Assembly (NCBI GenBank): GCA_016790285.1
Contig: JAEUPJ010000076.1
Coordinates: forward strand, 1 to 64,000
Length of the DNA: 64,000 bases
Source: Roseateles sp.
Lineage (GTDB): Bacteria; Pseudomonadota; Gammaproteobacteria; Burkholderiales; Burkholderiaceae_C
Direction: 5' to 3'
Part shown: piece by piece, positions 1-64,000 of the stretch
Layout of the letters: every line of letters starts with the position of its first letter
How positions within the stretch are numbered: position 1 is the stretch's first letter
Position numbers and translations under genes: made by a program
The notes under the pieces: generated by a model
The model's input: the letters and a program-made list of their open reading frames with translations, nothing else
Database searches by the model: none
Told to the model about the DNA's origin: nothing

Positions 1-3000
1 CCTGGATCTGGCCGGTGGTCAGCGCGCTGATCTGGGCGGTGGTGAGGCTGCCGACCTCGTCCGAGGTCAGGGACTGGATCTGGTCAGACGAGAGACCGCG
101 CAGCGCTGCCGTGGTGACCGAGCGCAGGTCGGCCGTCTCCATCTTGGAGAGCTGGTCGGTCGTCAGCGAGGCGAACTGGGCCGAGGACAGCGTGGCGAAC
201 TGGCTGGAGCCCAGGGCGTTGAGGCTGTCGGTGCCCAGGTTGCTGAGCTGGTCGGTGGTCAGCGACTGGATCTGGCCGGTGGTGAGCTTGTTGACCTGGT
301 CGGAGGCCAGGGCATTGAGGTCATCGGTGTTGAGCGTGCTGACCTGGGCGGTGGTGAGCGCCACGATCTGGCTGGAGCTCAGGGCGCGGAGCTGGTCGCT
401 GGTCAGGCCGTCGAGCTGGGTGCTGGTCAGGGCACGCAGCGAGGCGGTGGTCAGCGCACGCATGTCCGCGGCCTCGATGGCCGAGAGCTGGTCGGTGGAC
501 AGCGCGGCCGCCTGGGCCGAGGACAGCGCAGCGATCTGCGCGGAGCTCATGGCGGCCATGTCGGCAGCCTCCAGGCCCTTGACCTGCGCCGTGGAGAGCG
601 TGCTGATCTGGGCCGTGGACAGGCTCGACACCTCGTCGGAGGTGAGGGACTGGACCTGGTCGGAGGACAGGCCGCGCAGCGCGTTGGTGGTGACGGCACG
701 CAGGTCGGCCGTCTCCAGCTTGGCGAGCTGGTCGGTGGTGAGGGCGCCGAACTGGGTGGAGGACAGCGTCGCGAACTGCGACGAGCCCATCGCGTTGAGG
801 TTGTCGGTGGTGAGGCTGCTGAGCTGGGCGGTGGTGAGCGCCTGGACCTGCGAGGTGGACAGGCGGGCGATCTGGTCCGTGGTCAGCACGTTGAGGTCGT
901 CGGTGGTGAGCCCGATGACCTGCGGGTTGGTGGTCAGCGCGTTGAGCTGGGCGCTGGTGAGGGCACGCAGCTGGTCGCTGGTCAGGCCGTCGAGCTGGGC
1001 GCTGGACAGGGCGCGCAGCGCGGTGGTGGTGATGGCGCGGATGTCGCTGGCCTCGATGGCCGAGAGCTGGTCGGTGGACAGCGACGAGAGCTGGGCCGAG
1101 GAGAGCGTGGCGACCTGGGCGCTGGTGAGCGCGGCCATGTCGGCCGTCTCCAGGCCTTGCAGCTGGGTGGTGGAGAGGGCGGCGATCTGGCCGGTGGACA
1201 GGCCGCCGATCTCGTCGGACGTGAGGGACTGGACCTGGTCGGAGGACAGGCCACGCAGCGCGGCGGTGGTGACGGCGCGCAGGTCGGCCGTCTCCAGCTT
1301 GGAGAGCTGGTCGGTGGTGAGCGAGCCGAACTGGGCCGAGGACAGCGTGGCGAACTGGGCGGTGCCCAGGGCGTTGAGGCTGTCGGTGGCCAGGTTGCTC
1401 AACTGGTCTGTGGTCAGCGACTGGATCTGGCCGGTGGAGAGCTTGTTGAACTGGTCGGAGGCCAGGGCGTTGAGGTCGTCGGTGTTCAGCGTGCTGACCT
1501 GGGCGGTGGTGAGCGCCTGGATCTGGCCGGAGGTGAGGGCGCGCAGCTGGTCGCTGGTCAGGCCGTCGAGCTGGGTGCTGGACAGGGCGCGCAGCGTGGC
1601 GGTGGTGATGGCGCGGATGTCGCCGGCCTCGATGGCCGAGAGCTGGTCGGTGGACAGCGCGGCGGCCTGGGCGGAGGACAGCACGGCGACCTGGGCGGTG
1701 GTCAGGGCCACCATGTCGCCGGCCTCCAGGCCCTTGACCTGGGCCGTGGTCAACGCGCCGACCTGGGCGGTGGACAGCGAGCCGATCTCGTCGGAGGTGA
1801 GGGACTGGATCTGGTCGGAGGACAGGCCGCGCAGCGTGTTGGTGGTGACGGCGCGCAGGTCGGCCGTCTCCAGCTTGGAGAGCTGGTCGGTCGTCAGCGC
1901 GGCGAACTGGGTCGAGGACAGCGTGGCGAACTGGGCAGTGCCCAGGGCGTTGAGGCTGTCGGTGTTGAGGTTGCTGAGCTGGTTGGTCGTCAGCGCCGAA
2001 ACCTGGGTCGTCGTCAGCTTGTTGAACTGGTCCGACGCCAGGGCGTTGAGGTCATCGGTGTTCAGCGTGCTGACCTGGCTGGTCGTCAGCGCCACGATCT
2101 GGCTGGAGGTGAGGGCGCGGAGCTGGTCGCTGGTCAGGCCGTCGAGCTGGGTGCTGGACAGCGCACGCAGCGCGGCGGTGGTGATGGACTTGACGTCCGG
2201 CGCCTCGATGGCGGCGAGCTGGTCGGTCGAGAGCGAGGCCACCTGGGCGGAGCTCATGACGCCGATCTGGCCGGTGGTCAGGGCCACCATGTCACCGGTG
2301 GTCAGGCCCTGCATCTGGCCCGTGGTGAGCGTGCTGATCTGGCTGGTCGTGAGCGAGCCCACCTCGTCGGAGGTCAGGGACTGGATCTGGTCGGACGTCA
2401 GCCCACGCAGCGCTGCCGTGGTGACCGAGCGCAGGTCGGCCGTCTCCATCTTGGACAGCTGGTCGGTCGTGAGGGCGCCGAACTGGGTGGAGGAGAGCGT
2501 GGCGAACTGGGCCGAGCCCATCGCGTTGAGGTTGTCGGTGGTGAGGCTGCCGAGCTGGCCGGTGGTGAGCGCCTGGATCTGCGTGGTCGACAGCCGGGCG
2601 ATCTGCTCGGTCGTCAGCACGTTCAGGTCATCGGTGGTCAGGCCCACGACCTGCGGTGCCGTCGTCAGCGCGTTGAGCTGGGCGCTCGTGAGGGCGCGCA
2701 GCTGGTCGCTGGTCAGGCCGTCGATCTGGGCGCTGGACAGGGCACGCAGCGCGGTGGTCGTGAGCGCCTTGATGTCGGCCGCCTCGATGGCGGCGAGCTG
2801 GTCGGTGGACAGGGCCGCCACCTGGGCGGACGTCAGCACCGCGACCTGGGCGCTGGTGAGGGCGACCATGTCGCCGGTCGTCAGGCCCTGCACCTGGGTG
2901 CTGGTGAGCGCGCCGACCTGGGCGGTCGTGAGGCTGCCGACCTCGTCGGAGGTGAGCGACTGGATCTGGTCGGAGGACAGGCCGCGCAGTGCGGCGGTGG

Positions 3001-6000
3001 TGACCGAGCGCAGGTCGGCCGTCTCCAGCTTGGACAGCTGGTCGGTCGTGAGCGCACCGAACTGGGTGGAGGAGAGCGTCGCGAACTGGGCCGTGCCCAG
3101 CGCGTTGAGGCTGTCGGTGCCCAGGTGGTTGAGCTGGTCGGTCGTCAGCGACTGGATCTGCGACGTCGTCAGCTTGTTGACCTGGTCCGACGCCAGGCTG
3201 TTGAGGTCGTCGGTGTTCAGCGTGCTGACCTGGCCGGTCGTGAGCGCCTGGATCTGCGTGGAGCTCAGCGCGCGCAGCTGGTCGCTGGTGAGGCCGTCGA
3301 GCTGGGTGCTGGACAGGGCCCGCAGCGTGGCCGTCGTGATGGCCCGCATGTCTGCGGCCTCGATGGCCGAGAGCTGGTCGGTGGACAGGGCTTCCGCCTG
3401 GGCGGAGCTGAGCACGGCGACCTGGGCGCTGGTGAGCGCCGTCATGTCGTTGGCTTCCAGGCCCTTGACCTGCGCCGTGGTCAGCGCGCCGATCTGGGCG
3501 GTGGAGAGGCTGCCGACCTCATCCGAAGTGAGGGACTGGACCTGATCGGAGCTCAGCCCACGCAGAGCGGCGGTGGTGACGGCGCGCAGGTCGGCCGTCT
3601 CCAGCTTGGAGAGCTGGTCGGTGGTGAGCGAGCCGAACTGGGTCGAGGACAGCGTGGCGAACTGAGCGGTGCCCAGAGCGTTGAGGCTGTCGGTACCGAG
3701 GTTGCTGAGCTGGTCGGTGCTGAGCGACTGGATCTGGCCCGTGGTGAGCTTGTTGAACTGGTCGGACGCCAGCGCGTTGAGGTCGTCCGTGTTCAACGTG
3801 CGGACCTGGCTGGTGGTCAGCGCCTGGATCTGGGTAGAGGTGAGGGCGCGCAGCTGGTCGCTGGTCAGCCCGTCGAGCTGGGTGCTGGTCAGGCCACGGA
3901 TGGCCGCGGTGCTGATGACGCGGATGTCGCCGGTCTCGATGGCGGCGAGCTGGTCGGAGTTGAAGGCGCCGACCTGGGCCGAGCCGAGCACGCCGATCTG
4001 GGCGCTGGTCAGCGCGACCATGTCGCCGGTGGTGAAGCCTTGCAGCTGCGTCGTGCTCAGGCTGCTGACCTGCGCCGTGGTGAGAGACCCGACCTCGTCG
4101 GAGCTGAGGTTGCTGATCTGGTCGGACGTGAGGCCGCGCAGCGCGGCCGTGGTGACGGCACGCAGGTCGGCCGTCTCCAGGCGCGAGAGCTGGTCGGTGG
4201 TGAGGGCGCCGAACTGGGTGGACGTCAGCGTCGCGAACTGCGACGTGCCCATGCCGTTGAGGCTGTCGGTCGTCAGGTTGCTGAGCTGGTCGGTCGTCAG
4301 CGACTGGACCTGGGCGGTCGTGAGCTTGTTGAACTGGTCGGACGTGAGGCTGTTCAGGTCGTCCGTGTTCAGCGTGCGGACCTGGTCGGTCGTCAGCGCG
4401 ACGATCTGGCTGGAGCTGAGCGCGCGCAGCTGGTCGCTGGTCAGGCCGTCCAGCTGCGTGCTGGTCAGGCCGCGCAAGGCCGCGGTGGACAGCGACCTCA
4501 TGTCGCCCGTCTCGATGGCGGCGAGCTGGTCGGTGGAGAGCGCCCCGACCTGGGCCGAGCTCAGCGTGGCGATCTGCGTGGAGCTCAGGGCCACCATGTC
4601 GCCGGTGGTGAGGCCGCGCATCTGGCCCGTGCTGAGGGCCGCCACCTGGGCGGTGGACAGCGAGCCGACGGTGTCGGAGCTCAGCGCCTGGATCTGGTCG
4701 GAGGACAGGCCGCGCAGCGCAGCCGTCGTGACCGCGCGCAGGTCGGCGGTCTCCATGTGGGAGAGCTGGTCGGTGGTGAGCGCACCGAACTGGGCCGAGG
4801 ACAGCGTCGCGAACTGCGACGAACCCATTGCATTGAGGCTGTCGCTGGTCAGGCGGCTCAGCTGGTCGGTCGTGAGGGCCAGGACCTGTGCGGTCGTGAG
4901 CTTGTTGAACTGGTCGGACGCCAGGCTGTTGAGGTCATCCGTGTTCAGCGTGCGGACCTGGTCGGTCGTCAGCGCCGTGATCTGGCTGGACGTCAGCGCG
5001 CGCAGCTGGTCGCTCGTGAGGCCGTCGAGCTGGGTGCTGGTCAGGGCGCGCAGCGCGCCGGTCGTGAGCGCACGCAGGTCTCCCGTCTCGATGGCGGCGA
5101 GCTGGTCGGTCAGCAGGCCGGCCACCTGGGCCGAGCTGAGGGCGGCGACCTGTGCGGTGCTCAGGGCCACCATGTCGCCGGTCGTCAGGCCCTTGACCTG
5201 GGCGGTGGTGAGCGCGCCGATCTGGGCGGTGGTGAGGCTGCCGACCTCGTCGGAGCTCAGGCTCTGGATCTGGTCGGAGCTCAGGCCGCGCAGGGCGGCC
5301 GTCGTGACGGCGCGCAGGTCGGCCGTCTCGAGCCGGGCGAGCTGGTCGGTGGTGAGGGCGCCGAACTGGGTGGCGCTCAACGTGGCGAACTGGGCGGTGC
5401 CCAGCGCGTTGAGGTTGTCGGTCGTGAGCGCGCCGAGCTGGGTGGTCGTCAGCGACTGGATCTGGCCCGTGGAGAGCTTGTTGAACTGGTCGGTGCCCAG
5501 GCTGTTGAGGTCATCGGTGTTCAGCGTGCTGACCTGCGCGGTGGTCAGCGCATTGATCTGGGCCGAGGTCAGCGCGCGCAGCTGGTCGCTCGTGAGGCCG
5601 TCCAACTGCGTGCTGGTCAGCGCGCGCAGCGCGACGGTGCTGAGCGCCTTGAGGTCGGCGGCTTCGATGGCCGAGAGCTGGTCGGTGGACAGCGCGCCGA
5701 CCTGGGCGGTGCTGAGCACCGCGACCTGGGCCGTGCCCAGGGCGATCATGTCGTTGGCGTTGAGGCCCTGGACCTGCGTGCTGGACAGCGCGGCAATCTG
5801 CGCTGTGGTGAGGGCCCCGATCTCGTCGCTGGCCATCGAGGCGATCTGGTCGGACGTGAGCCCGGCCAGTGCCGCGGTCGTCACGGCGCGCAGGTCGGCG
5901 GTTTCCAGGCGCGAGAGCTGGTCGGTCGTGAGCGAGCCGAACTGGCGCGAGGTGAGGGTGGCGAACTGGGCGGTGCCCAGCGCGTTCAGGCTGTCGGTGC

Positions 6001-6673
6001 CCAGGCTGCTGAGCTGGCTGGTCGTCAGCGACTGGATCTGGCCGGTCGAGAGCTTGTTGAACTGGTCGGAGGCCAGCGCGTTGAGGTCATCCGTGTTCAG
6101 CGTGCTGACCTGGGCGGTGGTGAGCGCCTGGATCTGGCCGGACGTGAGGGCGCGCAGCTGGTCGCTCGTCAGGGCGTCCAGCTGGGTGCTGGACAGGCCG
6201 CGCAGTGACGCGGTCGTCAGGAACTTGATGTCCGCGGCTTCCAGCGACGAGAGCTGGTCGGTCGAGAGGCTCCTGGCCTGGTTGGAGTTCAGCGCGCCGA
6301 CCTGGGACGAGGTCAGGGCCACCATGTCGGCGCCGTTCAGCCCGGCCAGCTGGCTGGTGCTGAGCTGGCCGATCTGGGCGGTGCTGAAGGCCTGGATCTG
6401 GTCGGTGGTCAGCACGCCGATCTGGTCGGAGTTGAAACCGCCGATCGACGCCGTCGAGATGGCTCGCAGGTCCTCCGTCTGGAACGCCCGCAGCTGGTCG
6501 CTCGTCAAGACGGACAGGCCGCTGGAGGTGATCACAGCGGCCTGCGTGGTAGTCAGCGCAATGAGCTGATCCGTGCTGAAGGCAGCCCAGTCTTCCGTGG
6601 TGAAGTCCCGGATCGTGGTCGTCGTCAGACCAGGGATTCGGGCGACCGGGATGAACGGGACGATGCTTGCCAT
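1..6673 (-). CDS. Giant octapeptide-repeat protein, C-terminus off the window edge
   Basis: Read on the minus strand from ATG at 6673-6671, this frame stays open to the window edge, giving at least 2224 codons. After about 14 non-repeat residues (MASIVPFIPVARIP) the protein is an unbroken array of 8-residue repeats of the form A-L-[TSN]-[TS]-x-[QDE]-[ILVF]-x. The octads are ordered in a 24-octad (192-residue, 576 bp) higher-order unit. The landmark encoding L-E-T-A-D-L recurs, on the plus strand, at 125, 701, 1280, 1856, 2432, 3011, 3587, 4163, 4739, 5315, 5891 and (diverged) 6467. No signal peptide or membrane segment is visible at the N-terminus. A weak ribosome site (AGCAGG) lies about 9 bases before the ATG. 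The fold is unknown to me; a beta-solenoid or a short-helix array with Ser/Thr caps are both possible. Very long, low-complexity and Thr/Gln/Leu-rich, it resembles a secreted or surface repeat protein, perhaps exported by type I secretion, but that signal would be off-window. Function not assigned. Confidence 0.85.
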   Translation of the reverse strand, partial: MASIVPFIPVARIPGLTTTTIRDFTTEDWAAFSTDQLIALTTTQAAVITSSGLSVLTSDQLRAFQTEDLRAISTASIGGFNSDQIGVLTTDQIQAFSTAQIGQLSTSQLAGLNGADMVALTSSQVGALNSNQARSLSTDQLSSLEAADIKFLTTASLRGLSSTQLDALTSDQLRALTSGQIQALTTAQVSTLNTDDLNALASDQFNKLSTGQIQSLTTSQLSSLGTDSLNALGTAQFATLTSRQFGSLTTDQLSRLETADLRAVTTAALAGLTSDQIASMASDEIGALTTAQIAALSSTQVQGLNANDMIALGTAQVAVLSTAQVGALSTDQLSAIEAADLKALSTVALRALTSTQLDGLTSDQLRALTSAQINALTTAQVSTLNTDDLNSLGTDQFNKLSTGQIQSLTTTQLGALTTDNLNALGTAQFATLSATQFGALTTDQLARLETADLRAVTTAALRGLSSDQIQSLSSDEVGSLTTAQIGALTTAQVKGLTTGDMVALSTAQVAALSSAQVAGLLTDQLAAIETGDLRALTTGALRALTSTQLDGLTSDQLRALTSSQITALTTDQVRTLNTDDLNSLASDQFNKLTTAQVLALTTDQLSRLTSDSLNAMGSSQFATLSSAQFGALTTDQLSHMETADLRAVTTAALRGLSSDQIQALSSDTVGSLSTAQVAALSTGQMRGLTTGDMVALSSTQIATLSSAQVGALSTDQLAAIETGDMRSLSTAALRGLTSTQLDGLTSDQLRALSSSQIVALTTDQVRTLNTDDLNSLTSDQFNKLTTAQVQSLTTDQLSNLTTDSLNGMGTSQFATLTSTQFGALTTDQLSRLETADLRAVTTAALRGLTSDQISNLSSDEVGSLTTAQVSSLSTTQLQGFTTGDMVALTSAQIGVLGSAQVGAFNSDQLAAIETGDIRVISTAAIRGLTSTQLDGLTSDQLRALTSTQIQALTTSQVRTLNTDDLNALASDQFNKLTTGQIQSLSTDQLSNLGTDSLNALGTAQFATLSSTQFGSLTTDQLSKLETADLRAVTTAALRGLSSDQVQSLTSDEVGSLSTAQIGALTTAQVKGLEANDMTALTSAQVAVLSSAQAEALSTDQLSAIEAADMRAITTATLRALSSTQLDGLTSDQLRALSSTQIQALTTGQVSTLNTDDLNSLASDQVNKLTTSQIQSLTTDQLNHLGTDSLNALGTAQFATLSSTQFGALTTDQLSKLETADLRSVTTAALRGLSSDQIQSLTSDEVGSLTTAQVGALTSTQVQGLTTGDMVALTSAQVAVLTSAQVAALSTDQLAAIEAADIKALTTTALRALSSAQIDGLTSDQLRALTSAQLNALTTAPQVVGLTTDDLNVLTTEQIARLSTTQIQALTTGQLGSLTTDNLNAMGSAQFATLSSTQFGALTTDQLSKMETADLRSVTTAALRGLTSDQIQSLTSDEVGSLTTSQISTLTTGQMQGLTTGDMVALTTGQIGVMSSAQVASLSTDQLAAIEAPDVKSITTAALRALSSTQLDGLTSDQLRALTSSQIVALTTSQVSTLNTDDLNALASDQFNKLTTTQVSALTTNQLSNLNTDSLNALGTAQFATLSSTQFAALTTDQLSKLETADLRAVTTNTLRGLSSDQIQSLTSDEIGSLSTAQVGALTTAQVKGLEAGDMVALTTAQVAVLSSAQAAALSTDQLSAIEAGDIRAITTATLRALSSTQLDGLTSDQLRALTSGQIQALTTAQVSTLNTDDLNALASDQFNKLSTGQIQSLTTDQLSNLATDSLNALGTAQFATLSSAQFGSLTTDQLSKLETADLRAVTTAALRGLSSDQVQSLTSDEIGGLSTGQIAALSTTQLQGLETADMAALTSAQVATLSSAQLSSLSTDQLSAIEASDIRAITTTALRALSSAQLDGLTSDQLRALTSAQLNALTTNPQVIGLTTDDLNVLTTDQIARLSTSQVQALTTAQLSSLTTDNLNAMGSSQFATLSSTQFGALTTDQLAKLETADLRAVTTNALRGLSSDQVQSLTSDEVSSLSTAQISTLSTAQVKGLEAADMAAMSSAQIAALSSAQAAALSTDQLSAIEAADMRALTTASLRALTSTQLDGLTSDQLRALSSSQIVALTTAQVSTLNTDDLNALASDQVNKLTTGQIQSLTTDQLSNLGTDSLNALGSSQFATLSSAQFASLTTDQLSKMETADLRSVTTAALRGLSSDQIQSLTSDEVGSLTTAQISALTTGQIQ

Positions 6674-7083
6674 GGCGGTATACCTGCTGTGCTGATGGCC
6701 ACCGGCCCGAAAGGGGCGATGGCCGTGCGTCGAAAAAAGTGCCCTCGACGCTGGGCGAATCTGTGGGTGCTGCCGGCCCGCCGCAGGACGGCCGGCGGTG
6801 CCAACAGCGTCTCGCCATCCGGGTTCGCCCTCGGTTTTGGCCGGGCGGACGCATCCCTAGATTTGAAGAGCTTCGATCGGTTATCGGGCCGCCCCGGCTT
6901 GACTTGAGGAAAAAGGTCTCAAATGCGGCCGCGGCGGTGCAAATCGGGGCGCCGCCCACCGCCGGCATGGGCCGGACGGCGGGCGGTTTTCCCACTCGTC
7001 GGCATGCTAGTAACGGGATGTGAAGCTCACGCGCCGATAAGGCGGGGCTTTCGGTGGCAGTTCACGCCGGCCCCGAATACCTT
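6674..7083. other. Intergenic region upstream of the giant repeat gene
   Basis: A 410 bp stretch lies between the stop of the GntR gene and the start of the giant gene, both on the minus strand. No convincing gene is visible; the ORFs running through it in several frames look like chance. It should hold the promoter of the giant gene. A small inverted repeat TTGAG-N9-CTCAA lies at 6904-6922, and a GC-rich inverted repeat GCCGGCC-N11-GGCCGGC lies at 6772-6796. Either could be an operator or a leader hairpin. Confidence 0.5.
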
Positions 7084-7746
7084 TCAGGAAGCTGTCTGCG
7101 TGGCGCTCAAGCCATTGGAAAAATGGGTCTGCACGAGCTGCCGGCAAGCTGGCGCATCCCGCGACAGCAGCGCCTGCATGATGGCGCGGTGTTCCAGCAG
7201 CGATTCCTCCAGCCGCCCCTCGCGAAAGAGCGAGTGGTGCCGGTTGAGCTTCATGAGGCGGCGCAGGTCTCCCACGATCTGGAGCCGCCAGCGGTTGCCG
7301 TCGATCTCCAGCACCCGCAGGTGGAACTGCTCGTTGGCGGCGAAGAACGCGTCACGGTCGGGCAGGGCCTCTTCCAGCGCGCGGTGCAGGTGGCCCAGTT
7401 CGGTCAGCTGCGCGTCCGTCGCCCGGGTGGCCACCTCGGCGGCTGCGTCGCTTTCGAGCAGCGCCAGCAGTTGGTAGGCTTCCCGCACGTCGCGCTCGCT
7501 CATCTCCGTCACGTAGGCGCCGCGGCGCAGCTTCATCGTGACCAGGCCCTCGGCCGCCAGCACCTTCAAGGCTTCGCGCAGCGGCGTGCGGCTGATGCCC
7601 AGCTCGCCGCAGAGCTTGAGCTCGTCCACCCAGCTGCCCGGCTCCATCTCCCGCGTCAGGATGCGCTGGCGCAACTGGTCCGCCACCTGTTCGTACAGGG
7701 CGGTCGAGGCGAGCGGGGCGGCGGGGTGGGCAGGCTTGGCAGGCAT
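7084..7746 (-). CDS. GntR family (FadR/FCD subfamily) transcriptional regulator
   Basis: The product is 220 aa. The N-terminal winged helix-turn-helix covers roughly residues 15-80; LYEQVADQLRQRIL and GISRTPLREALKVLAAEGL are the classic GntR helices, followed by the wing (RRGAYV). The C-terminal all-helical FCD ligand domain covers about 90-215, with the metal/ligand-type acidic and His residues of the family (H-x3 near HLRVLEID and the late EH.AI motif). It is transcribed divergently from the methylmalonyl-CoA mutase gene across a 99 bp gap that holds a perfect 16-bp palindrome. The arrangement implies control of the propionyl-CoA/methylmalonyl-CoA genes and of itself. The effector is unknown; an acyl-CoA or organic acid of this pathway is a natural guess. 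Confidence 0.9.
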   Translation of the reverse strand: MPAKPAHPAAPLASTALYEQVADQLRQRILTREMEPGSWVDELKLCGELGISRTPLREALKVLAAEGLVTMKLRRGAYVTEMSERDVREAYQLLALLESDAAAEVATRATDAQLTELGHLHRALEEALPDRDAFFAANEQFHLRVLEIDGNRWRLQIVGDLRRLMKLNRHHSLFREGRLEESLLEHRAIMQALLSRDAPACRQLVQTHFSNGLSATQTAS

Positions 7747-7786
7747 TCGGCGGGCGGGTGCTGTCAGCTCAGTGTACAGATTCTGA

Positions 7787-7802
7787 ATTCATAATTATGA
7801 AT
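7787..7802. promoter_or_regulatory. Perfect 16-bp palindrome, probable GntR operator
   Basis: ATTCATAATTATGAAT is identical to its own reverse complement and is AT-only at the centre in a very GC-rich region. It lies between the divergent GntR and mutase starts, 44 bases before the mutase ATG at 7846. It overlaps the only plausible -10-like sequences of that gap. Perfect AT-rich palindromes next to FCD-type GntR genes are usually their operators; binding here is inferred. Confidence 0.7.
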
Positions 7803-7845
7803 GACGGGTCGGCTAAGATCACGCCCCAGTTACAGGAGAGTTTCG

Positions 7846-10037
<2,192 letters not shown>

Positions 10038-10041
<4 letters not shown>

Positions 10042-10466
10042 ACCTGGCGCTGGAGCCCGTCGTCGACGCCGACTTCGAGGCCATGCTGGCCTTGCGGATC
10101 GACGCGCTGCGGGAGAGCCTGGAGCGGCTCGGCCGCTTCAACCCCGAGGTCGCTCGCGCGCGGCTGAAGGCGCAGTTCCACCCGGAGTGGATGCGCCACC
10201 TCGTGCGTGACGGCGAGCGCGTCGGCTACTTCACCGTCGAGCCCCGCGAGGGCGAGCTGCGCCTGCACCACCTCTACCTCACGCCGGCTGTGCAAGGGCA
10301 GGGCATCGGGGCCTGGGTGATCGGCCACGTCAAGCAACGCGGCCTGCCCATCTCGCTGGCCGCGCTGCGAGAAAGCCGCGCGAACGACTTCTACCGGCGG
10401 CACGGCTTCCGTGTCGTGCAGGTGCAGGACTTCGACATCGAGTACCGCTGGGAGCCCGAGGCATGA
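10038..10466 (+). CDS. GNAT family N-acetyltransferase
   Basis: The product is 142 aa with the GNAT fold. The acetyl-CoA pyrophosphate loop is [13 protein letters not shown] (about residues 83-95), after the beta4 strand [11 protein letters not shown], and the late [12 protein letters not shown] helix-strand closes the domain. Its TTG start overlaps the mutase stop (TTGA), with GGAG seven bases upstream, and its own stop overlaps the meaB ATG. The three genes should therefore be translationally coupled. The substrate is unknown. Lying between a mutase and its GTPase chaperone, it may acylate a pathway protein or detoxify a metabolite, but this is position-based inference. Confidence 0.85.
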
Positions 10467-11428
10467 GCGACCTGGCGCAACGCCTGCAGGCTGGCGAACG
10501 CCGGGCGCTGGCCAAGGCCATCACGCTGATCGAGTCCACCCGGCCCGATCACCGCGAGCAGGCCGACGCGCTGCTGACCCGCCTGATGCCGGCCACCGGC
10601 CGCGCGCTGCGCCTGGGCATCTCGGGCGTGCCGGGCGTGGGCAAGAGCACCTTCATCGAGGCGCTCGGCGTCAGCCTCATCGAGCAAGGCCACCGCGTGG
10701 CGGTGCTCACCATCGACCCCTCCAGCAGCATCTCCGGCGGCGCCATCCTGGGCGACAAGACGCGCATGGAGAAGCTTTCCATGGACACCCGGGCCTTCAT
10801 CCGCCCGAGCCCCAGCAGCGGCACGCTCGGCGGCGTGGCCGAGAAGACCCGCGAGGCCCTGCTGCTGTGCGAAGCGGCGGGGTATGACGTGGTCATCGTC
10901 GAGACGGTGGGTGTCGGCCAGAGCGAGACGGCCGTGGCCGGCATGACCGACCTCTACCTGCTGCTGCAGCTGCCCAACGCGGGCGACGACCTGCAGGCCA
11001 TCAAGAAGGGCGTCATGGAGCTGGCCGACCTCGTCGTCATCAACAAGGCCGACCTGGACGACGCCGCCGCCACGCGGGCGCAGGCCCAGATCACGTCCGC
11101 GCTGCGCCTGCTGCCCACGCATGCGGCCTCGGTGCAGCGCGTGATGAAGGTCAGCGCGCTCAAGGCCGATGGCATCGCCCCGCTGTGGGCGGCGCTCGGC
11201 AGCCTGCGCGCCGAGCGCGAAGCCAGCGGCGCCTGGGCAGCGCGGCGGCGCGAGCAGTCCCTGGCGTGGATGTGGGAGCGCATCCAGGCCGGCCTCAAGC
11301 AGGCCTTCCTCGCCCACCCGGCCGTGCGCGAGCAGCTCGACGCCGCCACCGCCGCCGTGCGCGACGGCCGCACGCCGGCCTCCACCGCCGCCCGCCAGTT
11401 GCTGGCCACCTTCCGGAGCGCCCCATGA
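10463..11428 (+). CDS. meaB: MeaB/ArgK-type GTPase, methylmalonyl-CoA mutase chaperone
   Basis: The product is 321 aa of the G3E family SIMIBI GTPases. It protects and reloads the B12 cofactor of methylmalonyl-CoA mutase. The Walker A loop GVPGVGKST lies near residues 55-63, the family motif TIDPSS near 87-92, the switch segment [10 protein letters not shown] near 145-155 and the guanine-specificity motif NKAD near 193-196. A helical C-terminal arm for dimerisation follows. ATGA overlaps at both ends couple it to the acetyltransferase before it and the VOC gene after it. Its length and order are typical of mutase operons. Confidence 0.94.
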
Positions 11429-11814
11429 TCCACGGCCTGCACCACATCAACCTGCGTGCGCCGGCCGAGCTGCTGGCCGTGCTGCGCGACTTCTACCGCG
11501 ACGCCCTCGGCCTGGAAGTCGGCCCACGCCCCGACTTCGGCACGGCGGGCTTCTGGCTCTATGCCGGCGGCCACCCGGTGCTGCACCTGTCCACGCAGCT
11601 CCCGCACGAGGTGCCGCGCGGCCCGGTCGACCCGGCCGCGCCCAGCACCTACGACCACACGGCGTTCGCCGGCACCGACCCCGAGGCCACCGCCGCCCGG
11701 TTGCGCGCGCACGGCGTGGCCTTCCGCGAAAGCCGCTCGGCCGTCACCGGCCAGCACCAGTTCTTCCTGCAAGACCCCGCCGGCAACGGCGTGGAGATCA
11801 ATTTCCCGTTCTGA
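11425..11814 (+). CDS. VOC (glyoxalase/dioxygenase fold) family protein
   Basis: The product is 129 aa, one pair of beta-alpha-beta-beta-beta modules. Candidate metal ligands are His in LHHINL near residue 7, His in VLHLST near 51, His in YDHTAF near 75 and Glu in VEINFPF at the extreme C-terminus, so the usual VOC metal site appears complete. The start overlaps the meaB stop (ATGA). The exact reaction cannot be read from the sequence. Its place in the propionyl-CoA operon allows a methylmalonyl-CoA epimerase role, but the gene at 16915 looks closer to that family. Confidence 0.85.
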
Positions 11815-11830
11815 CGAAAGCGTCCACACC

Positions 11831-13363
<1,533 letters not shown>

Positions 13364-13367
13364 CGCC

Positions 13368-13658
13368 ATGGCCAAGGCCACCTGCGCCGCCGAGGCGAAG
13401 CAACTGACCGACATCCCCAACATCGGCAAGGCCGCCGCGGCCGACCTGGTGGCCCTGGGCTTCACGACGCCGGCCGACGTGAAGCGCATGGACCCGTTCC
13501 AGGCCTACGACGCGCTGCGCGACCCCCAGGGCCGCCTGCACGACCCCTGCGTGCTCGACACCTTCATGGCCGCGCACGACTTCATGAACGGCGGGCCCGC
13601 CCAGCCGTGGTGGAACTTCACCGAGCAGCGCAAGCAGCTGCTGGGTCCAACGAGATAA
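13368..13658 (+). CDS. Small helix-hairpin-helix (Cdd1-like) protein
   Basis: The product is 96 aa. The segment LTDIPNIGKAAAADLVALGFTTP reads as a helix-hairpin-helix, and the whole protein matches what I know of the Cdd1/pathogenicity-locus family of short HHH proteins (CVLDTFMAAHDFMNGGPAQPWWNFTEQRK). It starts four bases after the pccB stop and ends ten bases before pccA, so it is inside the operon. HHH motifs usually bind DNA without sequence specificity; what such a protein does between two carboxylase subunits is unknown. Confidence 0.85.
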   Translation: MAKATCAAEAKQLTDIPNIGKAAAADLVALGFTTPADVKRMDPFQAYDALRDPQGRLHDPCVLDTFMAAHDFMNGGPAQPWWNFTEQRKQLLGPTR

Positions 13659-13668
13659 GAGGCATCCC

Positions 13669-15714
13669 ATGTTCACCAAGATCCTGATCGCCAACCGCGG
13701 TGAAATCGCCTGCCGCGTCATCGCCACCGCCCGCAAGATGGGCATCCAGACGGTTGCCGTCTACTCCGAGGCCGACAAGGACGCGCGCCATGTGGAGCTG
13801 GCCGACGAGGCCGTGCTGCTGGGCCCGGCGCCCTCGCGCGAGAGCTATCTCGTGGCCGACAAGATCATTGCCGCCTGCAAGCAGACGGGCGCCCAGGCCC
13901 TGCACCCGGGCTATGGCTTCCTGAGCGAGAACGAGGACTTCGCCCGCCGCTGCGAGGAAGAGGGCATCGTCTTCATCGGCCCCAAGCACTACAGCATCGC
14001 GGCGATGGGCGACAAGATCGCCTCCAAGAAGCTCGCCAACGAGGCCAAGGTCAGCACCATCCCCGGCCACAACGAGCCCATCCTGACACCGGAGGAGGCG
14101 GTGTCCATCGCCCAGCGCATCGGCTATCCCGTGATGATCAAGGCCAGCGCGGGCGGCGGCGGCAAGGGCCTGCGCGTGGCGTTCAACGACAAGGAGTGCT
14201 TCGAGGGCTTCACCTCCTGCCGCAACGAGGCGCGCAACAGCTTCGGCGACGACCGTGTCTTCATGGAGAAGTTCGTCGAGCAGCCGCGCCACATCGAAAT
14301 CCAGGTGCTGGGCGACAGCCAGGGCAACGTCGTCTACCTGCACGAGCGCGAGTGCTCCATCCAGCGCCGCCACCAGAAGGTCATCGAGGAAGCGCCGTCG
14401 CCCTTCATCAGCGAGGCCACCCGCCGCGCCATGGGCGAGCAGGCCGTGGCGCTGGCCAAGGCGGTGAAGTACCAGAGCGCCGGCACGGTCGAATTCGTCG
14501 TCGGCAAGGACCAGGACTTCTACTTCCTGGAGATGAACACCCGGCTGCAGGTGGAGCACCCCGTCACCGAGTGCATCACCGGGCTCGACCTCGTGGAGCA
14601 GATGATCCGCGTGGCCGCCGGCGAGCCGCTGGCCTTCACGCAGGCCGAGATCAAGCGCGACGGCTGGGCCATCGAGTGCCGCATCAACGCGGAAGACCCC
14701 TTCCGCAACTTCCTGCCGTCCACCGGCCGACTGGTGCGTTACCAGCCGCCGGAAGCGACCATGGTGCAGGCCGAGCCGGGCCGCTTCGGCGTGCGCGTGG
14801 ACACGGGCGTCTACGAAGGTGGCGAGATCCCGATGTTCTACGACTCGATGATCGCCAAGCTCATCGTGCACGGGAAGGACCGCAATGAGGCGATCGCCAA
14901 GATGCGCGAGGCCCTCAACGGCTTCGTCATCCGCGGCGTGTCCAGCAACATCCCCTTCCAGGCGGCGCTGCTGGCCCACCCGGACTTCGGTACCGGCAAC
15001 TTCAACACCGGCTTCATTGCGCAGCATTACGCCAGCGGCTTCAAGGCCGAGGACGTGCCGCACGATGACCCGCTCTTCCTGGTGGCGCTGGCCGGTTTCA
15101 TCCGCCGCAAGGCCCGCGAGCGTGAGGCCGGCATCACCGGGCAGCTGCCGGGCCACGAGGTTCAGATCGAGCACGACTACGTCGCCGTCGTGAACCTCGG
15201 CGGCGGCCGCAGTGAGCAGCACGCGCTGCAGATCACCGAGTTCGCCGGCGCGCTGGGCGAGGCGCGCGTGAAGGTGGGCGACAAGGACTACCGCATCGTC
15301 TCGCGCTCGCGCCTGAACGATGTGCGCATCAGCGGCACCGTCAACGGCCTGGCGTTCACCGCCCAGGCCGAGCGCGGCACGGCCAAGAACCCGCTGGCCT
15401 ACCGCATCCAGCACGGCGGCCGCTCGATGGAGCTGACCGTGCTGAGCCCGCGCGCGGCCGAGCTGCAGGCGCTGATGCCCTACAAGGCGCCGCCCGACAC
15501 GTCCAAGCTGCTGCTGTCGCCCATGCCGGGGCTGCTGGTGCACCTGGCCGCGCAGGTCGGCCAGACGGTGCAGGCCGGCGAGCGCCTGGCCGTCATCGAG
15601 GCCATGAAGATGGAGAACATCCTCACCGCCGTGCAGGACGTGACGGTGGCCGAGGTGCTGGCCAAGCCGGGCGAGAGCCTGTCGGTGGATCAGCCCATCC
15701 TGCGCTTTGCCTGA
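13669..15714 (+). CDS. pccA: Propionyl-CoA/acetyl-CoA carboxylase, biotin-carrying alpha subunit
   Basis: The product is 681 aa. The biotin carboxylase half (about 1-450) has the N-terminal IANRGEIACRVI and the ATP-grasp glycine loop KASAGGGGKGLR. Catalytic residues lie in EMNTRLQVEHPVTE. A BT domain bridges to the C-terminal biotinyl domain, where EAMKMEN holds the biotinylated Lys near residue 647. It uses ATP and bicarbonate to make carboxybiotin for PccB. The ATG at 13669 is followed by the canonical MFTKILIANRGE. The next gene begins with a TTG inside its last codons. Confidence 0.95.
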   Translation: MFTKILIANRGEIACRVIATARKMGIQTVAVYSEADKDARHVELADEAVLLGPAPSRESYLVADKIIAACKQTGAQALHPGYGFLSENEDFARRCEEEGIVFIGPKHYSIAAMGDKIASKKLANEAKVSTIPGHNEPILTPEEAVSIAQRIGYPVMIKASAGGGGKGLRVAFNDKECFEGFTSCRNEARNSFGDDRVFMEKFVEQPRHIEIQVLGDSQGNVVYLHERECSIQRRHQKVIEEAPSPFISEATRRAMGEQAVALAKAVKYQSAGTVEFVVGKDQDFYFLEMNTRLQVEHPVTECITGLDLVEQMIRVAAGEPLAFTQAEIKRDGWAIECRINAEDPFRNFLPSTGRLVRYQPPEATMVQAEPGRFGVRVDTGVYEGGEIPMFYDSMIAKLIVHGKDRNEAIAKMREALNGFVIRGVSSNIPFQAALLAHPDFGTGNFNTGFIAQHYASGFKAEDVPHDDPLFLVALAGFIRRKAREREAGITGQLPGHEVQIEHDYVAVVNLGGGRSEQHALQITEFAGALGEARVKVGDKDYRIVSRSRLNDVRISGTVNGLAFTAQAERGTAKNPLAYRIQHGGRSMELTVLSPRAAELQALMPYKAPPDTSKLLLSPMPGLLVHLAAQVGQTVQAGERLAVIEAMKMENILTAVQDVTVAEVLAKPGESLSVDQPILRFA

Positions 15715-16903
15715 GTCGGTTGCCATCGTCGGCGCCGGCGTGGCCGGCGCGGCGGCGGCCATCCGGCTGGCCGAGCGGGGCGTGGAGGTCGACCTTTACG
15801 AGGCCGTGCCGGAGCCCAAGCCCATCGGTGCGGGCCTGCTCCTGCAGCCCACGGGCCAGCGCGTGCTGGCGGCCATGGGGCTGCTGAACGAGGCGCTGGC
15901 CTTGGGCACGCGCGTCGACCGCCTGTTCGGCGACACGCCCACGGGCCGCACTGTGCTCGACATGAGCTACCGGCGCTTTCAGGCGGACGCCTGCGGGCTG
16001 GGCATCCAGCGTGGCGCGTTGATGGGGCTGCTCTGGGCGCGCGTGCGGGCGCTGGGCATTCGCTGGCACTGCGGTGCCGCGGTGGAGGGGTTTTCGCAGG
16101 ACGCCACGGGCGTGACGCTCCAGTTCGCCGGTGGCGCCAGCGCCCGGCATGCCGCGCTTGTCTTGGCCAACGGCAGCTTCTCCCGCCTGCGCGAGGGCGT
16201 GCGCGTGGCCCAGCATGCGCGGCCCTTCCCGTGGGGCGCGGTGTGGACTGTGCTGCCGGCGCCTGCGGGCTTCCCGCAGATTGAGCTGCGCCAGCGCTTC
16301 CGGGCGGCGTCGCAGATGCTGGGGCTGATGCCCGTGGGCAGGTCATCTCACGACGACCCTGAGCGCGGCATCAACCTGTTCTGGAGCCTGCCGGTGGCCG
16401 AGCTGGAGGGCTGGCAGACGCGCATCGGGCTGGATCGCCTCAAGCAGCAGATGGTCCACCTGTTCCCGGACGTCGCCCCGCTGCTGGCCGGCCTCACCGA
16501 GCCCGCGCAGCTGCGCGAGGCCCGCTATGCCGACGTCTGGATGCAGCGCTGGCATGACGGGCGCGTGCTGGCCATTGGCGACTGTGCCCACGGCATGAGC
16601 CCGCAGCTGGGGCAGGGCGCCAACATGGCGCTGATCGATGCCCACGAGCTGGCGGCTGATCTCGGCGGCGACTGGTCGCAGGTCTTCGCGCGCTACACGC
16701 GGCGGCGCCGCGCCCACATCCGCTTCTACGGCCAGGCCAGCAAGCGCCTCACGCCGATGTTCCAGTCCGATGCCGTCGTCGCCCCCTGGCTGCGCGACCG
16801 CTTCTTCGGCTGGGGTGGCCGGCTGCCCTACATCCATCAACAATCCATCGCCACCCTGGCTGGCTACAAGACTGGCTGGCTGTGGGGGCGGCTCAAACTC
16901 TGA
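15707..16903 (+). CDS. FAD-dependent monooxygenase of the PHBH/UbiH fold
   Basis: The product is 398 aa. The N-terminal Rossmann motif [19 protein letters not shown] (residues 5-23) binds FAD, and the acidic E at the end of the second strand (DLYEAVPE) follows. The late FAD motif [19 protein letters not shown] lies near 290. This is the aromatic hydroxylase/ubiquinone hydroxylase fold, and the substrate cannot be named. The start is a TTG that overlaps the pccA stop by eight bases; no better in-frame start precedes the Rossmann strand. Tight overlap places it in the propionyl-CoA operon, though the chemistry does not obviously belong to that pathway. Confidence 0.85.
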
Positions 16904-16914
16904 GGACGAATCCC

Positions 16915-17391
<477 letters not shown>

Positions 17392-17414
17392 CGCGGCTGG
17401 CGCGCCGGGCCAGA

Positions 17415-18788
17415 ATGCGCGCCTTCGACTCGCGGCCCTTCATGCGCTTTCTTCTCGCTCCGCTCCTGCTCCTGGCCCTGCTGCCCACCGCGGCCCGCGC
17501 CTGGGGCAACCACACGCCCATGTGCTACCGCGCCTTCGAGCGCATGCCCGAGGTGGCCGGCGCCGCGCCCGTCAAGGCCGAGCCGCTGGAAGACTTCCTG
17601 CGGGCGCAGGAGCCAGCCATCGCCCGCACGCTGGACGCGCAGGAAGCCTGGGCGCGCGAGCACCTGAAGCACCACGCGGCGCGGCAGGAAGCGCTTCGTT
17701 TCGCGGTGGACCCGAAACGCAGCGACGCCGAACGTCGCGCGGCCTTCCTGCGCGCGCTGCGCCTGTCGCCGCACGCGCGCCTGGCGCTCTACCTGCAGGT
17801 GGACCCGCGCGAGCCCGAAACGAGCCGCCCGCCGCTGGACGCTGCTGCCGTCAGCGCCGCGCCACCGAGCAAGGGCGGCACGCAGCGCTTCGTCGCCCTG
17901 CAGCCCGGCGAGGCCGTGGCCCCGCTGGCGGTGCTGGCCTCGGCGTGTGACGAGCCCGACTACGGGCACGACCTCAACCTCTTCGACGACAACCCGGGCA
18001 GCCCGGCGAACCCTTCGTATGGCTTCGGCAAGCAGCCCTTCGGCAACCCGGCCGTGGCCATCGGCTCGCAGGCGCCGTTCCACATGGGCTTCTTCCATCA
18101 GGGGGCCGTCTTCAACACGCTGGCGCCGAGCTTCGCCCGCACCTTCACCGAGTTGCGCGTGCAGCAGTACAGCGGCCTGGCGGCGCTGGCCTGGCAGACG
18201 GGCCATGCGTACTGGGGTTGGCGATTTGCGGGGCTGGCCCTGCATCACGTGGAAGACCTGACCCAGCCCTACCACGCGAGCGCCGCGCCCGGCGCGACGC
18301 TGGGCCACATGATGTGGGTCAACCTCAAGGCCCAGCTGGGGGCGCCGGCCGACCGGCAGGGCCTGGTCGTGCTGCAGGGCAACCGGCATTTCGTGCTGGA
18401 ACAGTTCCAGACGCGCTGGATCATCGAGAACGCCCGCCAGCGCCGCGACGGCCCGCTGGAGACGTCGCTGCGCGATGCCGCACGGGACGGCCGATATCCG
18501 CCCTGGAGCCCGGCCTATGTGCGTGAGGTGGTGGCCGCCGAAGCGCATGCGGCGGGGCCGGCGACCGATGCAGCGGTGGTGGTCGGGGCTCCGGCGAAAT
18601 TCGTCTCTGACCCCAATTTTGACTTTGCCGCCAACGAGGTCCAGTTGGGGCCGGAGCTGGCGCGGGACCTGCAAGGGCAGCGGGACGCCCTGCATGCGGC
18701 CATCGCGGATCTGCTCGGGCACTTTGGCGCGCACAGCCGCAATGCACTGCGAGGGATGCTGAAGCAGGGCGCGACAGTCGTGCGTTGA
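17415..18788 (+). CDS. Secreted P1-nuclease/phospholipase C-like protein
   Basis: The product is 457 aa. A Sec signal peptide (MRFLLAP to TAARA, hydrophobic core of nine Leu/Ala) ends exactly before WGNHTPMCYR, so the mature chain begins with Trp. In zinc-dependent phospholipase C and S1/P1 nucleases this N-terminal Trp and a nearby His coordinate the zinc cluster. ALHHVEDLTQPYHAS (about 275-290) supplies the HxxxD and later His ligands of that family, and GHMMW follows. It would be a periplasmic or extracellular phosphoesterase. An alternative start at 17442 gives the tighter signal peptide and is equally plausible. It is not obviously co-transcribed with its neighbours. Confidence 0.75.
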   Translation: MRAFDSRPFMRFLLAPLLLLALLPTAARAWGNHTPMCYRAFERMPEVAGAAPVKAEPLEDFLRAQEPAIARTLDAQEAWAREHLKHHAARQEALRFAVDPKRSDAERRAAFLRALRLSPHARLALYLQVDPREPETSRPPLDAAAVSAAPPSKGGTQRFVALQPGEAVAPLAVLASACDEPDYGHDLNLFDDNPGSPANPSYGFGKQPFGNPAVAIGSQAPFHMGFFHQGAVFNTLAPSFARTFTELRVQQYSGLAALAWQTGHAYWGWRFAGLALHHVEDLTQPYHASAAPGATLGHMMWVNLKAQLGAPADRQGLVVLQGNRHFVLEQFQTRWIIENARQRRDGPLETSLRDAARDGRYPPWSPAYVREVVAAEAHAAGPATDAAVVVGAPAKFVSDPNFDFAANEVQLGPELARDLQGQRDALHAAIADLLGHFGAHSRNALRGMLKQGATVVR

Positions 18789-18789
18789 A

Positions 18790-18849
18790 TTTCGCCAACG
18801 ACGAAACCAAAGTCGCTTTTTGGCGCAGAATTGCCTTCTTCGCGAAGGC
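18790..18849. promoter_or_regulatory. Two inverted repeats upstream of the LysR gene
   Basis: TTTCG-N7-CGAAA at 18790-18806 has the T-N11-A geometry of LysR-type binding sites. A second repeat, GCCTTC-N5-GAAGGC, lies at 18833-18849, 21 bases before the LysR ATG at 18871. Together they look like an autoregulatory region. Neither is followed by a T-run, so termination is less likely. Confidence 0.5.
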
Positions 18850-18870
18850 TATGCTGGAGTCCAACCCACC

Positions 18871-19764
18871 ATGCGACACGACCTCACCACCCTCAATCTC
18901 GTGCTGGCCATCGAGCAAACACGCTCGATCACCCGCGGCGCGGCCCAGGAGCACCTGGCGCTGGCCGCGGCGAGCAAGCGGCTTTCTGACCTCGAAAGCC
19001 GCCTCGGCGTGCAGCTCTTCGAGCGCCGCGCCCGCGGCGTCGAGCCGACGGAGGCGGGGCGGGCGCTGGTGCGCCACATCCGCTCCCTGCATGCGTCGCT
19101 CTACGCCCTCGAGACCGAGGTCATGGAGTTCTCGCGCGGCATCAAGGGCCACCTGCGCATCGCGTCCAACACCAGCGCCATCGCCGAGTGCCTGCCGCCT
19201 TACCTCGTCGAGTTCTCCCAGGCTCATGCGCAGATCCGCATCAGCCTGGAAGACCTGACCAGCGCCGAGGTGCAGGCGGCCGTCGCTGAAGGCCGGGCCG
19301 ACGTGGGCGTGTTCACCGCACCGGTGCTGGACAACCGCGTGCAGACCTGGGTCTTCGCCCGCGGCCGCCTGGCGGCCCTGGTGCCCCTCAAGCACCCGCT
19401 GGCCAACCGCGAGGCGGTCAGCTTCGACGACCTGCTGGGCTACGACCTCATCGGCCTGCATGCCGGCGCCAGCGCCCAGGAGCTGATGCGCGAACAGGCC
19501 GCCGCCCGCGGCAAGACGCTCAATGCCCGCCTGCAAGTGCGCGGTTTCGACGGCATTGCCCAGCTCGTGGAGTCGGGCCTGGGGGTCGCCGTCCTTCCTG
19601 AACAACCGGCCGAGCGCTTCACCCGCGTCTTCGGCGTGCGCTGCCTGCGGCTTGAAGAGTCGTGGGCCGAGCGCGACTATTACCTGGGTGTGCTGCGCCA
19701 GCAGCGCCTGCCGACCGTCGTGCAGCGCTTCGTGGACACCCTCATTCCTCGCGAAAAGCAATGA
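18871..19764 (+). CDS. LysR family transcriptional regulator
   Basis: The product is 297 aa. The N-terminal winged HTH covers residues 1-60 ([47 protein letters not shown]). A two-lobed periplasmic-binding-like effector domain covers about 90-295. The ATG at 18871 gives the normal LysR start (MRHDLTTL); the longer frame from 18820 runs through the putative operator. Its stop overlaps the leuC ATG (ATGA), so it is the first gene of the leuCDB unit rather than divergent from its target. A role in leucine biosynthesis control is suggested only by that position. Confidence 0.9.
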
Positions 19765-21173
19765 CCTCTCGTACGCTTTACGACAAGCTCTGGGACGAGC
19801 ATGTCGTGCACACCGAGCCCGACGGCACGGCGCTGCTCTACATCGACCGTCACCTCGTGCACGAAGTGACCAGCCCCCAGGCCTTCGAAGGCCTGGACCT
19901 CGCCGGCCGCAAGGTCTGGCGCCTGAGCGCCAACCTGGCGGTCAGCGACCACAACGTACCCACGACCGACCGCAGCCAGGGCATCGCCGACCCCGTCTCC
20001 AAGCTGCAGGTCGACACGCTCGACGCCAACTGCGATCGCTTCGGCATCACGCAGTTCAAGATGAGCGACCGTCGCCAGGGCATCGTGCACGTCATCGGCC
20101 CGGAGCAGGGCGCGACGCTGCCCGGCATGACTGTCGTCTGCGGTGACAGCCACACCTCCACGCACGGCGCCTTCGGTGCGCTGGCGCACGGCATCGGCAC
20201 CAGCGAGGTCGAGCACGTGCTCGCCACGCAGACGCTCTCGGCCAAGAAGGCCAAGAACCTGCTCGTCAGGGTCGAAGGCCAACTGCCCCGCGGCTGCGGC
20301 GCCAAGGACATCGTGCTGGCCATCATCGGCAAGATCGGCACCGCCGGCGGCACCGGCTACACCATCGAGTTCGCCGGCTCGGCCATCCGTGCCCTCTCCA
20401 TGGAAGGCCGCATGACGGTCTGCAACATGGCCATCGAGGCGGGCGCGCGCGCCGGCCTGATCGCCGTGGACGACACCACGATCAACTACGTCAAGGGCCG
20501 CCCGTTCTCGCCGCAGGGCGTGGAGTGGGACCAGGCCGTGGCCTACTGGCGCACGCTGCACTCCGACGCCGGCGCGCACTTCGACAAGGTCGTCGAGATC
20601 GACGCCGCGCAGATCCGCCCGCAGGTCACCTGGGGCACCTCGCCCGAGATGGTGCTGGCCATCGACGACCACGTGCCCGACCCCGACAAGGAAAAGGACG
20701 CCGTCAAGCGCGGCGCCATCGAGCGCGCGCTGACCTACATGGCCCTCGAGCCGAACAAGGCGATCGCCGACATCCACGTCGACAAGGTGTTCATCGGCTC
20801 CTGCACCAACAGCCGCATCGAAGACATGCGCGAAGCCGCCGCTGTCGTGAAGCGCGTGGGCGGCCGCGTGGCCCGCAACATCAAGCTGGCCCTCGTGGTG
20901 CCGGGTTCGGGCCTCGTGAAGGCGCAGGCCGAAGCCGAAGGGCTGGACCAGGTTTTCAAGGCCGCCGGCTTCGAGTGGCGCGAGCCGGGCTGCTCCATGT
21001 GCCTGGCCATGAACGCCGACCGCCTGGAGCCGGGTGAGCGCTGCGCCTCCACCAGCAACCGCAACTTCGAAGGCCGCCAGGGTGCCGGTGGCCGCACCCA
21101 CCTCGTGAGCCCCGCGATGGCCGCCGCTGCCGCCATGACCGGCCATTTCGTTGACGTGAGGACGTTGGCCTGA
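19761..21173 (+). CDS. leuC: 3-isopropylmalate dehydratase, large subunit
   Basis: The product is 470 aa of the aconitase superfamily. It isomerises 2-isopropylmalate to 3-isopropylmalate with LeuD in leucine synthesis. The iron-sulfur cluster cysteines are visible in [11 protein letters not shown] (near residue 350) and in the CSMC pair of [11 protein letters not shown] (near 412-415). The substrate-binding [26 protein letters not shown] is near 130. The ATG at 19761 overlaps the LysR stop; upstream in-frame sequence belongs to the LysR shadow. Confidence 0.96.
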
Positions 21174-21174
21174 C

Positions 21175-21822
21175 ATGGACAAGTTCACCCTGCACTCGGG
21201 CCTCGTGGCCCCCATGGATCGCGAGAACGTCGACACCGACGCGATCATCCCCAAGCAGTTCCTGAAGTCGATCAAGCGTTCGGGCTTCGGCCCCAACCTG
21301 TTCGACGAGTGGCGCTACCTCGACCACGGCGAGCCAGGGCAGGACCCCGCCACCCGCAAGCCCAACCCCGACTTCGTGCTCAACCAGCCGCGCTACGCCG
21401 GCGCGAGCGTGCTGATTGCGCGCCAGAACTTCGGCTGCGGCTCCAGCCGCGAGCATGCGCCCTGGGCGCTGCAGCAGTACGGCTTTCGCGCCATCCTGGC
21501 GCCGAGCTTCGCCGACATCTTCTTCAACAACTGCTTCAAGAACGGCCTGCTGCCGATCCAGTTGCCGGAGAGCGCCATCGCGCGCCTGTTCGACGAAGTC
21601 GCCGCCTTCCCCGGCTACCAGCTCACCATCGACCTGCCGCGCCAGGTCGTCGTCAAGCCCGACGGCGCCGAGCTGCCCTTCGACATCGAGCCCTTCCGCA
21701 AGGAATGCCTCATCGGCGGGCTCGACGAGATCGGCCTGACGCTGCAGCACACCGACAAGATCCGCGCCTATGAGGCGGCCCGCATCGCCGCCAAGCCCTG
21801 GCTGAACAACCGAGTGATTTGA
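21175..21822 (+). CDS. leuD: 3-isopropylmalate dehydratase, small subunit
   Basis: The product is 215 aa, the swivel domain of the aconitase fold and partner of Leu[19 protein letters not shown] at the start and [14 protein letters not shown] (about 80-95), with the substrate-binding Ser-Arg-Glu loop, are diagnostic. It begins two bases after the leuC stop and shares its stop with the leuB start, so LeuC, LeuD and LeuB are translated as a unit. Confidence 0.96.
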
Positions 21823-22916
21823 TGAAGAAGATTGCAGTACTTCCCGGCGACGGCATCGGCCCGGAAATCATGGCCGAGGCCGTCAAGGTCCTGCAGGCGC
21901 TGGACCTGCCCTTGCAGCTGGAGTGGGCCGACGTCGGCGGCAAGGCCTACGAGACGAGCGGCCACCCGCTGCCGCCCGCCACGCTGAAGCTCGCTCAGGA
22001 CGCAGATGCGGTGCTCTTCGGCGCCGTGGGCGACTGGAAGTACGACAAGCTGGAGCGCGCGCTGCGCCCCGAGCAGGCCATCCTCGGCCTGCGCAAGGCC
22101 CTGGGCCTTTTTGCCAACTTCCGCCCGGCCATCTGCTACGAGCAGCTCACGCACGCGTCCTCGCTCAAGCCCGAGCTCGTGGCGGGCCTCGACATCCTCA
22201 TCATCCGCGAGCTGACCGGCGACATCTATTTCGGCCAGCCGCGCGGCCGCCGCACGGCGGTGGACGGCCACTTCCCCGGCGCGGAAGAGGGCTTCGACAC
22301 CATGCGCTACTCGCGCCCGGAGATCGAGCGCATCGCCCACGTCGCCTTCCAGGCGGCCCGCAAGCGCAACAAGCGCCTGACCAGCGTCGACAAGGCCAAC
22401 GTGCTGGAGACCTCGCAGCTGTGGAAGGACGTCGTCACCGAGGTTCACGCCCAGTACCCCGATGTCGAGCTCGACCACATGTACGTGGACAACGCCGCGA
22501 TGCAGCTCGTCAAGGCGCCCAAGAAGTTCGACGTCGTCGTGACCGGCAACATGTTCGGCGACATCTTGTCCGACGAAGCCGCCATGCTGACCGGCTCCAT
22601 CGGCATGCTGCCCTCCGCCTCGTTGGATGCGAACAACAAGGGCCTCTACGAGCCCTCGCACGGCAGCGCGCCGGACATCGCGGGCAAGGGAATCGCCAAC
22701 CCGCTGGCTACAATCCTCTCCGCTGCCATGATGCTCAAGTTCTCCCTCAACCAACCCGACGCTGCCGCTCGCATCGAGCAGGCCGTGCAGTCGGTGCTGG
22801 CCCAGGGCTTGCGCACCGCCGACATCTGGAGTGAAGGCACCTCGAAGGTCACGACCCGCGAGATGGGCGACGCTGTCGTCAAAGCCATCACGACCACCAA
22901 AACCATTCAGAGCTAA
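21822..22916 (+). CDS. leuB: 3-isopropylmalate dehydrogenase
   Basis: The product is 364 aa. It oxidatively decarboxylates 3-isopropylmalate with NAD+. [16 protein letters not shown] is the canonical N-terminus. [14 protein letters not shown] near 130, the catalytic Lys of [13 protein letters not shown] near 190 and the metal-binding Asp of [15 protein letters not shown] follow. The NAD-selecting [14 protein letters not shown] is near 285. The start is ATG at 21822, overlapping the leuD stop; a TTG one codon earlier is less likely. Confidence 0.96.
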
Positions 22917-22938
22917 CGCTCCGTCTCGTCTCGCCCCG

Positions 22939-22985
22939 ACCAAACCCGGCGAACGAGCCGGGGCCCAAAGTGGAAGGGGTTTGGT
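22939..22985 (+). promoter_or_regulatory. Structured leader between leuB and asd
   Basis: A 9-bp perfect outer stem pairs ACCAAACCC (22939-22947) with GGGTTTGGT (22977-22985). It encloses a smaller arm, CCCGGC/GCCGGG at 22945-22950 and 22957-22962, which competes for three bases of the outer stem. The structure ends ten bases before the asd ribosome site. There is no T-run. It could be an mRNA leader affecting asd translation, or a protein-binding site. Confidence 0.4.
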
Positions 22986-23008
22986 GACTGACAGATAAGG
23001 AATTGATG

Positions 23009-24130
23009 ATGACGACCTTGGTAGGCCTTGTAGGCTGGCGCGGCATGGTGGGCTCGGTGCTCATGGAGCGCATGACCGCCGAGCGCGATTTCGACCTGAT
23101 CGAGCCGCTGTTCTTCTCGACCTCCAACGCCGGCGGCACCGCCCCGGCCCAGGCCAAGAACGAGAAGTCGCTGCAGAACGCCTTCGACATCGAGCAGCTC
23201 AAGCGCTGCGACATCATCATCACCGCCCAGGGCGGCGACTACACGACCGAGGTCTATCCCAAGCTGCGCGCTGCTGGCTGGAACCGCCACTGGATCGACG
23301 CTGCCTCCACGCTGCGCATGGCGGACGACGCCGTCATCATCCTGGACCCGGTCAACCGCCCCGTCATCGACCAGGCGCTGGCCAGCGGCGGCAAGAACTG
23401 GATCGGTGGCAACTGCACCGTCAGCTGCATGCTCATGGGCGTGGGCGCGCTGTACAAGGCCGGGCTGGTCGAGTGGATGTCCACCCAGACCTACCAGGCA
23501 GCCTCCGGTGGTGGCGCCCAGCACATGCGCGAGCTGCTGACGCAATACGGCACGCTCAACGCCTCGGTCAAGTCGCTGCTGGACGACCCCAAGAGCGCCA
23601 TCCTCGAGATCGACCGCCAGGTCATCGCCAAGCAGCGCGCACTGACGGCCGAAGAGACGGCCAACTTCGGCGTGCCCCTGGGCGGCTCCCTCATCCCCTG
23701 GATCGACAAGGACCTGGGCAACGGCATGTCCAAGGAAGAGTGGAAGGGCATGGCCGAGACCAACAAGATCCTCGGCAATGGCGCTGCCCAGGGCATCCCG
23801 GTGGACGGCTTCTGCGTGCGCGTGGGCGCCATGCGCTGCCACAGCCAGGCGCTGACCTTCAAGCTCAAGAAGGACGTGCCCCTGGCGGACATCGAGGCCA
23901 TGATCGCCGCGGACAACGCCTGGGTGAAGGTCGTGCCCAACACCCGTGAAGCCACCATCCGCGACCTGACGCCCGTGGCCGTCACCGGCACCATGACGAT
24001 CCCGGTCGGCCGCTTGCGCAAGCTGGCCATGGGCCCCGAGTACCTCGGCGCCTTCACCATCGGCGACCAGCTCTTGTGGGGCGCCGCCGAGCCGCTGCGG
24101 CGCATGCTGCGCATCCTGCTGGAGCGCTGA
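23009..24130 (+). CDS. asd: Aspartate-semialdehyde dehydrogenase
   Basis: The product is 373 aa. It reduces aspartyl-4-phosphate to aspartate semialdehyde, the branch point to lysine/diaminopimelate, threonine and methionine. The NADP-binding start [19 protein letters not shown], the catalytic Cys in [12 protein letters not shown] (near residue 135) and the [15 protein letters not shown] segment identify the Gram-negative form. Of three consecutive starts (TTG 23003, ATG 23006, ATG 23009) the last has the best spacing, seven bases, from AAGGA. A strong terminator follows. Confidence 0.95.
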
Positions 24131-24138
24131 TCCAACGC

Positions 24139-24163
24139 AAACGGGCCTCGTGCCCGTTTTTTC
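24139..24163 (+). terminator. Rho-independent terminator after asd
   Basis: An 8-bp stem AAACGGGC / GCCCGTTT with a five-base loop (CTCGT) runs into TTTTTTC nine bases after the asd stop. It closes the leu-asd transcript. Confidence 0.88.
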
Positions 24164-24492
24164 ATGCCCACGGCCGGCCGGGGCGTTTCCTGCCCCGGTC
24201 GTGATTTGCTTACGGTCTTTTACGTCTTGACCTAGGGTTGACCCGGGCGTGGATATTGAAACCAAGCGACACATCACATACCGCTTGAGCATTTCAGCGT
24301 ATATGCTTGATGCCGTTGTGTTTTTGATTCGAAACTCGACGCAGGCCATATCGTGCAAACCCGTGTCCAAACCCGGTTCGTGCGTTGTTTGCTGAAGATC
24401 GAGACAGGCGGGGCCGTTATCAGCCCCGCCTTGTTGCTTTGGGGAATGCCTTGAAAGACCACATCCGCGACGCATTCGAGGGAGTTCGGCCC
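24164..24492 (+). other. Long leader/promoter region of fimV
   Basis: There are 329 bases between the asd terminator and the fimV ATG. No gene is supported. An in-frame extension of fimV upstream to 24385 has no ribosome site, and a TTG at 24451 is possible but weaker than 24493. The stretch from about 24200 to 24400 is more AT-rich than its surroundings and holds TATATG- and TTGACC-type promoter-like words. Two small inverted repeats are seen: GGGT-TG-ACCC near 24236, and AGCAT...ATGCT near 24288-24307. Confidence 0.45.
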
Positions 24493-27015
24493 ATGGGATT
24501 TGCTCGCCACCATCTCGCGCTCGCCGCGGCTCTGCTCATGGCCGGTAGCGGCGCGCAGGCCCTGGGGCTGGGCAAGTTGAATGTGCAGTCGGCGCTTGGC
24601 GAGACCATGCGCGCCGAGATCGACATCACCAGCCTGACCCCCGAGGAGGCCGCCAGCCTGAAGGTGCGTGTAGCGCCGCCCGACGCCTACCGCAGCAGCG
24701 GGGTGGAATACAACCAGGTGCTCTCCTCGACGCAAGTGCAGGTCGTGCGCAACGGGGCCCGCACCGTGCTGAGGGTCAGCAGCGACCGCTCCGTGCAGGA
24801 GCCCTTCGTCGACGTCATCCTCGAGCTGACGTGGTCCAGCGGCCGCCTGGTGCGCGAATACACGCTGCTGTTCGACCCCCCGAGCCTGGGCAAGCCCGCC
24901 CCGGTGGTGACGGCACCCCCCGCCATGGCGGCCGCGCCGGCGGCCCCCGCTTCCGCCGAAGCCGTACCCGCGCCCGCACCGGCGGTCACGTCGGCCTTGC
25001 CGCGCAGCGCCTCCGCGCCCGCTCCCGCGCCCATCGCCCGTCCTGCGGCACCGGCCCCCGCGCCCGTGGCCGCCGTGCGCCCGCCGGTCACGGCGGGGTC
25101 GGACTACGAAGTTCGCCCGGGCGACTCCCTCTCCAAGGTCGCGGCGCGCACCCAGGTCAGCGGCATTTCGCTGGACCAGATGCTGGTCGGCCTGTTCCGC
25201 AACAACCCTGACGCCTTCATCGACGGCAACATGAACCGCCTCAAGGCGGGTTCCACGCTGCAGGTGCCCGGCAGCGAGACCCTCGCGTCGGTGTCGCAGA
25301 GCGAGGCGCGCCAGATCATCCTGGCCCAGAGCGCCGACTTCTCGGCCTACCGCCAGCGCCTCGCCTCTGCCGCGCCCACGCTGCAGAACACCGAGAGCGA
25401 GCGCCAATCCAAGGGCCAGGTGCAGGCCGCGGTGGAAGACCGCAAGCCGGCCGCCGCCCCGACGCCCGACAAGCTCACGCTCAGCAAGGCCGGCGGCGCT
25501 GCAGCCAGTGCTGCCGAGAGCAAGCTGTCCAAGGAAGCCGAGAAGAAGGATGCCGCCGCCCGCGTGGCCGAGCTGACGCGCAACGTCGAAGAGCTCAAGA
25601 AGCTCTCCAGCGCAGCCAAGCCTGCTGCGCCCGCTGCGGCGTCGGCACCGGCCCCTGCGGTGATGCCCACGCCCGCATTGCCGGCGCCCGCGCCGGTCGT
25701 GGCGGCTGCCGAGCCGGCTTCGGCGCCCGTGACGGCGCCTGCACCGGTGGCAGCGGCCGCCAGCGCGGCGTCCAAGCCCATGGCCCGCGCGAGCGCGCCG
25801 CTTGCGCCCCCGCCGGCCGCCGAGCCGCCCGGCTTCATCGATATGGTGCTCGATAGCCCAATCGTGGTGCCGGTTGCCGCCCTCGTTGTCGCCGTGCTGG
25901 GTGGCCTCGGCCTGTACCGGCTGCGTTCGCGCCGCCCGGCCAATGCGGCCGAGACCGGCTTCCACGAGAGCCGCCTGCAGCCGGATTCGTTCTTCGGCGG
26001 CACCGGTGGCCAGCGCGTGGACACGCGTGATGCCCAGAACAGCGGCCAGTCGTCCATGAGCTACTCGCTGAGCCAGCTCGACGCCATCGGTGACGTGGAC
26101 CCGGTGGCCGAAGCCGACGTCTACCTGGCCTATGGCCGCGACCTGCAGGCCGAGGAGATCCTGAAGGAAGCCCTGCGCGCCAACCCGACGCGCCTGGCCA
26201 TCCGGCTGAAGCTGCTGGAGGTCTACGCCAAGCGTCGCGACACCAAGGGCTTCGAGCAACTGGCTGTCCAGCTGTATGCCGAGACCAAGGGCTCGGGCGA
26301 AGACTGGTCCAAGGCCCAGGAGTTGGGTCGTGGCATCGACCCCGACAACCCGCTCTACCAACCCGGCGGCGCGCCTGCGCTGCATGAGGACGGCCCCGAG
26401 CTGCGCCCTGAGCCCATGAACGCGAGCACGCTGCCGCAGACGGCGCTGCCCCCGGGCGCCGTGGCTGCCGCCGCCGCCGCGGCTCATCTGGCGACCGATT
26501 CGCTGCGCAGCGGCCCGGATACCGGCCCTGTGAGCGGTTTCGACCTCGCCCTGGACCTGGACCTGGACGCGCCGGAGCCCGTCTCGCCGAATGCGATGGC
26601 CCAGACCCAGGCCATGCCGGCCTCGGTCGAGCACGCGCCGATGACGATGGACTTCGACATCTCCAGCCGTGGCACGCGCACCGCGCCGCCCGCGCCGGAC
26701 CTGAGTTTCGACCTCAGCGGCATGGGGGACCTGCCGGTCACCGCGTCGCCCGCGCCGGCAGCGTCCACGGACCTGGACTTCGACCTGGGTGCGCCCACCC
26801 AGCCGGGCGAGTCCGAACCCGACCACCTCGCCAACGCGCTGGAGGCCCTGGGTGACGACGATGGCGACCCGCTGCAGCGTCAGCTGGAACTGGCCGACGA
26901 GTTCCGCCAGATCGGCGACACGGAAGGGGCGCGCGAAGTGCTGCAGGAACTCCTGCAGCGCGCCAGCGGCCCCCTGAAGGCCCGCGCCCAGGCCATGCTC
27001 AACGAGCTGCTCTGA
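24493..27015 (+). CDS. fimV: FimV/HubP-like polar peptidoglycan-binding protein
   Basis: The product is 840 aa. A signal peptide (about 23 residues, ending GAQA) precedes the conserved FimV N-terminal domain LGLGKLNVQSALGETMRAEI. Ala/Pro-rich linkers flank a LysM domain (YEVRPGDSLS to TLQVP, about 205-255). One transmembrane helix (PIVVPVAALVVAVLGGLGLY, about 456-475) is followed by TPR-like helices and an acidic cytoplasmic region. The C-terminal FimV helix pair (LADEFRQIGDTEGAREVLQELL) closes the protein. FimV organises cell poles, type IV pili and twitching. The start has GAGGGAG nine bases upstream. Confidence 0.9.
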   Translation: MGFARHHLALAAALLMAGSGAQALGLGKLNVQSALGETMRAEIDITSLTPEEAASLKVRVAPPDAYRSSGVEYNQVLSSTQVQVVRNGARTVLRVSSDRSVQEPFVDVILELTWSSGRLVREYTLLFDPPSLGKPAPVVTAPPAMAAAPAAPASAEAVPAPAPAVTSALPRSASAPAPAPIARPAAPAPAPVAAVRPPVTAGSDYEVRPGDSLSKVAARTQVSGISLDQMLVGLFRNNPDAFIDGNMNRLKAGSTLQVPGSETLASVSQSEARQIILAQSADFSAYRQRLASAAPTLQNTESERQSKGQVQAAVEDRKPAAAPTPDKLTLSKAGGAAASAAESKLSKEAEKKDAAARVAELTRNVEELKKLSSAAKPAAPAAASAPAPAVMPTPALPAPAPVVAAAEPASAPVTAPAPVAAAASAASKPMARASAPLAPPPAAEPPGFIDMVLDSPIVVPVAALVVAVLGGLGLYRLRSRRPANAAETGFHESRLQPDSFFGGTGGQRVDTRDAQNSGQSSMSYSLSQLDAIGDVDPVAEADVYLAYGRDLQAEEILKEALRANPTRLAIRLKLLEVYAKRRDTKGFEQLAVQLYAETKGSGEDWSKAQELGRGIDPDNPLYQPGGAPALHEDGPELRPEPMNASTLPQTALPPGAVAAAAAAAHLATDSLRSGPDTGPVSGFDLALDLDLDAPEPVSPNAMAQTQAMPASVEHAPMTMDFDISSRGTRTAPPAPDLSFDLSGMGDLPVTASPAPAASTDLDFDLGAPTQPGESEPDHLANALEALGDDDGDPLQRQLELADEFRQIGDTEGAREVLQELLQRASGPLKARAQAMLNELL

Positions 27016-27042
27016 CGCAGGCGGCCCTTGCCGCGATACTCC

Positions 27043-27068
27043 AACGCCCGGCCTGGCCGGGCGTTTTC
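27043..27068 (+). terminator. Rho-independent terminator after fimV
   Basis: A perfect 10-bp stem AACGCCCGGC / GCCGGGCGTT with a three-base loop ends in TTTT. It lies 28 bases after the fimV stop and 15 bases before truA. Confidence 0.85.
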
Positions 27069-27082
27069 ACTTCCGGATCCCG

Positions 27083-27865
27083 ATGAGAGTTGCACTTGGC
27101 GTGAGCTACCGCGGCGGCGGCTACAACGGCTGGCAAAGCCAGCCCGGCGGCCGCACCGTGCAGGACGCCCTCGAGAAGGGCCTGTCGGCCTTCGCCGCCC
27201 AGCCCATCCGCACGATCTGCGCCGGCCGCACGGACACCGGCGTGCACGGCATCAACCAGGTGGTGCATTTCGACACCGAGGTCGAGCGCGAGCCCTTCTC
27301 CTGGGTGCGCGGCGTCAACCGCTATCTGCCCCCTGACATCGCCATCCAGTGGAGCCGCTTCCCGGGCGAGGCGTTCCATGCCCGCAATTCGGCCCGCGGC
27401 CGGCGCTACGCCTACCTGCTGCTGGAGTCGGCGGTGCGCCCGGCCATCGAGTCAGGTCAATGTGGCTGGATCTTTCGCCCGCTCGACCAGGCGGCCCTCG
27501 AGGCCGCTGCGGCGCAGCTGATCGGTGAACATGATTTTTCGTCGTTCCGCTCGTCGGAGTGCCAGGCGGCCTCGCCCGTGAAGACGCTGCGCGAGATCAA
27601 GGTGCAGCGCCGCGGCGTGTATTGGCGCTTCGAGTTCGAGGCCAGTGCCTTCCTGCACCACATGGTGCGCAACCTGATGGGCTGCCTGCTGGCGGTCGGC
27701 AGCGGCACGCGCTCGCCGGCCTGGGTCGGCGACGTCCTTGCCGCGCGTGACCGCAAGGTCGCCGCGCCGACGTTCTCCCCCGATGGCTTGTACTTTCTCG
27801 GGCCCACCTACGATGACGAGCTGGACATTCCGCGGCACGTCGCTGCGCTGGATTGGTTGCCGTGA
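27083..27865 (+). CDS. truA: tRNA pseudouridine(38-40) synthase
   Basis: The product is 260 aa. It isomerises uridines 38-40 in tRNA anticodon arms. The catalytic Asp is D51 in AGRTDTGVH. GVSYRGGGYNGWQ at the start and FLHHMVRNLMGCLLAVG near 190 are family motifs. It sits between fimV and trpF as in other betaproteobacteria. It is probably the first gene of the truA-trpFBA-accD transcript, as no terminator lies between it and trpF. Confidence 0.95.
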   Translation: MRVALGVSYRGGGYNGWQSQPGGRTVQDALEKGLSAFAAQPIRTICAGRTDTGVHGINQVVHFDTEVEREPFSWVRGVNRYLPPDIAIQWSRFPGEAFHARNSARGRRYAYLLLESAVRPAIESGQCGWIFRPLDQAALEAAAAQLIGEHDFSSFRSSECQAASPVKTLREIKVQRRGVYWRFEFEASAFLHHMVRNLMGCLLAVGSGTRSPAWVGDVLAARDRKVAAPTFSPDGLYFLGPTYDDELDIPRHVAALDWLP

Positions 27866-27901
27866 GGGCCGGCAGGCGGACCTGACGGCCGAAAAGCACA
27901 C

Positions 27902-28531
27902 ATGAAGACCCGAATCAAGATCTGCGGCCTCACGCGAGAGGCTGACGTCGACGCCGCCGTCGAAGCCGGGGCCGATGCCATCGGCTTCGTCTTCTACGCC
28001 AAGAGCCCGCGGGCCGTGACGCCCGAGCGGGCGAGGGCGCTGGCGCGTCGCCTGCCGCCTTTCGTCACGCCGGTGGGGCTGTTCGTCAACGCGACCGACG
28101 CCGAACTTCAGGCCGGGCTCGACGCCTTGCCCAACATGCTCATCCAGTTCCACGGCGACGAGACGCCGGCCGAGTGCGAGCGTGCCAACCGTCCGTTCAT
28201 TCGGGCCGCCGGCGTCGGGCCGGGCTTCGACTTGCTAAACTTCAGGCAGTCATTCTCCAGCGCCCAAGCCATCCTGCTCGACGCCGTCGTCGAGGGGTAT
28301 GGCGGTGGCGGCAAGGTCTTCGATTGGTCACTTCTTCCTCCAAGCGCTCCCTTTCCGGTCGTTTTGTCTGGTGGGTTGAGTGCGGCCAACGTCGGCGATG
28401 GCATGGCGCGCATCCGGCCCTGGGCCGTTGATGTGAGTTCCGGCGTCGAGTCCGCCAAGGGCATCAAGGACGCCGGCCTGATCCAAGCCTTTTGCCGCGC
28501 CGTGCGCGATGCCGACGCGGCCCTCGCCTGA
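27902..28531 (+). CDS. trpF: Phosphoribosylanthranilate isomerase
   Basis: The product is 209 aa, a TIM barrel that performs the third step of tryptophan synthesis from anthranilate. The catalytic Cys is in KICGLTRE (residue 8), the general-acid Asp is in ILLDAVVEG near 124, and the phosphate loop is in [12 protein letters not shown] near 160. Its stop lies 12 bases before trpB. Confidence 0.95.
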
Positions 28532-28542
28532 GAGAGATTGCG

Positions 28543-29832
28543 ATGTTTGAATACCAGCAGCCCGACGCCACCGGGCACTTCCGCTCGTCCGCCGGCCCCG
28601 CCTTCGGCGGCAGCTTCGTCTCCGAGACCCTCGTCCACGCCCTGGACGAACTCAAGGACGCCTACGCCCACTACCGCAACGACCCCGAGTTCGTCGCCGA
28701 GTACAAGAAGGAGCTCGCGCATTTCGTCGGCCGCCCGAGCCCGATCTACCACGCCGAGCGCCTGAGCCGCGAACTGGGCGGCGCCCAGATCTACCTCAAG
28801 CGCGAGGACCTGAACCACACCGGCGCGCACAAGATCAACAACGTCATCGGCCAGGCCCTGCTGGCCAAGCGCATGGGCAAGCCGCGCGTCATTGCCGAAA
28901 CGGGCGCCGGCCAGCACGGCGTGGCCACGGCCACCATCTGCGCCCGCTACGGCCTGGAATGCGTGGTCTACATGGGCAGCGAGGACGTCAAGCGCCAGTC
29001 GCCCAACGTCTACCGCATGAAGCTGCTCGGCGCGACCGTCGTGCCCGTGGAGAGCGGCAGCAAGACGCTGAAGGACGCGCTCAACGAAGCCATGCGCGAC
29101 TGGGTCACCAACGTCGAAAGCACCTTCTACATCATCGGCACCGTGGCGGGCCCGCACCCCTACCCGATGATGGTGCGCGACTTCCAGCGCATCATCGGCG
29201 ACGAGTGCCTCGTGCAGATGCCCGAGATGGTCGGCCGCCAGCCCGACGCCGTGCTCGCCTGCGTGGGCGGCGGCAGCAACGCCATCGGCATCTTCTACCC
29301 CTACATCCCGCACGAGGCCACGCGCCTCATCGGCGTGGAGGCGGCCGGGGAGGGTATCGACAGCGGCAAGCACGCCGCCACGCTCTCGGCCGGCACGCCT
29401 GGCGTGCTGCACGGCAACCGCACCTACCTGCTGCAGGACGCCAACGGCCAGATCACCGAGACGCACTCCATCTCGGCCGGCCTCGACTACCCCGGCGTCG
29501 GCCCGGAGCACGCCCACCTGAAGGACATCGGGCGTGCCGAGTACGTCGGCGTGACCGACGCCGAGGCGCTGGCGGCCTTCCACCACCTCTGCCGCACCGA
29601 GGGCATCATCCCCGCGCTCGAGTCCAGCCACGCCGTGGCCCACGCGATGAAGATCGCGCCGACGATGGCCAAGGATCAAGTGCTGCTGGTCAACCTGTCC
29701 GGTCGCGGTGACAAGGACATCGGCACCGTCGCCGACCTGTCCAACGCCGACTTCTACTGCCGCCCGAGCTGCCGCGGCCAGTCCGTCAAGGGCGCCGAGG
29801 CCGTCATCGCCTTCCCGGGAGCCCAGGCATGA
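28543..29832 (+). CDS. trpB: Tryptophan synthase, beta subunit
   Basis: The product is 429 aa. The PLP enzyme condenses indole (channelled from TrpA) with serine. The Schiff-base Lys is in [11 protein letters not shown] near residue 97. The phosphate-binding GGGSNAIG is near 245 and the indole-site Glu lies in AETGAGQHG. The start at 28543 follows AGAGAG and gives the usual [13 protein letters not shown]. The trpA start overlaps its stop. Confidence 0.97.
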
Positions 29833-30629
29833 GCCGCATCGCCACCACCTTCGACGCGCTCAAGGCGCAAGGCCGCAAGGCCCTCATTCCCTTCGTCACC
29901 GCGGGCGACCCGCACCCCGCGGCCACCGTCGCGCTGATGCAGGCCATGGCCGAGGCCGGGGCGGACGTCATCGAGCTGGGCGTGCCGTTCTCCGACCCCA
30001 TGGCCGACGGCCCCGTCATCCAGCGTGCCGGCGAGCGTGCGCTGACCAAGGGCATCTCGCTGCGCGACGTGCTGGCCTACGTGCGCGAGTTCCGCATCAC
30101 CAACGACCGCACGCCCATCGTGCTGATGGGCTACGCCAACCCCGTGGAGCGCTACGGCACGGCGGCCTTCGTGGCCGATGCCCAGGCTGCGGGCGTGGAT
30201 GGCGTGCTCATCGTCGACTACCCGCCCGAGGAGTGCGCCGAATTCGCCGCCCAGCTGCGCGCGGCCGGCATGGATGCCATCTTCCTGCTCGCGCCCACGT
30301 CCACCGAGGCGCGCATGGCGCAGGTCGGCCAGCTCGCCAGCGGCTACGTCTACTACGTGTCGCTCAAGGGCGTGACGGGTGCCGGCCACCTCAACACCGA
30401 CGCGGTCGCCGAGGCCGTGCCGCGCATCCGCAAGCACGTCAGCGTGCCGGTTGGCGTGGGCTTCGGCATCCGCGACGCCGCCACGGCCAAGGCGGTGGGG
30501 GCGGTGTCGGACGCGGTGGTCATCGGCTCCAAGCTGGTCGAACTGCTCGAACGCCAGCCGGTCGATAATGTCGCCTCGACTGGCGCCGCCTTCATCCGCG
30601 AGATCCGTGCGGCGCTGGACACCCTCTAA
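29829..30629 (+). CDS. trpA: Tryptophan synthase, alpha subunit
   Basis: The product is 266 aa, a TIM barrel that cleaves indole-3-glycerol phosphate. Catalytic Glu lies in [18 protein letters not shown] (near 48) and catalytic Asp in [11 protein letters not shown] (near 60-135 region of the barrel). The phosphate loop is [12 protein letters not shown] overlap with trpB couples synthesis of the two subunits of the alpha2-beta2 complex. Confidence 0.96.
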
Positions 30630-30650
30630 ATCCCACAAGGAAGAGAACGC

Positions 30651-31523
30651 ATGAGCTGGCTCGACAAACTGCTCCCGCCCAAGATTCAGCAAGGTGACCC
30701 GGCCGACCGCCGCACCGTGCCCGAGGGCCTGTGGATCAAGTGCCCCAGCTGCGAGACGGTGCTCTACAAGACCGACCTGGAGCAGAACATCAACGTCTGC
30801 CCCAAGTGCTCGCACCACCACCGCATCGGCGCGCGGGCGCGCCTGGACGCTTTCCTCGACGGCGAAGGTCGCTACGAGATCGGCCAGGAAGTGCTGCCCG
30901 TCGACGCGCTGAAGTTCAAGGACAGCAAGAAGTACCCCGACCGCCTGAAGGAAGCGCTGGAGAGCACCGGCGAGACCGACGCGCTGGTGGTCATGGGCGG
31001 TGCCGTCATGAGCGTGCCGGTGGTGACGGCCTGCTTCGAGTTCGACTTCATGGGGGGCTCCATGGGCTCCGTCGTCGGCGAGCGCTTCGTGCGCGGTGTC
31101 GAGACGGCCATCGAGCAGAAGACGCCCTTCATCTGCTTCACCGCCACCGGCGGCGCGCGGATGCAGGAAGGCCTGCTGAGCCTGATGCAGATGGCCAAGA
31201 CCAACGCGTCGCTCACGCGCCTGGCCAAGGCCAAGTTGCCCTACATCAGCGTCCTGACCGACCCGACCATGGGCGGCGTGTCGGCGTCCTTCGCCTTCGT
31301 CGGCGACATCGTGCTGGCCGAGCCCAAGGCCCTGATCGGCTTTGCCGGCCCGCGCGTCATCGAGAACACCGTGCGCGAGAAGCTCCCCCCGGGCTTCCAG
31401 CGCGCCGAGTTCCTGATGGAAAAGGGCGCCGTGGACATGATCGTGGACCGCCGCCAACTGCGCGAGACCATCGCCCGCCAGCTGGCCATGCTGCAGCGCC
31501 AAAGCGCCGACGCGGTGGCCTGA
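30651..31523 (+). CDS. accD: Acetyl-CoA carboxylase, carboxyltransferase beta subunit
   Basis: The product is 290 aa. The N-terminal zinc ribbon CPSC...CPKC (residues about 27-50) and the crotonase-like core ([33 protein letters not shown]) are typical of AccD. With AccA it transfers carboxyl from biotin-BCCP to acetyl-CoA for fatty acid synthesis. AAGGAAGAG precedes the ATG. It follows trpA in the conserved trp-accD-folC order. Confidence 0.96.
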
Positions 31524-31528
31524 TGGCC

Positions 31529-31580
31529 CACCCCGTTCCGGCTTCGCCGGCCCCCTCGAGGGGGCGCCGCCGATGGCCCG
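31529..31580. repeat. Tandem palindromes of the Burkholderiales intergenic type
   Basis: Right after accD, two palindromes abut: CCGGCTTCGCCGG and CCCCCTCGAGGGGG, then CGCCGCCGATGGCCCG. From memory, sequences of this design are common between genes in this order of bacteria; copy number was not checked. A similar CCCCC-arm hairpin is at 53507-53530 in this window. Confidence 0.5.
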
Positions 31581-31615
31581 GGGACGCCGGATCCACGGCA
31601 GCTGCTTGATTGACC

Positions 31616-31648
31616 GCGGCCAGGCTTGTCAGCCTGGCCGCTCTTCTT
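31616..31648 (+). terminator. Hairpin with CTCTTCTT tail before folC
   Basis: A perfect 11-bp stem GCGGCCAGGCT / AGCCTGGCCGC with a TGTC loop is followed by TCTTCTT, a weak pyrimidine tract. It probably ends the trp-accD transcript or acts in the folC leader, since it lies ten bases before the folC ATG. Confidence 0.6.
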
Positions 31649-31657
31649 CCGAACGCC

Positions 31658-32968
31658 ATGACGCTTGACGACTGGCTCGCCCACTGCGAGCGCCTGCATC
31701 CCAAGACCATCGACATGACGCTGGACCGCGTCAAGGCGGTGAAGGATCGTCTCGGGATCGCGTTCGAGTGCTCGACCGTGGTGGTCGCCGGCACCAATGG
31801 CAAGGGCTCCACCTGCGCGATGCTGGAGTCCATCGCCCTGCACGCCGGCTACCGCGTGGGGCTCTACATCAAACCCCACCTGGTGCACTTCCAGGAGCGT
31901 TGCCGCGTGGGCGGCGAGCCGGTGAGTGCTGAGTCGCTGGTGCCGCACTTCGAAGCCGTGGAGGCCGCCCGGGGCGACATCACGCTGACCTACTTCGAGT
32001 TCACGACGCTGGCCATCATGCGGCGCCTGCAGCATGAGCCGCTGGACCTGGTCATCCTGGAAGTGGGACTGGGCGGCCGGCTCGACGCCGTCAACGTGAT
32101 CGACGCCGACTGCGCCGTCATCACGAGCATCGACCTCGACCACACCGAGTTCCTCGGCCCGGACCGCGAAAGCGTGGGCCGTGAGAAGGCCGGCATCATG
32201 CGCGGTGGTCGCCCCGTGGTGGTGAGCGACCCCATGCCGCCGCCATCCCTGGCCGCGCGCGCGGCCGAGGTCGGAGCGGACCTGCGCCAGCTCGGCCGCG
32301 ACTTCACCTTCAGCGGCGACCGCAACCAGTGGCAATGGGCGGGGCGCGACAAGCGCTTCTCCGGCATGGGCTATCCCGCGCTGCGCGGCGTGAACCAGCT
32401 GCTCAACGCCTCCGGCGTGCTGGCCGCGTTCGAAGCCCTGGCCGACCGCCTGCCCATCAGCGCACAAGCCGTGCGCACGGGCCTGGCGCTGGTGGAGCTG
32501 CCCGGGCGCTTCCAGGTGCTGGCGGGTCAGCCCGTCGTCGTTCTCGACGTGGCGCACAACCCGCATGCGGTGGCGGCGCTGGCCCAGAACCTCGACCAGA
32601 TGGGCTTCTTCCCCCGCACGCACGCCGTGTTCGGTGCGATGGCCGACAAGGACCTCGCCGGTATCCTCGCTCGTGTGGCGCCGCTGGTGGACCACTGGCA
32701 CTTCACCGACCTGCCGCTGCCCCGCGCGGCCTCGGCTACCGGCCTGGAGACGGCCTTCCTGGCCGCCGGGCTGAAAACCCCGCCTGGCGTGACGACCGCG
32801 ACCCACGCCACCCCCCTGGACGCCCTGCACGCCGCGGCGGCCGAGGCGACACCGGCCGATAGAATCCTGGTCTTCGGTTCCTTCTACACCGTGGGCGGGG
32901 TGCTCCAGGCCGGCCTGCCTCGCGTGACCGCCGGCCGCCCGGCCGAACAGCCTCCCACCCTCCACTGA
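31658..32968 (+). CDS. folC: Bifunctional folylpolyglutamate/dihydrofolate synthase
   Basis: The product is 436 aa of the Mur ligase fold. It adds Glu to dihydropteroate and polyglutamates to folates using ATP. The P-loop is VAGTNGKGSTCAML near residue 45, SIDLDHTEFLG near 160 supplies the metal-site His, and VLDVAHNPHAVAALA near 310 is the second-domain motif. ATG at 31658 (MTLDDWLAHCERLHP) is the natural start; the longer frame runs through the upstream hairpin. Confidence 0.94.
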   Translation: MTLDDWLAHCERLHPKTIDMTLDRVKAVKDRLGIAFECSTVVVAGTNGKGSTCAMLESIALHAGYRVGLYIKPHLVHFQERCRVGGEPVSAESLVPHFEAVEAARGDITLTYFEFTTLAIMRRLQHEPLDLVILEVGLGGRLDAVNVIDADCAVITSIDLDHTEFLGPDRESVGREKAGIMRGGRPVVVSDPMPPPSLAARAAEVGADLRQLGRDFTFSGDRNQWQWAGRDKRFSGMGYPALRGVNQLLNASGVLAAFEALADRLPISAQAVRTGLALVELPGRFQVLAGQPVVVLDVAHNPHAVAALAQNLDQMGFFPRTHAVFGAMADKDLAGILARVAPLVDHWHFTDLPLPRAASATGLETAFLAAGLKTPPGVTTATHATPLDALHAAAAEATPADRILVFGSFYTVGGVLQAGLPRVTAGRPAEQPPTLH

Positions 32969-32985
32969 CGCCAGCGACACCGCCG

Positions 32986-33756
32986 ATGGGCCTGTTTTCC
33001 TTCCTCAAGCGCGATGTCGCCGCCGACGCGGCGGCGCCCAAGAAGCCGGCCAAGTCCGGCGGCAAGGCCACTGCGGCCGATGACGTTCAATTGCTGCGCC
33101 TGCGCGCCCGCCGCCGCCTCATCGGCGCGGCCGTGCTGGTGGCCGCTGGCGTGGTCGGCTTCCCGCTGATCTTCGAGACCCAGCCGCGCCCGATTCCGGT
33201 CGACCTGCCCATCGATATTCCCCGCAAGGAAAACGCGCCACCGCTGGCCGTCCCCACGCGCGAGCCCCTGTCGCAGGGGGAGCCGACCCTGGCCCCAGCG
33301 CCCCAGGTGGCGCAGGCCGCCAGCGCCGAGGTGCCCGCCGAGCCCAAGGTGGCCGACAGGCCGGCGAGCAAGCCTGCCGAGAAGCCGGCCGAGAAACCTG
33401 CTGAGAAGCCCGTTGACCGGGCCGCGAGCAAGCCCGTCGACAAGCCCGCTGACAAACCCAAGCCCGCCAGCGACGGCGCACGGGCCCAGGCCCTGCTGGA
33501 GGGCAAGGAGCCGGCCGCGGCCAGCGCCGCCCGCTACATCGTCCAGGTCGGTGCCTTCAGCGAGAACAAGGCCGCGCAGGACGTGCGCGCCAAGGTCGAG
33601 AAGCTCGGGCTCAAGACCTACGCCCAGGCGGTGGACACGGCAGACGGCCGCCGCGTGCGCGTGCGGCTGGGCCCGTTCGCGAGCCGCGACGAGGCCGAGC
33701 GGGCGGCCGCCAAACTCAAGAGTGCCGGCATGCCGGGCTCCATCCTCACCCTCTGA
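32986..33756 (+). CDS. DedD-like SPOR domain division protein
   Basis: The product is 256 aa. A short cytoplasmic N-terminus precedes a transmembrane helix (LIGAAVLVAAGVVGFPLIF, about 45-63). A periplasmic linker rich in Pro/Lys/Glu follows, with KPAEKP/KPVDKP short repeats (about 120-165). The C-terminal SPOR domain (YIVQVGAFSENKAAQDVRAKVEKLG, about 180-256) binds denuded septal peptidoglycan. Position between folC and cvpA is that of dedD. Confidence 0.92.
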   Translation: MGLFSFLKRDVAADAAAPKKPAKSGGKATAADDVQLLRLRARRRLIGAAVLVAAGVVGFPLIFETQPRPIPVDLPIDIPRKENAPPLAVPTREPLSQGEPTLAPAPQVAQAASAEVPAEPKVADRPASKPAEKPAEKPAEKPVDRAASKPVDKPADKPKPASDGARAQALLEGKEPAAASAARYIVQVGAFSENKAAQDVRAKVEKLGLKTYAQAVDTADGRRVRVRLGPFASRDEAERAAAKLKSAGMPGSILTL

Positions 33757-33768
33757 TGGCAAGGTGGC

Positions 33769-34311
33769 ATGGACGTCGCACTGAGCTGGGTCGATCTTGC
33801 GCTTGCCGCCCTGTTGCTGATCTCGATCGGTATCGGCTTGTGGCGCGGCCTCGTGTTCGAGGCGATGTCCCTGGCGGGTTGGGTGGTGGCGTACTTCGCT
33901 GCATCGCCCTTGGCGCCCCTCGTGGCTGACCTGCTGCCCGACTCGACCGCCAGCCGCTTTGGCCCGGCCGTGCTGCACATGGTCACGCTGGCGATCGCGT
34001 TCTTCGCCGTCCTGATTGTGTGGAGCCTGGCCTCGCGCCTGGTCAAGACCCTCATCCATGCCACCCCGCTGTCCATCGTGGACCGCCTGGGCGGTGCTGG
34101 TTTCGGTGCGCTGCGCGGCGTGTTCATCGCGCTGCTGCTGGTGCTCGTGATCGGTGCGTCGCCGCTGGCCGAATCGTCCACCTGGCAGGCCTCGCGTGCC
34201 GCGCCGGTGCTCACCGGCGTGCTGCACGACCTCGCGCCGCTGCTTCCCGAACCTGTTGCCCGTTTTGTTTCCCGCTCGATGACCCCATCTGAGGCGGATT
34301 CGACTGATTAA
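33769..34311 (+). CDS. cvpA: CvpA family membrane protein
   Basis: The product is 180 aa with four predicted membrane segments (about 5-25, 30-50, 65-90 and 105-130), matching CvpA, an inner-membrane protein named for colicin V production and usually upstream of pur[22 protein letters not shown] is the typical first helix. Its molecular role is not settled. It starts 12 bases after the SPOR gene and ends 11 bases before purF. Confidence 0.92.
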
Positions 34312-34322
34312 GGACCCCCACC

Positions 34323-35834
34323 ATGTGTGGCATCGTCGGCACCCTGGCCGCTACCCCCGTCAACCAGCTCATCTATGACGCGCTGCTGCTGCTGCAGCAC
34401 CGCGGCCAGGATGCAGCGGGCATCGTCACCATGCAGGGCCAGAAGTGCTTCATGCACAAGGCACGCGGCATGGTGCGCGACGTTTTCCGCACCCGCAACA
34501 TGCGCGCGCTGCCCGGCAACATCGGCCTGGGCCAGGTGCGCTACCCCACCGCGGGCAACGCCTACAGCGAGGAAGAGGCCCAGCCCTTCTACGTGAACGC
34601 GCCGTTCGGCATCGTGCTGGTGCACAACGGCAACCTCACCAACGCCCACGCGCTGAAGGAGGAGCTGTTCGACATCGACCGCCGCCACATCAACACCGAG
34701 AGCGACACCGAGGTGCTGATCAATGTGCTGGCCCACGAGCTGGAGCTGGCCGCGCGCGACCTGCCACTGACGCCCAAGGAGATCTTCTCTGCCGTGCGCG
34801 CGGTGCAAAAGCGCATCAAGGGCAGCTACGCCGTCATCGCGCTGATCGCCGGCCAGGGCCTGCTGGCCTTCCGCGACCCCTTCGGCATCCGCCCGCTGTG
34901 CTTCGGCCGGTCGAGCAATGGCGAGTTCATGGTGGCCAGCGAAAGCGTGGCGCTGGAGGGCACCGGCCACGTGCTGGAGCGCGACGTCGCCCCTGGCGAA
35001 GCGCTTTTTGTCGACATGACCGGCAAGGTGCACACCGAACAGTGCAACGACGCGCCGACGCTCAACCCGTGCATGTTCGAATTCGTCTACCTGGCCCGAC
35101 CCGACTCGGTGCTGGACGGCATCTCGGTCTACCAGGCGCGCCTGAACATGGGCGAGACGCTGGCCCAGCGCGTCATCTCCACGATGCCGCCCAATGAGAT
35201 CGACGTGGTCATTCCCATCCCGGAAAGCAGCCGCCCATCGGCGATGCAGCTCGCCCACCGCATCGGCAAGCCCTACCGCGAGGGCTTCGTGAAGAACCGC
35301 TACGTCGGCCGCACCTTCATCATGCCGGGGCAGGGTGCGCGCAAGAAGAGCGTTCGCCAGAAGCTCAACGCCATCGGGCTGGAGTTCAAGGGCCGCAACG
35401 TGCTGCTGGTGGACGACTCCATCGTACGCGGCACGACGTCCAAGGAGATCGTGCAGATGGCCCGCGAGGCTGGTGCCCGCAAGGTCTACCTCGCGTCCGC
35501 CGCGCCGCCGGTCCGCTACCCCAACGTGTACGGCATCGACATGCCGACCAAGGAAGAACTCATCGCCCATGGCCGCAGCATCGAGGAAGTGCGGCAGTAC
35601 ATCGGTGCGGACGCGCTGATCTACCAGGACGTGGACGCCATGAAGCGCGTCGTCGCCGCGCTGCGCCCGGGCCTTGCCGGCTTCGAGGCCAGCTGCTTCG
35701 ACGGCCACTACGTCACGGGCGACGTCAGCCTGGCCGACTTTGAAGCCATCCGCGAGCAGCGCGCCAACCAGCCCGGCGACGAGGACGCCGACGCCCGCGG
35801 CCGCCTGGCGCTGCAAAGCCGCACCGAGGGCTGA
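34323..35834 (+). CDS. purF: Amidophosphoribosyltransferase
   Basis: The product is 503 aa and catalyses the first committed step of purine synthesis. The N-terminal nucleophile Cys2 (MCGIVG) belongs to the glutaminase domain, with GQVRYPTAG and HNGNLTNA. The C-terminal phosphoribosyltransferase domain has the PRPP loop [14 protein letters not shown] near residue 360. A propeptide before Cys is absent, as in proteobacteria. Confidence 0.97.
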
Positions 35835-35838
35835 ACGC

Positions 35839-37074
35839 ATGAGCGACACGCCCCGCCGCCCGCTGCCCGACGGCCTGCGCCCCGAGACGCTGGCCGTGCG
35901 CACCGCGCTGCCGCCCAGCCAGCATGGCGAGAACTCCGAGGCGCTCTTCCTCACGACGGCCTACGTCCAGACGGACGCCGAGACCTCGGCGCGCAAGTTC
36001 TCCAACTCCGAGGACTTCACCTATTCGCGCACCAGCAATCCGACGGTGCGCAGCCTGGAAGCGCGCCTCGCGGCGCTGGAAGGCACCGAGGCTGCCATCG
36101 CCACGTCCACCGGCATGAGCGCCATCCTGCTGCTGGCCATGGGCGTGCTGAAGTCGGGCGACCATGTCGTCTGCTCGCGCTCTGTGTTCGGCTCCACGAT
36201 CAATCTCTTCGCCAAGGAGTTCGGCAAGTTCGGCGTGGAGACGACGTTCGTCTCTCAGACCGACCTGGCCGAGTGGCAGGCCGCCGTCCGCCCGACGACG
36301 CGGCTCTTCTTCGCCGAGACACCGACCAACCCGCTGACCGAGGTCTGCGACATCCGGGCGCTGGCCGACATGGCGCATGCTGCCGGCGCCATCCTGGCCG
36401 TTGACAACACCTACTCGACGCCCGCGCTGCAGCGGCCCGCCGAGATGGACGCGGACATCGTCATGCACTCGGCCACCAAGTACATGGACGGTCAGGGTCG
36501 CGTCATGGCCGGCGCGCTGTGCGGGCCGAACAGGCTCATCCGCGACGTGTTCGGCCCCATCCTGCGCACGGTCGGCATGACCCTCGCGCCCTTCAACGCC
36601 TGGGTGGTGCTCAAGGGGCTGGAGACGCTGTCCCTGCGCATGAAGGCACAGAGCGAGCAGGCCCTCGCCGTGGCCCGCTGGCTGGAGGCGCGGCCCGAGG
36701 TGGCGCGCGTGTACTACCCCACGTTGCCGTCTCACCCTCAGCACGAACTGGCCATGCGCCAGCAGTCGGGGCAGGGCGGGGCGGTGCTGTCGTTCGAGGT
36801 GCAGGCGGATTCGCCCGAAGCCGCGCGTGCCGCCGCCTTCCACGTCATCGACAGCACCCGCGTGCTGTCCATCGCCACGAACCTGGGCGACACCAAGAGC
36901 ATCATCACCCACCCCGCCACCACCTCGCACGGCCGCCTCACCGAGGCGCAGCGCCAGGCGGCGGGCATCGGCCAGGGCCTGATCCGGCTGGCCGTCGGCC
37001 TGGAGCATGTCGAAGACATCTGCGACGACCTCGCCCGTGGCCTGAGCACCTTGCATACCTTGAGCAAAGCATGA
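35839..37074 (+). CDS. metZ: O-succinylhomoserine sulfhydrylase
   Basis: The product is 411 aa, a Cys/Met-metabolism PLP enzyme. It makes homocysteine directly from O-succinylhomoserine and sulfide. The PLP Lys is in HSATKYMDGQG (residue 214). TSTGMSAILLLAMGVLKSGDHVV and YSRTSNPTVRSLEARLAALEG are typical of MetZ. The purF-metZ adjacency is the betaproteobacterial order. ATG at 35839 is four bases after the purF stop; the longer frame is a shadow of purF. Confidence 0.93.
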   Translation: MSDTPRRPLPDGLRPETLAVRTALPPSQHGENSEALFLTTAYVQTDAETSARKFSNSEDFTYSRTSNPTVRSLEARLAALEGTEAAIATSTGMSAILLLAMGVLKSGDHVVCSRSVFGSTINLFAKEFGKFGVETTFVSQTDLAEWQAAVRPTTRLFFAETPTNPLTEVCDIRALADMAHAAGAILAVDNTYSTPALQRPAEMDADIVMHSATKYMDGQGRVMAGALCGPNRLIRDVFGPILRTVGMTLAPFNAWVVLKGLETLSLRMKAQSEQALAVARWLEARPEVARVYYPTLPSHPQHELAMRQQSGQGGAVLSFEVQADSPEAARAAAFHVIDSTRVLSIATNLGDTKSIITHPATTSHGRLTEAQRQAAGIGQGLIRLAVGLEHVEDICDDLARGLSTLHTLSKA

Positions 37075-38471
37075 GTTCCTTCGACAAGATCCGCACGCGC
37101 ATCGCGCCGTCTCCCACGGGCTTCCTGCACCTGGGTACCGCGCGCACGGCGCTGTACTCCTGGGCCTTTGCCCGCCACCATGGCGGCGAATTCGTGCTGC
37201 GCATCGAGGACACCGACGTCGCGCGCTCCACGCAGGACTCCGTCGACCAGATCATCCAGGCCATGAACTGGCTGGGCCTCAGCTACGACGAGGGCCCGAT
37301 CTACCAGATGCAGCGCCTGGACCGCTACCAGGCCGTCATCGACCAGCTCATCGCCCAAGGCAAGGCCTACCGCTGCTACGCCACGCCCGAGGAGCTCAAC
37401 GCCATGCGCGAGGCCCAGAAGGCCCGCGGCGAGAAGACGCTCTACGACCGCCGCTGGCGCCCGGAGCCTGGCAAGGTGCTGCCCCCGCCGCCCGAAGGCG
37501 TCAAGCCCGTGATCCGCTTCGCCAACCCGGTGGAAGGCGACGTGACCTGGGACGACGTCGTCAAGGGCCCGATCACGATCAACAACCGCGAGATCGACGA
37601 CCTGATCATCGCCCGCACCGACGGCGTGCCAACCTACAACTTCGCTGTCGTCGTGGACGACTGGGACATGCGCATCAGCCACGTCTTCCGTGGCGACGAG
37701 CATGTCAACAACACGCCGTGGCAGATCAACATCTTCAACGCCTTGGGCGCGCCGCTGCCGCAGTTCGGCCACCTGCCCATCATCCTGGGTGACGACGGGC
37801 TGAAGCTCTCCAAGCGCCGTGGCGCGGTCAGCGTGATGGACTACGCCGCGAACGGCTACCTGCCCGAAGGCATGTTGAACTACCTGGCTCGCCTGGGCTG
37901 GAGCCATGGCGATGACGAGCTCTTCTCGGCCGACCAGATGGTGGCCTGGTTCGACGGCACCCACCTGTCCAAGAGTCCTGCCCAGTGGGATCCGGCCAAG
38001 CTGGACTGGGTCAATGGCCACTACGTCAAGCACGTCGACGAGGCGCGGCTGGCGGCGCTGGTCGTGGAGCAGCTCGCTGCCAAGGGGCTCGCCGCGGGTG
38101 TCGATCAGGTGCAGCCCAAGGTCGGCCTGTTCAAGGACCGTTGTGCCACCGTGGCGGTGCTCGCCGACTGGCTCGCGATGTACTTCGGCCCCATCACGCC
38201 GACGGCGGAAGACCTGGCTGCGCATGTGACCGATTCGGTCCGGCCGGCCTTGGCAGCCCTGGCGGACAAACTGGGCGCGCTGACCGAGTGGAACAAAGCC
38301 ACCATCCAGCAAGCGCTCAAGGAGACGCTGGCCGCTACGAGCCTCAAGATGCCCCAATTGGCAGTCCCCGTGCGCGTGATGGTGTGCGGTCGTCCGCAGA
38401 CCCCGAGCCTGGATGCGGTGCTTGAGCACTTCGACCAGAAAAAAGTGCTTGAACGCTTGCAAGTCGTTTAA
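37071..38471 (+). CDS. gltX: Glutamyl-tRNA synthetase
   Basis: The product is 466 aa, a class I synthetase. The HIGH-like motif is PSPTGFLHLGTART (residues 12-25) and the KMSKS-like motif is LKLSKRRGAVSV near 245. The C-terminal anticodon-binding helices follow. ATG at 37071 overlaps the metZ stop. Three tRNA genes, including tRNA-Glu, the substrate of this enzyme, follow 90 bases downstream. Confidence 0.96.
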   Translation: MSSFDKIRTRIAPSPTGFLHLGTARTALYSWAFARHHGGEFVLRIEDTDVARSTQDSVDQIIQAMNWLGLSYDEGPIYQMQRLDRYQAVIDQLIAQGKAYRCYATPEELNAMREAQKARGEKTLYDRRWRPEPGKVLPPPPEGVKPVIRFANPVEGDVTWDDVVKGPITINNREIDDLIIARTDGVPTYNFAVVVDDWDMRISHVFRGDEHVNNTPWQINIFNALGAPLPQFGHLPIILGDDGLKLSKRRGAVSVMDYAANGYLPEGMLNYLARLGWSHGDDELFSADQMVAWFDGTHLSKSPAQWDPAKLDWVNGHYVKHVDEARLAALVVEQLAAKGLAAGVDQVQPKVGLFKDRCATVAVLADWLAMYFGPITPTAEDLAAHVTDSVRPALAALADKLGALTEWNKATIQQALKETLAATSLKMPQLAVPVRVMVCGRPQTPSLDAVLEHFDQKKVLERLQVV

Positions 38472-38486
38472 TTTTCGTCATATACT
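38457..38486 (+). promoter_or_regulatory. Probable sigma-70 promoter of the tRNA cluster
   Basis: TTGCAA (38457-38462) and TATACT (38481-38486) are separated by 18 bases. The -35 lies inside the last gltX codons, and the predicted start is about 70 bases before tRNA-Ala. Confidence 0.6.
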
Positions 38487-38561
38487 CTTGGTCTCGCTTG
38501 AACAGCGCTGCAAACGAGCGATTGGAGAGAAGGCTGGCAACAGCTGAATCAAGAATCACAC

Positions 38562-38637
<76 letters not shown>

Positions 38638-38687
38638 AAACCCTTCAAAAGGTTGGAGTGGCGCGCAGTTCAAGTCGCGAAGGTTTA

Positions 38688-38763
38688 GTCCCCTTCGTCT
38701 AGAGGCCTAGGACACCACCCTTTCACGGTGATTACAGGGGTTCGAATCCCCTAGGGGACGCCA
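38688..38763 (+). tRNA. tRNA-Glu (anticodon TTC)
   Basis: A 76-base cloverleaf: acceptor GTCCCCT/AGGGGAC, anticodon loop CTTTCAC, T-loop GGTTCGAATCC, CCA encoded. The outermost anticodon-stem pair appears to be a C-A mismatch. Confidence 0.97.
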
Positions 38764-38816
38764 AGTTTGATGAGCTTGGATATTGTCGAAAGACGGTATC
38801 GAAATTCATCCCACGC

Positions 38817-38893
38817 GGAGTGGTAGTTCAGTTGGTTAGAATACCGGCCTGTCACGCCGGGGGTCGCGGGTTCGAGCCCCGTCCACTCCGCCA
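38817..38893 (+). tRNA. tRNA-Asp (anticodon GTC)
   Basis: A 77-base cloverleaf: acceptor GGAGTGG/CCACTCC, anticodon stem CCGGC/GCCGG with loop CTGTCAC, T-loop GGTTCGAGCC, CCA encoded. Confidence 0.97.
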
Positions 38894-38901
38894 AAACAAA
38901 T

Positions 38902-38940
38902 AATGCGCCGAAACCCTCGCGGGTTCGGCGCATTTCCTTT
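38902..38940 (+). terminator. Rho-independent terminator of the tRNA cluster
   Basis: A long stem AATGCGCCGAA(A)CCC / GGGTTCGGCGCATT with a short CTCGC loop and one bulged A is followed by TTCCTTTT. It lies between convergent tRNA-Asp and the small secreted-protein gene, so it may serve both strands. Confidence 0.85.
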
Positions 38941-38953
38941 TGGGGCCTTTGAA

Positions 38954-39202
38954 TCAGGAAACGCCGCGCGTTGGCGCCGGGGCCGTGCCCGCCGCGTCGC
39001 TGCCGCCGCTGCCGTGATTCTGGGTTGTTGCCCCGCCGGTGCGAGCCGTGGGGGCGGAGCGAGGGGCCTCGTTCGTGCTGCGCTTGCCGCTGACCACCAA
39101 GCGCGCCAGCTTGACCACCTCACTGGCCTCGGCGGGCATGCCGCCCGCTGCCAGCCCCAGGGTGAGGCACACGCAAATCCAGGCTTTCATCGAACGCTGC
39201 AT
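38954..39202 (-). CDS. Small secreted protein of unknown function
   Basis: The product is 82 aa. MQRSMKAWICVCLTLGLAA begins a Sec signal peptide with probable cleavage after PAEA. The mature part starts SEVVKLARLVVSGKRS and ends in a Gly/Thr/Ala-rich tail. The start at 39202 is chosen because GGGAGG lies seven bases before it; the longer frame to 39370 has no such site. I recall short secreted proteins with a VVKLPR/VVKLARLVV(T/S)GKR core in related genera, all of unknown function. It is convergent with the tRNA cluster. Confidence 0.65.
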   Translation of the reverse strand: MQRSMKAWICVCLTLGLAAGGMPAEASEVVKLARLVVSGKRSTNEAPRSAPTARTGGATTQNHGSGGSDAAGTAPAPTRGVS

Positions 39203-39892
39203 CTTCACACCTCCCACCTCGCGGACAGCGAGGAACAGCATGAAGTGTTCAAGATGAGGAATCTTTCCACCAGCGTCGCGCGACGAACTGCGCTTTGCCT
39301 GGGATGAATTGCGATCGCGCTGCTCGAACCGCGGCGCTGCATCGGTCGAACACGGGCTGGGGCTGAACAACGCACTTCGACGACTCCTGACTTTGCATCC
39401 CCAACCGGTGGCTTCGGTCCTTCAGATAGGCAGTTCGTCTGCCCGAGCTGACCCGTTGACTTCCGGCCACTAGCCTTCCCCATTTGACGCGCGAAGGCCT
39501 TGTGCGAGCGGAAGGGGGGATATGTCGGGAGATTCGTTTCGCCATGCATTTGCGCTGGTAGCACTGCCGGATGCTGCAACGCCCAGCGAGCGTGGCGGAG
39601 GCGGTCAGCCTTGCGCCAACGTGAACGAGGAGGGTGGCCGGCTGACGGAGGTCCGGCAAGCGGGGCAAGGTGCTGCTTGGGCCGACTGACTGGCTTCGTC
39701 AGATCTACGGCCAGTGTGTCGCCAGAAGCCATTGCGGCAACGAGTTCGGAATCGCGTGGCGCTATTGGGTGCCAGAGGACAAACGGAATCAAAAGGGCAG
39801 GGGTGTGTGCCTGTGCAAGCGCTTCACCGACCAGCGGCGTTGACTTCGGTACGTTGCACCTGGCCTTTACCGCTAACCTTTGCGGCCAGAAA
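39203..39892. other. About 690 bp without a supported gene
   Basis: Base composition is less GC-biased than the surroundings, third-position preference is weak, and several overlapping ORFs in different frames (up to ~240 codons) look like non-genes: none has a ribosome site or recognisable motif. It lies between two tRNA loci and may be remnant DNA from an old insertion. No repeat of a tRNA 3' end was found by eye. Confidence 0.45.
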
Positions 39893-39925
39893 GACAAAAC
39901 CCAAGTGATTTTCGTCACTTGGGTT
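39893..39925 (-). terminator. Rho-independent terminator of tRNA-Ser
   Basis: Read on the minus strand, an 11-bp perfect stem AACCCAAGTGA / TCACTTGGGTT with a six-base loop runs into TTTGTC, seven bases after the tRNA CCA. Confidence 0.85.
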
Positions 39926-39931
39926 CATATG

Positions 39932-40022
<91 letters not shown>

Positions 40023-40034
40023 TGCAAGCCTCAT

Positions 40035-40063
40035 ATCATAGCGCAGGTTGAGCAGCCTGCCGA
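40035..40063 (-). promoter_or_regulatory. Possible promoter of tRNA-Ser
   Basis: On the minus strand TCGGCA (40063-40058), 17 bases, then TATGAT (40040-40035). It overlaps the 3' end of the RsaM-like gene, which points the same way. Confidence 0.45.
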
Positions 40064-40449
40064 GAAGCGTGTCGATGCATGACGGGCCTCGCGCGCAAGG
40101 CATCACGCCAGCCGAGCTGGTGAATGACGTTGTTCAGGTGCAGCATGCGCCGAGACCGCGCCAGTGTCTGGCCCTCGCCGTCGACCAACGCGACGTTGCA
40201 CAGGATGTTCATCGGATCGAAAAGGGCGACGATGTCCGGCTGGATCTCAGTCCATTCCCACGCGATCTGGATGGGACCGATGTTGTCCAGCGTTGCCCAG
40301 ACCTCCTGGCCGGACCTCAGGCCAGATCGTGCATCGTGCACCCTAACGCTGCTTCCCACTTGACGCAGTTCATGGGATGCCAATTCGAACTCGTTTACAG
40401 TCTTGACGACCGTCTCGCAGGCCATCAGCTGCCAAGCTGCCATCTGCAT
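40036..40449 (-). CDS. RsaM-like (DUF4902) quorum-sensing modulator
   Basis: The product is 137 aa. The core IGPIQIAWEWTEIQPDIV, then DPMNILCNVALVDGEGQTL, then LGWRDALRA matches my recollection of the RsaM/DUF4902 family. RsaM proteins are small regulators of acyl-homoserine-lactone quorum sensing in Burkholderia and Pseudomonas, usually encoded beside luxR/luxI genes. The divergent neighbour here is a LuxR-type gene, which supports the call. The start at 40449 has GGGAG six bases upstream; an in-frame ATG at 40491 adds 14 residues with a poorer site. No luxI lies in the window. Confidence 0.7.
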   Translation of the reverse strand: MQMAAWQLMACETVVKTVNEFELASHELRQVGSSVRVHDARSGLRSGQEVWATLDNIGPIQIAWEWTEIQPDIVALFDPMNILCNVALVDGEGQTLARSRRMLHLNNVIHQLGWRDALRARPVMHRHASRQAAQPAL

Positions 40450-40507
40450 TCGGATCTCCCGTCTTTTGGATGGGTTGCAGTTTGCGTTCATCCTGAGCCG
40501 ACTGCTC

Positions 40508-40523
40508 CTACCAACCCTAGTAG
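40508..40523. promoter_or_regulatory. lux-box-like inverted repeat, copy 1
   Basis: CTACCAACCCTAGTAG has CTAC...GTAG arms and the 16-bp span of this window's second copy at 41238. It lies in the divergent RsaM/LuxR promoter, ending three bases before the luxR ATG, so it overlaps the place of a ribosome site. Twelve of 16 bases match copy 2. Confidence 0.5.
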
Positions 40524-40526
40524 CGC

Positions 40527-41231
40527 ATGAACCTGCAGCGGTACGAACAAGTCAGTCAAGCGGCGGATTTCGCGTCTTTCAGGCAAGGCCTGATCGATTT
40601 CGCGAACGATCTGGATTTCGGCTTGATATCGGGCGTGCTGGCCGTTGAGCGGCGCGGGCCCGGCGCTAAGACAGAGTTCTTCTCCGTTGGCAATACGCCA
40701 GCAGAGTTCCTGGCGGCTCAGGTGAACCCGGAGAACGCCAAGCGCGACCCGGTTCATCGCCACGTGATGACCAACGCTGCTCCCTTGATTTATGACCAGC
40801 GCCTCTATGCGAACGCGGGGGCTGGCGACTTGTGGGAAATGCAGGCGCCGTTTGGCTATCGCACCGGTCTGGCCGTAAGCGTGCACATGCCGGGTTACCG
40901 ACGATTCCTTCTCGGCGTCGATCGGAACGAGGCATTGCCGAGCGATCCCATCAGGCTCAATCGAATGATTGCTGACCTGCAGTTGCTCGCCGTGCACGCT
41001 CAAGACGCGGCTGCGCGGTTGTTGGTGCCTTTGAAGGTGCCACGCTTGCCTCAGCGGCAGCTGGAGATCCTGCGCTTGACCATGGAGGGCAAGAGCGCAT
41101 GGGTGGTCGGTAGCCTGCTCGGGATCAGCGAGAACACAGTCAACTACCACCTCAAGCAGCTGTTCAAGCAGCTTGACGTGTCCAACAAGAATCACGCCGT
41201 CTTGAAGGCGATGGAGTTGGGGTTGTTGTGA
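40527..41231 (+). CDS. LuxR family regulator with autoinducer-binding domain (solo type)
   Basis: The product is 234 aa. The N-terminal ligand domain (about 15-150) is followed by the LuxR HTH (about 170-230: LPQRQLEILRLTMEGKSAWVVGSLLGISENTVNYHLKQLFKQLDVSNKNHAV). Against the TraR/LuxR pocket, Asp-Pro of RDPVHRH is kept. The usual Trp57 and Tyr61 appear as Phe and Gln (TPAEFLAAQ), and Trp85 appears as Tyr (PLIYDQ). Such changes are known in LuxR solos that sense non-AHL compounds. No luxI is nearby. The ATG has no clear ribosome site; an inverted repeat occupies that place. Confidence 0.88.
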   Translation: MNLQRYEQVSQAADFASFRQGLIDFANDLDFGLISGVLAVERRGPGAKTEFFSVGNTPAEFLAAQVNPENAKRDPVHRHVMTNAAPLIYDQRLYANAGAGDLWEMQAPFGYRTGLAVSVHMPGYRRFLLGVDRNEALPSDPIRLNRMIADLQLLAVHAQDAAARLLVPLKVPRLPQRQLEILRLTMEGKSAWVVGSLLGISENTVNYHLKQLFKQLDVSNKNHAVLKAMELGLL

Positions 41232-41237
41232 CACCCC

Positions 41238-41253
41238 CTACCAAGGTTTGTAG
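41238..41253. promoter_or_regulatory. lux-box-like inverted repeat, copy 2
   Basis: CTACCAAGGTTTGTAG, six bases after the luxR stop, shares CTACCAA and GTAG with copy 1 at 40508. It matches its own reverse complement at 12 of 16 positions. Its centre is 80 bases before the micro-ORF ATG, a fitting distance for an activator site at a promoter serving that ORF. Confidence 0.5.
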
Positions 41254-41325
41254 TTCCTCAAATTTGGTCGCTCATCCACACTGAACTCCATCGAATCACG
41301 GCCCTTCGGCTAGACGGAGTTGAAT

Positions 41326-41376
41326 ATGTGGAAGCTGTTTGCTGAGCTTTTTGGCCTGCCTTACACCGGCGGCTGA
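41326..41376 (+). CDS. Candidate 16-residue peptide gene
   Basis: ATG at 41326 to TGA at 41374-41376 encodes MWKLFAELFGLPYTGG. GGAG lies six bases before the ATG. The peptide is amphipathic and hydrophobic (W, L, F, L, F, L) and ends Gly-Gly. It lies between a lux-box-like repeat and a set of hairpins ending in a strong terminator, so it looks like its own transcription unit beside a LuxR gene without luxI. I recognise no family. It could be a signal peptide pheromone, a leader peptide or the coding part of a small RNA. Coding is unproven. Confidence 0.45.
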   Translation: MWKLFAELFGLPYTGG

Positions 41377-41385
41377 CTAGCCAAC

Positions 41386-41442
41386 GGAGGATCATCAGGT
41401 AAAGCGACACCTCCATCGCTTTCGTTCGGCGCCCCCCGAACG
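41386..41442 (+). ncRNA. Tandem hairpins downstream of the micro-ORF
   Basis: GGAGG (41386-41390) can pair with CCTCC (41410-41414). AAAGCG (41401-41406) pairs with CGCTTT (41417-41422), an alternative fold. CGTTCGG (41423-41429) pairs with CCGAACG (41436-41442). With the terminator at 41449 this reads as the folded 3' part of a short transcript, possibly a small RNA. Confidence 0.4.
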
Positions 41443-41448
41443 TCTTGT

Positions 41449-41490
41449 GCCCGCGACCGCCCTATCCAGGGCCCTCGCGGGCTTTTTTGT
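41449..41490 (+). terminator. Strong intrinsic terminator
   Basis: The stem GCCCGCGA / TCGCGGGC (8 bp, loop of 18 bases with its own CCCT/AGGG pairing) is followed by TTTTTTGTTTTT. It ends the luxR/micro-ORF transcript and insulates the decarboxylase gene. Confidence 0.88.
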
Positions 41491-41635
41491 TTTTGGCGGC
41501 TGCTTCACAGCCAGCCAAGCTGGGCGCCGAGATCGGCAGGTCCGGCATTCCCTGGCCCCAGGACACGGTGGCGACACGCTGCGGCCCTACACTTCGCGGC
41601 TTCGTTTTTTGATGCCCGCCCGCTGGAGGCCGCCC

Positions 41636-43903
41636 ATGATCCGTTTTCACTTTCCCATCGTCATCATCGATGAGGACTACCGCTCCGAGAACACCTCGGG
41701 CCTGGGCATCCGTGCGTTGGCGGAAGCCATCCAGAAGGAGGGCATGGAGGTGTTGGGGGTGACGAGCTACGGCGACCTCTCTCAGTTCGCCCAGCAGCAA
41801 AGCCGCGCCTCCGCCTTCATCCTGTCTATCGACGACGAGGAGTTCACCTCCGGCCCTGACCTGGATCCGGCCGTCTTGAACCTGCGCAAGTTCATCGAGG
41901 AGATCCGTTTCCGCAACCCGGACATCCCGATCTACGTGTACGGCGAGACCCGCACCAGCCAGCACTTGCCCAACGATGTGCTGCGCGAGCTCCACGGTTT
42001 CATTCACATGTTCGAGGACACGCCGGAGTTCGTGGCGCGCCACATCATCCGCGAAGCCAAGAGCTACCTCGACGGCCTGGCGCCGCCGTTCTTCAAGGCG
42101 CTGATGGACTACGCCCAGGACGGCTCCTACTCCTGGCACTGCCCTGGCCATTCCGGCGGTGTCGCGTTCCTGAAGAGCCCCGTCGGCCAGATGTTCCACC
42201 AGTTCTTTGGCGAGAACATGCTGCGTGCCGACGTGTGCAACGCCGTCGAGGAACTGGGCCAGTTGCTCGACCACACCGGGCCCGTGGCGGCTTCCGAGAA
42301 GAACGCCGCGCGCATCTTCAACGCCGACCATTGTTTCTTCGTCACCAACGGCACGTCGACGTCCAACAAGATGGTCTGGCACCACACGGTGGCGCCGGGC
42401 GACGTGGTCGTCATCGACCGCAACTGCCACAAGAGCAATCTGCACGCCATCATCATGTGCGGCGCGATTCCGGTGTTCCTGACGCCCACGCGCAACCACT
42501 ACGGCATCATCGGCCCCATCCCCGAGAGCGAGTTCAGCCCCGAGGCCATCCGGGCCAAGATTGCTGCCAACCCGCTGCTGGCCCATGTGGACCCTGCCAC
42601 CGTCAAGCCCGCCATCGTCACGCTGACGCAGAGCACCTATGACGGCGTGCTCTACAACACCGAGACGATCAAGAAGAAGCTCGACGGCTACATCCCGACG
42701 CTGCACTTCGACGAGGCCTGGCTGCCGCACGCCGCGTTCCACGACTTCTACGGCCAGTTCCATGCGATGGGCAAGAACCGCCCGCGCCCCAAGGAAGCCA
42801 TGGTCTACGCCACGCAGTCCACCCACAAGCTGCTCGCGGGCATCTCGCAGGCCTCGCAGGTGCTTGTGCAGGACTCGCAGAGCGTCAAGCTCGACAAGCA
42901 CCTCTTCAATGAGGCCTACCTGATGCACACCAGCACCAGCCCGCAGTACTCGATCATTGCGAGCTGTGACGTGGCTGCCGCGATGATGGAGCCTCCGGGC
43001 GGCACGGCGCTGGTGGAAGAGAGCATTCGCGAATCGCTGGACTTCCGCCGTGCCATGCGCAAGGTGGAGGGCGATTACGGCGACGACTGGTGGTTCAAGG
43101 TCTGGGGGCCGGACTTCCTGCGTGCCGAAGAGGGCAGCGAGCCGGTCTCGGCCGACTGGATGCTGCACGCCGACGAGGAATGGCATGGCTTCGGCGCGAT
43201 GGCCGAAGGCTTCAACATGCTGGACCCGATCAAGTCCACCATCATCACGCCCGGGCTGGACATGGAAGGCCGCTTCGCCGCGACCGGCATCCCGGCGTCG
43301 GTGGTGACCAAGTTCCTCGTCGAGCACGGCGTGGTGGTCGAGAAGACGGGCCTCTACTCGTTCTTCATCATGTTCACCATCGGCATCACCAAGGGCCGCT
43401 GGAACACGCTGCTGACCGCCCTGCAGCAGTTCAAGGACGACTACGACAAGAACGCGCCCCTGTGGCGCATCCTGCCGGAGTTCTGCGCCAAGTTCCCCAA
43501 GTACGAGCGCATGGGGCTGCGCGACCTCTGCCAGAGCATCCACCAAGCCTACGCGGAAGGCGATATCGCGCGGTTGACGACGGACATGTACCTGTCCAAC
43601 CTGCAGCCGGCCATGACGCCGACCGACGCCTACGCCCACATTGCGCAGCGCAAGACGGAGCGCGTGGGGATCGACGAGCTCGAGGGCCGCATCACCACCT
43701 CGCTGTTGACGCCGTATCCGCCCGGCATTCCGCTGCTCATCCCCGGCGAGCGCTTCAACAAGAAGATCGTCGACTACCTCAAGTTCACGCGCAGCTTCAA
43801 CGCCAAGTTCCCGGGCTTTGCGACCGACGTGCACGGCCTCGTGCACGAGATGGACGAGGAGACCGGGCGCGGCCACTACTACGTGGATTGCGTCAAGCAG
43901 TGA
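41636..43903 (+). CDS. Orn/Lys/Arg decarboxylase, large inducible type
   Basis: The product is 755 aa, the length of biodegradative arginine decarboxylase AdiA. An N-terminal receiver-like wing domain (about 1-130) is followed by the PLP fold, with the Schiff-base Lys in TQSTHKLLAGISQAS near residue 398, HCPGHSGGVAFLKSPVG near 168 and FDEAWLPHA for the cofactor Asp. A C-terminal domain follows. It decarboxylates a basic amino acid (arginine, lysine or ornithine) to a polyamine or diamine; the exact substrate is not readable. The ATG at 41636 follows GGAGG by six bases. It is alone between two terminators. Confidence 0.93.
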   Translation: MIRFHFPIVIIDEDYRSENTSGLGIRALAEAIQKEGMEVLGVTSYGDLSQFAQQQSRASAFILSIDDEEFTSGPDLDPAVLNLRKFIEEIRFRNPDIPIYVYGETRTSQHLPNDVLRELHGFIHMFEDTPEFVARHIIREAKSYLDGLAPPFFKALMDYAQDGSYSWHCPGHSGGVAFLKSPVGQMFHQFFGENMLRADVCNAVEELGQLLDHTGPVAASEKNAARIFNADHCFFVTNGTSTSNKMVWHHTVAPGDVVVIDRNCHKSNLHAIIMCGAIPVFLTPTRNHYGIIGPIPESEFSPEAIRAKIAANPLLAHVDPATVKPAIVTLTQSTYDGVLYNTETIKKKLDGYIPTLHFDEAWLPHAAFHDFYGQFHAMGKNRPRPKEAMVYATQSTHKLLAGISQASQVLVQDSQSVKLDKHLFNEAYLMHTSTSPQYSIIASCDVAAAMMEPPGGTALVEESIRESLDFRRAMRKVEGDYGDDWWFKVWGPDFLRAEEGSEPVSADWMLHADEEWHGFGAMAEGFNMLDPIKSTIITPGLDMEGRFAATGIPASVVTKFLVEHGVVVEKTGLYSFFIMFTIGITKGRWNTLLTALQQFKDDYDKNAPLWRILPEFCAKFPKYERMGLRDLCQSIHQAYAEGDIARLTTDMYLSNLQPAMTPTDAYAHIAQRKTERVGIDELEGRITTSLLTPYPPGIPLLIPGERFNKKIVDYLKFTRSFNAKFPGFATDVHGLVHEMDEETGRGHYYVDCVKQ

Positions 43904-43925
43904 TCTCGCCGCTCAAGCGCGCATG

Positions 43926-43951
43926 AAAAAGGGCCCCTCGGGGCCCTTGTC
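43926..43951. terminator. Bidirectional terminator between decarboxylase and fabI
   Basis: GGGCCCC-TC-GGGGCCC with flanking A-run (AAAAA before) and TT...TTT after serves both convergent genes. Confidence 0.75.
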
Positions 43952-43968
43952 GTTTCAGCGAGGCGGCG

Positions 43969-44751
43969 TCATTCGCCGCTGGCAAGTGCCACGTGGCTGA
44001 AGCCGCCGTCCACGTACATGATCTCGGCGCTCACGCCGGCTGCCAAGTCCGACAGCAGGAATGCGGCAGCGTTGCCGACGTCTTCGATGGTGACGTTGCG
44101 ACGAATGGGGGCCGACGCGGCGAACTGGCTCAACAGCTTGCCGAAGTCCTTGATGCCAGAGGCTGCCAGCGTCTTGATCGGCCCGGCGGAAATGCCGTTG
44201 ACCCGCACGCCCTTGGCGCCCAGGTCATAGGCGAGGTAGCGCACGCTGGCTTCCAGGGCCGCCTTGGCCAGCCCCATGGTGTTGTAGTTCGGCACGAAAC
44301 GCTCGGCGCCCAGGTAGCTCAGCGTCAGCAGGGCCGCACCCGGGCGCAGGCGTGGCGCAGCGAGCTTGGCCATGGCCGGGAAGCTGTAGGCCGAAATGTC
44401 GTGGGCGATGCGGAAGTTCTCGCGCGTCATGCCATCCAGAAAATTGCCCGCGATCGCGTCGCGCGGTGCAAAACCGATGGAATGGACGAAGCCGTCGAAC
44501 TCCGGCCAGACCTCGCCGAGCTGGTCGAACAGGGCTTGCATCTGCTCATCGCTCGTGACGTCGCAGTCATACACCAGTTGGGAGCCGAACTCGGCGGCGA
44601 ACTCGGTGATGCGCTCCTTGAAGCGCTCGCCCTGATAGCTGAAAGCGAGCTCCGCGCCTTCGCGATGGCAGGCCTTGGCGATGCCGTAGGCGATGGAGCG
44701 GTTGGACAGCACGCCCGTGATCAGCAGCCGCTTGCCGGCGAGAAAGCCCAT
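43969..44751 (-). CDS. fabI: Enoyl-[acyl-carrier-protein] reductase (NADH)
   Basis: The product is 260 aa, an SDR enzyme that reduces trans-2-enoyl-ACP in the last step of the fatty acid elongation cycle and is the target of triclosan. The NAD motif [15 protein letters not shown] is near residue 13. The catalytic Tyr/Lys pair lies in [17 protein letters not shown] near 150-165. The start at 44751 has AGGAGA seven bases upstream; the longer frame to 44832 is non-coding. It stands alone, convergent with the decarboxylase. Confidence 0.95.
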
Positions 44752-44811
44752 TCGTGTCTCCTGTGAGGTCTCAAACAACCGCAGATTCTGGCATGCGCAG
44801 AGGGTGGCGAC

Positions 44812-44840
44812 TTGCCGGCACGGGACTTGCACAGTACAAT
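44812..44840 (+). promoter_or_regulatory. Promoter of the rimP-nusA-infB operon
   Basis: TTGCCG (44812-44817) and TACAAT (44835-44840) with a 17-base spacer, 61 bases into the gap after fabI. The transcript would start near 44848 and carry a ~165-base leader. Confidence 0.65.
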
Positions 44841-44856
44841 CCGAGCTTCACTAGAA

Positions 44857-44925
44857 ATGAGGGTTGGCTTCAACGCCGGCTTTCGCGAGCTCCGGACGAC
44901 ATCCCCCGGTGCAGGATTCAGGTGA
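44857..44925 (+). other. Possible 22-codon leader ORF before rimP
   Basis: ATG at 44857 to TGA at 44923-44925 encodes MRVGFNAGFRELRTTSPGAG and two more residues. No good ribosome site precedes it. It ends six bases before a terminator-like hairpin, the geometry of a leader peptide, but coding is unproven. Confidence 0.3.
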
Positions 44926-44930
44926 ACGAG

Positions 44931-44960
44931 TGGGCGGATTCATCCAGCCCATTTTTTTTG
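44931..44960 (+). terminator. Attenuator-like intrinsic terminator in the rimP leader
   Basis: Stem TGGGC / GCCCA extended by GGA/TCC with one bulged A, then eight T residues (44952-44959). It lies between the operon promoter and rimP, 53 bases before the rimP ATG. It should stop much of the transcription unless antiterminated, which suggests premature-termination control of an operon that encodes NusA. Confidence 0.75.
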
Positions 44961-45012
44961 CTTTTTCGCTTTTCCGATTTCCTCGCATTCCCCTCAGGAA
45001 CCCGATAGACGC

Positions 45013-45636
45013 ATGAGTTGGCAAGCCGCTGTAGAGACCACCGTGACCGGCCTTGGTTACGAACTCGTGGACTGCGAACGCAGTGCCGGCGGAATGCTGC
45101 GCGTGACGATCGACAAGCTGCAGGCGCAGGCCGAAGCGGGTGAGCTGATCACGGTGGACGACTGCGAGAAGGTCACGCGCCAGCTGCAGTATGTGCTGGA
45201 AGTGGAAGCCTTCGATTACTCCCGGCTCGAGGTGTCCTCGCCGGGGCTGGATAGGCCGCTGAAGAACGCTGGCCACTACGCGCGTTTCGCGGGCCAGGAA
45301 ATCGACATCACGTTCAAGTTGCCTTTCCAGGGTCGCAAGAAATACCGCGGCGTCCTGGGCGCCCAGCCGGGTGCCGACAACGACCAGGCCTGGCGCCTGG
45401 TGTTCGACGACGGCACGGCCGAGCAGGCGCTGGACTTCACGCTCGACGAAGTGCGTGAGGCGCGCCTGGTGCCGGCTTTCAGTTTCAAGGGTCGTGGCGG
45501 CGAGCCCGCGCCCGACCGCAAGCCCGGCCAGCGGGGCGTCATCAAGCCGAAGAAGGCTTCACTCAAGAAACAAGCGGGCGAGCCTGACAAGGCGGCGCCC
45601 GGCCAAGACAAGGTTGACGGAGGTCTCAAGCAATGA
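45013..45636 (+). CDS. rimP: Ribosome maturation factor RimP
   Basis: The product is 207 aa. It helps assemble the 30S subunit. The N-terminal alpha/beta domain includes [17 protein letters not shown] and the conserved [11 protein letters not shown], and [23 protein letters not shown] is diagnostic. The C-terminal SH3-like barrel is followed by a Lys/Gly-rich tail longer than usual. The nusA ATG overlaps its stop. Confidence 0.94.
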
Positions 45637-47111
45637 ACCGCGAAATGTTGATGCTGGTGGACGCGATCTCGCGCGAGAAGAGCGTGGAGCGCGATGTCGT
45701 GTTCGGTGCGGTCGAAGCCGCACTGGCCTCGGCCACCAAGAAGATTTATGGCGGTGAAGCCGACATCCGCGTGAGCGTCGATCGCGATTCCGGCGAGTAC
45801 GAGACCTTCCGCCGCTGGCACGTCGTGCCCAATGAGGCCGGCCTGCAGAACCCTGACGCCGAGATCCTGCTGTTCGAAGCCCAGGAGCAGATCGCCGACA
45901 TCGAGGTGGACGACCACATCGAGGAGCCTGTCGAGTCCGTGCCCATCGGCCGCATCGGCGCGCAGGCGGCCAAGCAGGTCATCCTGCAAAAGATCCGTGA
46001 CGCCGAGCGCGAGCAGCTGCTCAACGACTTCATGTCGCGTGGCGAGAAGATCTTCGTCGGCACCGTCAAGCGCCTGGACAAGGGCGACATCATCGTCGAG
46101 AGCGGTCGCGTCGAAGGGCGCCTGAAGCGCAGCGAGATGATCTCCAAGGAAAACCTGCGCACCGGTGACCGCGTGCGTGCCGTCATCCTCGGCGTGGACC
46201 CGACCCAGCGCGGCCCGCAGATCATGCTGTCGCGCTCCTCGCCCGAGTTCATGAAGGAACTCTTCGCCCAGGAAGTGCCCGAGATCGAGCAGGGCCTGCT
46301 CGAGATCAAGAGCTGCGCCCGCGACAGCGGCTCGCGCGCCAAGATCGCCGTGGTGAGCCACGACCGGCGCGTCGACCCCATCGGCACCTGCGTCGGTGTG
46401 CGCGGTTCGCGCGTCAACGGTGTGACCACCGAGCTCGCCGGCGAGCGCGTGGACATCGTGCTGTGGAGCGAAGACCCGGCCCAGTTCGTCATCGGCGCCC
46501 TGGCCCCGGCCAATGTGCAGTCCATCGTGGTGGACGAAGAGCGTCACGCGATGGACGTGGTCGTGGACGAGGAAAACCTCGCCATCGCCATCGGTCGCGG
46601 TGGCCAGAACGTGCGCCTCGCGTCCGAGCTGACTGGCTGGCGCATCAACATCATGTCGGCTGAAGAGTCGGCGGCCAAGCACGAGCAGGAGACCGAGAGC
46701 GTTCGCAAGCTCTTCATCGACAAGCTCGACGTGGACGCCGAAGTCGCCGACATCCTCATCGCCGAGGGCTTCACCAGCCTGGAAGAAGTCGCCTACGTGC
46801 CGATGCAGGAAATGCTCGAGATCGAAGCCTTCGACGAAGACACCGTCACCGAGCTGCGCACCCGTGCCAAGGATGCGCTGCTGACGATGGAAATCGCCAA
46901 GGAAGAGAAGGTCGAGGAAGTCTCCCAGGACCTGCGCGACCTGGAAGGCGTGACGCCCGAGCTGCTGAGCAAGCTGGCCGAAGGCGGCATCAACACCCGC
47001 GACGACCTGGCCGACCTGGCCGTGGACGAATTGGTCGACCTGTCCGGCATGGACGAGGCGGCCGCGCGCGCATTGATCATGAAGGCCCGCGAACACTGGT
47101 TCAACGCCTGA
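45633..47111 (+). CDS. nusA: Transcription termination/antitermination factor NusA
   Basis: The product is 492 aa. The N-terminal RNA-polymerase-binding domain (about 1-125) is followed by an S1 domain ([21 protein letters not shown], about 135-200) and two KH domains (about 200-345, with [18 protein letters not shown]). Two C-terminal acidic helical repeats (about 365-490) follow, the form found in proteobacteria. NusA modulates pausing, termination and rRNA antitermination. Start overlaps the rimP stop. Confidence 0.96.
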
Positions 47112-47160
47112 TCAACACACCACGCCGCGCCGCACCGAAAGCAATCTGAAGGATCCCCAC

Positions 47161-50100
47161 ATGGCCGTGACTACCGTCGCCCAATTTGCCGCCGAGCTCA
47201 GTAAGCCGGCGGGCACGCTGCTGGAGCAGCTGCAAGCCGCGGGCGTCAAGAAGTCTTCCGTCGACGACTCGCTCAGCGAGTCCGACAAGGAACGCCTGCT
47301 CGACCACCTGCGTACCTCCCATGGCACCGCTGGCACCGAGCGCAAGAAGATCACGCTGGTCAAGAAGTCGACCACCGAGATCAAGCAGGCCGATGCCTCT
47401 GGCAAGGCCCGCACCATCCAGGTCGAAGTGCGCAAGAAGCGCACCTTCGTCAAGCGTGACGACTCCGTCGACGAGACGACGTCCGGCCCGGATGAAGCCG
47501 ATCTGGCCCGCCGCGAGGAAGAAGCCCAGGCCCAGGCCGCCGCACTGCGCGCCCAGGAAGAGGAGCTCGCCGCGAAGGTGAAGGCCCGCGAGGAAGCCGA
47601 GCGCGCCGCGCGTGAAGCCGCCGCTGCCGCCAAGGCTGCCGCCGAAGCCGCTGCCGCCGAAGCCGCTGCCAAGGCCGCCGCCGAAGCGGCAGCCGCTGCC
47701 GCCGCCGCGAAGGCCGAGGTCAAGACCGAAGACCAGGCCGAAGCCCGCGCCCGCAACGCTGCCGCTGCCGCCGCCGAGGCCGCTGCGCTGAACAAGGCAG
47801 CCTCCAAGCGCGGCACCAAGGCCGTCGCCCCGGCCCCGGCCCCTGAAGTCGTGGCCCCGCCGCCCCCGGCGCCGGCTCCCGACGTCGTGGCCCCGCCGCC
47901 GCCCGCGCCTGCACCCGAAGCCGCCAAGCCCGCACTGCGCGTGGTCAAGGCCGTCGATGCCGCTGCGGAGGAAAAGCAGAAGCAGGACGACCTGGCCCGC
48001 CGCCGCAAGGCAGCCGAGGACGAGGCCGCCAAGATCCGCGCGATGATGAACGCGCCCAAGAAGGTCCTGGTCGCGCCCAAGAAGGAAGAGCCCAAGCCGG
48101 CCGATGCCGCGGGCATCAAGGGCACCATCCACAAGAAGGCGGGCGCTCCGGCCCCCGCTGGTGCGGCGCCGAGCGCTGGTGCCGGCAAGCCGGGCGACAA
48201 GAAGTCGGTCAAGTCCGAGAAGCTGTCTTCGAGCTGGGCTGATGACGCCGCCAAGAAGCGTGGCCTCAAGACCATCGGTGCCGGCCCGGCTGGTGCCGGC
48301 CGCCCGGGTGGTGGTGGCAACTGGCGCGCTCCGGCGCGCGGTGCCGCAGGCCGCCGTGGCGACCGCGGTGGCAACGGCCAGTCGTCGTTCCAGGCGCCCG
48401 TCGAGCAGCAGATCCAGGAAGTGCACGTTCCCGAGACCATCTCCGTGGCCGATCTGGCCCACAAGATGTCGGTGAAGGCCGCCGAGGTCATCAAGCAGCT
48501 GATGAAGCTGGGCCAGATGGTCACCATCAACCAGCAGCTGGACCAGGAAACGGCCATGATCGTGGTCGAGGAAATGGGCCACAAGGCGTTCGCCGCCAAG
48601 CTGGACGACCCGGACGCCTTCCTCGAAGAAGAGGGTACGGCCGAGCAGCAGCACGAGGCCCTGCCGCGTGCGCCGGTCGTCACCGTCATGGGTCACGTCG
48701 ACCACGGCAAGACCTCGCTGCTGGACTACATCCGCCGCTCCCGTGTGGCCGCTGGCGAAGCCGGCGGCATCACGCAGCACATCGGCGCTTACCACGTCGA
48801 GACGCCGCGCGGCATGATCACCTTCCTGGACACCCCGGGTCACGCGGCCTTCACGGCCATGCGGGCTCGCGGTGCCAAGGCCACCGACATCGTCATCCTG
48901 GTCTGTGCGGCCGATGACGGCGTCATGCCCCAGACCAAGGAAGCCATCCACCACGCCAAGGCCGCCGGCGTGCCGATCGTGGTCGCCATGACCAAGGTCG
49001 ACAAGCCCGACGCCAACATCGAGCGCGTGAAGAGCGAGCTCGTCGGCGAAGAGGTGGTGCCTGAAGACTTCGGCGGTGACTCGCCGTTCGTGGGCGTGTC
49101 CTCCAAGACCGGCCAGGGCATCGACGAGCTGCTCGAGCAGGTGCTGCTGCAGGCCGAAGTGCTGGAGCTGAAGTCGCCTGTCGAGTCCATGGCCAAGGGC
49201 CTGGTCATCGAAGCCAAGCTGGACAAGGGCCGCGGCCCGGTCGCGACGGTCCTGGTGCAAAGCGGCACGCTCAAGCGCGGCGACGTCGTGCTGGCGGGTT
49301 CCACCTACGGCCGCGTGCGTGCCATGCTGGACGAAGACGGCAAGGCCACCAATGAGGCCGGCCCGTCCATCCCGGTCGAAATCCAGGGCCTGACCGAAGT
49401 GCCGCAAGCCGGTGACGAGTTCATGGTGCTGGCCGACGAGCGCCGTGCCCGCGAAGTGGCCACCTTCCGTCAAGGCAAGTACCGTGACGTCAAGCTGGCC
49501 AAGCAGCAGGCCGCCAAGCTCGAGAACATGTTCAACGAGATGGGCCAGGGTGACGTGCAGACGCTGCCCCTCATCATCAAGGCCGACGTGCAGGGTTCGC
49601 AGGAAGCGCTGGCCGCCTCGCTGCTCAAGCTCAGCAACGCCGAGGTCAAGGTGCAGATCGTCCACGCGGCGGTCGGCGGCATCAGCGAGAGCGACATCAA
49701 CCTCGCCATCGCCTCCAAGGCCGTCATCATCGGCTTCAACGTGCGTGCCGACGCCGGCGCGCGCAAGCTGGCCGAGGGCAATGCGGTCGACCTGCGCTAC
49801 TACAGCATCATCTACGACGCCGTGGACGATGTGACCAAGGCGATGTCCGGCATGCTGGCGCCCGAGCAGCGCGAGGAAGCCCTCGGTACCGCCGAGATCC
49901 GCGTGGTGTTCGTCGCCTCCAAGATCGGCACGGTCGCCGGCTCGATGGTCACCAGTGGCCTGGTGCGCCGTGGTGCTCGCTTCCGCCTGCTGCGCGACAA
50001 CACCGTCATCTACACGGGTGAGGTGGAGTCGGTGCGCCGCGAGAAGGATGACGTGCGCGAGGTCAAGGAAGGCTTCGAGTGCGGTATCAAGCTCAAGAAC

Positions 50101-50169
50101 TACAACGACATCGCCGAAGGCGACCAACTCGAGTTCTTTGAAATCAAGGAAGTGGCCCGTACGCTCTGA
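47161..50169 (+). CDS. infB: Translation initiation factor IF-2
   Basis: The product is 1002 aa. The N-terminal IF2_N domain ([23 protein letters not shown]) is followed by a long Ala/Lys/Glu coiled segment (about 120-190), Pro/Ala linkers and a Gly/Arg-rich stretch near 380. The second IF2_N copy ([23 protein letters not shown]) precedes the GTPase domain with G1 [14 protein letters not shown] near residue 511, DTPGH, and TKVDKP. C-terminal domains II-IV bind fMet-tRNA. GAAGGAT precedes the ATG. Confidence 0.97.
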
Positions 50170-50197
50170 CCGCCAACTCCTCGGGTTTACCCCGCAG

Positions 50198-50225
50198 ACC
50201 CCGCCCGAAAGGGGCGGGGTTTGTC
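50198..50225 (+). terminator. Rho-independent terminator after infB
   Basis: ACCCCGCCC / GGGCGGGGT stem with a five-base loop (GAAAG) and a weak TTTGTCCTTT tail, 29 bases after infB. Confidence 0.75.
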
Positions 50226-50279
50226 CTTTGTTGGCTGTCCACGCGTGAACCGCGCAAACCGCCCGATCAGGAAACCGCC

Positions 50280-50663
50280 ATGCGACACAAACGCGCCATC
50301 CCCAACCGATCCTTCCGAGTCGCCGACCAGATCCAGCGCGACCTGGCGGAGCTCATCCGTGAGCTGAAGGATCCGCGCATCGGCATGGCCACCATCAGCG
50401 CGGTCGAGGTCACCCCCGACTACGCCCACGCCAAGGTGTTCTTCTCGGTACTGATCGGCGACCCGGCGCAGACCCAGGAAGCCCTGAACGAGGCGGCGGG
50501 TTTCCTGCGCAACGGCCTGTTCAAGCGCCTGCAGATCCACACCGTGCCGACGCTGCACTTCCAGTTCGACCGCACCACCGAGCGGGCCGCCGAGATGAGC
50601 GCGCTCATCAGCAAGGCCAACGCCCTGCGCGCGGCAGACGACGGCGAGGAGCCCAATGACTGA
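50280..50663 (+). CDS. rbfA: Ribosome-binding factor A
   Basis: The product is 127 aa with a KH-type fold. It acts in late 16S rRNA 5'-end processing and 30S maturation. [23 protein letters not shown] at the start and [15 protein letters not shown] are family motifs. truB starts inside its last codons. Confidence 0.95.
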
Positions 50664-51615
50664 CGTGGTCGTGACTGCCGAGAAGCCTGCGCGCGTTCGC
50701 GTGCAGCGCAGGCCGCTGCATGGCGTGTTGTTGCTCGACAAGCCGCTGGGCCTGTCGAGCAACAACGCGCTGCAGAAGGCCAAGTGGCTGCTGCGCGCCG
50801 AGAAGGCCGGCCACACCGGCACGCTGGACCCGCTAGCCACCGGCTTGCTGCCACTTTGCTTTGGCGGTGCGACCAAGTTCAGCCAGGTGAGCCTGGACGC
50901 CGACAAGCGCTACCTGGCCACGCTGGCCCTGGGCGTGCGCACGACGACGGGCGACGCCGAAGGCGAGGTGCTGGAGCGCCGCGACCCCGACGGCATCACG
51001 CCCGAGCAGATCGCCGCCGCCTGCGCCGCCTACGTGGGCGAGATCGACCAGATGCCGCCCATGTACTCGGCGCTCAAGCACGAGGGCAAGGCGCTGTACG
51101 AATACGCCCGACAGGGCATCGAGATCGAGCGCAAGAGCCGCCGCGTGACGATTCATGCCATCGACATCGTCGCGATGCACGCTGGCACCGTGACGCTGGA
51201 CGTTCGCTGCACCAAGGGAACCTACATCCGCACGCTGGCCGAGGACATTGGCACGGCGCTCGGCTGTGGCGCGAGCCTGGCCGCGCTGCGCCGCACCGGT
51301 TCGGGCGGCCTCACGCTGGCCGGCGCCGTCACGCTGGCGCAGATCGAAGCGCTGCCCGACGAGGACCGCGCCGGGCTGCTCACATCGCCCGACTGCCTGC
51401 TGGCGGACGCGCCCGAGCTGCGCCTGAACATGGCCGACGCCGTGCGCTTCCTGTCCGGCCTGCGCCGGCGCGTGGATGCGCCCGACGCCGCACGGGTGCG
51501 CGTCTACGGCCCCGAGCCGCGCGCCTTCCTCGGCAGCGCCCACATCACCTCTGGCGAGCTGATCGCCGACCGCCTGTTGACCCCGCCGGAGGTCCAGGCT
51601 CTGCTCTCCGCCTGA
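50656..51615 (+). CDS. truB: tRNA pseudouridine(55) synthase
   Basis: The product is 319 aa. It makes the T-loop pseudouridine 55. The catalytic Asp is D58 in [31 protein letters not shown] and [15 protein letters not shown] are the RNA-contact motifs. GAGGA precedes the ATG, which overlaps rbfA by eight bases. Confidence 0.96.
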
Positions 51616-51640
51616 ACCGGTTTTTTCTAGAAGCACCACC

Positions 51641-53464
51641 ATGACCACCCCGATCCGCAACATCGCCATCATTGCCCACGTCGACCATGGCAAGACCACC
51701 ATGGTGGACCAGCTCCTGCGCCAGAGCGGCACCTTCGCCGACCACGAGAAGGTCGTCGACACCGTGATGGACAGCAATGCCATCGAACGTGAGCGCGGCA
51801 TCACCATCCTGGCCAAGAACTGCGCGGTCAGCTGGGGTGGCACGCACATCAACATCGTCGACACCCCGGGGCACGCGGACTTCGGCGGCGAAGTCGAGCG
51901 CGCGCTGTCCATGGTTGACGGCGTCGTGCTGCTGATCGACGCGCAAGAAGGCCCGATGCCGCAGACCCGCTTCGTCACGAAGAAGGCGCTGGCCCTGGGC
52001 TTGAAGCCCATCGTCGTCGTCAACAAGGTCGACAAGCCCGGTGCCAAGCCCGATGCCGTCATCAATGCCGCCTTCGACCTGTTCGACAAGCTCGGCGCCA
52101 CCGACGAGCAGCTGGACTTCCCCGTCGTCTACGCCTCCGGCATCAACGGCTGGACGTCGCTGACCGAAGGCGCGCCCGGCGAGCAGTGGGGCCCGGACAT
52201 GTCGGCCCTGTTCGAGACCGTCCTCAAGCACGTGCCGCCGCAAAAGGGCGACCCGGCCGCACCGCTGCAGCTGCAGATCTCGGCGCTGGACTTCTCCAGC
52301 TTCGTCGGCCGCATCGGCGTGGGCCGCATCAGCCAGGGCACCATCAAGCCGGGCATGCAGGTCAGCGTGATGGAAGGCCCCGGCGGCAAGGCCGTCAACG
52401 GCCGCATCAACCAGGTCCTCACCTTCCACGGCCTGGACCGCGTGCAGGTCACGGAAGCCGGCCCCGGCAACATCGTGCTGATCAACGGCATCGAGGACAT
52501 CGGCATCGGCGTGACCGTGACCGACCCGGCCAATCCGCAGCCGCTGCCGATGCTCAAGGTCGACGAGCCGACGCTGACGATGAACTTCTGCGTGAACACC
52601 AGCCCGCTGGCCGGCCGCGAAGGCAAGTACGTCACCAGCCGCCAGATCTGGGACCGCCTGCAAAAGGAACTGCAGCACAACGTCGCGCTGCGCGTGTCCG
52701 AGACCGACGAGGACGGCGTCTTCGAAGTCTGCGGCCGCGGTGAACTGCACCTGACCATCCTGCTGGAGAACATGCGCCGCGAAGGCTACGAGCTGGCCGT
52801 CTCCAAGCCGCGCGTGATGTTCAAGGACGTCGACGGCGTGAAGTGCGAGCCGATGGAGCTCGTGACGGCCGACGTCGAAGAAATCCACCAGGGTGGCGTC
52901 ATGCAGGCCCTGGGCCTGCGCAAGGGCGAGATGCTCAACATGGAGCCGGACGGCCACGGCCGTGTGCGCCTGGAGTACCGCATCCCGGCGCGCGGCCTGA
53001 TCGGCTTTGCCAACGAGTTCATGAACCTGACGCGTGGCTCGGGCCTGATCTCCTCCATCTTCGACGGCTACGAGCCGCACAAGGGCGACATCGGCGGCCG
53101 CAAGAACGGCGTGCTCATCTCGATGGACGATGGCGAGATCTTCACCTACGCGCTGGGCAAGCTCGACGACCGCGGCCGCATGTTCGTCAAGCCCAACGAC
53201 CCGGTGTACGAGGGCATGATCGTCGGCATCCACAGCCGCGACAACGACCTCGTCGTGAACGCCACGCGCACCAAGCAGCTGACGAACTTCCGCGTCTCGG
53301 GCAAGGAAGACGCGATCAAGATCACGCCGCCCATCGATCTCACGCTCGAGTACGGCGTCGACTTCATCGACGACGACGAGCTGGTCGAGATCACGCCCAA
53401 GAGCGTGCGCCTGCGCAAGCGCCACTTGTCCGAGAACGACCGCAAGCGCGCGTCCCGCGCTTGA
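51641..53464 (+). CDS. typA: Ribosome-associated GTPase TypA/BipA
   Basis: The product is 607 aa. The EF-G-like GTPase domain has AHVDHGKTTMVDQLL (residues 12-26), RERGITILAKN (switch I), DTPGHADFGGEV and NKVDKPGA. Domain II, domain III (NTSPLAGREGKYVTSRQIWDRL) and the TypA-specific C-terminal domain (GMIVGIHSRDNDLVVNATRTKQLTN) follow. It acts in 50S assembly and stress or cold adaptation. Confidence 0.96.
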   Translation: MTTPIRNIAIIAHVDHGKTTMVDQLLRQSGTFADHEKVVDTVMDSNAIERERGITILAKNCAVSWGGTHINIVDTPGHADFGGEVERALSMVDGVVLLIDAQEGPMPQTRFVTKKALALGLKPIVVVNKVDKPGAKPDAVINAAFDLFDKLGATDEQLDFPVVYASGINGWTSLTEGAPGEQWGPDMSALFETVLKHVPPQKGDPAAPLQLQISALDFSSFVGRIGVGRISQGTIKPGMQVSVMEGPGGKAVNGRINQVLTFHGLDRVQVTEAGPGNIVLINGIEDIGIGVTVTDPANPQPLPMLKVDEPTLTMNFCVNTSPLAGREGKYVTSRQIWDRLQKELQHNVALRVSETDEDGVFEVCGRGELHLTILLENMRREGYELAVSKPRVMFKDVDGVKCEPMELVTADVEEIHQGGVMQALGLRKGEMLNMEPDGHGRVRLEYRIPARGLIGFANEFMNLTRGSGLISSIFDGYEPHKGDIGGRKNGVLISMDDGEIFTYALGKLDDRGRMFVKPNDPVYEGMIVGIHSRDNDLVVNATRTKQLTNFRVSGKEDAIKITPPIDLTLEYGVDFIDDDELVEITPKSVRLRKRHLSENDRKRASRA

Positions 53465-53506
53465 TTTCGCGCAGCGCGCCCGCGGTGCTCGCCGGCGTGT
53501 TGCGTT

Positions 53507-53530
53507 CCCCCAGCCCGCTGCGGGCGGGGG
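53507..53530. repeat. GC-rich hairpin after typA
   Basis: CCCCC-A-GCCCG-CTG-CGGGC-GGGGG, a 10-bp stem with a bulged A. Followed by ATCTGGCCCG and then the CTCTTCTT hairpin, it repeats the layout seen after accD at 31529-31648. Confidence 0.45.
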
Positions 53531-53550
53531 ATCTGGCCCGATGAATGCCC

Positions 53551-53577
53551 GCGCCCCTGTCCAGGGGCGCTCTTCTT
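53551..53577 (+). terminator. Hairpin with CTCTTCTT tail before the EamA gene
   Basis: GCGCCCCT / AGGGGCGC stem with a GTCC loop and TCTTCTT tail. It directly abuts the next ATG (53579), as a similar hairpin does upstream of folC. Confidence 0.6.
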
Positions 53578-53578
53578 G

Positions 53579-54457
53579 ATGTCGCACCGTTCTGCCGTCT
53601 TGCTGATGCTGCTCGTCACGCTGATGTGGAGTTCGGCGGGCGTGGTCACGCGGCAGCTGGAGGCGGCGCGTGGGTTCGAGATCACGTTCTGGCGCAGCAG
53701 TTTCAATGCGGTGGCCCTGGTGCTGATCCTGGGCGTCATGCGCGGGCGGGCGCTGCTGCCGGCCCTGCGCGGCGCGGCCGTGTGGGCGTCGGGCGTCTGC
53801 TGGGGCGTCATGTTCACGGCCTTCATGGTGGCGCTGTCGCTCACGACGGTGGCCAACGTGCTGGTGACGATGTCGCTCGGCCCCTTGATCACGGCGCTGT
53901 TCGCCCGTGTGTTCCTGCACCAGCACATCCCTGCCCGGACCTGGGGCGCCATCGTCGTGGCCAGCATCGGCATCGCCTGGATGTTCGGCCAGCAGGCCGG
54001 CGCGGGCGGCAGCCTCATCGGGGTGATCGTGGCCCTGGGCGTGCCGCTCGCAGCGGCCACGAACTGGTGCCTGCTGCAAAAGGTGGGGCAGGGCAGTGGG
54101 GCCGACATGCTGCCGGCCGTGCTGCTGGGCGCGCTGATGTCCGCCGGCCTCACGCTGCCGCTGGCCTGGCCGCTGCAGGCCAGCGCGCACGACCTGGGCC
54201 TGCTCGCCTTCCTGGGCGTGTTCCAGCTGGCGGTGCCTTGCCTGCTGGCCGTGCGGCTGGCACGCGAGCTGCCCGGGCACGAGATCGCGCTGCTCGGGCA
54301 GGCGGAAACCCTGCTCGGCGTGCTCTGGGCCTGGCTCTTTGCGGGCGAACACCCAGGCAGCGCGGCCCTGATCGGCGGTAGCCTCGTGCTGCTGGCGCTC
54401 ATCGCCAACGAAGCCCTCGCGACCCCTTCCGCTCAATCCGTCTCCAAGAACGCATGA
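53579..54457 (+). CDS. EamA/DMT family transporter
   Basis: The product is 292 aa with about ten membrane helices in two EamA repeats (LLMLLVTLMWSSAGVVTRQ; VIVALGVPLAAATNWCLLQKVG). The conserved first-helix W-G/S-x and the EITFWRSSFNAVAL segment are typical of drug/metabolite exporters. The substrate is unknown. No ribosome site precedes the ATG, which follows a hairpin by two bases. The next gene overlaps its stop. Confidence 0.9.
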   Translation: MSHRSAVLLMLLVTLMWSSAGVVTRQLEAARGFEITFWRSSFNAVALVLILGVMRGRALLPALRGAAVWASGVCWGVMFTAFMVALSLTTVANVLVTMSLGPLITALFARVFLHQHIPARTWGAIVVASIGIAWMFGQQAGAGGSLIGVIVALGVPLAAATNWCLLQKVGQGSGADMLPAVLLGALMSAGLTLPLAWPLQASAHDLGLLAFLGVFQLAVPCLLAVRLARELPGHEIALLGQAETLLGVLWAWLFAGEHPGSAALIGGSLVLLALIANEALATPSAQSVSKNA

Positions 54458-55572
54458 ACGACCTGATTCCGTCCCTGGTGTCCGACGGCCAGATCCTGGC
54501 CGAGATCAATGGCTGCCTCGGCCTTATCACGCTGAACCGTCCGCAGGCGCTCAACGCGTTGTCGCTGCCGATGATCCGCGACATCACGACGCTGCTCAGG
54601 CACTGGGCCGACCGGCCGGAGATCCAGGCCGTGGCGGTGCTGGGCGCCGGCCGCGAGGGCAAGCCGCCGGCCTTCTGCGCGGGCGGGGACATCCGCTTCT
54701 TCCACCAGGCCGCCCATGCGGGTGACCCGGCGCTGGGCGACTTCTTCACCGAGGAGTACCGCCTGAACCACCTCATCCATGCCTACCCCAAGCCCTACAT
54801 CGCGCTGATGGACGGCATCGTCATGGGCGGCGGCATGGGCATCAGCCAGGGCGCCAAGCTGCGCGTGCTGTCTGAGCGCTCCAAGCTCGCGATGCCGGAG
54901 ACGGGCATCGGCCTGTTCCCCGACGTCGGCGGCGGCTACTTCCTGGCGCAATGCCCCGGCCACGTGGGCGAGTGGCTGGCGCTGACGGGCCAGTCGATCG
55001 CCGCGGGCGACGCCATCGAGTGGGGCCTGGGTGACGTGTTCGTGCCCGCGGCGCAGTGGGACGACCTCGTCGCGGCGCTCAAGTCCAGCCCGCAGCCGAG
55101 CGCCGAGCATGTCGTGGCGACCGTCATGGAGCGCGCCGACCTCGCTCCGGCCGCCGACCCCAAGGCGGCCGCCGAACGCATCGACCGCCACTTCGGTGAG
55201 CCCAGCGTCGCAGGCATCCTCGACTCGCTCGCCGCCGCTGGCGACGACTGGGCGCGCCAGACGCACGACAGCCTGCTGCATCGCTCGCCCACGATGCTGG
55301 CCGTGACGCTGGAACTCGTGCGCCGCGGCCGCAGGCTGAGCCTGGCCGATGACCTGCGCCTGGAGCGCGACCTGGTGCACCAGTGCTTCCACCTGCGCGG
55401 CAGCGCCGAGGCCAGCGAGACGGTCGAGGGCATCCGTGCCCTGGCGGTCGACAAGGACCATGCCCCGCGCTGGCGCCCGGCTCGCGTCGCCGAGGTCGAC
55501 CCCGCCGAAGTGGCGGCCTTCTTCGTGAGCCCCTGGCCGCCCGAGGCGCATCCGCTGAAGGACCTGGCGTGA
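54454..55572 (+). CDS. 3-hydroxyisobutyryl-CoA hydrolase-type enoyl-CoA hydratase family protein
   Basis: The product is 372 aa of the crotonase superfamily. The oxyanion-hole motifs FCAGGDIR and DGIVMGGGMGISQGAKLRV, the catalytic Glu and Asp eight residues apart in PETGIGLFPDVGGGYFLA, and the long C-terminal ECH_2 region match 3-hydroxyisobutyryl-CoA hydrolases of valine breakdown. The valine route ends in propionyl-CoA, the substrate of the pcc/mutase genes in this window. ATGA overlap with the EamA gene. Confidence 0.85.
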   Translation: MNDLIPSLVSDGQILAEINGCLGLITLNRPQALNALSLPMIRDITTLLRHWADRPEIQAVAVLGAGREGKPPAFCAGGDIRFFHQAAHAGDPALGDFFTEEYRLNHLIHAYPKPYIALMDGIVMGGGMGISQGAKLRVLSERSKLAMPETGIGLFPDVGGGYFLAQCPGHVGEWLALTGQSIAAGDAIEWGLGDVFVPAAQWDDLVAALKSSPQPSAEHVVATVMERADLAPAADPKAAAERIDRHFGEPSVAGILDSLAAAGDDWARQTHDSLLHRSPTMLAVTLELVRRGRRLSLADDLRLERDLVHQCFHLRGSAEASETVEGIRALAVDKDHAPRWRPARVAEVDPAEVAAFFVSPWPPEAHPLKDLA

Positions 55573-57590
55573 CCGCCACCGCGGCCCTGGCGCCCTCGGC
55601 CGGCGTGGGCGGCCACGCCGCCGCCCCGGCCCGGCATGCCTACAACCTGGGCCTGCAGGGCATGCGCGGCATCGCGATCCTGCTGGTGCTGCTCAACCAT
55701 GCGCACGTGCCGGGGTTTCAGGGGGGCTTCATCGGGGTCGACGTCTTCTTCGTCATCTCCGGCTACCTCATCGGCGGCCTGCTGCTGCGCGAGCTGCAGA
55801 CCACCGGCCGCATCGACCTCTGGGCGTTCTACGCGCGCCGCGTGCGCCGCCTGCTGCCCGCGGCGGTGCTGCTCATCCTCGTGGTGCTGCTGGGCATCCG
55901 CTTCCTGTATGCGCCGCATGAGCAGGACGAACTCCTGTCCTCGGCCCGTGCTTCGGCGCTGTATGCCGCCAACCTGTGGTTCGCGAGCCGGCCGACCGAC
56001 TACTTCGGCGGCCACACCGAGGCCAATCCGCTGCTGCACCTGTGGTCGCTCGCGGTGGAGGAGCAGTTCTACCTGTTCTGGCCGCTGCTGATGCTGGCCG
56101 TCTGCCGCGGTGCCGGCGGGGCGGACCCGCGCCGCCGCGTCACGGCCCTCATCGTGGGCGCCGGGGTCGTGAGCCTTGCGGCCTGCATCGTCGTGTCGCT
56201 GGTGCACTTCAAGTACGCCTTCTTCCTCACGCCGATGCGGGTGTGGGAGTTCGGGGCCGGCATGCTGGTGGCCATGCGGCCGGGCTGGTCGCGCGCGCTG
56301 AGCCCCAGGGCGCTGCAGGGCGTGGGCGTGTTCGCGCTGGCTGCGCTGGCTGTGGCCAACCTGCGCTTTGACGGCAGCCTGCAGTTCCCCGGCTTCTGGG
56401 CCGTCATCCCGGTGGCTGCAGCCGTCGGGCTGCTGCTGGCCGCCGAGCGTGGCCAGGCCTCCTGGGTGGGGCGGCTGCTGGAGGCGCGCCCGCTGCGCTG
56501 GGTGGGCGACTGCTCCTACTCGGTCTACCTCTGGCATTGGCCCGTGCTCATCGCGGCGGCGGTCTGGACCTCCACGCCCGGCCCGCTGTTGACGGCCTCG
56601 CTCGTCGTCCTGTCGGTGCTGCTGGGCTGGCTGTCCTACCTCGGCGTCGAGCAGGTGTTCATGCGGCGCCTGTGGCAAGGCGCCTCGCCCGTGCGCGTGG
56701 CGCTCGTCGGCCTGGGCGCCTGCGTGGCCGTGGCCGGTGCCGCGCAGTGGATGCGCGGCCACATCCACAAGGGCAGCGAGGGCACGCCCTACCTGCAGGC
56801 CTCCAAGTGGCAGCTGGTCGACTCCTCCGGCTGCCTGGTGCTCTTCGATGCCGTGGACCAGCCGTCCTGCGAGTTCGGGGACACCGCGTCGGCCACGACG
56901 GTGGTGCTGTTCGGCGACTCCCACGCCGCGCAGTGGCTGGCGCCGCTGGAGACCCTGGCCAAGGCCCAGGGCTGGCGCCTCGTGGCCCTCACCAAGGCCG
57001 TCTGCCCGTCGGTCGACACGCACGTGGACTTCTACGTCACGCGCTCGCGCTTCGTGCAGTGCGAGCAATGGCGTGCGCGCATGTTCGAGCGCCTGGAGCA
57101 GCTGCGCCCGCAGATGGTCGTCATGGCCAGCTCGGCGGGTTACCGCGACGTGGAACTGCCGCGCTGGGAGGCCGGCCTCGCCAGCACCGTGAAGCGGCTG
57201 CAGGGCATGGGCAGCAAGGTGGCCTACATCCGTGACACGCCGCACACCGGGCTGGACGTGCCCACCTGCTGGGCCCGCGTGGCCTGGTGGGGCTGGGTGC
57301 CGCCCGGGGCCTGCACCTACCCCACCGCCGCGCACGATGAACGGCTCGCTTCCCTGGCCGAAGCCGAGGCCCGCGCGGCGGCCAGCCTGGGCGCCGTCTA
57401 CATCGACCTCTCCGACGCCATTTGCACGACCGAGCGCTGCCCCACGCGACACGGCGACACGCCCATGTTCCGCGACCGCACGCACCTGAGCGAGCCCTTC
57501 GCGCGCACGCTGGCGCCGCAGTTGGCCGAGCGGCTGCTGCCGTTGCTCGTAAGCGGCGCGCCGGCGGCGGCATCGGCAGTTGCCCGCTGA
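55569..57590 (+). CDS. OafA/YrhL-type acyltransferase with C-terminal SGNH domain
   Basis: The product is 673 aa. The N-terminal acyltransferase-3 membrane domain (about ten helices, residues 30-390) starts GLQGMRGIAILLVLLNHAHVPGFQGGFIGVDVFFVISGYL, with the catalytic His in the early helix. The periplasmic SGNH domain has VVLFGDSHAAQWL near 450 and the late DRTHLSEPFA, with the Asp-x-x-His dyad. Such proteins O-acetylate cell-surface glycans. The GTG start overlaps the upstream stop (GTGA); a longer frame from 55383 is a shadow. Confidence 0.9.
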   Translation: MTATAALAPSAGVGGHAAAPARHAYNLGLQGMRGIAILLVLLNHAHVPGFQGGFIGVDVFFVISGYLIGGLLLRELQTTGRIDLWAFYARRVRRLLPAAVLLILVVLLGIRFLYAPHEQDELLSSARASALYAANLWFASRPTDYFGGHTEANPLLHLWSLAVEEQFYLFWPLLMLAVCRGAGGADPRRRVTALIVGAGVVSLAACIVVSLVHFKYAFFLTPMRVWEFGAGMLVAMRPGWSRALSPRALQGVGVFALAALAVANLRFDGSLQFPGFWAVIPVAAAVGLLLAAERGQASWVGRLLEARPLRWVGDCSYSVYLWHWPVLIAAAVWTSTPGPLLTASLVVLSVLLGWLSYLGVEQVFMRRLWQGASPVRVALVGLGACVAVAGAAQWMRGHIHKGSEGTPYLQASKWQLVDSSGCLVLFDAVDQPSCEFGDTASATTVVLFGDSHAAQWLAPLETLAKAQGWRLVALTKAVCPSVDTHVDFYVTRSRFVQCEQWRARMFERLEQLRPQMVVMASSAGYRDVELPRWEAGLASTVKRLQGMGSKVAYIRDTPHTGLDVPTCWARVAWWGWVPPGACTYPTAAHDERLASLAEAEARAAASLGAVYIDLSDAICTTERCPTRHGDTPMFRDRTHLSEPFARTLAPQLAERLLPLLVSGAPAAASAVAR

Positions 57591-57615
57591 TGGCCCTGGC
57601 GGCAGGGCAGGGCGC

Positions 57616-58638
57616 ATGACCGAGGGACAATCGACGGTGATGTCTGCCCCTGCTGTTTCTCCCTGGCGCCTGTCCGTCGCGCCGATGATGGACTGGACTG
57701 ATCGCCATTGCCGCTACCTGCACCGCCTGATCACGCGGCACGCCTTGCTGTACACCGAGATGGTGACCACCGGCGCGCTGCTGTATGGCGACCAGCCGCG
57801 CCACCTCGACTACAACCCCGAGGAGCACCCCGTGGCGCTCCAGCTCGGTGGCAGCGAACCGGCCGACCTGGCTGCCTGCGCCAAGCTAGCCGAGCGCTGG
57901 GGCTATGACGAGGTCAACCTGAACTGCGGCTGCCCGAGCGAGCGGGTGCAAAAGGGCGCCTTCGGTGCCTGCCTGATGTCCGAGCCCCAGCTCGTGGCCG
58001 ACTGCGTGAAGGCCATGCGCGACGCGACCTCGCTGCCCGTGACGGTCAAGCACCGCATCGGCATCGACAAGATCGAGAGTTACGAGTTCGTGCGCGACTT
58101 CGTCGGCACCGTGGCCGCCGCGGGTTGCGACGTGTTCATCGTGCACGCCCGCAACGCCTGGCTCCAGGGCCTGAGCCCCAAGGAGAACCGCGAGATCCCG
58201 CCGCTGCGCTACGAGATCGTCGCGCAGCTCAAGCGCGAGTTCCCGCAGCTCACCATCGCCATCAACGGCGGCCTCAAGACGCCTGACGAGATCGCGCAGC
58301 AGCTGGCGCATGTGGACGGCGTGATGATCGGCCGCGAGGCCTACCACGAGCCCTGGAGCATGGCGCAGTGGGACTCCCGCTTCTTCGGCCAGCCCGACCC
58401 CGCGGCGTCGCGCGAGGCCGTGGAGGCCGCCTGGCTCGACTACCTCGACCGCCTGCACGCCGCCGGCCGCTCCTGGCCGCACGCCATGCGCCACGCGCTG
58501 GGCCTGTGGAACGGCACGCCCGGCGCACGCCGCTGGCGCCAGGTATGGAGCGACCACCGCCTCAAGACCCTGCCGCCGCGGCAGGTGGCCGCCCAGGCGA
58601 CGGCGGCACGGCTGTCCGGCCAGCTCGCCGCGGCATGA
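57616..58638 (+). CDS. dusA: tRNA-dihydrouridine(20/20a) synthase
   Basis: The product is 340 aa. An FMN TIM barrel that reduces uridine 20/20a in tRNA. SVAPMMDWTDRHCRYLHRLI, NLNCGCPSERVQKGAFGACLM (catalytic Cys) and VKHRIGID are DusA hallmarks. Starts at 57616 (MTEGQ) and 57640 (MSAPAV) are both possible; the first has GCAGGGC upstream. Confidence 0.93.
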   Translation: MTEGQSTVMSAPAVSPWRLSVAPMMDWTDRHCRYLHRLITRHALLYTEMVTTGALLYGDQPRHLDYNPEEHPVALQLGGSEPADLAACAKLAERWGYDEVNLNCGCPSERVQKGAFGACLMSEPQLVADCVKAMRDATSLPVTVKHRIGIDKIESYEFVRDFVGTVAAAGCDVFIVHARNAWLQGLSPKENREIPPLRYEIVAQLKREFPQLTIAINGGLKTPDEIAQQLAHVDGVMIGREAYHEPWSMAQWDSRFFGQPDPAASREAVEAAWLDYLDRLHAAGRSWPHAMRHALGLWNGTPGARRWRQVWSDHRLKTLPPRQVAAQATAARLSGQLAAA

Positions 58639-58647
58639 CGACCGACC

Positions 58648-59235
58648 GTGGGCTCCGTCGTCGACGCTGATGACCCGCCCGGCCTGCCGGCCGACGAGCC
58701 GCTGTGGTGCCACAGCTTCGACACGGCGCTGGGCCGCTGCGGCGTCGTGTGGAGCCGCCTGGGGCTCGTGGCCTCGCTGCTGCCCGATGCCAGCCCGCAA
58801 AGGCTCCAGCGCCGCCATCCCGGCGCGGTGCTGACGGACGAACTGCCGGCACCCGTGCAGCACGCCGTGCAGGGCATCCGGGCCCTGCTGGGTGGCGAGA
58901 TGCGTGACCTGCGCGACGTGGTGCTCGATGAACGTGGCATCCCGGCGTTCCGCCGCCAGGTCCATGCACTGACGCGGGCCATCCCGCCCGGCCAGACGCG
59001 CACCTACGGCGAGATTGCTGCCGCGCTGGGCCAACCCGGCGCCGCGCGGGCCGTGGGCCGGGCCGAAGGCGAAAACCCCTTTGCGCCCATCGTGCCCTGC
59101 CACCGCGTGATGGGCGCGGGCGGCGAGCCGACCGGGTTTTCGGCGCCGGGCGGCATCCAGACCAAGCGCCGGCTGCTGCTCATCGAGGCGCGCGCGGCCG
59201 GCCAGCTCGCCGGGGACCAACAAGCCTTGTTCTAA
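58648..59235 (+). CDS. ogt: Methylated-DNA--protein-cysteine methyltransferase
   Basis: The product is 195 aa. It repairs O6-alkylguanine in DNA by suicide transfer to Cys151 in IVPCHRVMGAGGEPTGF. The HTH-like RTYGEIAAALGQPGAARAVG supplies the arginine finger. The start is a GTG nine bases after the dusA stop. It could also be called an Ogt/AGT homologue. Confidence 0.9.
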   Translation: MGSVVDADDPPGLPADEPLWCHSFDTALGRCGVVWSRLGLVASLLPDASPQRLQRRHPGAVLTDELPAPVQHAVQGIRALLGGEMRDLRDVVLDERGIPAFRRQVHALTRAIPPGQTRTYGEIAAALGQPGAARAVGRAEGENPFAPIVPCHRVMGAGGEPTGFSAPGGIQTKRRLLLIEARAAGQLAGDQQALF

Positions 59236-59241
59236 TCGCGC

Positions 59242-60486
59242 ATGTCTTTTGCATCCCTGGGCTTGTCGCCCGCCCTGCTGCGCGCCGTGCGCGAGCTGGG
59301 CTACCACGCCCCCACGGCCATCCAGGCCGCTGCCCTACCACCCATCCTGGCCGGCGCCGACGTGCTGGCGCTCGCCCAGACCGGTTCCGGCAAGACCGCG
59401 GCCTTTGCGCTGCCGCTGCTGCAGCGCCTCGTGGCCGCGCCGCCGCGACCCGGGCCGCGGGCGCTCGTCCTCGCGCCCACGCGCGAGCTCGCCGCGCAGA
59501 CCGCCGAGCTGCTGCGCGAGCTGGCCAGCCGGCTGCTGCACCGGCCCAAGGTGGCGCTGGCCTTCGGCGGCGTCTCCATCAACCCGCAGCTGATGGCGCT
59601 GCGCGGCGGCTGTGACGTGATGGTGGCCACGCCCGGGCGCCTGCTGGACCTGCTGGAGCACAACGGCCTCACGCTCGCCGGTGTCGAGTGCTTGGTGCTG
59701 GACGAGGCCGACCGCCTGCTGGCCGCCGGCTTTGCCGACGAACTCCACCGCGTGCTGGCCCAGTTGCCGGCGCGTCGGCAGTCGCTGCTTTTCTCGGCCA
59801 CCTGCCCGGCAGGGGTGCAGGCCCTGGCCGAGCAGCTGCTGCACGAGCCTGTGCGCATTGCCATCGAGGAGGCGCCGCCGCAGATCACCCAGCGCGCCAT
59901 CCAGCTCGACCGTGCCCAGCGCCTGCCGGCCCTGCGCCAGCTGCTGCGTGACGAAGCCTGGGCCCGCGCGCTGGTGTTCGTGGCCAGCCGCTACACGGCC
60001 GAGCTGGTGTCGGACAAGCTCTTTGCCCACGGCTTCAAGGCCGGTGTGCTGCACGGCGAGCTGAGCCAGGGCGCCCGGCGCGATGTGCTGGCGGCGCTCA
60101 AGGCCGGCAGCGTGCAGGTGCTCGTCGCCACCGACGTGGCGGCGCGCGGCCTGCATGTCGAGGCGCTGGACGCCGTCGTCAATTACGAGCTGCCCCGCTC
60201 GGCGGCCGACTACACCCACCGCATCGGCCGCACGGGCCGGGCGGGCGCGCAGGGCGTGGCGGTGAGCTTCATCTGCGCTGACAGCGCCGAGAACGCCGAG
60301 AGCCATTTCCGCCTCATCGAGAAGCGCCAGGGCCAGCGCGTGCCGCGCGAGTGCCTGCCCGGCTTCGAGCCGCAGGCCGTGGCCACCGAGGCGCAGGCCA
60401 GCGGCGGCATCAAGAGCGCCACCCGCAAGAGCAAGAAGGACAAGCTGCGCGAAGCCGCAGCCAAGGCAGCCACCGATGGGCATTGA
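59242..60486 (+). CDS. DEAD-box RNA helicase (RhlE-like)
   Basis: The product is 414 aa. Two RecA domains carry the Q motif (FASLGLSPALLRAVRELGY...AIQ), AQTGSGKTAAF, PTRELAAQ, the DEAD box VLDEADRLL, SAT, and HRIGRTGRAG. A short basic tail (KSATRKSKKDKLREAAAK) follows. It unwinds RNA in ribosome assembly or RNA decay. The CYTH gene starts inside its last codons. Confidence 0.93.
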   Translation: MSFASLGLSPALLRAVRELGYHAPTAIQAAALPPILAGADVLALAQTGSGKTAAFALPLLQRLVAAPPRPGPRALVLAPTRELAAQTAELLRELASRLLHRPKVALAFGGVSINPQLMALRGGCDVMVATPGRLLDLLEHNGLTLAGVECLVLDEADRLLAAGFADELHRVLAQLPARRQSLLFSATCPAGVQALAEQLLHEPVRIAIEEAPPQITQRAIQLDRAQRLPALRQLLRDEAWARALVFVASRYTAELVSDKLFAHGFKAGVLHGELSQGARRDVLAALKAGSVQVLVATDVAARGLHVEALDAVVNYELPRSAADYTHRIGRTGRAGAQGVAVSFICADSAENAESHFRLIEKRQGQRVPRECLPGFEPQAVATEAQASGGIKSATRKSKKDKLREAAAKAATDGH

Positions 60487-60946
60487 GATCGAACGCAAAT
60501 TCCTGGTCGCCAGCGACGCCTGGCGCGCCCAGGCCGGCCGCGCCACCCGCTTCAGCCAGGGCTACCTGAGCCGCGACCCCGCGCGCACCGTGCGCGTGCG
60601 GCTGGCCGGCGAGCAGGCCTTCCTCACGATCAAGGGCGCGACGACGGGCGCCTCGCGTGCCGAGTTCGAGTACGCCGTGCCACTGGCCGATGCCCGCGCG
60701 TTGCTGGCAATGTGCGACGGCCCGGTGGTGGAGAAGGTGCGCCACCTGTGCGTGCATGAGGGCATGACCTGGGAGGTCGACGAGTTCCTGGGTGCCAATG
60801 CAGGCCTGGTGCTCGCCGAGATCGAGCTGTCCTCGGAAGACCAGCCTTTCGGGCGCCCGGCGTGGCTCGGCGAGGAGGTCACCGGCGACGCGCGCTACGT
60901 GAACGCCAACCTGGCGGTGCGGCCCTTCAGCGCCTGGAACGCCTAG
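60476..60946 (+). CDS. CYTH domain protein (triphosphate tunnel metalloenzyme)
   Basis: The product is 156 aa. MGIEIERKFLV is the EXEXK signature of the CYTH tunnel, with further basic and acidic strand residues (RVRLAGEQAFLTIKG; WEVDEFLG; LAEIELSSEDQPF). Bacterial members hydrolyse inorganic tripolyphosphate or similar. It overlaps the helicase by 11 bases. Confidence 0.92.
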   Translation: MGIEIERKFLVASDAWRAQAGRATRFSQGYLSRDPARTVRVRLAGEQAFLTIKGATTGASRAEFEYAVPLADARALLAMCDGPVVEKVRHLCVHEGMTWEVDEFLGANAGLVLAEIELSSEDQPFGRPAWLGEEVTGDARYVNANLAVRPFSAWNA

Positions 60947-60952
60947 ACGGGG

Positions 60953-60976
60953 CTGACGGGCCTGACGAGGCTGACG
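60953..60976. repeat. Three CTGACG repeats at 9-bp spacing
   Basis: CTGACG occurs at 60953, 60962 and 60971, just after the CYTH stop, in a 9-bp tandem frame (CTGACGGGC, CTGACGAGG, CTGACGCGC). It may be a protein-binding array or chance. Confidence 0.4.
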
Positions 60977-61015
60977 CGCTGCATCTGGCCGCCGGGCGGC
61001 TGCGTAGCTGTCACA

Positions 61016-61048
61016 CGGGGGCAACCCCCGCCGCCGATCATCCGGCGG
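61016..61048 (+). promoter_or_regulatory. Paired hairpins upstream of the His-rich gene
   Basis: CGGGGG-CAA-CCCCCG (61016-61030) and CCGCCG-N6-CGGCGG (61031-61048) are adjacent. No T-run follows. It lies 36 bases before the GTG at 61084: leader structure or weak terminator of the upstream operon. Confidence 0.4.
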
Positions 61049-61083
61049 GCGACCTGTATCGCCAACTCGACTGACACCCGCCC

Positions 61084-61563
61084 GTGCCTTGCCTGCTTGC
61101 GTTCCTGCTGCACCGATCCCGCGCCAGCCTGCTGGCGCTGCTGATCGTCGTGCTGCCGCTGCAGGCCGTGGCGCAGTTGGTGGCCGGCCTGCAGACGCAG
61201 CGCCACGTGCATGCCCAGCCCGGGCTGGCCGTGGCCTCGCCGTCGCCCTTGCGCCAGCTGCTCAATCGCCTGCATGAGGCCCAGCCGGCCTCGCTGAAGG
61301 CCTGGGGCCACGGCGCGCAGCTCGGCGCGCGCCCCCATGCCCACGGGGACGTGGTGCACACCCACGAACCCGAGCAGCCGGGCGTCATCCTGGTGGCGGA
61401 TGCCGACGACGGCGCGGGGCAGGGCGCCATCACGGCCTTCCTGGCCTGGCTGCCCCTGGCTCTGACCTGGCCGGCCGCCCATCGCAGCCCGGCCCCTGTG
61501 CCACGGCCCGTGGCCTGGAAGGACCGCCTCGTGGCGCCGCCCCTGGCCCCGCCGCGCGGCTGA
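61084..61563 (+). CDS. Small His-rich membrane/secreted protein upstream of a TonB receptor
   Basis: The product is 159 aa. An N-terminal hydrophobic segment (LLALLIVVLPLQAVAQLVAG, about 16-35) is a signal peptide or anchor. The mature part has scattered His residues (QRHVHAQP, PHAHGDVVHTHEP) and a second hydrophobic patch (AFLAWLPLAL, about 118-127). The GTG start has no clear ribosome site, so the start is uncertain. Small His-rich proteins beside metal-related TonB receptors are common; a role in metal handling is inference. Confidence 0.6.
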   Translation: MPCLLAFLLHRSRASLLALLIVVLPLQAVAQLVAGLQTQRHVHAQPGLAVASPSPLRQLLNRLHEAQPASLKAWGHGAQLGARPHAHGDVVHTHEPEQPGVILVADADDGAGQGAITAFLAWLPLALTWPAAHRSPAPVPRPVAWKDRLVAPPLAPPRG

Positions 61564-61636
61564 GGCCTGTCGACCCGCGGCACGCGCCGCGCCCGCCCCT
61601 GACCGACTGACCGCCCCGCCGGACCGCTGCCGGTGG

Positions 61637-61664
61637 GCCGCCTGCGCACGCGTGTGCAGGCGGC
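61637..61664. promoter_or_regulatory. 28-bp near-perfect palindrome upstream of the TonB receptor
   Basis: The left half runs GCCGCCTGCGCACG and the right half CGTGTGCAGGCGGC. They are complementary except for one G-T pair, around a CACGCGTG core. It ends 20 bases before the receptor ATG at 61685. It could be a repressor site or an mRNA hairpin. Confidence 0.6.
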
Positions 61665-61684
61665 GCGCTGCCCGAGACCCCACC

Positions 61685-63778
61685 ATGCCCCACGCCCCCT
61701 CCGTGCTGGCCGCTGCCGCCAGCCTGCTGGCCGCTGCTCATGTGCCCGCCCAGACCTCCACCGAACCTCCCCTGCTGGCTGCGGCCGTGCTGGAGAAGGT
61801 CGAGGTCACCGGCCGCCATTACGACAACGCCATCGGCTCAAGTGACGCCGCCTCGCAGGGCAGCATCCGCGCCGAGCTGCTCAAGAGCCGGCCGGCGCTG
61901 CGGCCGGGCGAGGTGCTGGAGTTCGTGCCCGGGGTCATCGTCACCCAGCACTCGGGCGACGGCAAAGCCAACCAGTACTTCCTGCGCGGCTTCAACCTCG
62001 ACCACGGCACCGACTTCGCCACCACGGTGAACGGCCTGCCGGTCAACATGCCCACGCATGGGCACGGCCAGGGTTATGCGGACCTGAACTTCCTCATCCC
62101 CGAGCTGGTCGACCGCATCGAGTACCGCAAGGGGCCGTACTTCGCGCGCAGCGGCGACTTCTCGGCCGCCGGCTCGGCCGACATCGCCTACCGCCAGACC
62201 CTGGACGAGAACTTTGCCGCGCTCACGCTCGGCCGGCGGCAGTTCCGGCGCCTTGTGGGCGCGGGCTCGACGACCTTGGGCGGGGGCTTGCGCCTGCTTG
62301 GGGCGTTGGAGGTACAAGGCAATGACGGCCCCTGGCGGCTGCCGGAGCAGCTGCGCAAGCACAACGCCGTGCTGACGCTGTCCGCCGGCACACGCGCGCA
62401 AGGCTGGAGCTCCAGCCTGATGGCCTACGACGCGCACTGGAACTCGGCCGACCAGGTGCCCGAGCGCCTGCTGTCAGCAGGCAGCTACCAGGGTCAGCCC
62501 TTCGGTCGCTTCGACGCGGTCGACACCACCGACGGTGGCCAGACCCGCCGCAGCAGCCTCAGCGCCGAATGGCACCGCCACACTGACAGCGGCAGCACCG
62601 AGCTGGCGGCCTACGCGATGCACTACCGGCTGCAGCTCTTCTCCAACTTCACCTACGCCCTGGAGCGCCCCGACGACGGCGACCAGTTCTCGCAGCAGGA
62701 CCGCCGCAGCGTCTACGGTGCGAGCGCCCGCCACGCCGTGGACCACCGGCTGGGCGACCTGCCCGCGCGCAGCGAGGTCGGCCTGCAGCTGCGCCAGGAC
62801 CGCATCCGCGTCGGCCTGTTCGACACGGTGGCCCGCCGCGTCACCGCCACCACGCGGGACGACGAGGTCCGCCAGACGCAGCTCGGCGTGTATGGGCAGA
62901 CGTCCGTGGAGCTGACGCCCTGGCTGCGCGGCGTCGTGGGGCTGCGGGCCGACGAGGCGCGCTTTCGCGTCGACAGCCTGAGCCTGGCGGCCAACAGCGG
63001 GCAGACGTCCGCCCACCTGCTGTCGCCCAAGTTCTCGTTGATCGCCGGGCCCTGGGCGCGGACCGAGTTCTTCTTCAACGCGGGGCGCGGCTTTCACAGC
63101 AACGATGCGCGCGGCACCACCGCTACCGTGGACCCGAAGACCGGCGACGCCGTCGACCGGGTGCCCGGCCTGGTGGCCGCCCGCGGCATGGAGCTGGGGG
63201 CGCGCACGGAATGGGTGCCGGGCCTGCAGTCGTCCGTGGCCCTCTGGAAGCTCGACTTCGACTCCGAGCTCGTCTACGTGGGCGACGCCGGCGCCACCGA
63301 AGCCAACCGGCCGAGCAAGCGCCACGGGCTGGAGTGGAACAACCGCTACGTGCCCGTGCCCTGGCTGCTGCTGGACGCCGACCTGGCCTGGACACGTGCG
63401 CGCTTTGCCGACGCCGACCCGGCCGGCAACCGCATCCCGAATGCGGTCGACAAGGTGGGCTCGCTGGCGGTGACGCTGCGTGAGCTGGGGCCGTGGTCCG
63501 CCACGCTGCAGTGGCGCTACCTGGGGGCGGGCGCCCTCATCGAGGACAACAGCGTGCGCTCGCGCGCCTCGCTCACCACCAACCTGCGCGTCAGCCGCCG
63601 TCTGGGCCTGGCCAGCGAGCTGACGCTGGATGTCTTCAACCTCGGCAACCGCCGGGTGAACGACATCGAGTACTTCTACGAGTCCCGCCTGCCGGGCGAG
63701 GCGGCCCCGGTGGCCGACCGCCACGTGCACCCCGCCGAGCCGCGCACGGTGCGCGTGACGCTCAAGCTGGGGTTCTGA
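61685..63778 (+). CDS. TonB-dependent outer-membrane receptor
   Basis: The product is 697 aa. A signal peptide (about 24 residues) is followed by a short N-terminal segment with the TonB-box-like VLEKVEVTGR. The plug domain (RPGEVLEFVPGVIVTQHSGDGKANQYFLRGFNLDHGTDFAT, about 70-115) and the His-containing PVNMPTHGHGQGYADLNFLIPELV follow, then a 22-strand beta-barrel ending in the outer-membrane signature RVTLKLGF. Substrate unknown; the His pairs in the plug and the His-rich neighbour point to a metal or metal chelate. Confidence 0.9.
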   Translation: MPHAPSVLAAAASLLAAAHVPAQTSTEPPLLAAAVLEKVEVTGRHYDNAIGSSDAASQGSIRAELLKSRPALRPGEVLEFVPGVIVTQHSGDGKANQYFLRGFNLDHGTDFATTVNGLPVNMPTHGHGQGYADLNFLIPELVDRIEYRKGPYFARSGDFSAAGSADIAYRQTLDENFAALTLGRRQFRRLVGAGSTTLGGGLRLLGALEVQGNDGPWRLPEQLRKHNAVLTLSAGTRAQGWSSSLMAYDAHWNSADQVPERLLSAGSYQGQPFGRFDAVDTTDGGQTRRSSLSAEWHRHTDSGSTELAAYAMHYRLQLFSNFTYALERPDDGDQFSQQDRRSVYGASARHAVDHRLGDLPARSEVGLQLRQDRIRVGLFDTVARRVTATTRDDEVRQTQLGVYGQTSVELTPWLRGVVGLRADEARFRVDSLSLAANSGQTSAHLLSPKFSLIAGPWARTEFFFNAGRGFHSNDARGTTATVDPKTGDAVDRVPGLVAARGMELGARTEWVPGLQSSVALWKLDFDSELVYVGDAGATEANRPSKRHGLEWNNRYVPVPWLLLDADLAWTRARFADADPAGNRIPNAVDKVGSLAVTLRELGPWSATLQWRYLGAGALIEDNSVRSRASLTTNLRVSRRLGLASELTLDVFNLGNRRVNDIEYFYESRLPGEAAPVADRHVHPAEPRTVRVTLKLGF

Positions 63779-63782
63779 GGCC

Positions 63783-64000
63783 TCACCAGGGCGCGGCGCC
63801 CTCGGGCAGGGGCTCGGTGGGCAGGGCCGCCGGGGCGGGGGCCGGGGCAGCGGCGGGCGCCGTGCCGGCTGCGGCGAAGTCGTGCTCGCCGCCCAGGCCC
63901 TCGATCAGCGCCGGGATGAGCCGGCCCAGCTCGCCGGTGGCCAGCGCCAGGTCGGCGTCGAAGGCCTCGTCGCCGCTGACGTCGGGGCGGCCTTCGAAGG
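63783..64000 (-). CDS. rdgC: Recombination-associated protein RdgC, C-terminal fragment
   Basis: Read on the minus strand, the last 71 codons of a gene that starts off the right edge: EGRPDVSGDEAFDADLALAT, then GELGRLIPALIEGLGGEHDF and an Ala/Pro-rich tail ending EGAAPW. The DADLALATGEL...LIEGLGGE segment matches the end of RdgC as I know it in betaproteobacteria. It is convergent with the TonB receptor, four bases apart. RdgC binds dsDNA and restrains RecA. The call rests on the tail only. Confidence 0.65.
   Translation of the reverse strand, partial: FEGRPDVSGDEAFDADLALATGELGRLIPALIEGLGGEHDFAAAGTAPAAAPAPAPAALPTEPLPEGAAPW

Follow-up and report, generated by a model that had tools for sequence, protein, structure and literature searches.

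LuxR receptors are textbook sensors of AHLs, small lipid-like signals, and peptide pheromones are textbook Gram-positive signals, among them the SHPs of streptococci, which end in GG. Double-glycine leader peptides (ComC, bacteriocins) are exported by C39 ABC transporters, and RNAIII of Staphylococcus aureus is quorum-controlled, encodes a small peptide and carries C-rich loops that target Shine-Dalgarno sequences. In Burkholderia, a luxR-rsaM-luxI arrangement is described in the available part of PMC4357305. LuxR solos of the PipR/OryR type lie beside peptidase and transport genes and are not AHL-responsive, and the tripeptide Ser-His-Ser elicits a response of PipR when its concentration is high, according to the available sections of PMC4981722.

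The locus described here lies in a 64,000-nt stretch of Roseateles DNA, hereafter the window, and its features are listed in Table 1. It resembles AHL-type LuxI/LuxR systems with rsaM in having a LuxR of the Autoind_bind type with a GerE domain, lux-box-like sites and an rsaM-like neighbour, but differs from them in that luxI was not found, the AHL head-group contacts Y56 and W60 are lost and a peptide gene lies under a lux box. With PipR/OryR solos it shares an apparently non-AHL LuxR homologue in a family found next to peptidase and transport genes; those solos are associated with a plant-derived signal and no cognate peptide gene is named in the sections of the source at hand, whereas nearly every receptor considered here has its own lux-box peptide gene. 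As in RRNPP systems, especially streptococcal Rgg-SHP, the receptor gene sits beside a tiny hydrophobic peptide gene (for RRNPP, the available part of PMC13220807), but unlike Rap, Rgg, NprR, PlcR and PrgX the receptor is a LuxR and not a TPR protein (the Pfam scan matched LuxR-type domains and no TPR model) and the host is Gram-negative. A literature search in an open library turned up no earlier account of a LuxR paired with a peptide gene of its own. Our preferred reading, which we consider likely, is peptide autoinduction, in which LuxR would work with a gene-encoded peptide partner that replaces LuxI-made AHL, with RsaM as a brake. Downstream of the locus lies an Orn/Lys/Arg decarboxylase gene on which the first-pass annotation was silent.

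Table 1 Features of the luxR-peptide locus and its flanks, in window coordinates.
Feature	Position	Strand	Remarks
rsaM-like gene	40036..40491	-	151 aa, divergent from luxR; putative brake
lux-box-like dyad 1, CTACCAACCCTAGTAG	40508..40523	+	between rsaM and luxR
luxR, LuxR-type regulator, predicted peptide receptor	40527..41231	+	234 aa
lux-box-like dyad 2, CTACCAAGGTTTGTAG	41238..41253	+	centre 80 nt upstream of peptide start codon
Possible 5' UTR hairpin, weak	41284..41321	+	over Shine-Dalgarno GGAG
Peptide gene, 16 codons, MWKLFAELFGLPYTGG	41326..41376	+	core LPYTGG
3' RNA hairpin 1	41401..41422	+	loop CACCUCCA
3' RNA hairpin 2	41423..41442	+	C-rich loop
Intrinsic terminator closing the peptide/RNA unit	41449..41488	+	
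Orn/Lys/Arg decarboxylase, next gene	41636..43903	same strand as unit	Pfam

The luxR product matches Autoind_bind (2.5e-16) and GerE (5.6e-13) in Pfam and, with no adjoining luxI, is a LuxR solo; its nearest named relative, in R. puraquae, is 95% identical. A search of a plasmid collection with the window gave no match. The first-pass annotation noted that luxI is absent from the window, and PF00765 matched nothing in the own genome either (0/1; assembly 95% complete), so that a luxI elsewhere paired with this luxR, named by that annotation as a refutation, was not found. PF00765 also had no match in 14 control genomes. Among 100 relatives it was matched in 25 genomes at E ≤0.001, with 19 over the cut-off, and strong matches (8 in 7 of the 100, at 8.6e-15 or better, the others being weak and partial) indicate that the search is able to detect luxI. 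Both autoinducer-binding LuxRs of the own genome belong to the peptide-paired LuxR family, the second (contig C75) also having a peptide ORF, MHVINLILEALGLPKLGG.

A LuxR search across 100 relatives, comprising 60 genomes of the same family (Sphaerotilaceae, Burkholderiales) and 40 of other families, gave matches at E <1e-50 in 28 of the 60 same-family genomes and in 0 of the 40 other-family genomes of the order, where the best match reached 5.4e-20. Scanning 84,980 genomes, each standing for one species, confirmed 261 relatives, and the best 80 of these 261 were taken together with the window as the 81 loci to which all counts of loci out of 81 refer. The rsaM-like gene was known from the first reading to diverge from luxR, and does so in 80/81 loci, the contig of the remaining one (L063) beginning within luxR. 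As to its proposed identity as DUF4902, the window protein matches PF16245 below threshold (E 0.003, 17.9 bits, cut-off 25); PF16245 was matched at E ≤0.001 in 5 of 8 aligned rsaM homologues, the window protein being outside those five, and the best PDB profile match of the rsaM-like protein was BCAM1869 (4o2h, E 0.025). A short peptide gene, chosen for each locus by eye from ORF lists, adjoins luxR in 80/81 loci, which establishes the conservation beyond strain level on which the first-pass annotation had staked its proposal; the sole locus without one, L076, is on a contig that stops 37 nt past luxR. Judged by sequence, the system is far larger than the window and is shared by Roseateles and relatives.

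A LuxR tree of 80 rows, inferred with pocket columns removed by a quick method that flagged several long branches, resolved two clades, one of 32 and one of 48 rows, with full SH-aLRT support for the split. In the smaller clade the peptides are leaderless and 9–24 residues long (e.g. MWKLFAELFGLPYTGG in the window and MWDIIAEILGFPRTGGL in Rubrivivax); the larger one comprises 47 loci with precursors of 42–73 residues and, in addition, L114, which has a leaderless 20-residue peptide and no exporter. All 47 long precursors contain a double-glycine motif, and of these loci 45 carry HlyD and 44 a C39-ABC gene downstream (Pfam); the contig of L082 stops within HlyD, and L091 and L111 have neither HlyD nor C39-ABC in the flank. 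These relatives are thus like C39-exported peptides, but their putative receptor is a LuxR inside the cell and not a histidine kinase, and the window peptide is leaderless. The HlyD/C39 exporter pair was found in 0/33 short-peptide loci (with one marginal 44-aa HlyD match, in L059), the window locus has no exporter gene beside it, and with neither a GG leader nor an adjacent C39-ABC exporter the window peptide falls outside the C39-exported class. Exact repeats of 4–8 residues are present in 24/47 precursors (e.g. APKGTW twice, LPKGTW three times), and L094, L102 and L105 have two non-identical repeat copies each. A TAP-like alpha/beta hydrolase lies beside 48/81 loci, accompanied where inspected by an ABC ATPase and an ABC-2 permease. 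The own genome has the hydrolase, ATPase and permease on contig C25, unlinked to the window locus, and the TAP-like hydrolase was found in 13/13 genus genomes searched and in 0/8 from other families.

The micro-ORF that the first-pass annotation credited with a good ribosome site is indeed preceded by GGAG, whose last base lies 6 nt upstream of the ATG, and is present in 15/15 Roseateles/Pelomonas orthologues. Across these the mean pairwise difference at codon positions 1, 2 and 3 is 0.36, 0.14 and 0.53. Seven sister pairs give a pN/pS of 0.16 and the full set of pairs one of 0.36, compared with 0.97–3.6 in shifted frames; for the C-terminus of luxR the value is 0.13. Permutation at third positions gave p = 1.5e-4 with a statistic that ignores relatedness. 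The micro-ORF is under coding selection. Aligned with the cores of relatives (LPRTGGW, APKGTW, LPRGGW), the LPYTGG of the window is the same core minus the leader.

The lux-box-like repeat reported 3' of luxR was recovered as dyad 2, and CTAC-N8-GTAG has exactly two sites in the 64 kb (0.03 expected; two reached in 0/100 shuffles). Using a 20-bp criterion (NNCT-N12-AGNN, ≥5 pairs), a dyad centred −98 to −68 from the start codon was found for 79/81 peptides (here those of 80 loci and the second copy in the own genome), compared with a background of 749/20,000 random 50-nt stretches, and a dyad within 150 nt upstream of luxR was found in 53/81 loci (background 697/5000). The expectation that both 16-bp repeats would be conserved is thus borne out for the downstream repeat and is less general for the upstream one. 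Both dyads read CTAC...GTAG in Roseateles and CTGTAA...CAG in much of the GG clade. Two Rubrivivax loci, L064 and L069, have the peptide gene on the opposite strand, yet with its own box retained. An automatic test for a motif ORF plus box 3' of luxR, with a motif set after the peptides had been viewed, was positive in 69/81 loci versus 2/2922 random stretches of the same loci. A further lux-box match (G000:C59:24698), which by reading overlaps the 3' end of an apparent tRNA gene, was taken as chance, and no wider regulon was found. A sigma-70 scan detected no promoter, as is unsurprising for an activator-dependent one. The position and conservation of the downstream box suggest that LuxR would bind there, ~80 nt ahead of the peptide gene, and switch that gene on.

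Residues Y56, W60 and D73 (LasR numbering) are taken here to be the AHL contacts. The window LuxR has T57 in place of Y56 and F61 in place of W60, and among 82 peptide-family LuxRs Y56 is kept in 0, W60 in 2 and D73 in 81, while position 129 is Gly in all 82. LuxRs at LuxI loci of the order (L031–L037, two of which are weak or partial matches) keep Y56, W60, Y64 and D73 in 7/7 cases, and those of L030 retain Y56 and W60. The LuxR of L029, a locus outside the peptide search, has Leu and Met at Y56/W60, and contact loss alone therefore does not imply a peptide ligand.

Covariation between receptor and peptide core was assessed with a list of pocket residues fixed before the test, residue 74 then being dropped. 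Cores were set by hand in seven loci (L061, L067, L080, L083, L098, L113 and L118), and L063, with its partial LuxR, was left out of the Mantel and column tests, the permutations and the contrast tree and retained in the residue counts and the Trp/Phe51 tally. In Mantel tests across 80 loci, the core tracks the ligand domain once the DNA-binding domain is controlled for (partial r 0.36, 0/2000 permutations), and the reverse comparison, core versus DNA-binding domain given the ligand domain, gives −0.15. By column, covariation of pocket and core goes beyond LuxR phylogeny: the mean partial r is 0.146 for 19 variable pocket columns versus 0.013 for 113 others (80 loci, p = 2e-5), with p = 3.5e-5 after dereplication at 80% (44 loci) and 0.188 versus 0.009 in the GG-type loci (n = 47, p = 1.7e-4). 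In the 33 short-peptide loci, the window's kind, the values of 0.017 versus 0.002 are not significant (p = 0.35). Permutation gave 0/2000 both for all loci and for the GG-type, and p = 0.22 and 0.48 for the short-peptide loci. Within the GG-type, pocket enrichment is 0.179 for the core (0/1000 permutations), 0.034 for the leader control (p = 0.038), the leader being a closer match to the LuxR phylogeny than the core, and 0.073 for the 5' UTR control (0/1000 permutations), so that part of the covariation signal is phylogenetic. The core covariation in GG-type loci lies well above the phylogenetic inflation seen in the controls.

At single positions, Phe51 accompanies 50/51 Trp cores and 3/30 other cores, a contrast for which the Fisher p ignores relatedness and to which L048, L056, L059 and the window are the exceptions, and loss of Trp goes with Met39/Val51 in both clades (L064/L069; L083/L093/L098). 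Independent Trp/non-Trp contrasts numbered 2 on well-supported branches and 8 on the best tree; on the 2 supported ones Phe51 moved the same way 1.6 and the opposite way 0.0 times on average, and two supported contrasts being too few for a sign test, the Trp/Phe51 pairing was not established by independent contrasts. The peptide is probably LuxR's own ligand as well as its output, a role that goes beyond the first-pass proposal. Peptide binding by LuxR is strongly suggested by the pocket evidence at the level of the family, and kinship extends the suggestion, in weaker form, to the clade of the window.

Conservation, coding selection, synteny, lux-box geometry, residue losses and covariation are the observations on which the peptide autoinduction model builds. 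Given the lost AHL contacts and the pocket-core covariation, the proline-containing C-terminal core would enter the former AHL pocket of LuxR, and its binding would set LuxR activity and close the loop. The divergent RsaM, with the second lux box beside it, may act as a brake as known RsaM proteins do. Gene content in the GG clade, with a leader peptide beside an HlyD/C39-ABC exporter, points to a secreted signal, and in the window's clade the leaderless peptide may be exported by another route or act inside the cell.

The last of these options can be taken further: the peptide may be purely intracellular, a LuxR co-factor or anti-activator serving as a timer or feedback element, at least in the window's leaderless clade. 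We consider this possible and on balance unlikely. It would account for the lack of both a leader and an adjoining HlyD/C39 exporter in 33/33 short-peptide loci and accords with C39 matches of the own genome that lie on other contigs than the window, but dedicated export genes accompany the same architecture in the sister clade, and the short hydrophobic GG-ending peptides of streptococci (SHP family) are secreted pheromones. An intracellular peptide is itself a variant of peptide autoinduction and is compatible with the ligand claim.

Clearly less probable is a role for the peptide purely as output, with LuxR sensing an outside or other small molecule and turning on a bacteriocin-like or otherwise secreted peptide. 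The combination of a double-glycine leader with C39-ABC/HlyD export is usual for bacteriocins, but the cores here are of ~5–8 residues and often in tandem exact copies, the 33 short forms have no exporter, and the few loci with ORFs listed (nine proteins scanned) showed no recognisable gene for modification or immunity. LuxR solos are described as detecting foreign signals in the available part of PMC10134790, and the 5' UTR control also has some pocket enrichment; against an output-only peptide stand the loss of AHL contacts in these LuxRs and a pocket that covaries with the core rather than the leader.

Peptide autoinduction may have a further component in Roseateles, where three hairpins follow the micro-ORF. 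The hairpins and strong terminator of the first-pass annotation hold up, RNA 41232–41640 folding better than 100/100 shuffles (z −3.24). The 42-nt core formed by hairpins 1 and 2 is identical to that of the window in 9/15 orthologues (window included), with one mismatch in 3, five in L047, and greater divergence in L043 (an indel) and L048. An RNA model built on 14 of the 15 orthologues (L048 excluded; mean column identity 90%, above ORF conservation) matches 15/20 genus genomes, the same ones in which this luxR occurs, with strong matches in 14 and a weak one in G017 (1.3e-4); weak matches away from this luxR, in G076 (2.5e-4) and G019:C20 (5.1e-4), were treated as chance. None of the 39 loci given to the model exceeded 22 bits outside the Roseateles orthologue group, and Rfam at E ≤5 returned no convincing family, only a CRISPR-repeat model at E 2.2. 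Covariation support for the 3' RNA is slight (term −0.27) because the sequence hardly varies. The weak 5' UTR hairpin has 11 pairs in 10 sequences, 2 with compensatory change, and a covariation term of +0.13; part of it may sit upstream of the transcription start.

The loop CACCUCCA of hairpin 1 is, on our reading, similar to the 16S anti-Shine-Dalgarno sequence, and pairing with ribosome binding sites is therefore plausible. In Roseateles/Pelomonas the 3' RNA, through its two C-rich loops, could thus provide a second output by base-pairing to Shine-Dalgarno sites. The layout is like that of RNAIII, with a small peptide ORF and C-rich loops on one unit, but sequence and regulator are unrelated and the pairing is here predicted from the loops. 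The first-pass suggestion that LuxR drives a peptide or a small RNA gains support for both products in Roseateles, where an ORF under coding selection and a conserved 3' RNA at one locus make a candidate dual-function RNA. That the 3' RNA alone matters in Roseateles, the ORF being incidental, is very unlikely: the RNA is the better conserved of the two and is tied to this luxR in 15/20 genus genomes, but the ORF has its pN/pS of 0.16 in sister pairs, and peptide homologues occur where the RNA model gives ≤22 bits (24 of the 39 loci, outside the orthologue group). An attenuator formed by ORF and hairpins for the Orn/Lys/Arg decarboxylase is scarcely credible and was rejected, since this gene, although next on the same strand in the window with its start ~150 nt past the terminator, follows the unit directly in only 3/15 Roseateles orthologues, an opposite-strand Band_7 gene intervening in the other 12, and peptide and box recur in other genera with different neighbours.

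Taken more broadly, and with somewhat less confidence than we place in peptide autoinduction itself, the balance tips towards a whole class of quorum sensing in Gram-negative bacteria where LuxR would have had its AHL pocket re-purposed for ribosomal peptide pheromones, with two lineages (leaderless and double-glycine-leader), a ~hexapeptide core diversified in lock-and-key fashion and, in Roseateles, an added dual-function RNA of RNAIII-like layout. Peptide-based communication via LuxR would be unusual for such bacteria. If true, a LuxR whose own peptide is gene-encoded and driven by a lux box would bring AHL receptors and peptide pheromones together, and would provide a testable synthetic peptide for every strain (e.g. 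APKGTW, LPRGGW), and receptor-core covariation might serve as a specificity code in the engineering of communication channels. It would also explain what many LuxR solos in this Burkholderiales family sense.

A TAP-like alpha/beta hydrolase gene adjoins 48 of the 81 luxR-peptide loci compared (the window and the best 80 of 261 relatives), and in L078 and L153 the hydrolase is accompanied by an ABC ATPase and an ABC-2 permease. The window's genome carries genes for the hydrolase, the ABC ATPase and the ABC-2 permease, but these are unlinked to the luxR-peptide locus. The 113-aa ORF that follows its second luxR-peptide unit (L119) had no match in a Pfam search, and reading frames resembling it, as judged by eye, come after the peptide at three further loci (L018, L019 and L025).

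Coordinates of neighbouring features
Feature	Location	Strand	Context
Interval of about 1 kb	window 38894-39931		between tRNA-Asp and tRNA-Ser genes
113-aa ORF	G000:C75 (L119) 2003-2344	-	3' of second luxR-peptide unit
TAP-like alpha/beta hydrolase, ABC ATPase, ABC-2 permease	L078 725-4244		
TAP-like alpha/beta hydrolase, ABC ATPase, ABC-2 permease	L153 4841-8207		

The LuxR of locus L114 belongs to the double-glycine clade; its peptide, situated 124 nt after luxR, is a leaderless 20-mer (...LPRVGGG), and no exporter was found in the flank of this locus. In Rubrivivax benzoatilyticus and R. gelatinosus (L064, L069), the peptide gene lies 3' of luxR in the opposite orientation to it and keeps its own lux box. 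In Aquincola tertiaricarbonis (L079), two tiny ORFs occur in succession about 205-320 nt after luxR; because both end in FPRVGF, their sequences suggest that the peptide gene has been duplicated.
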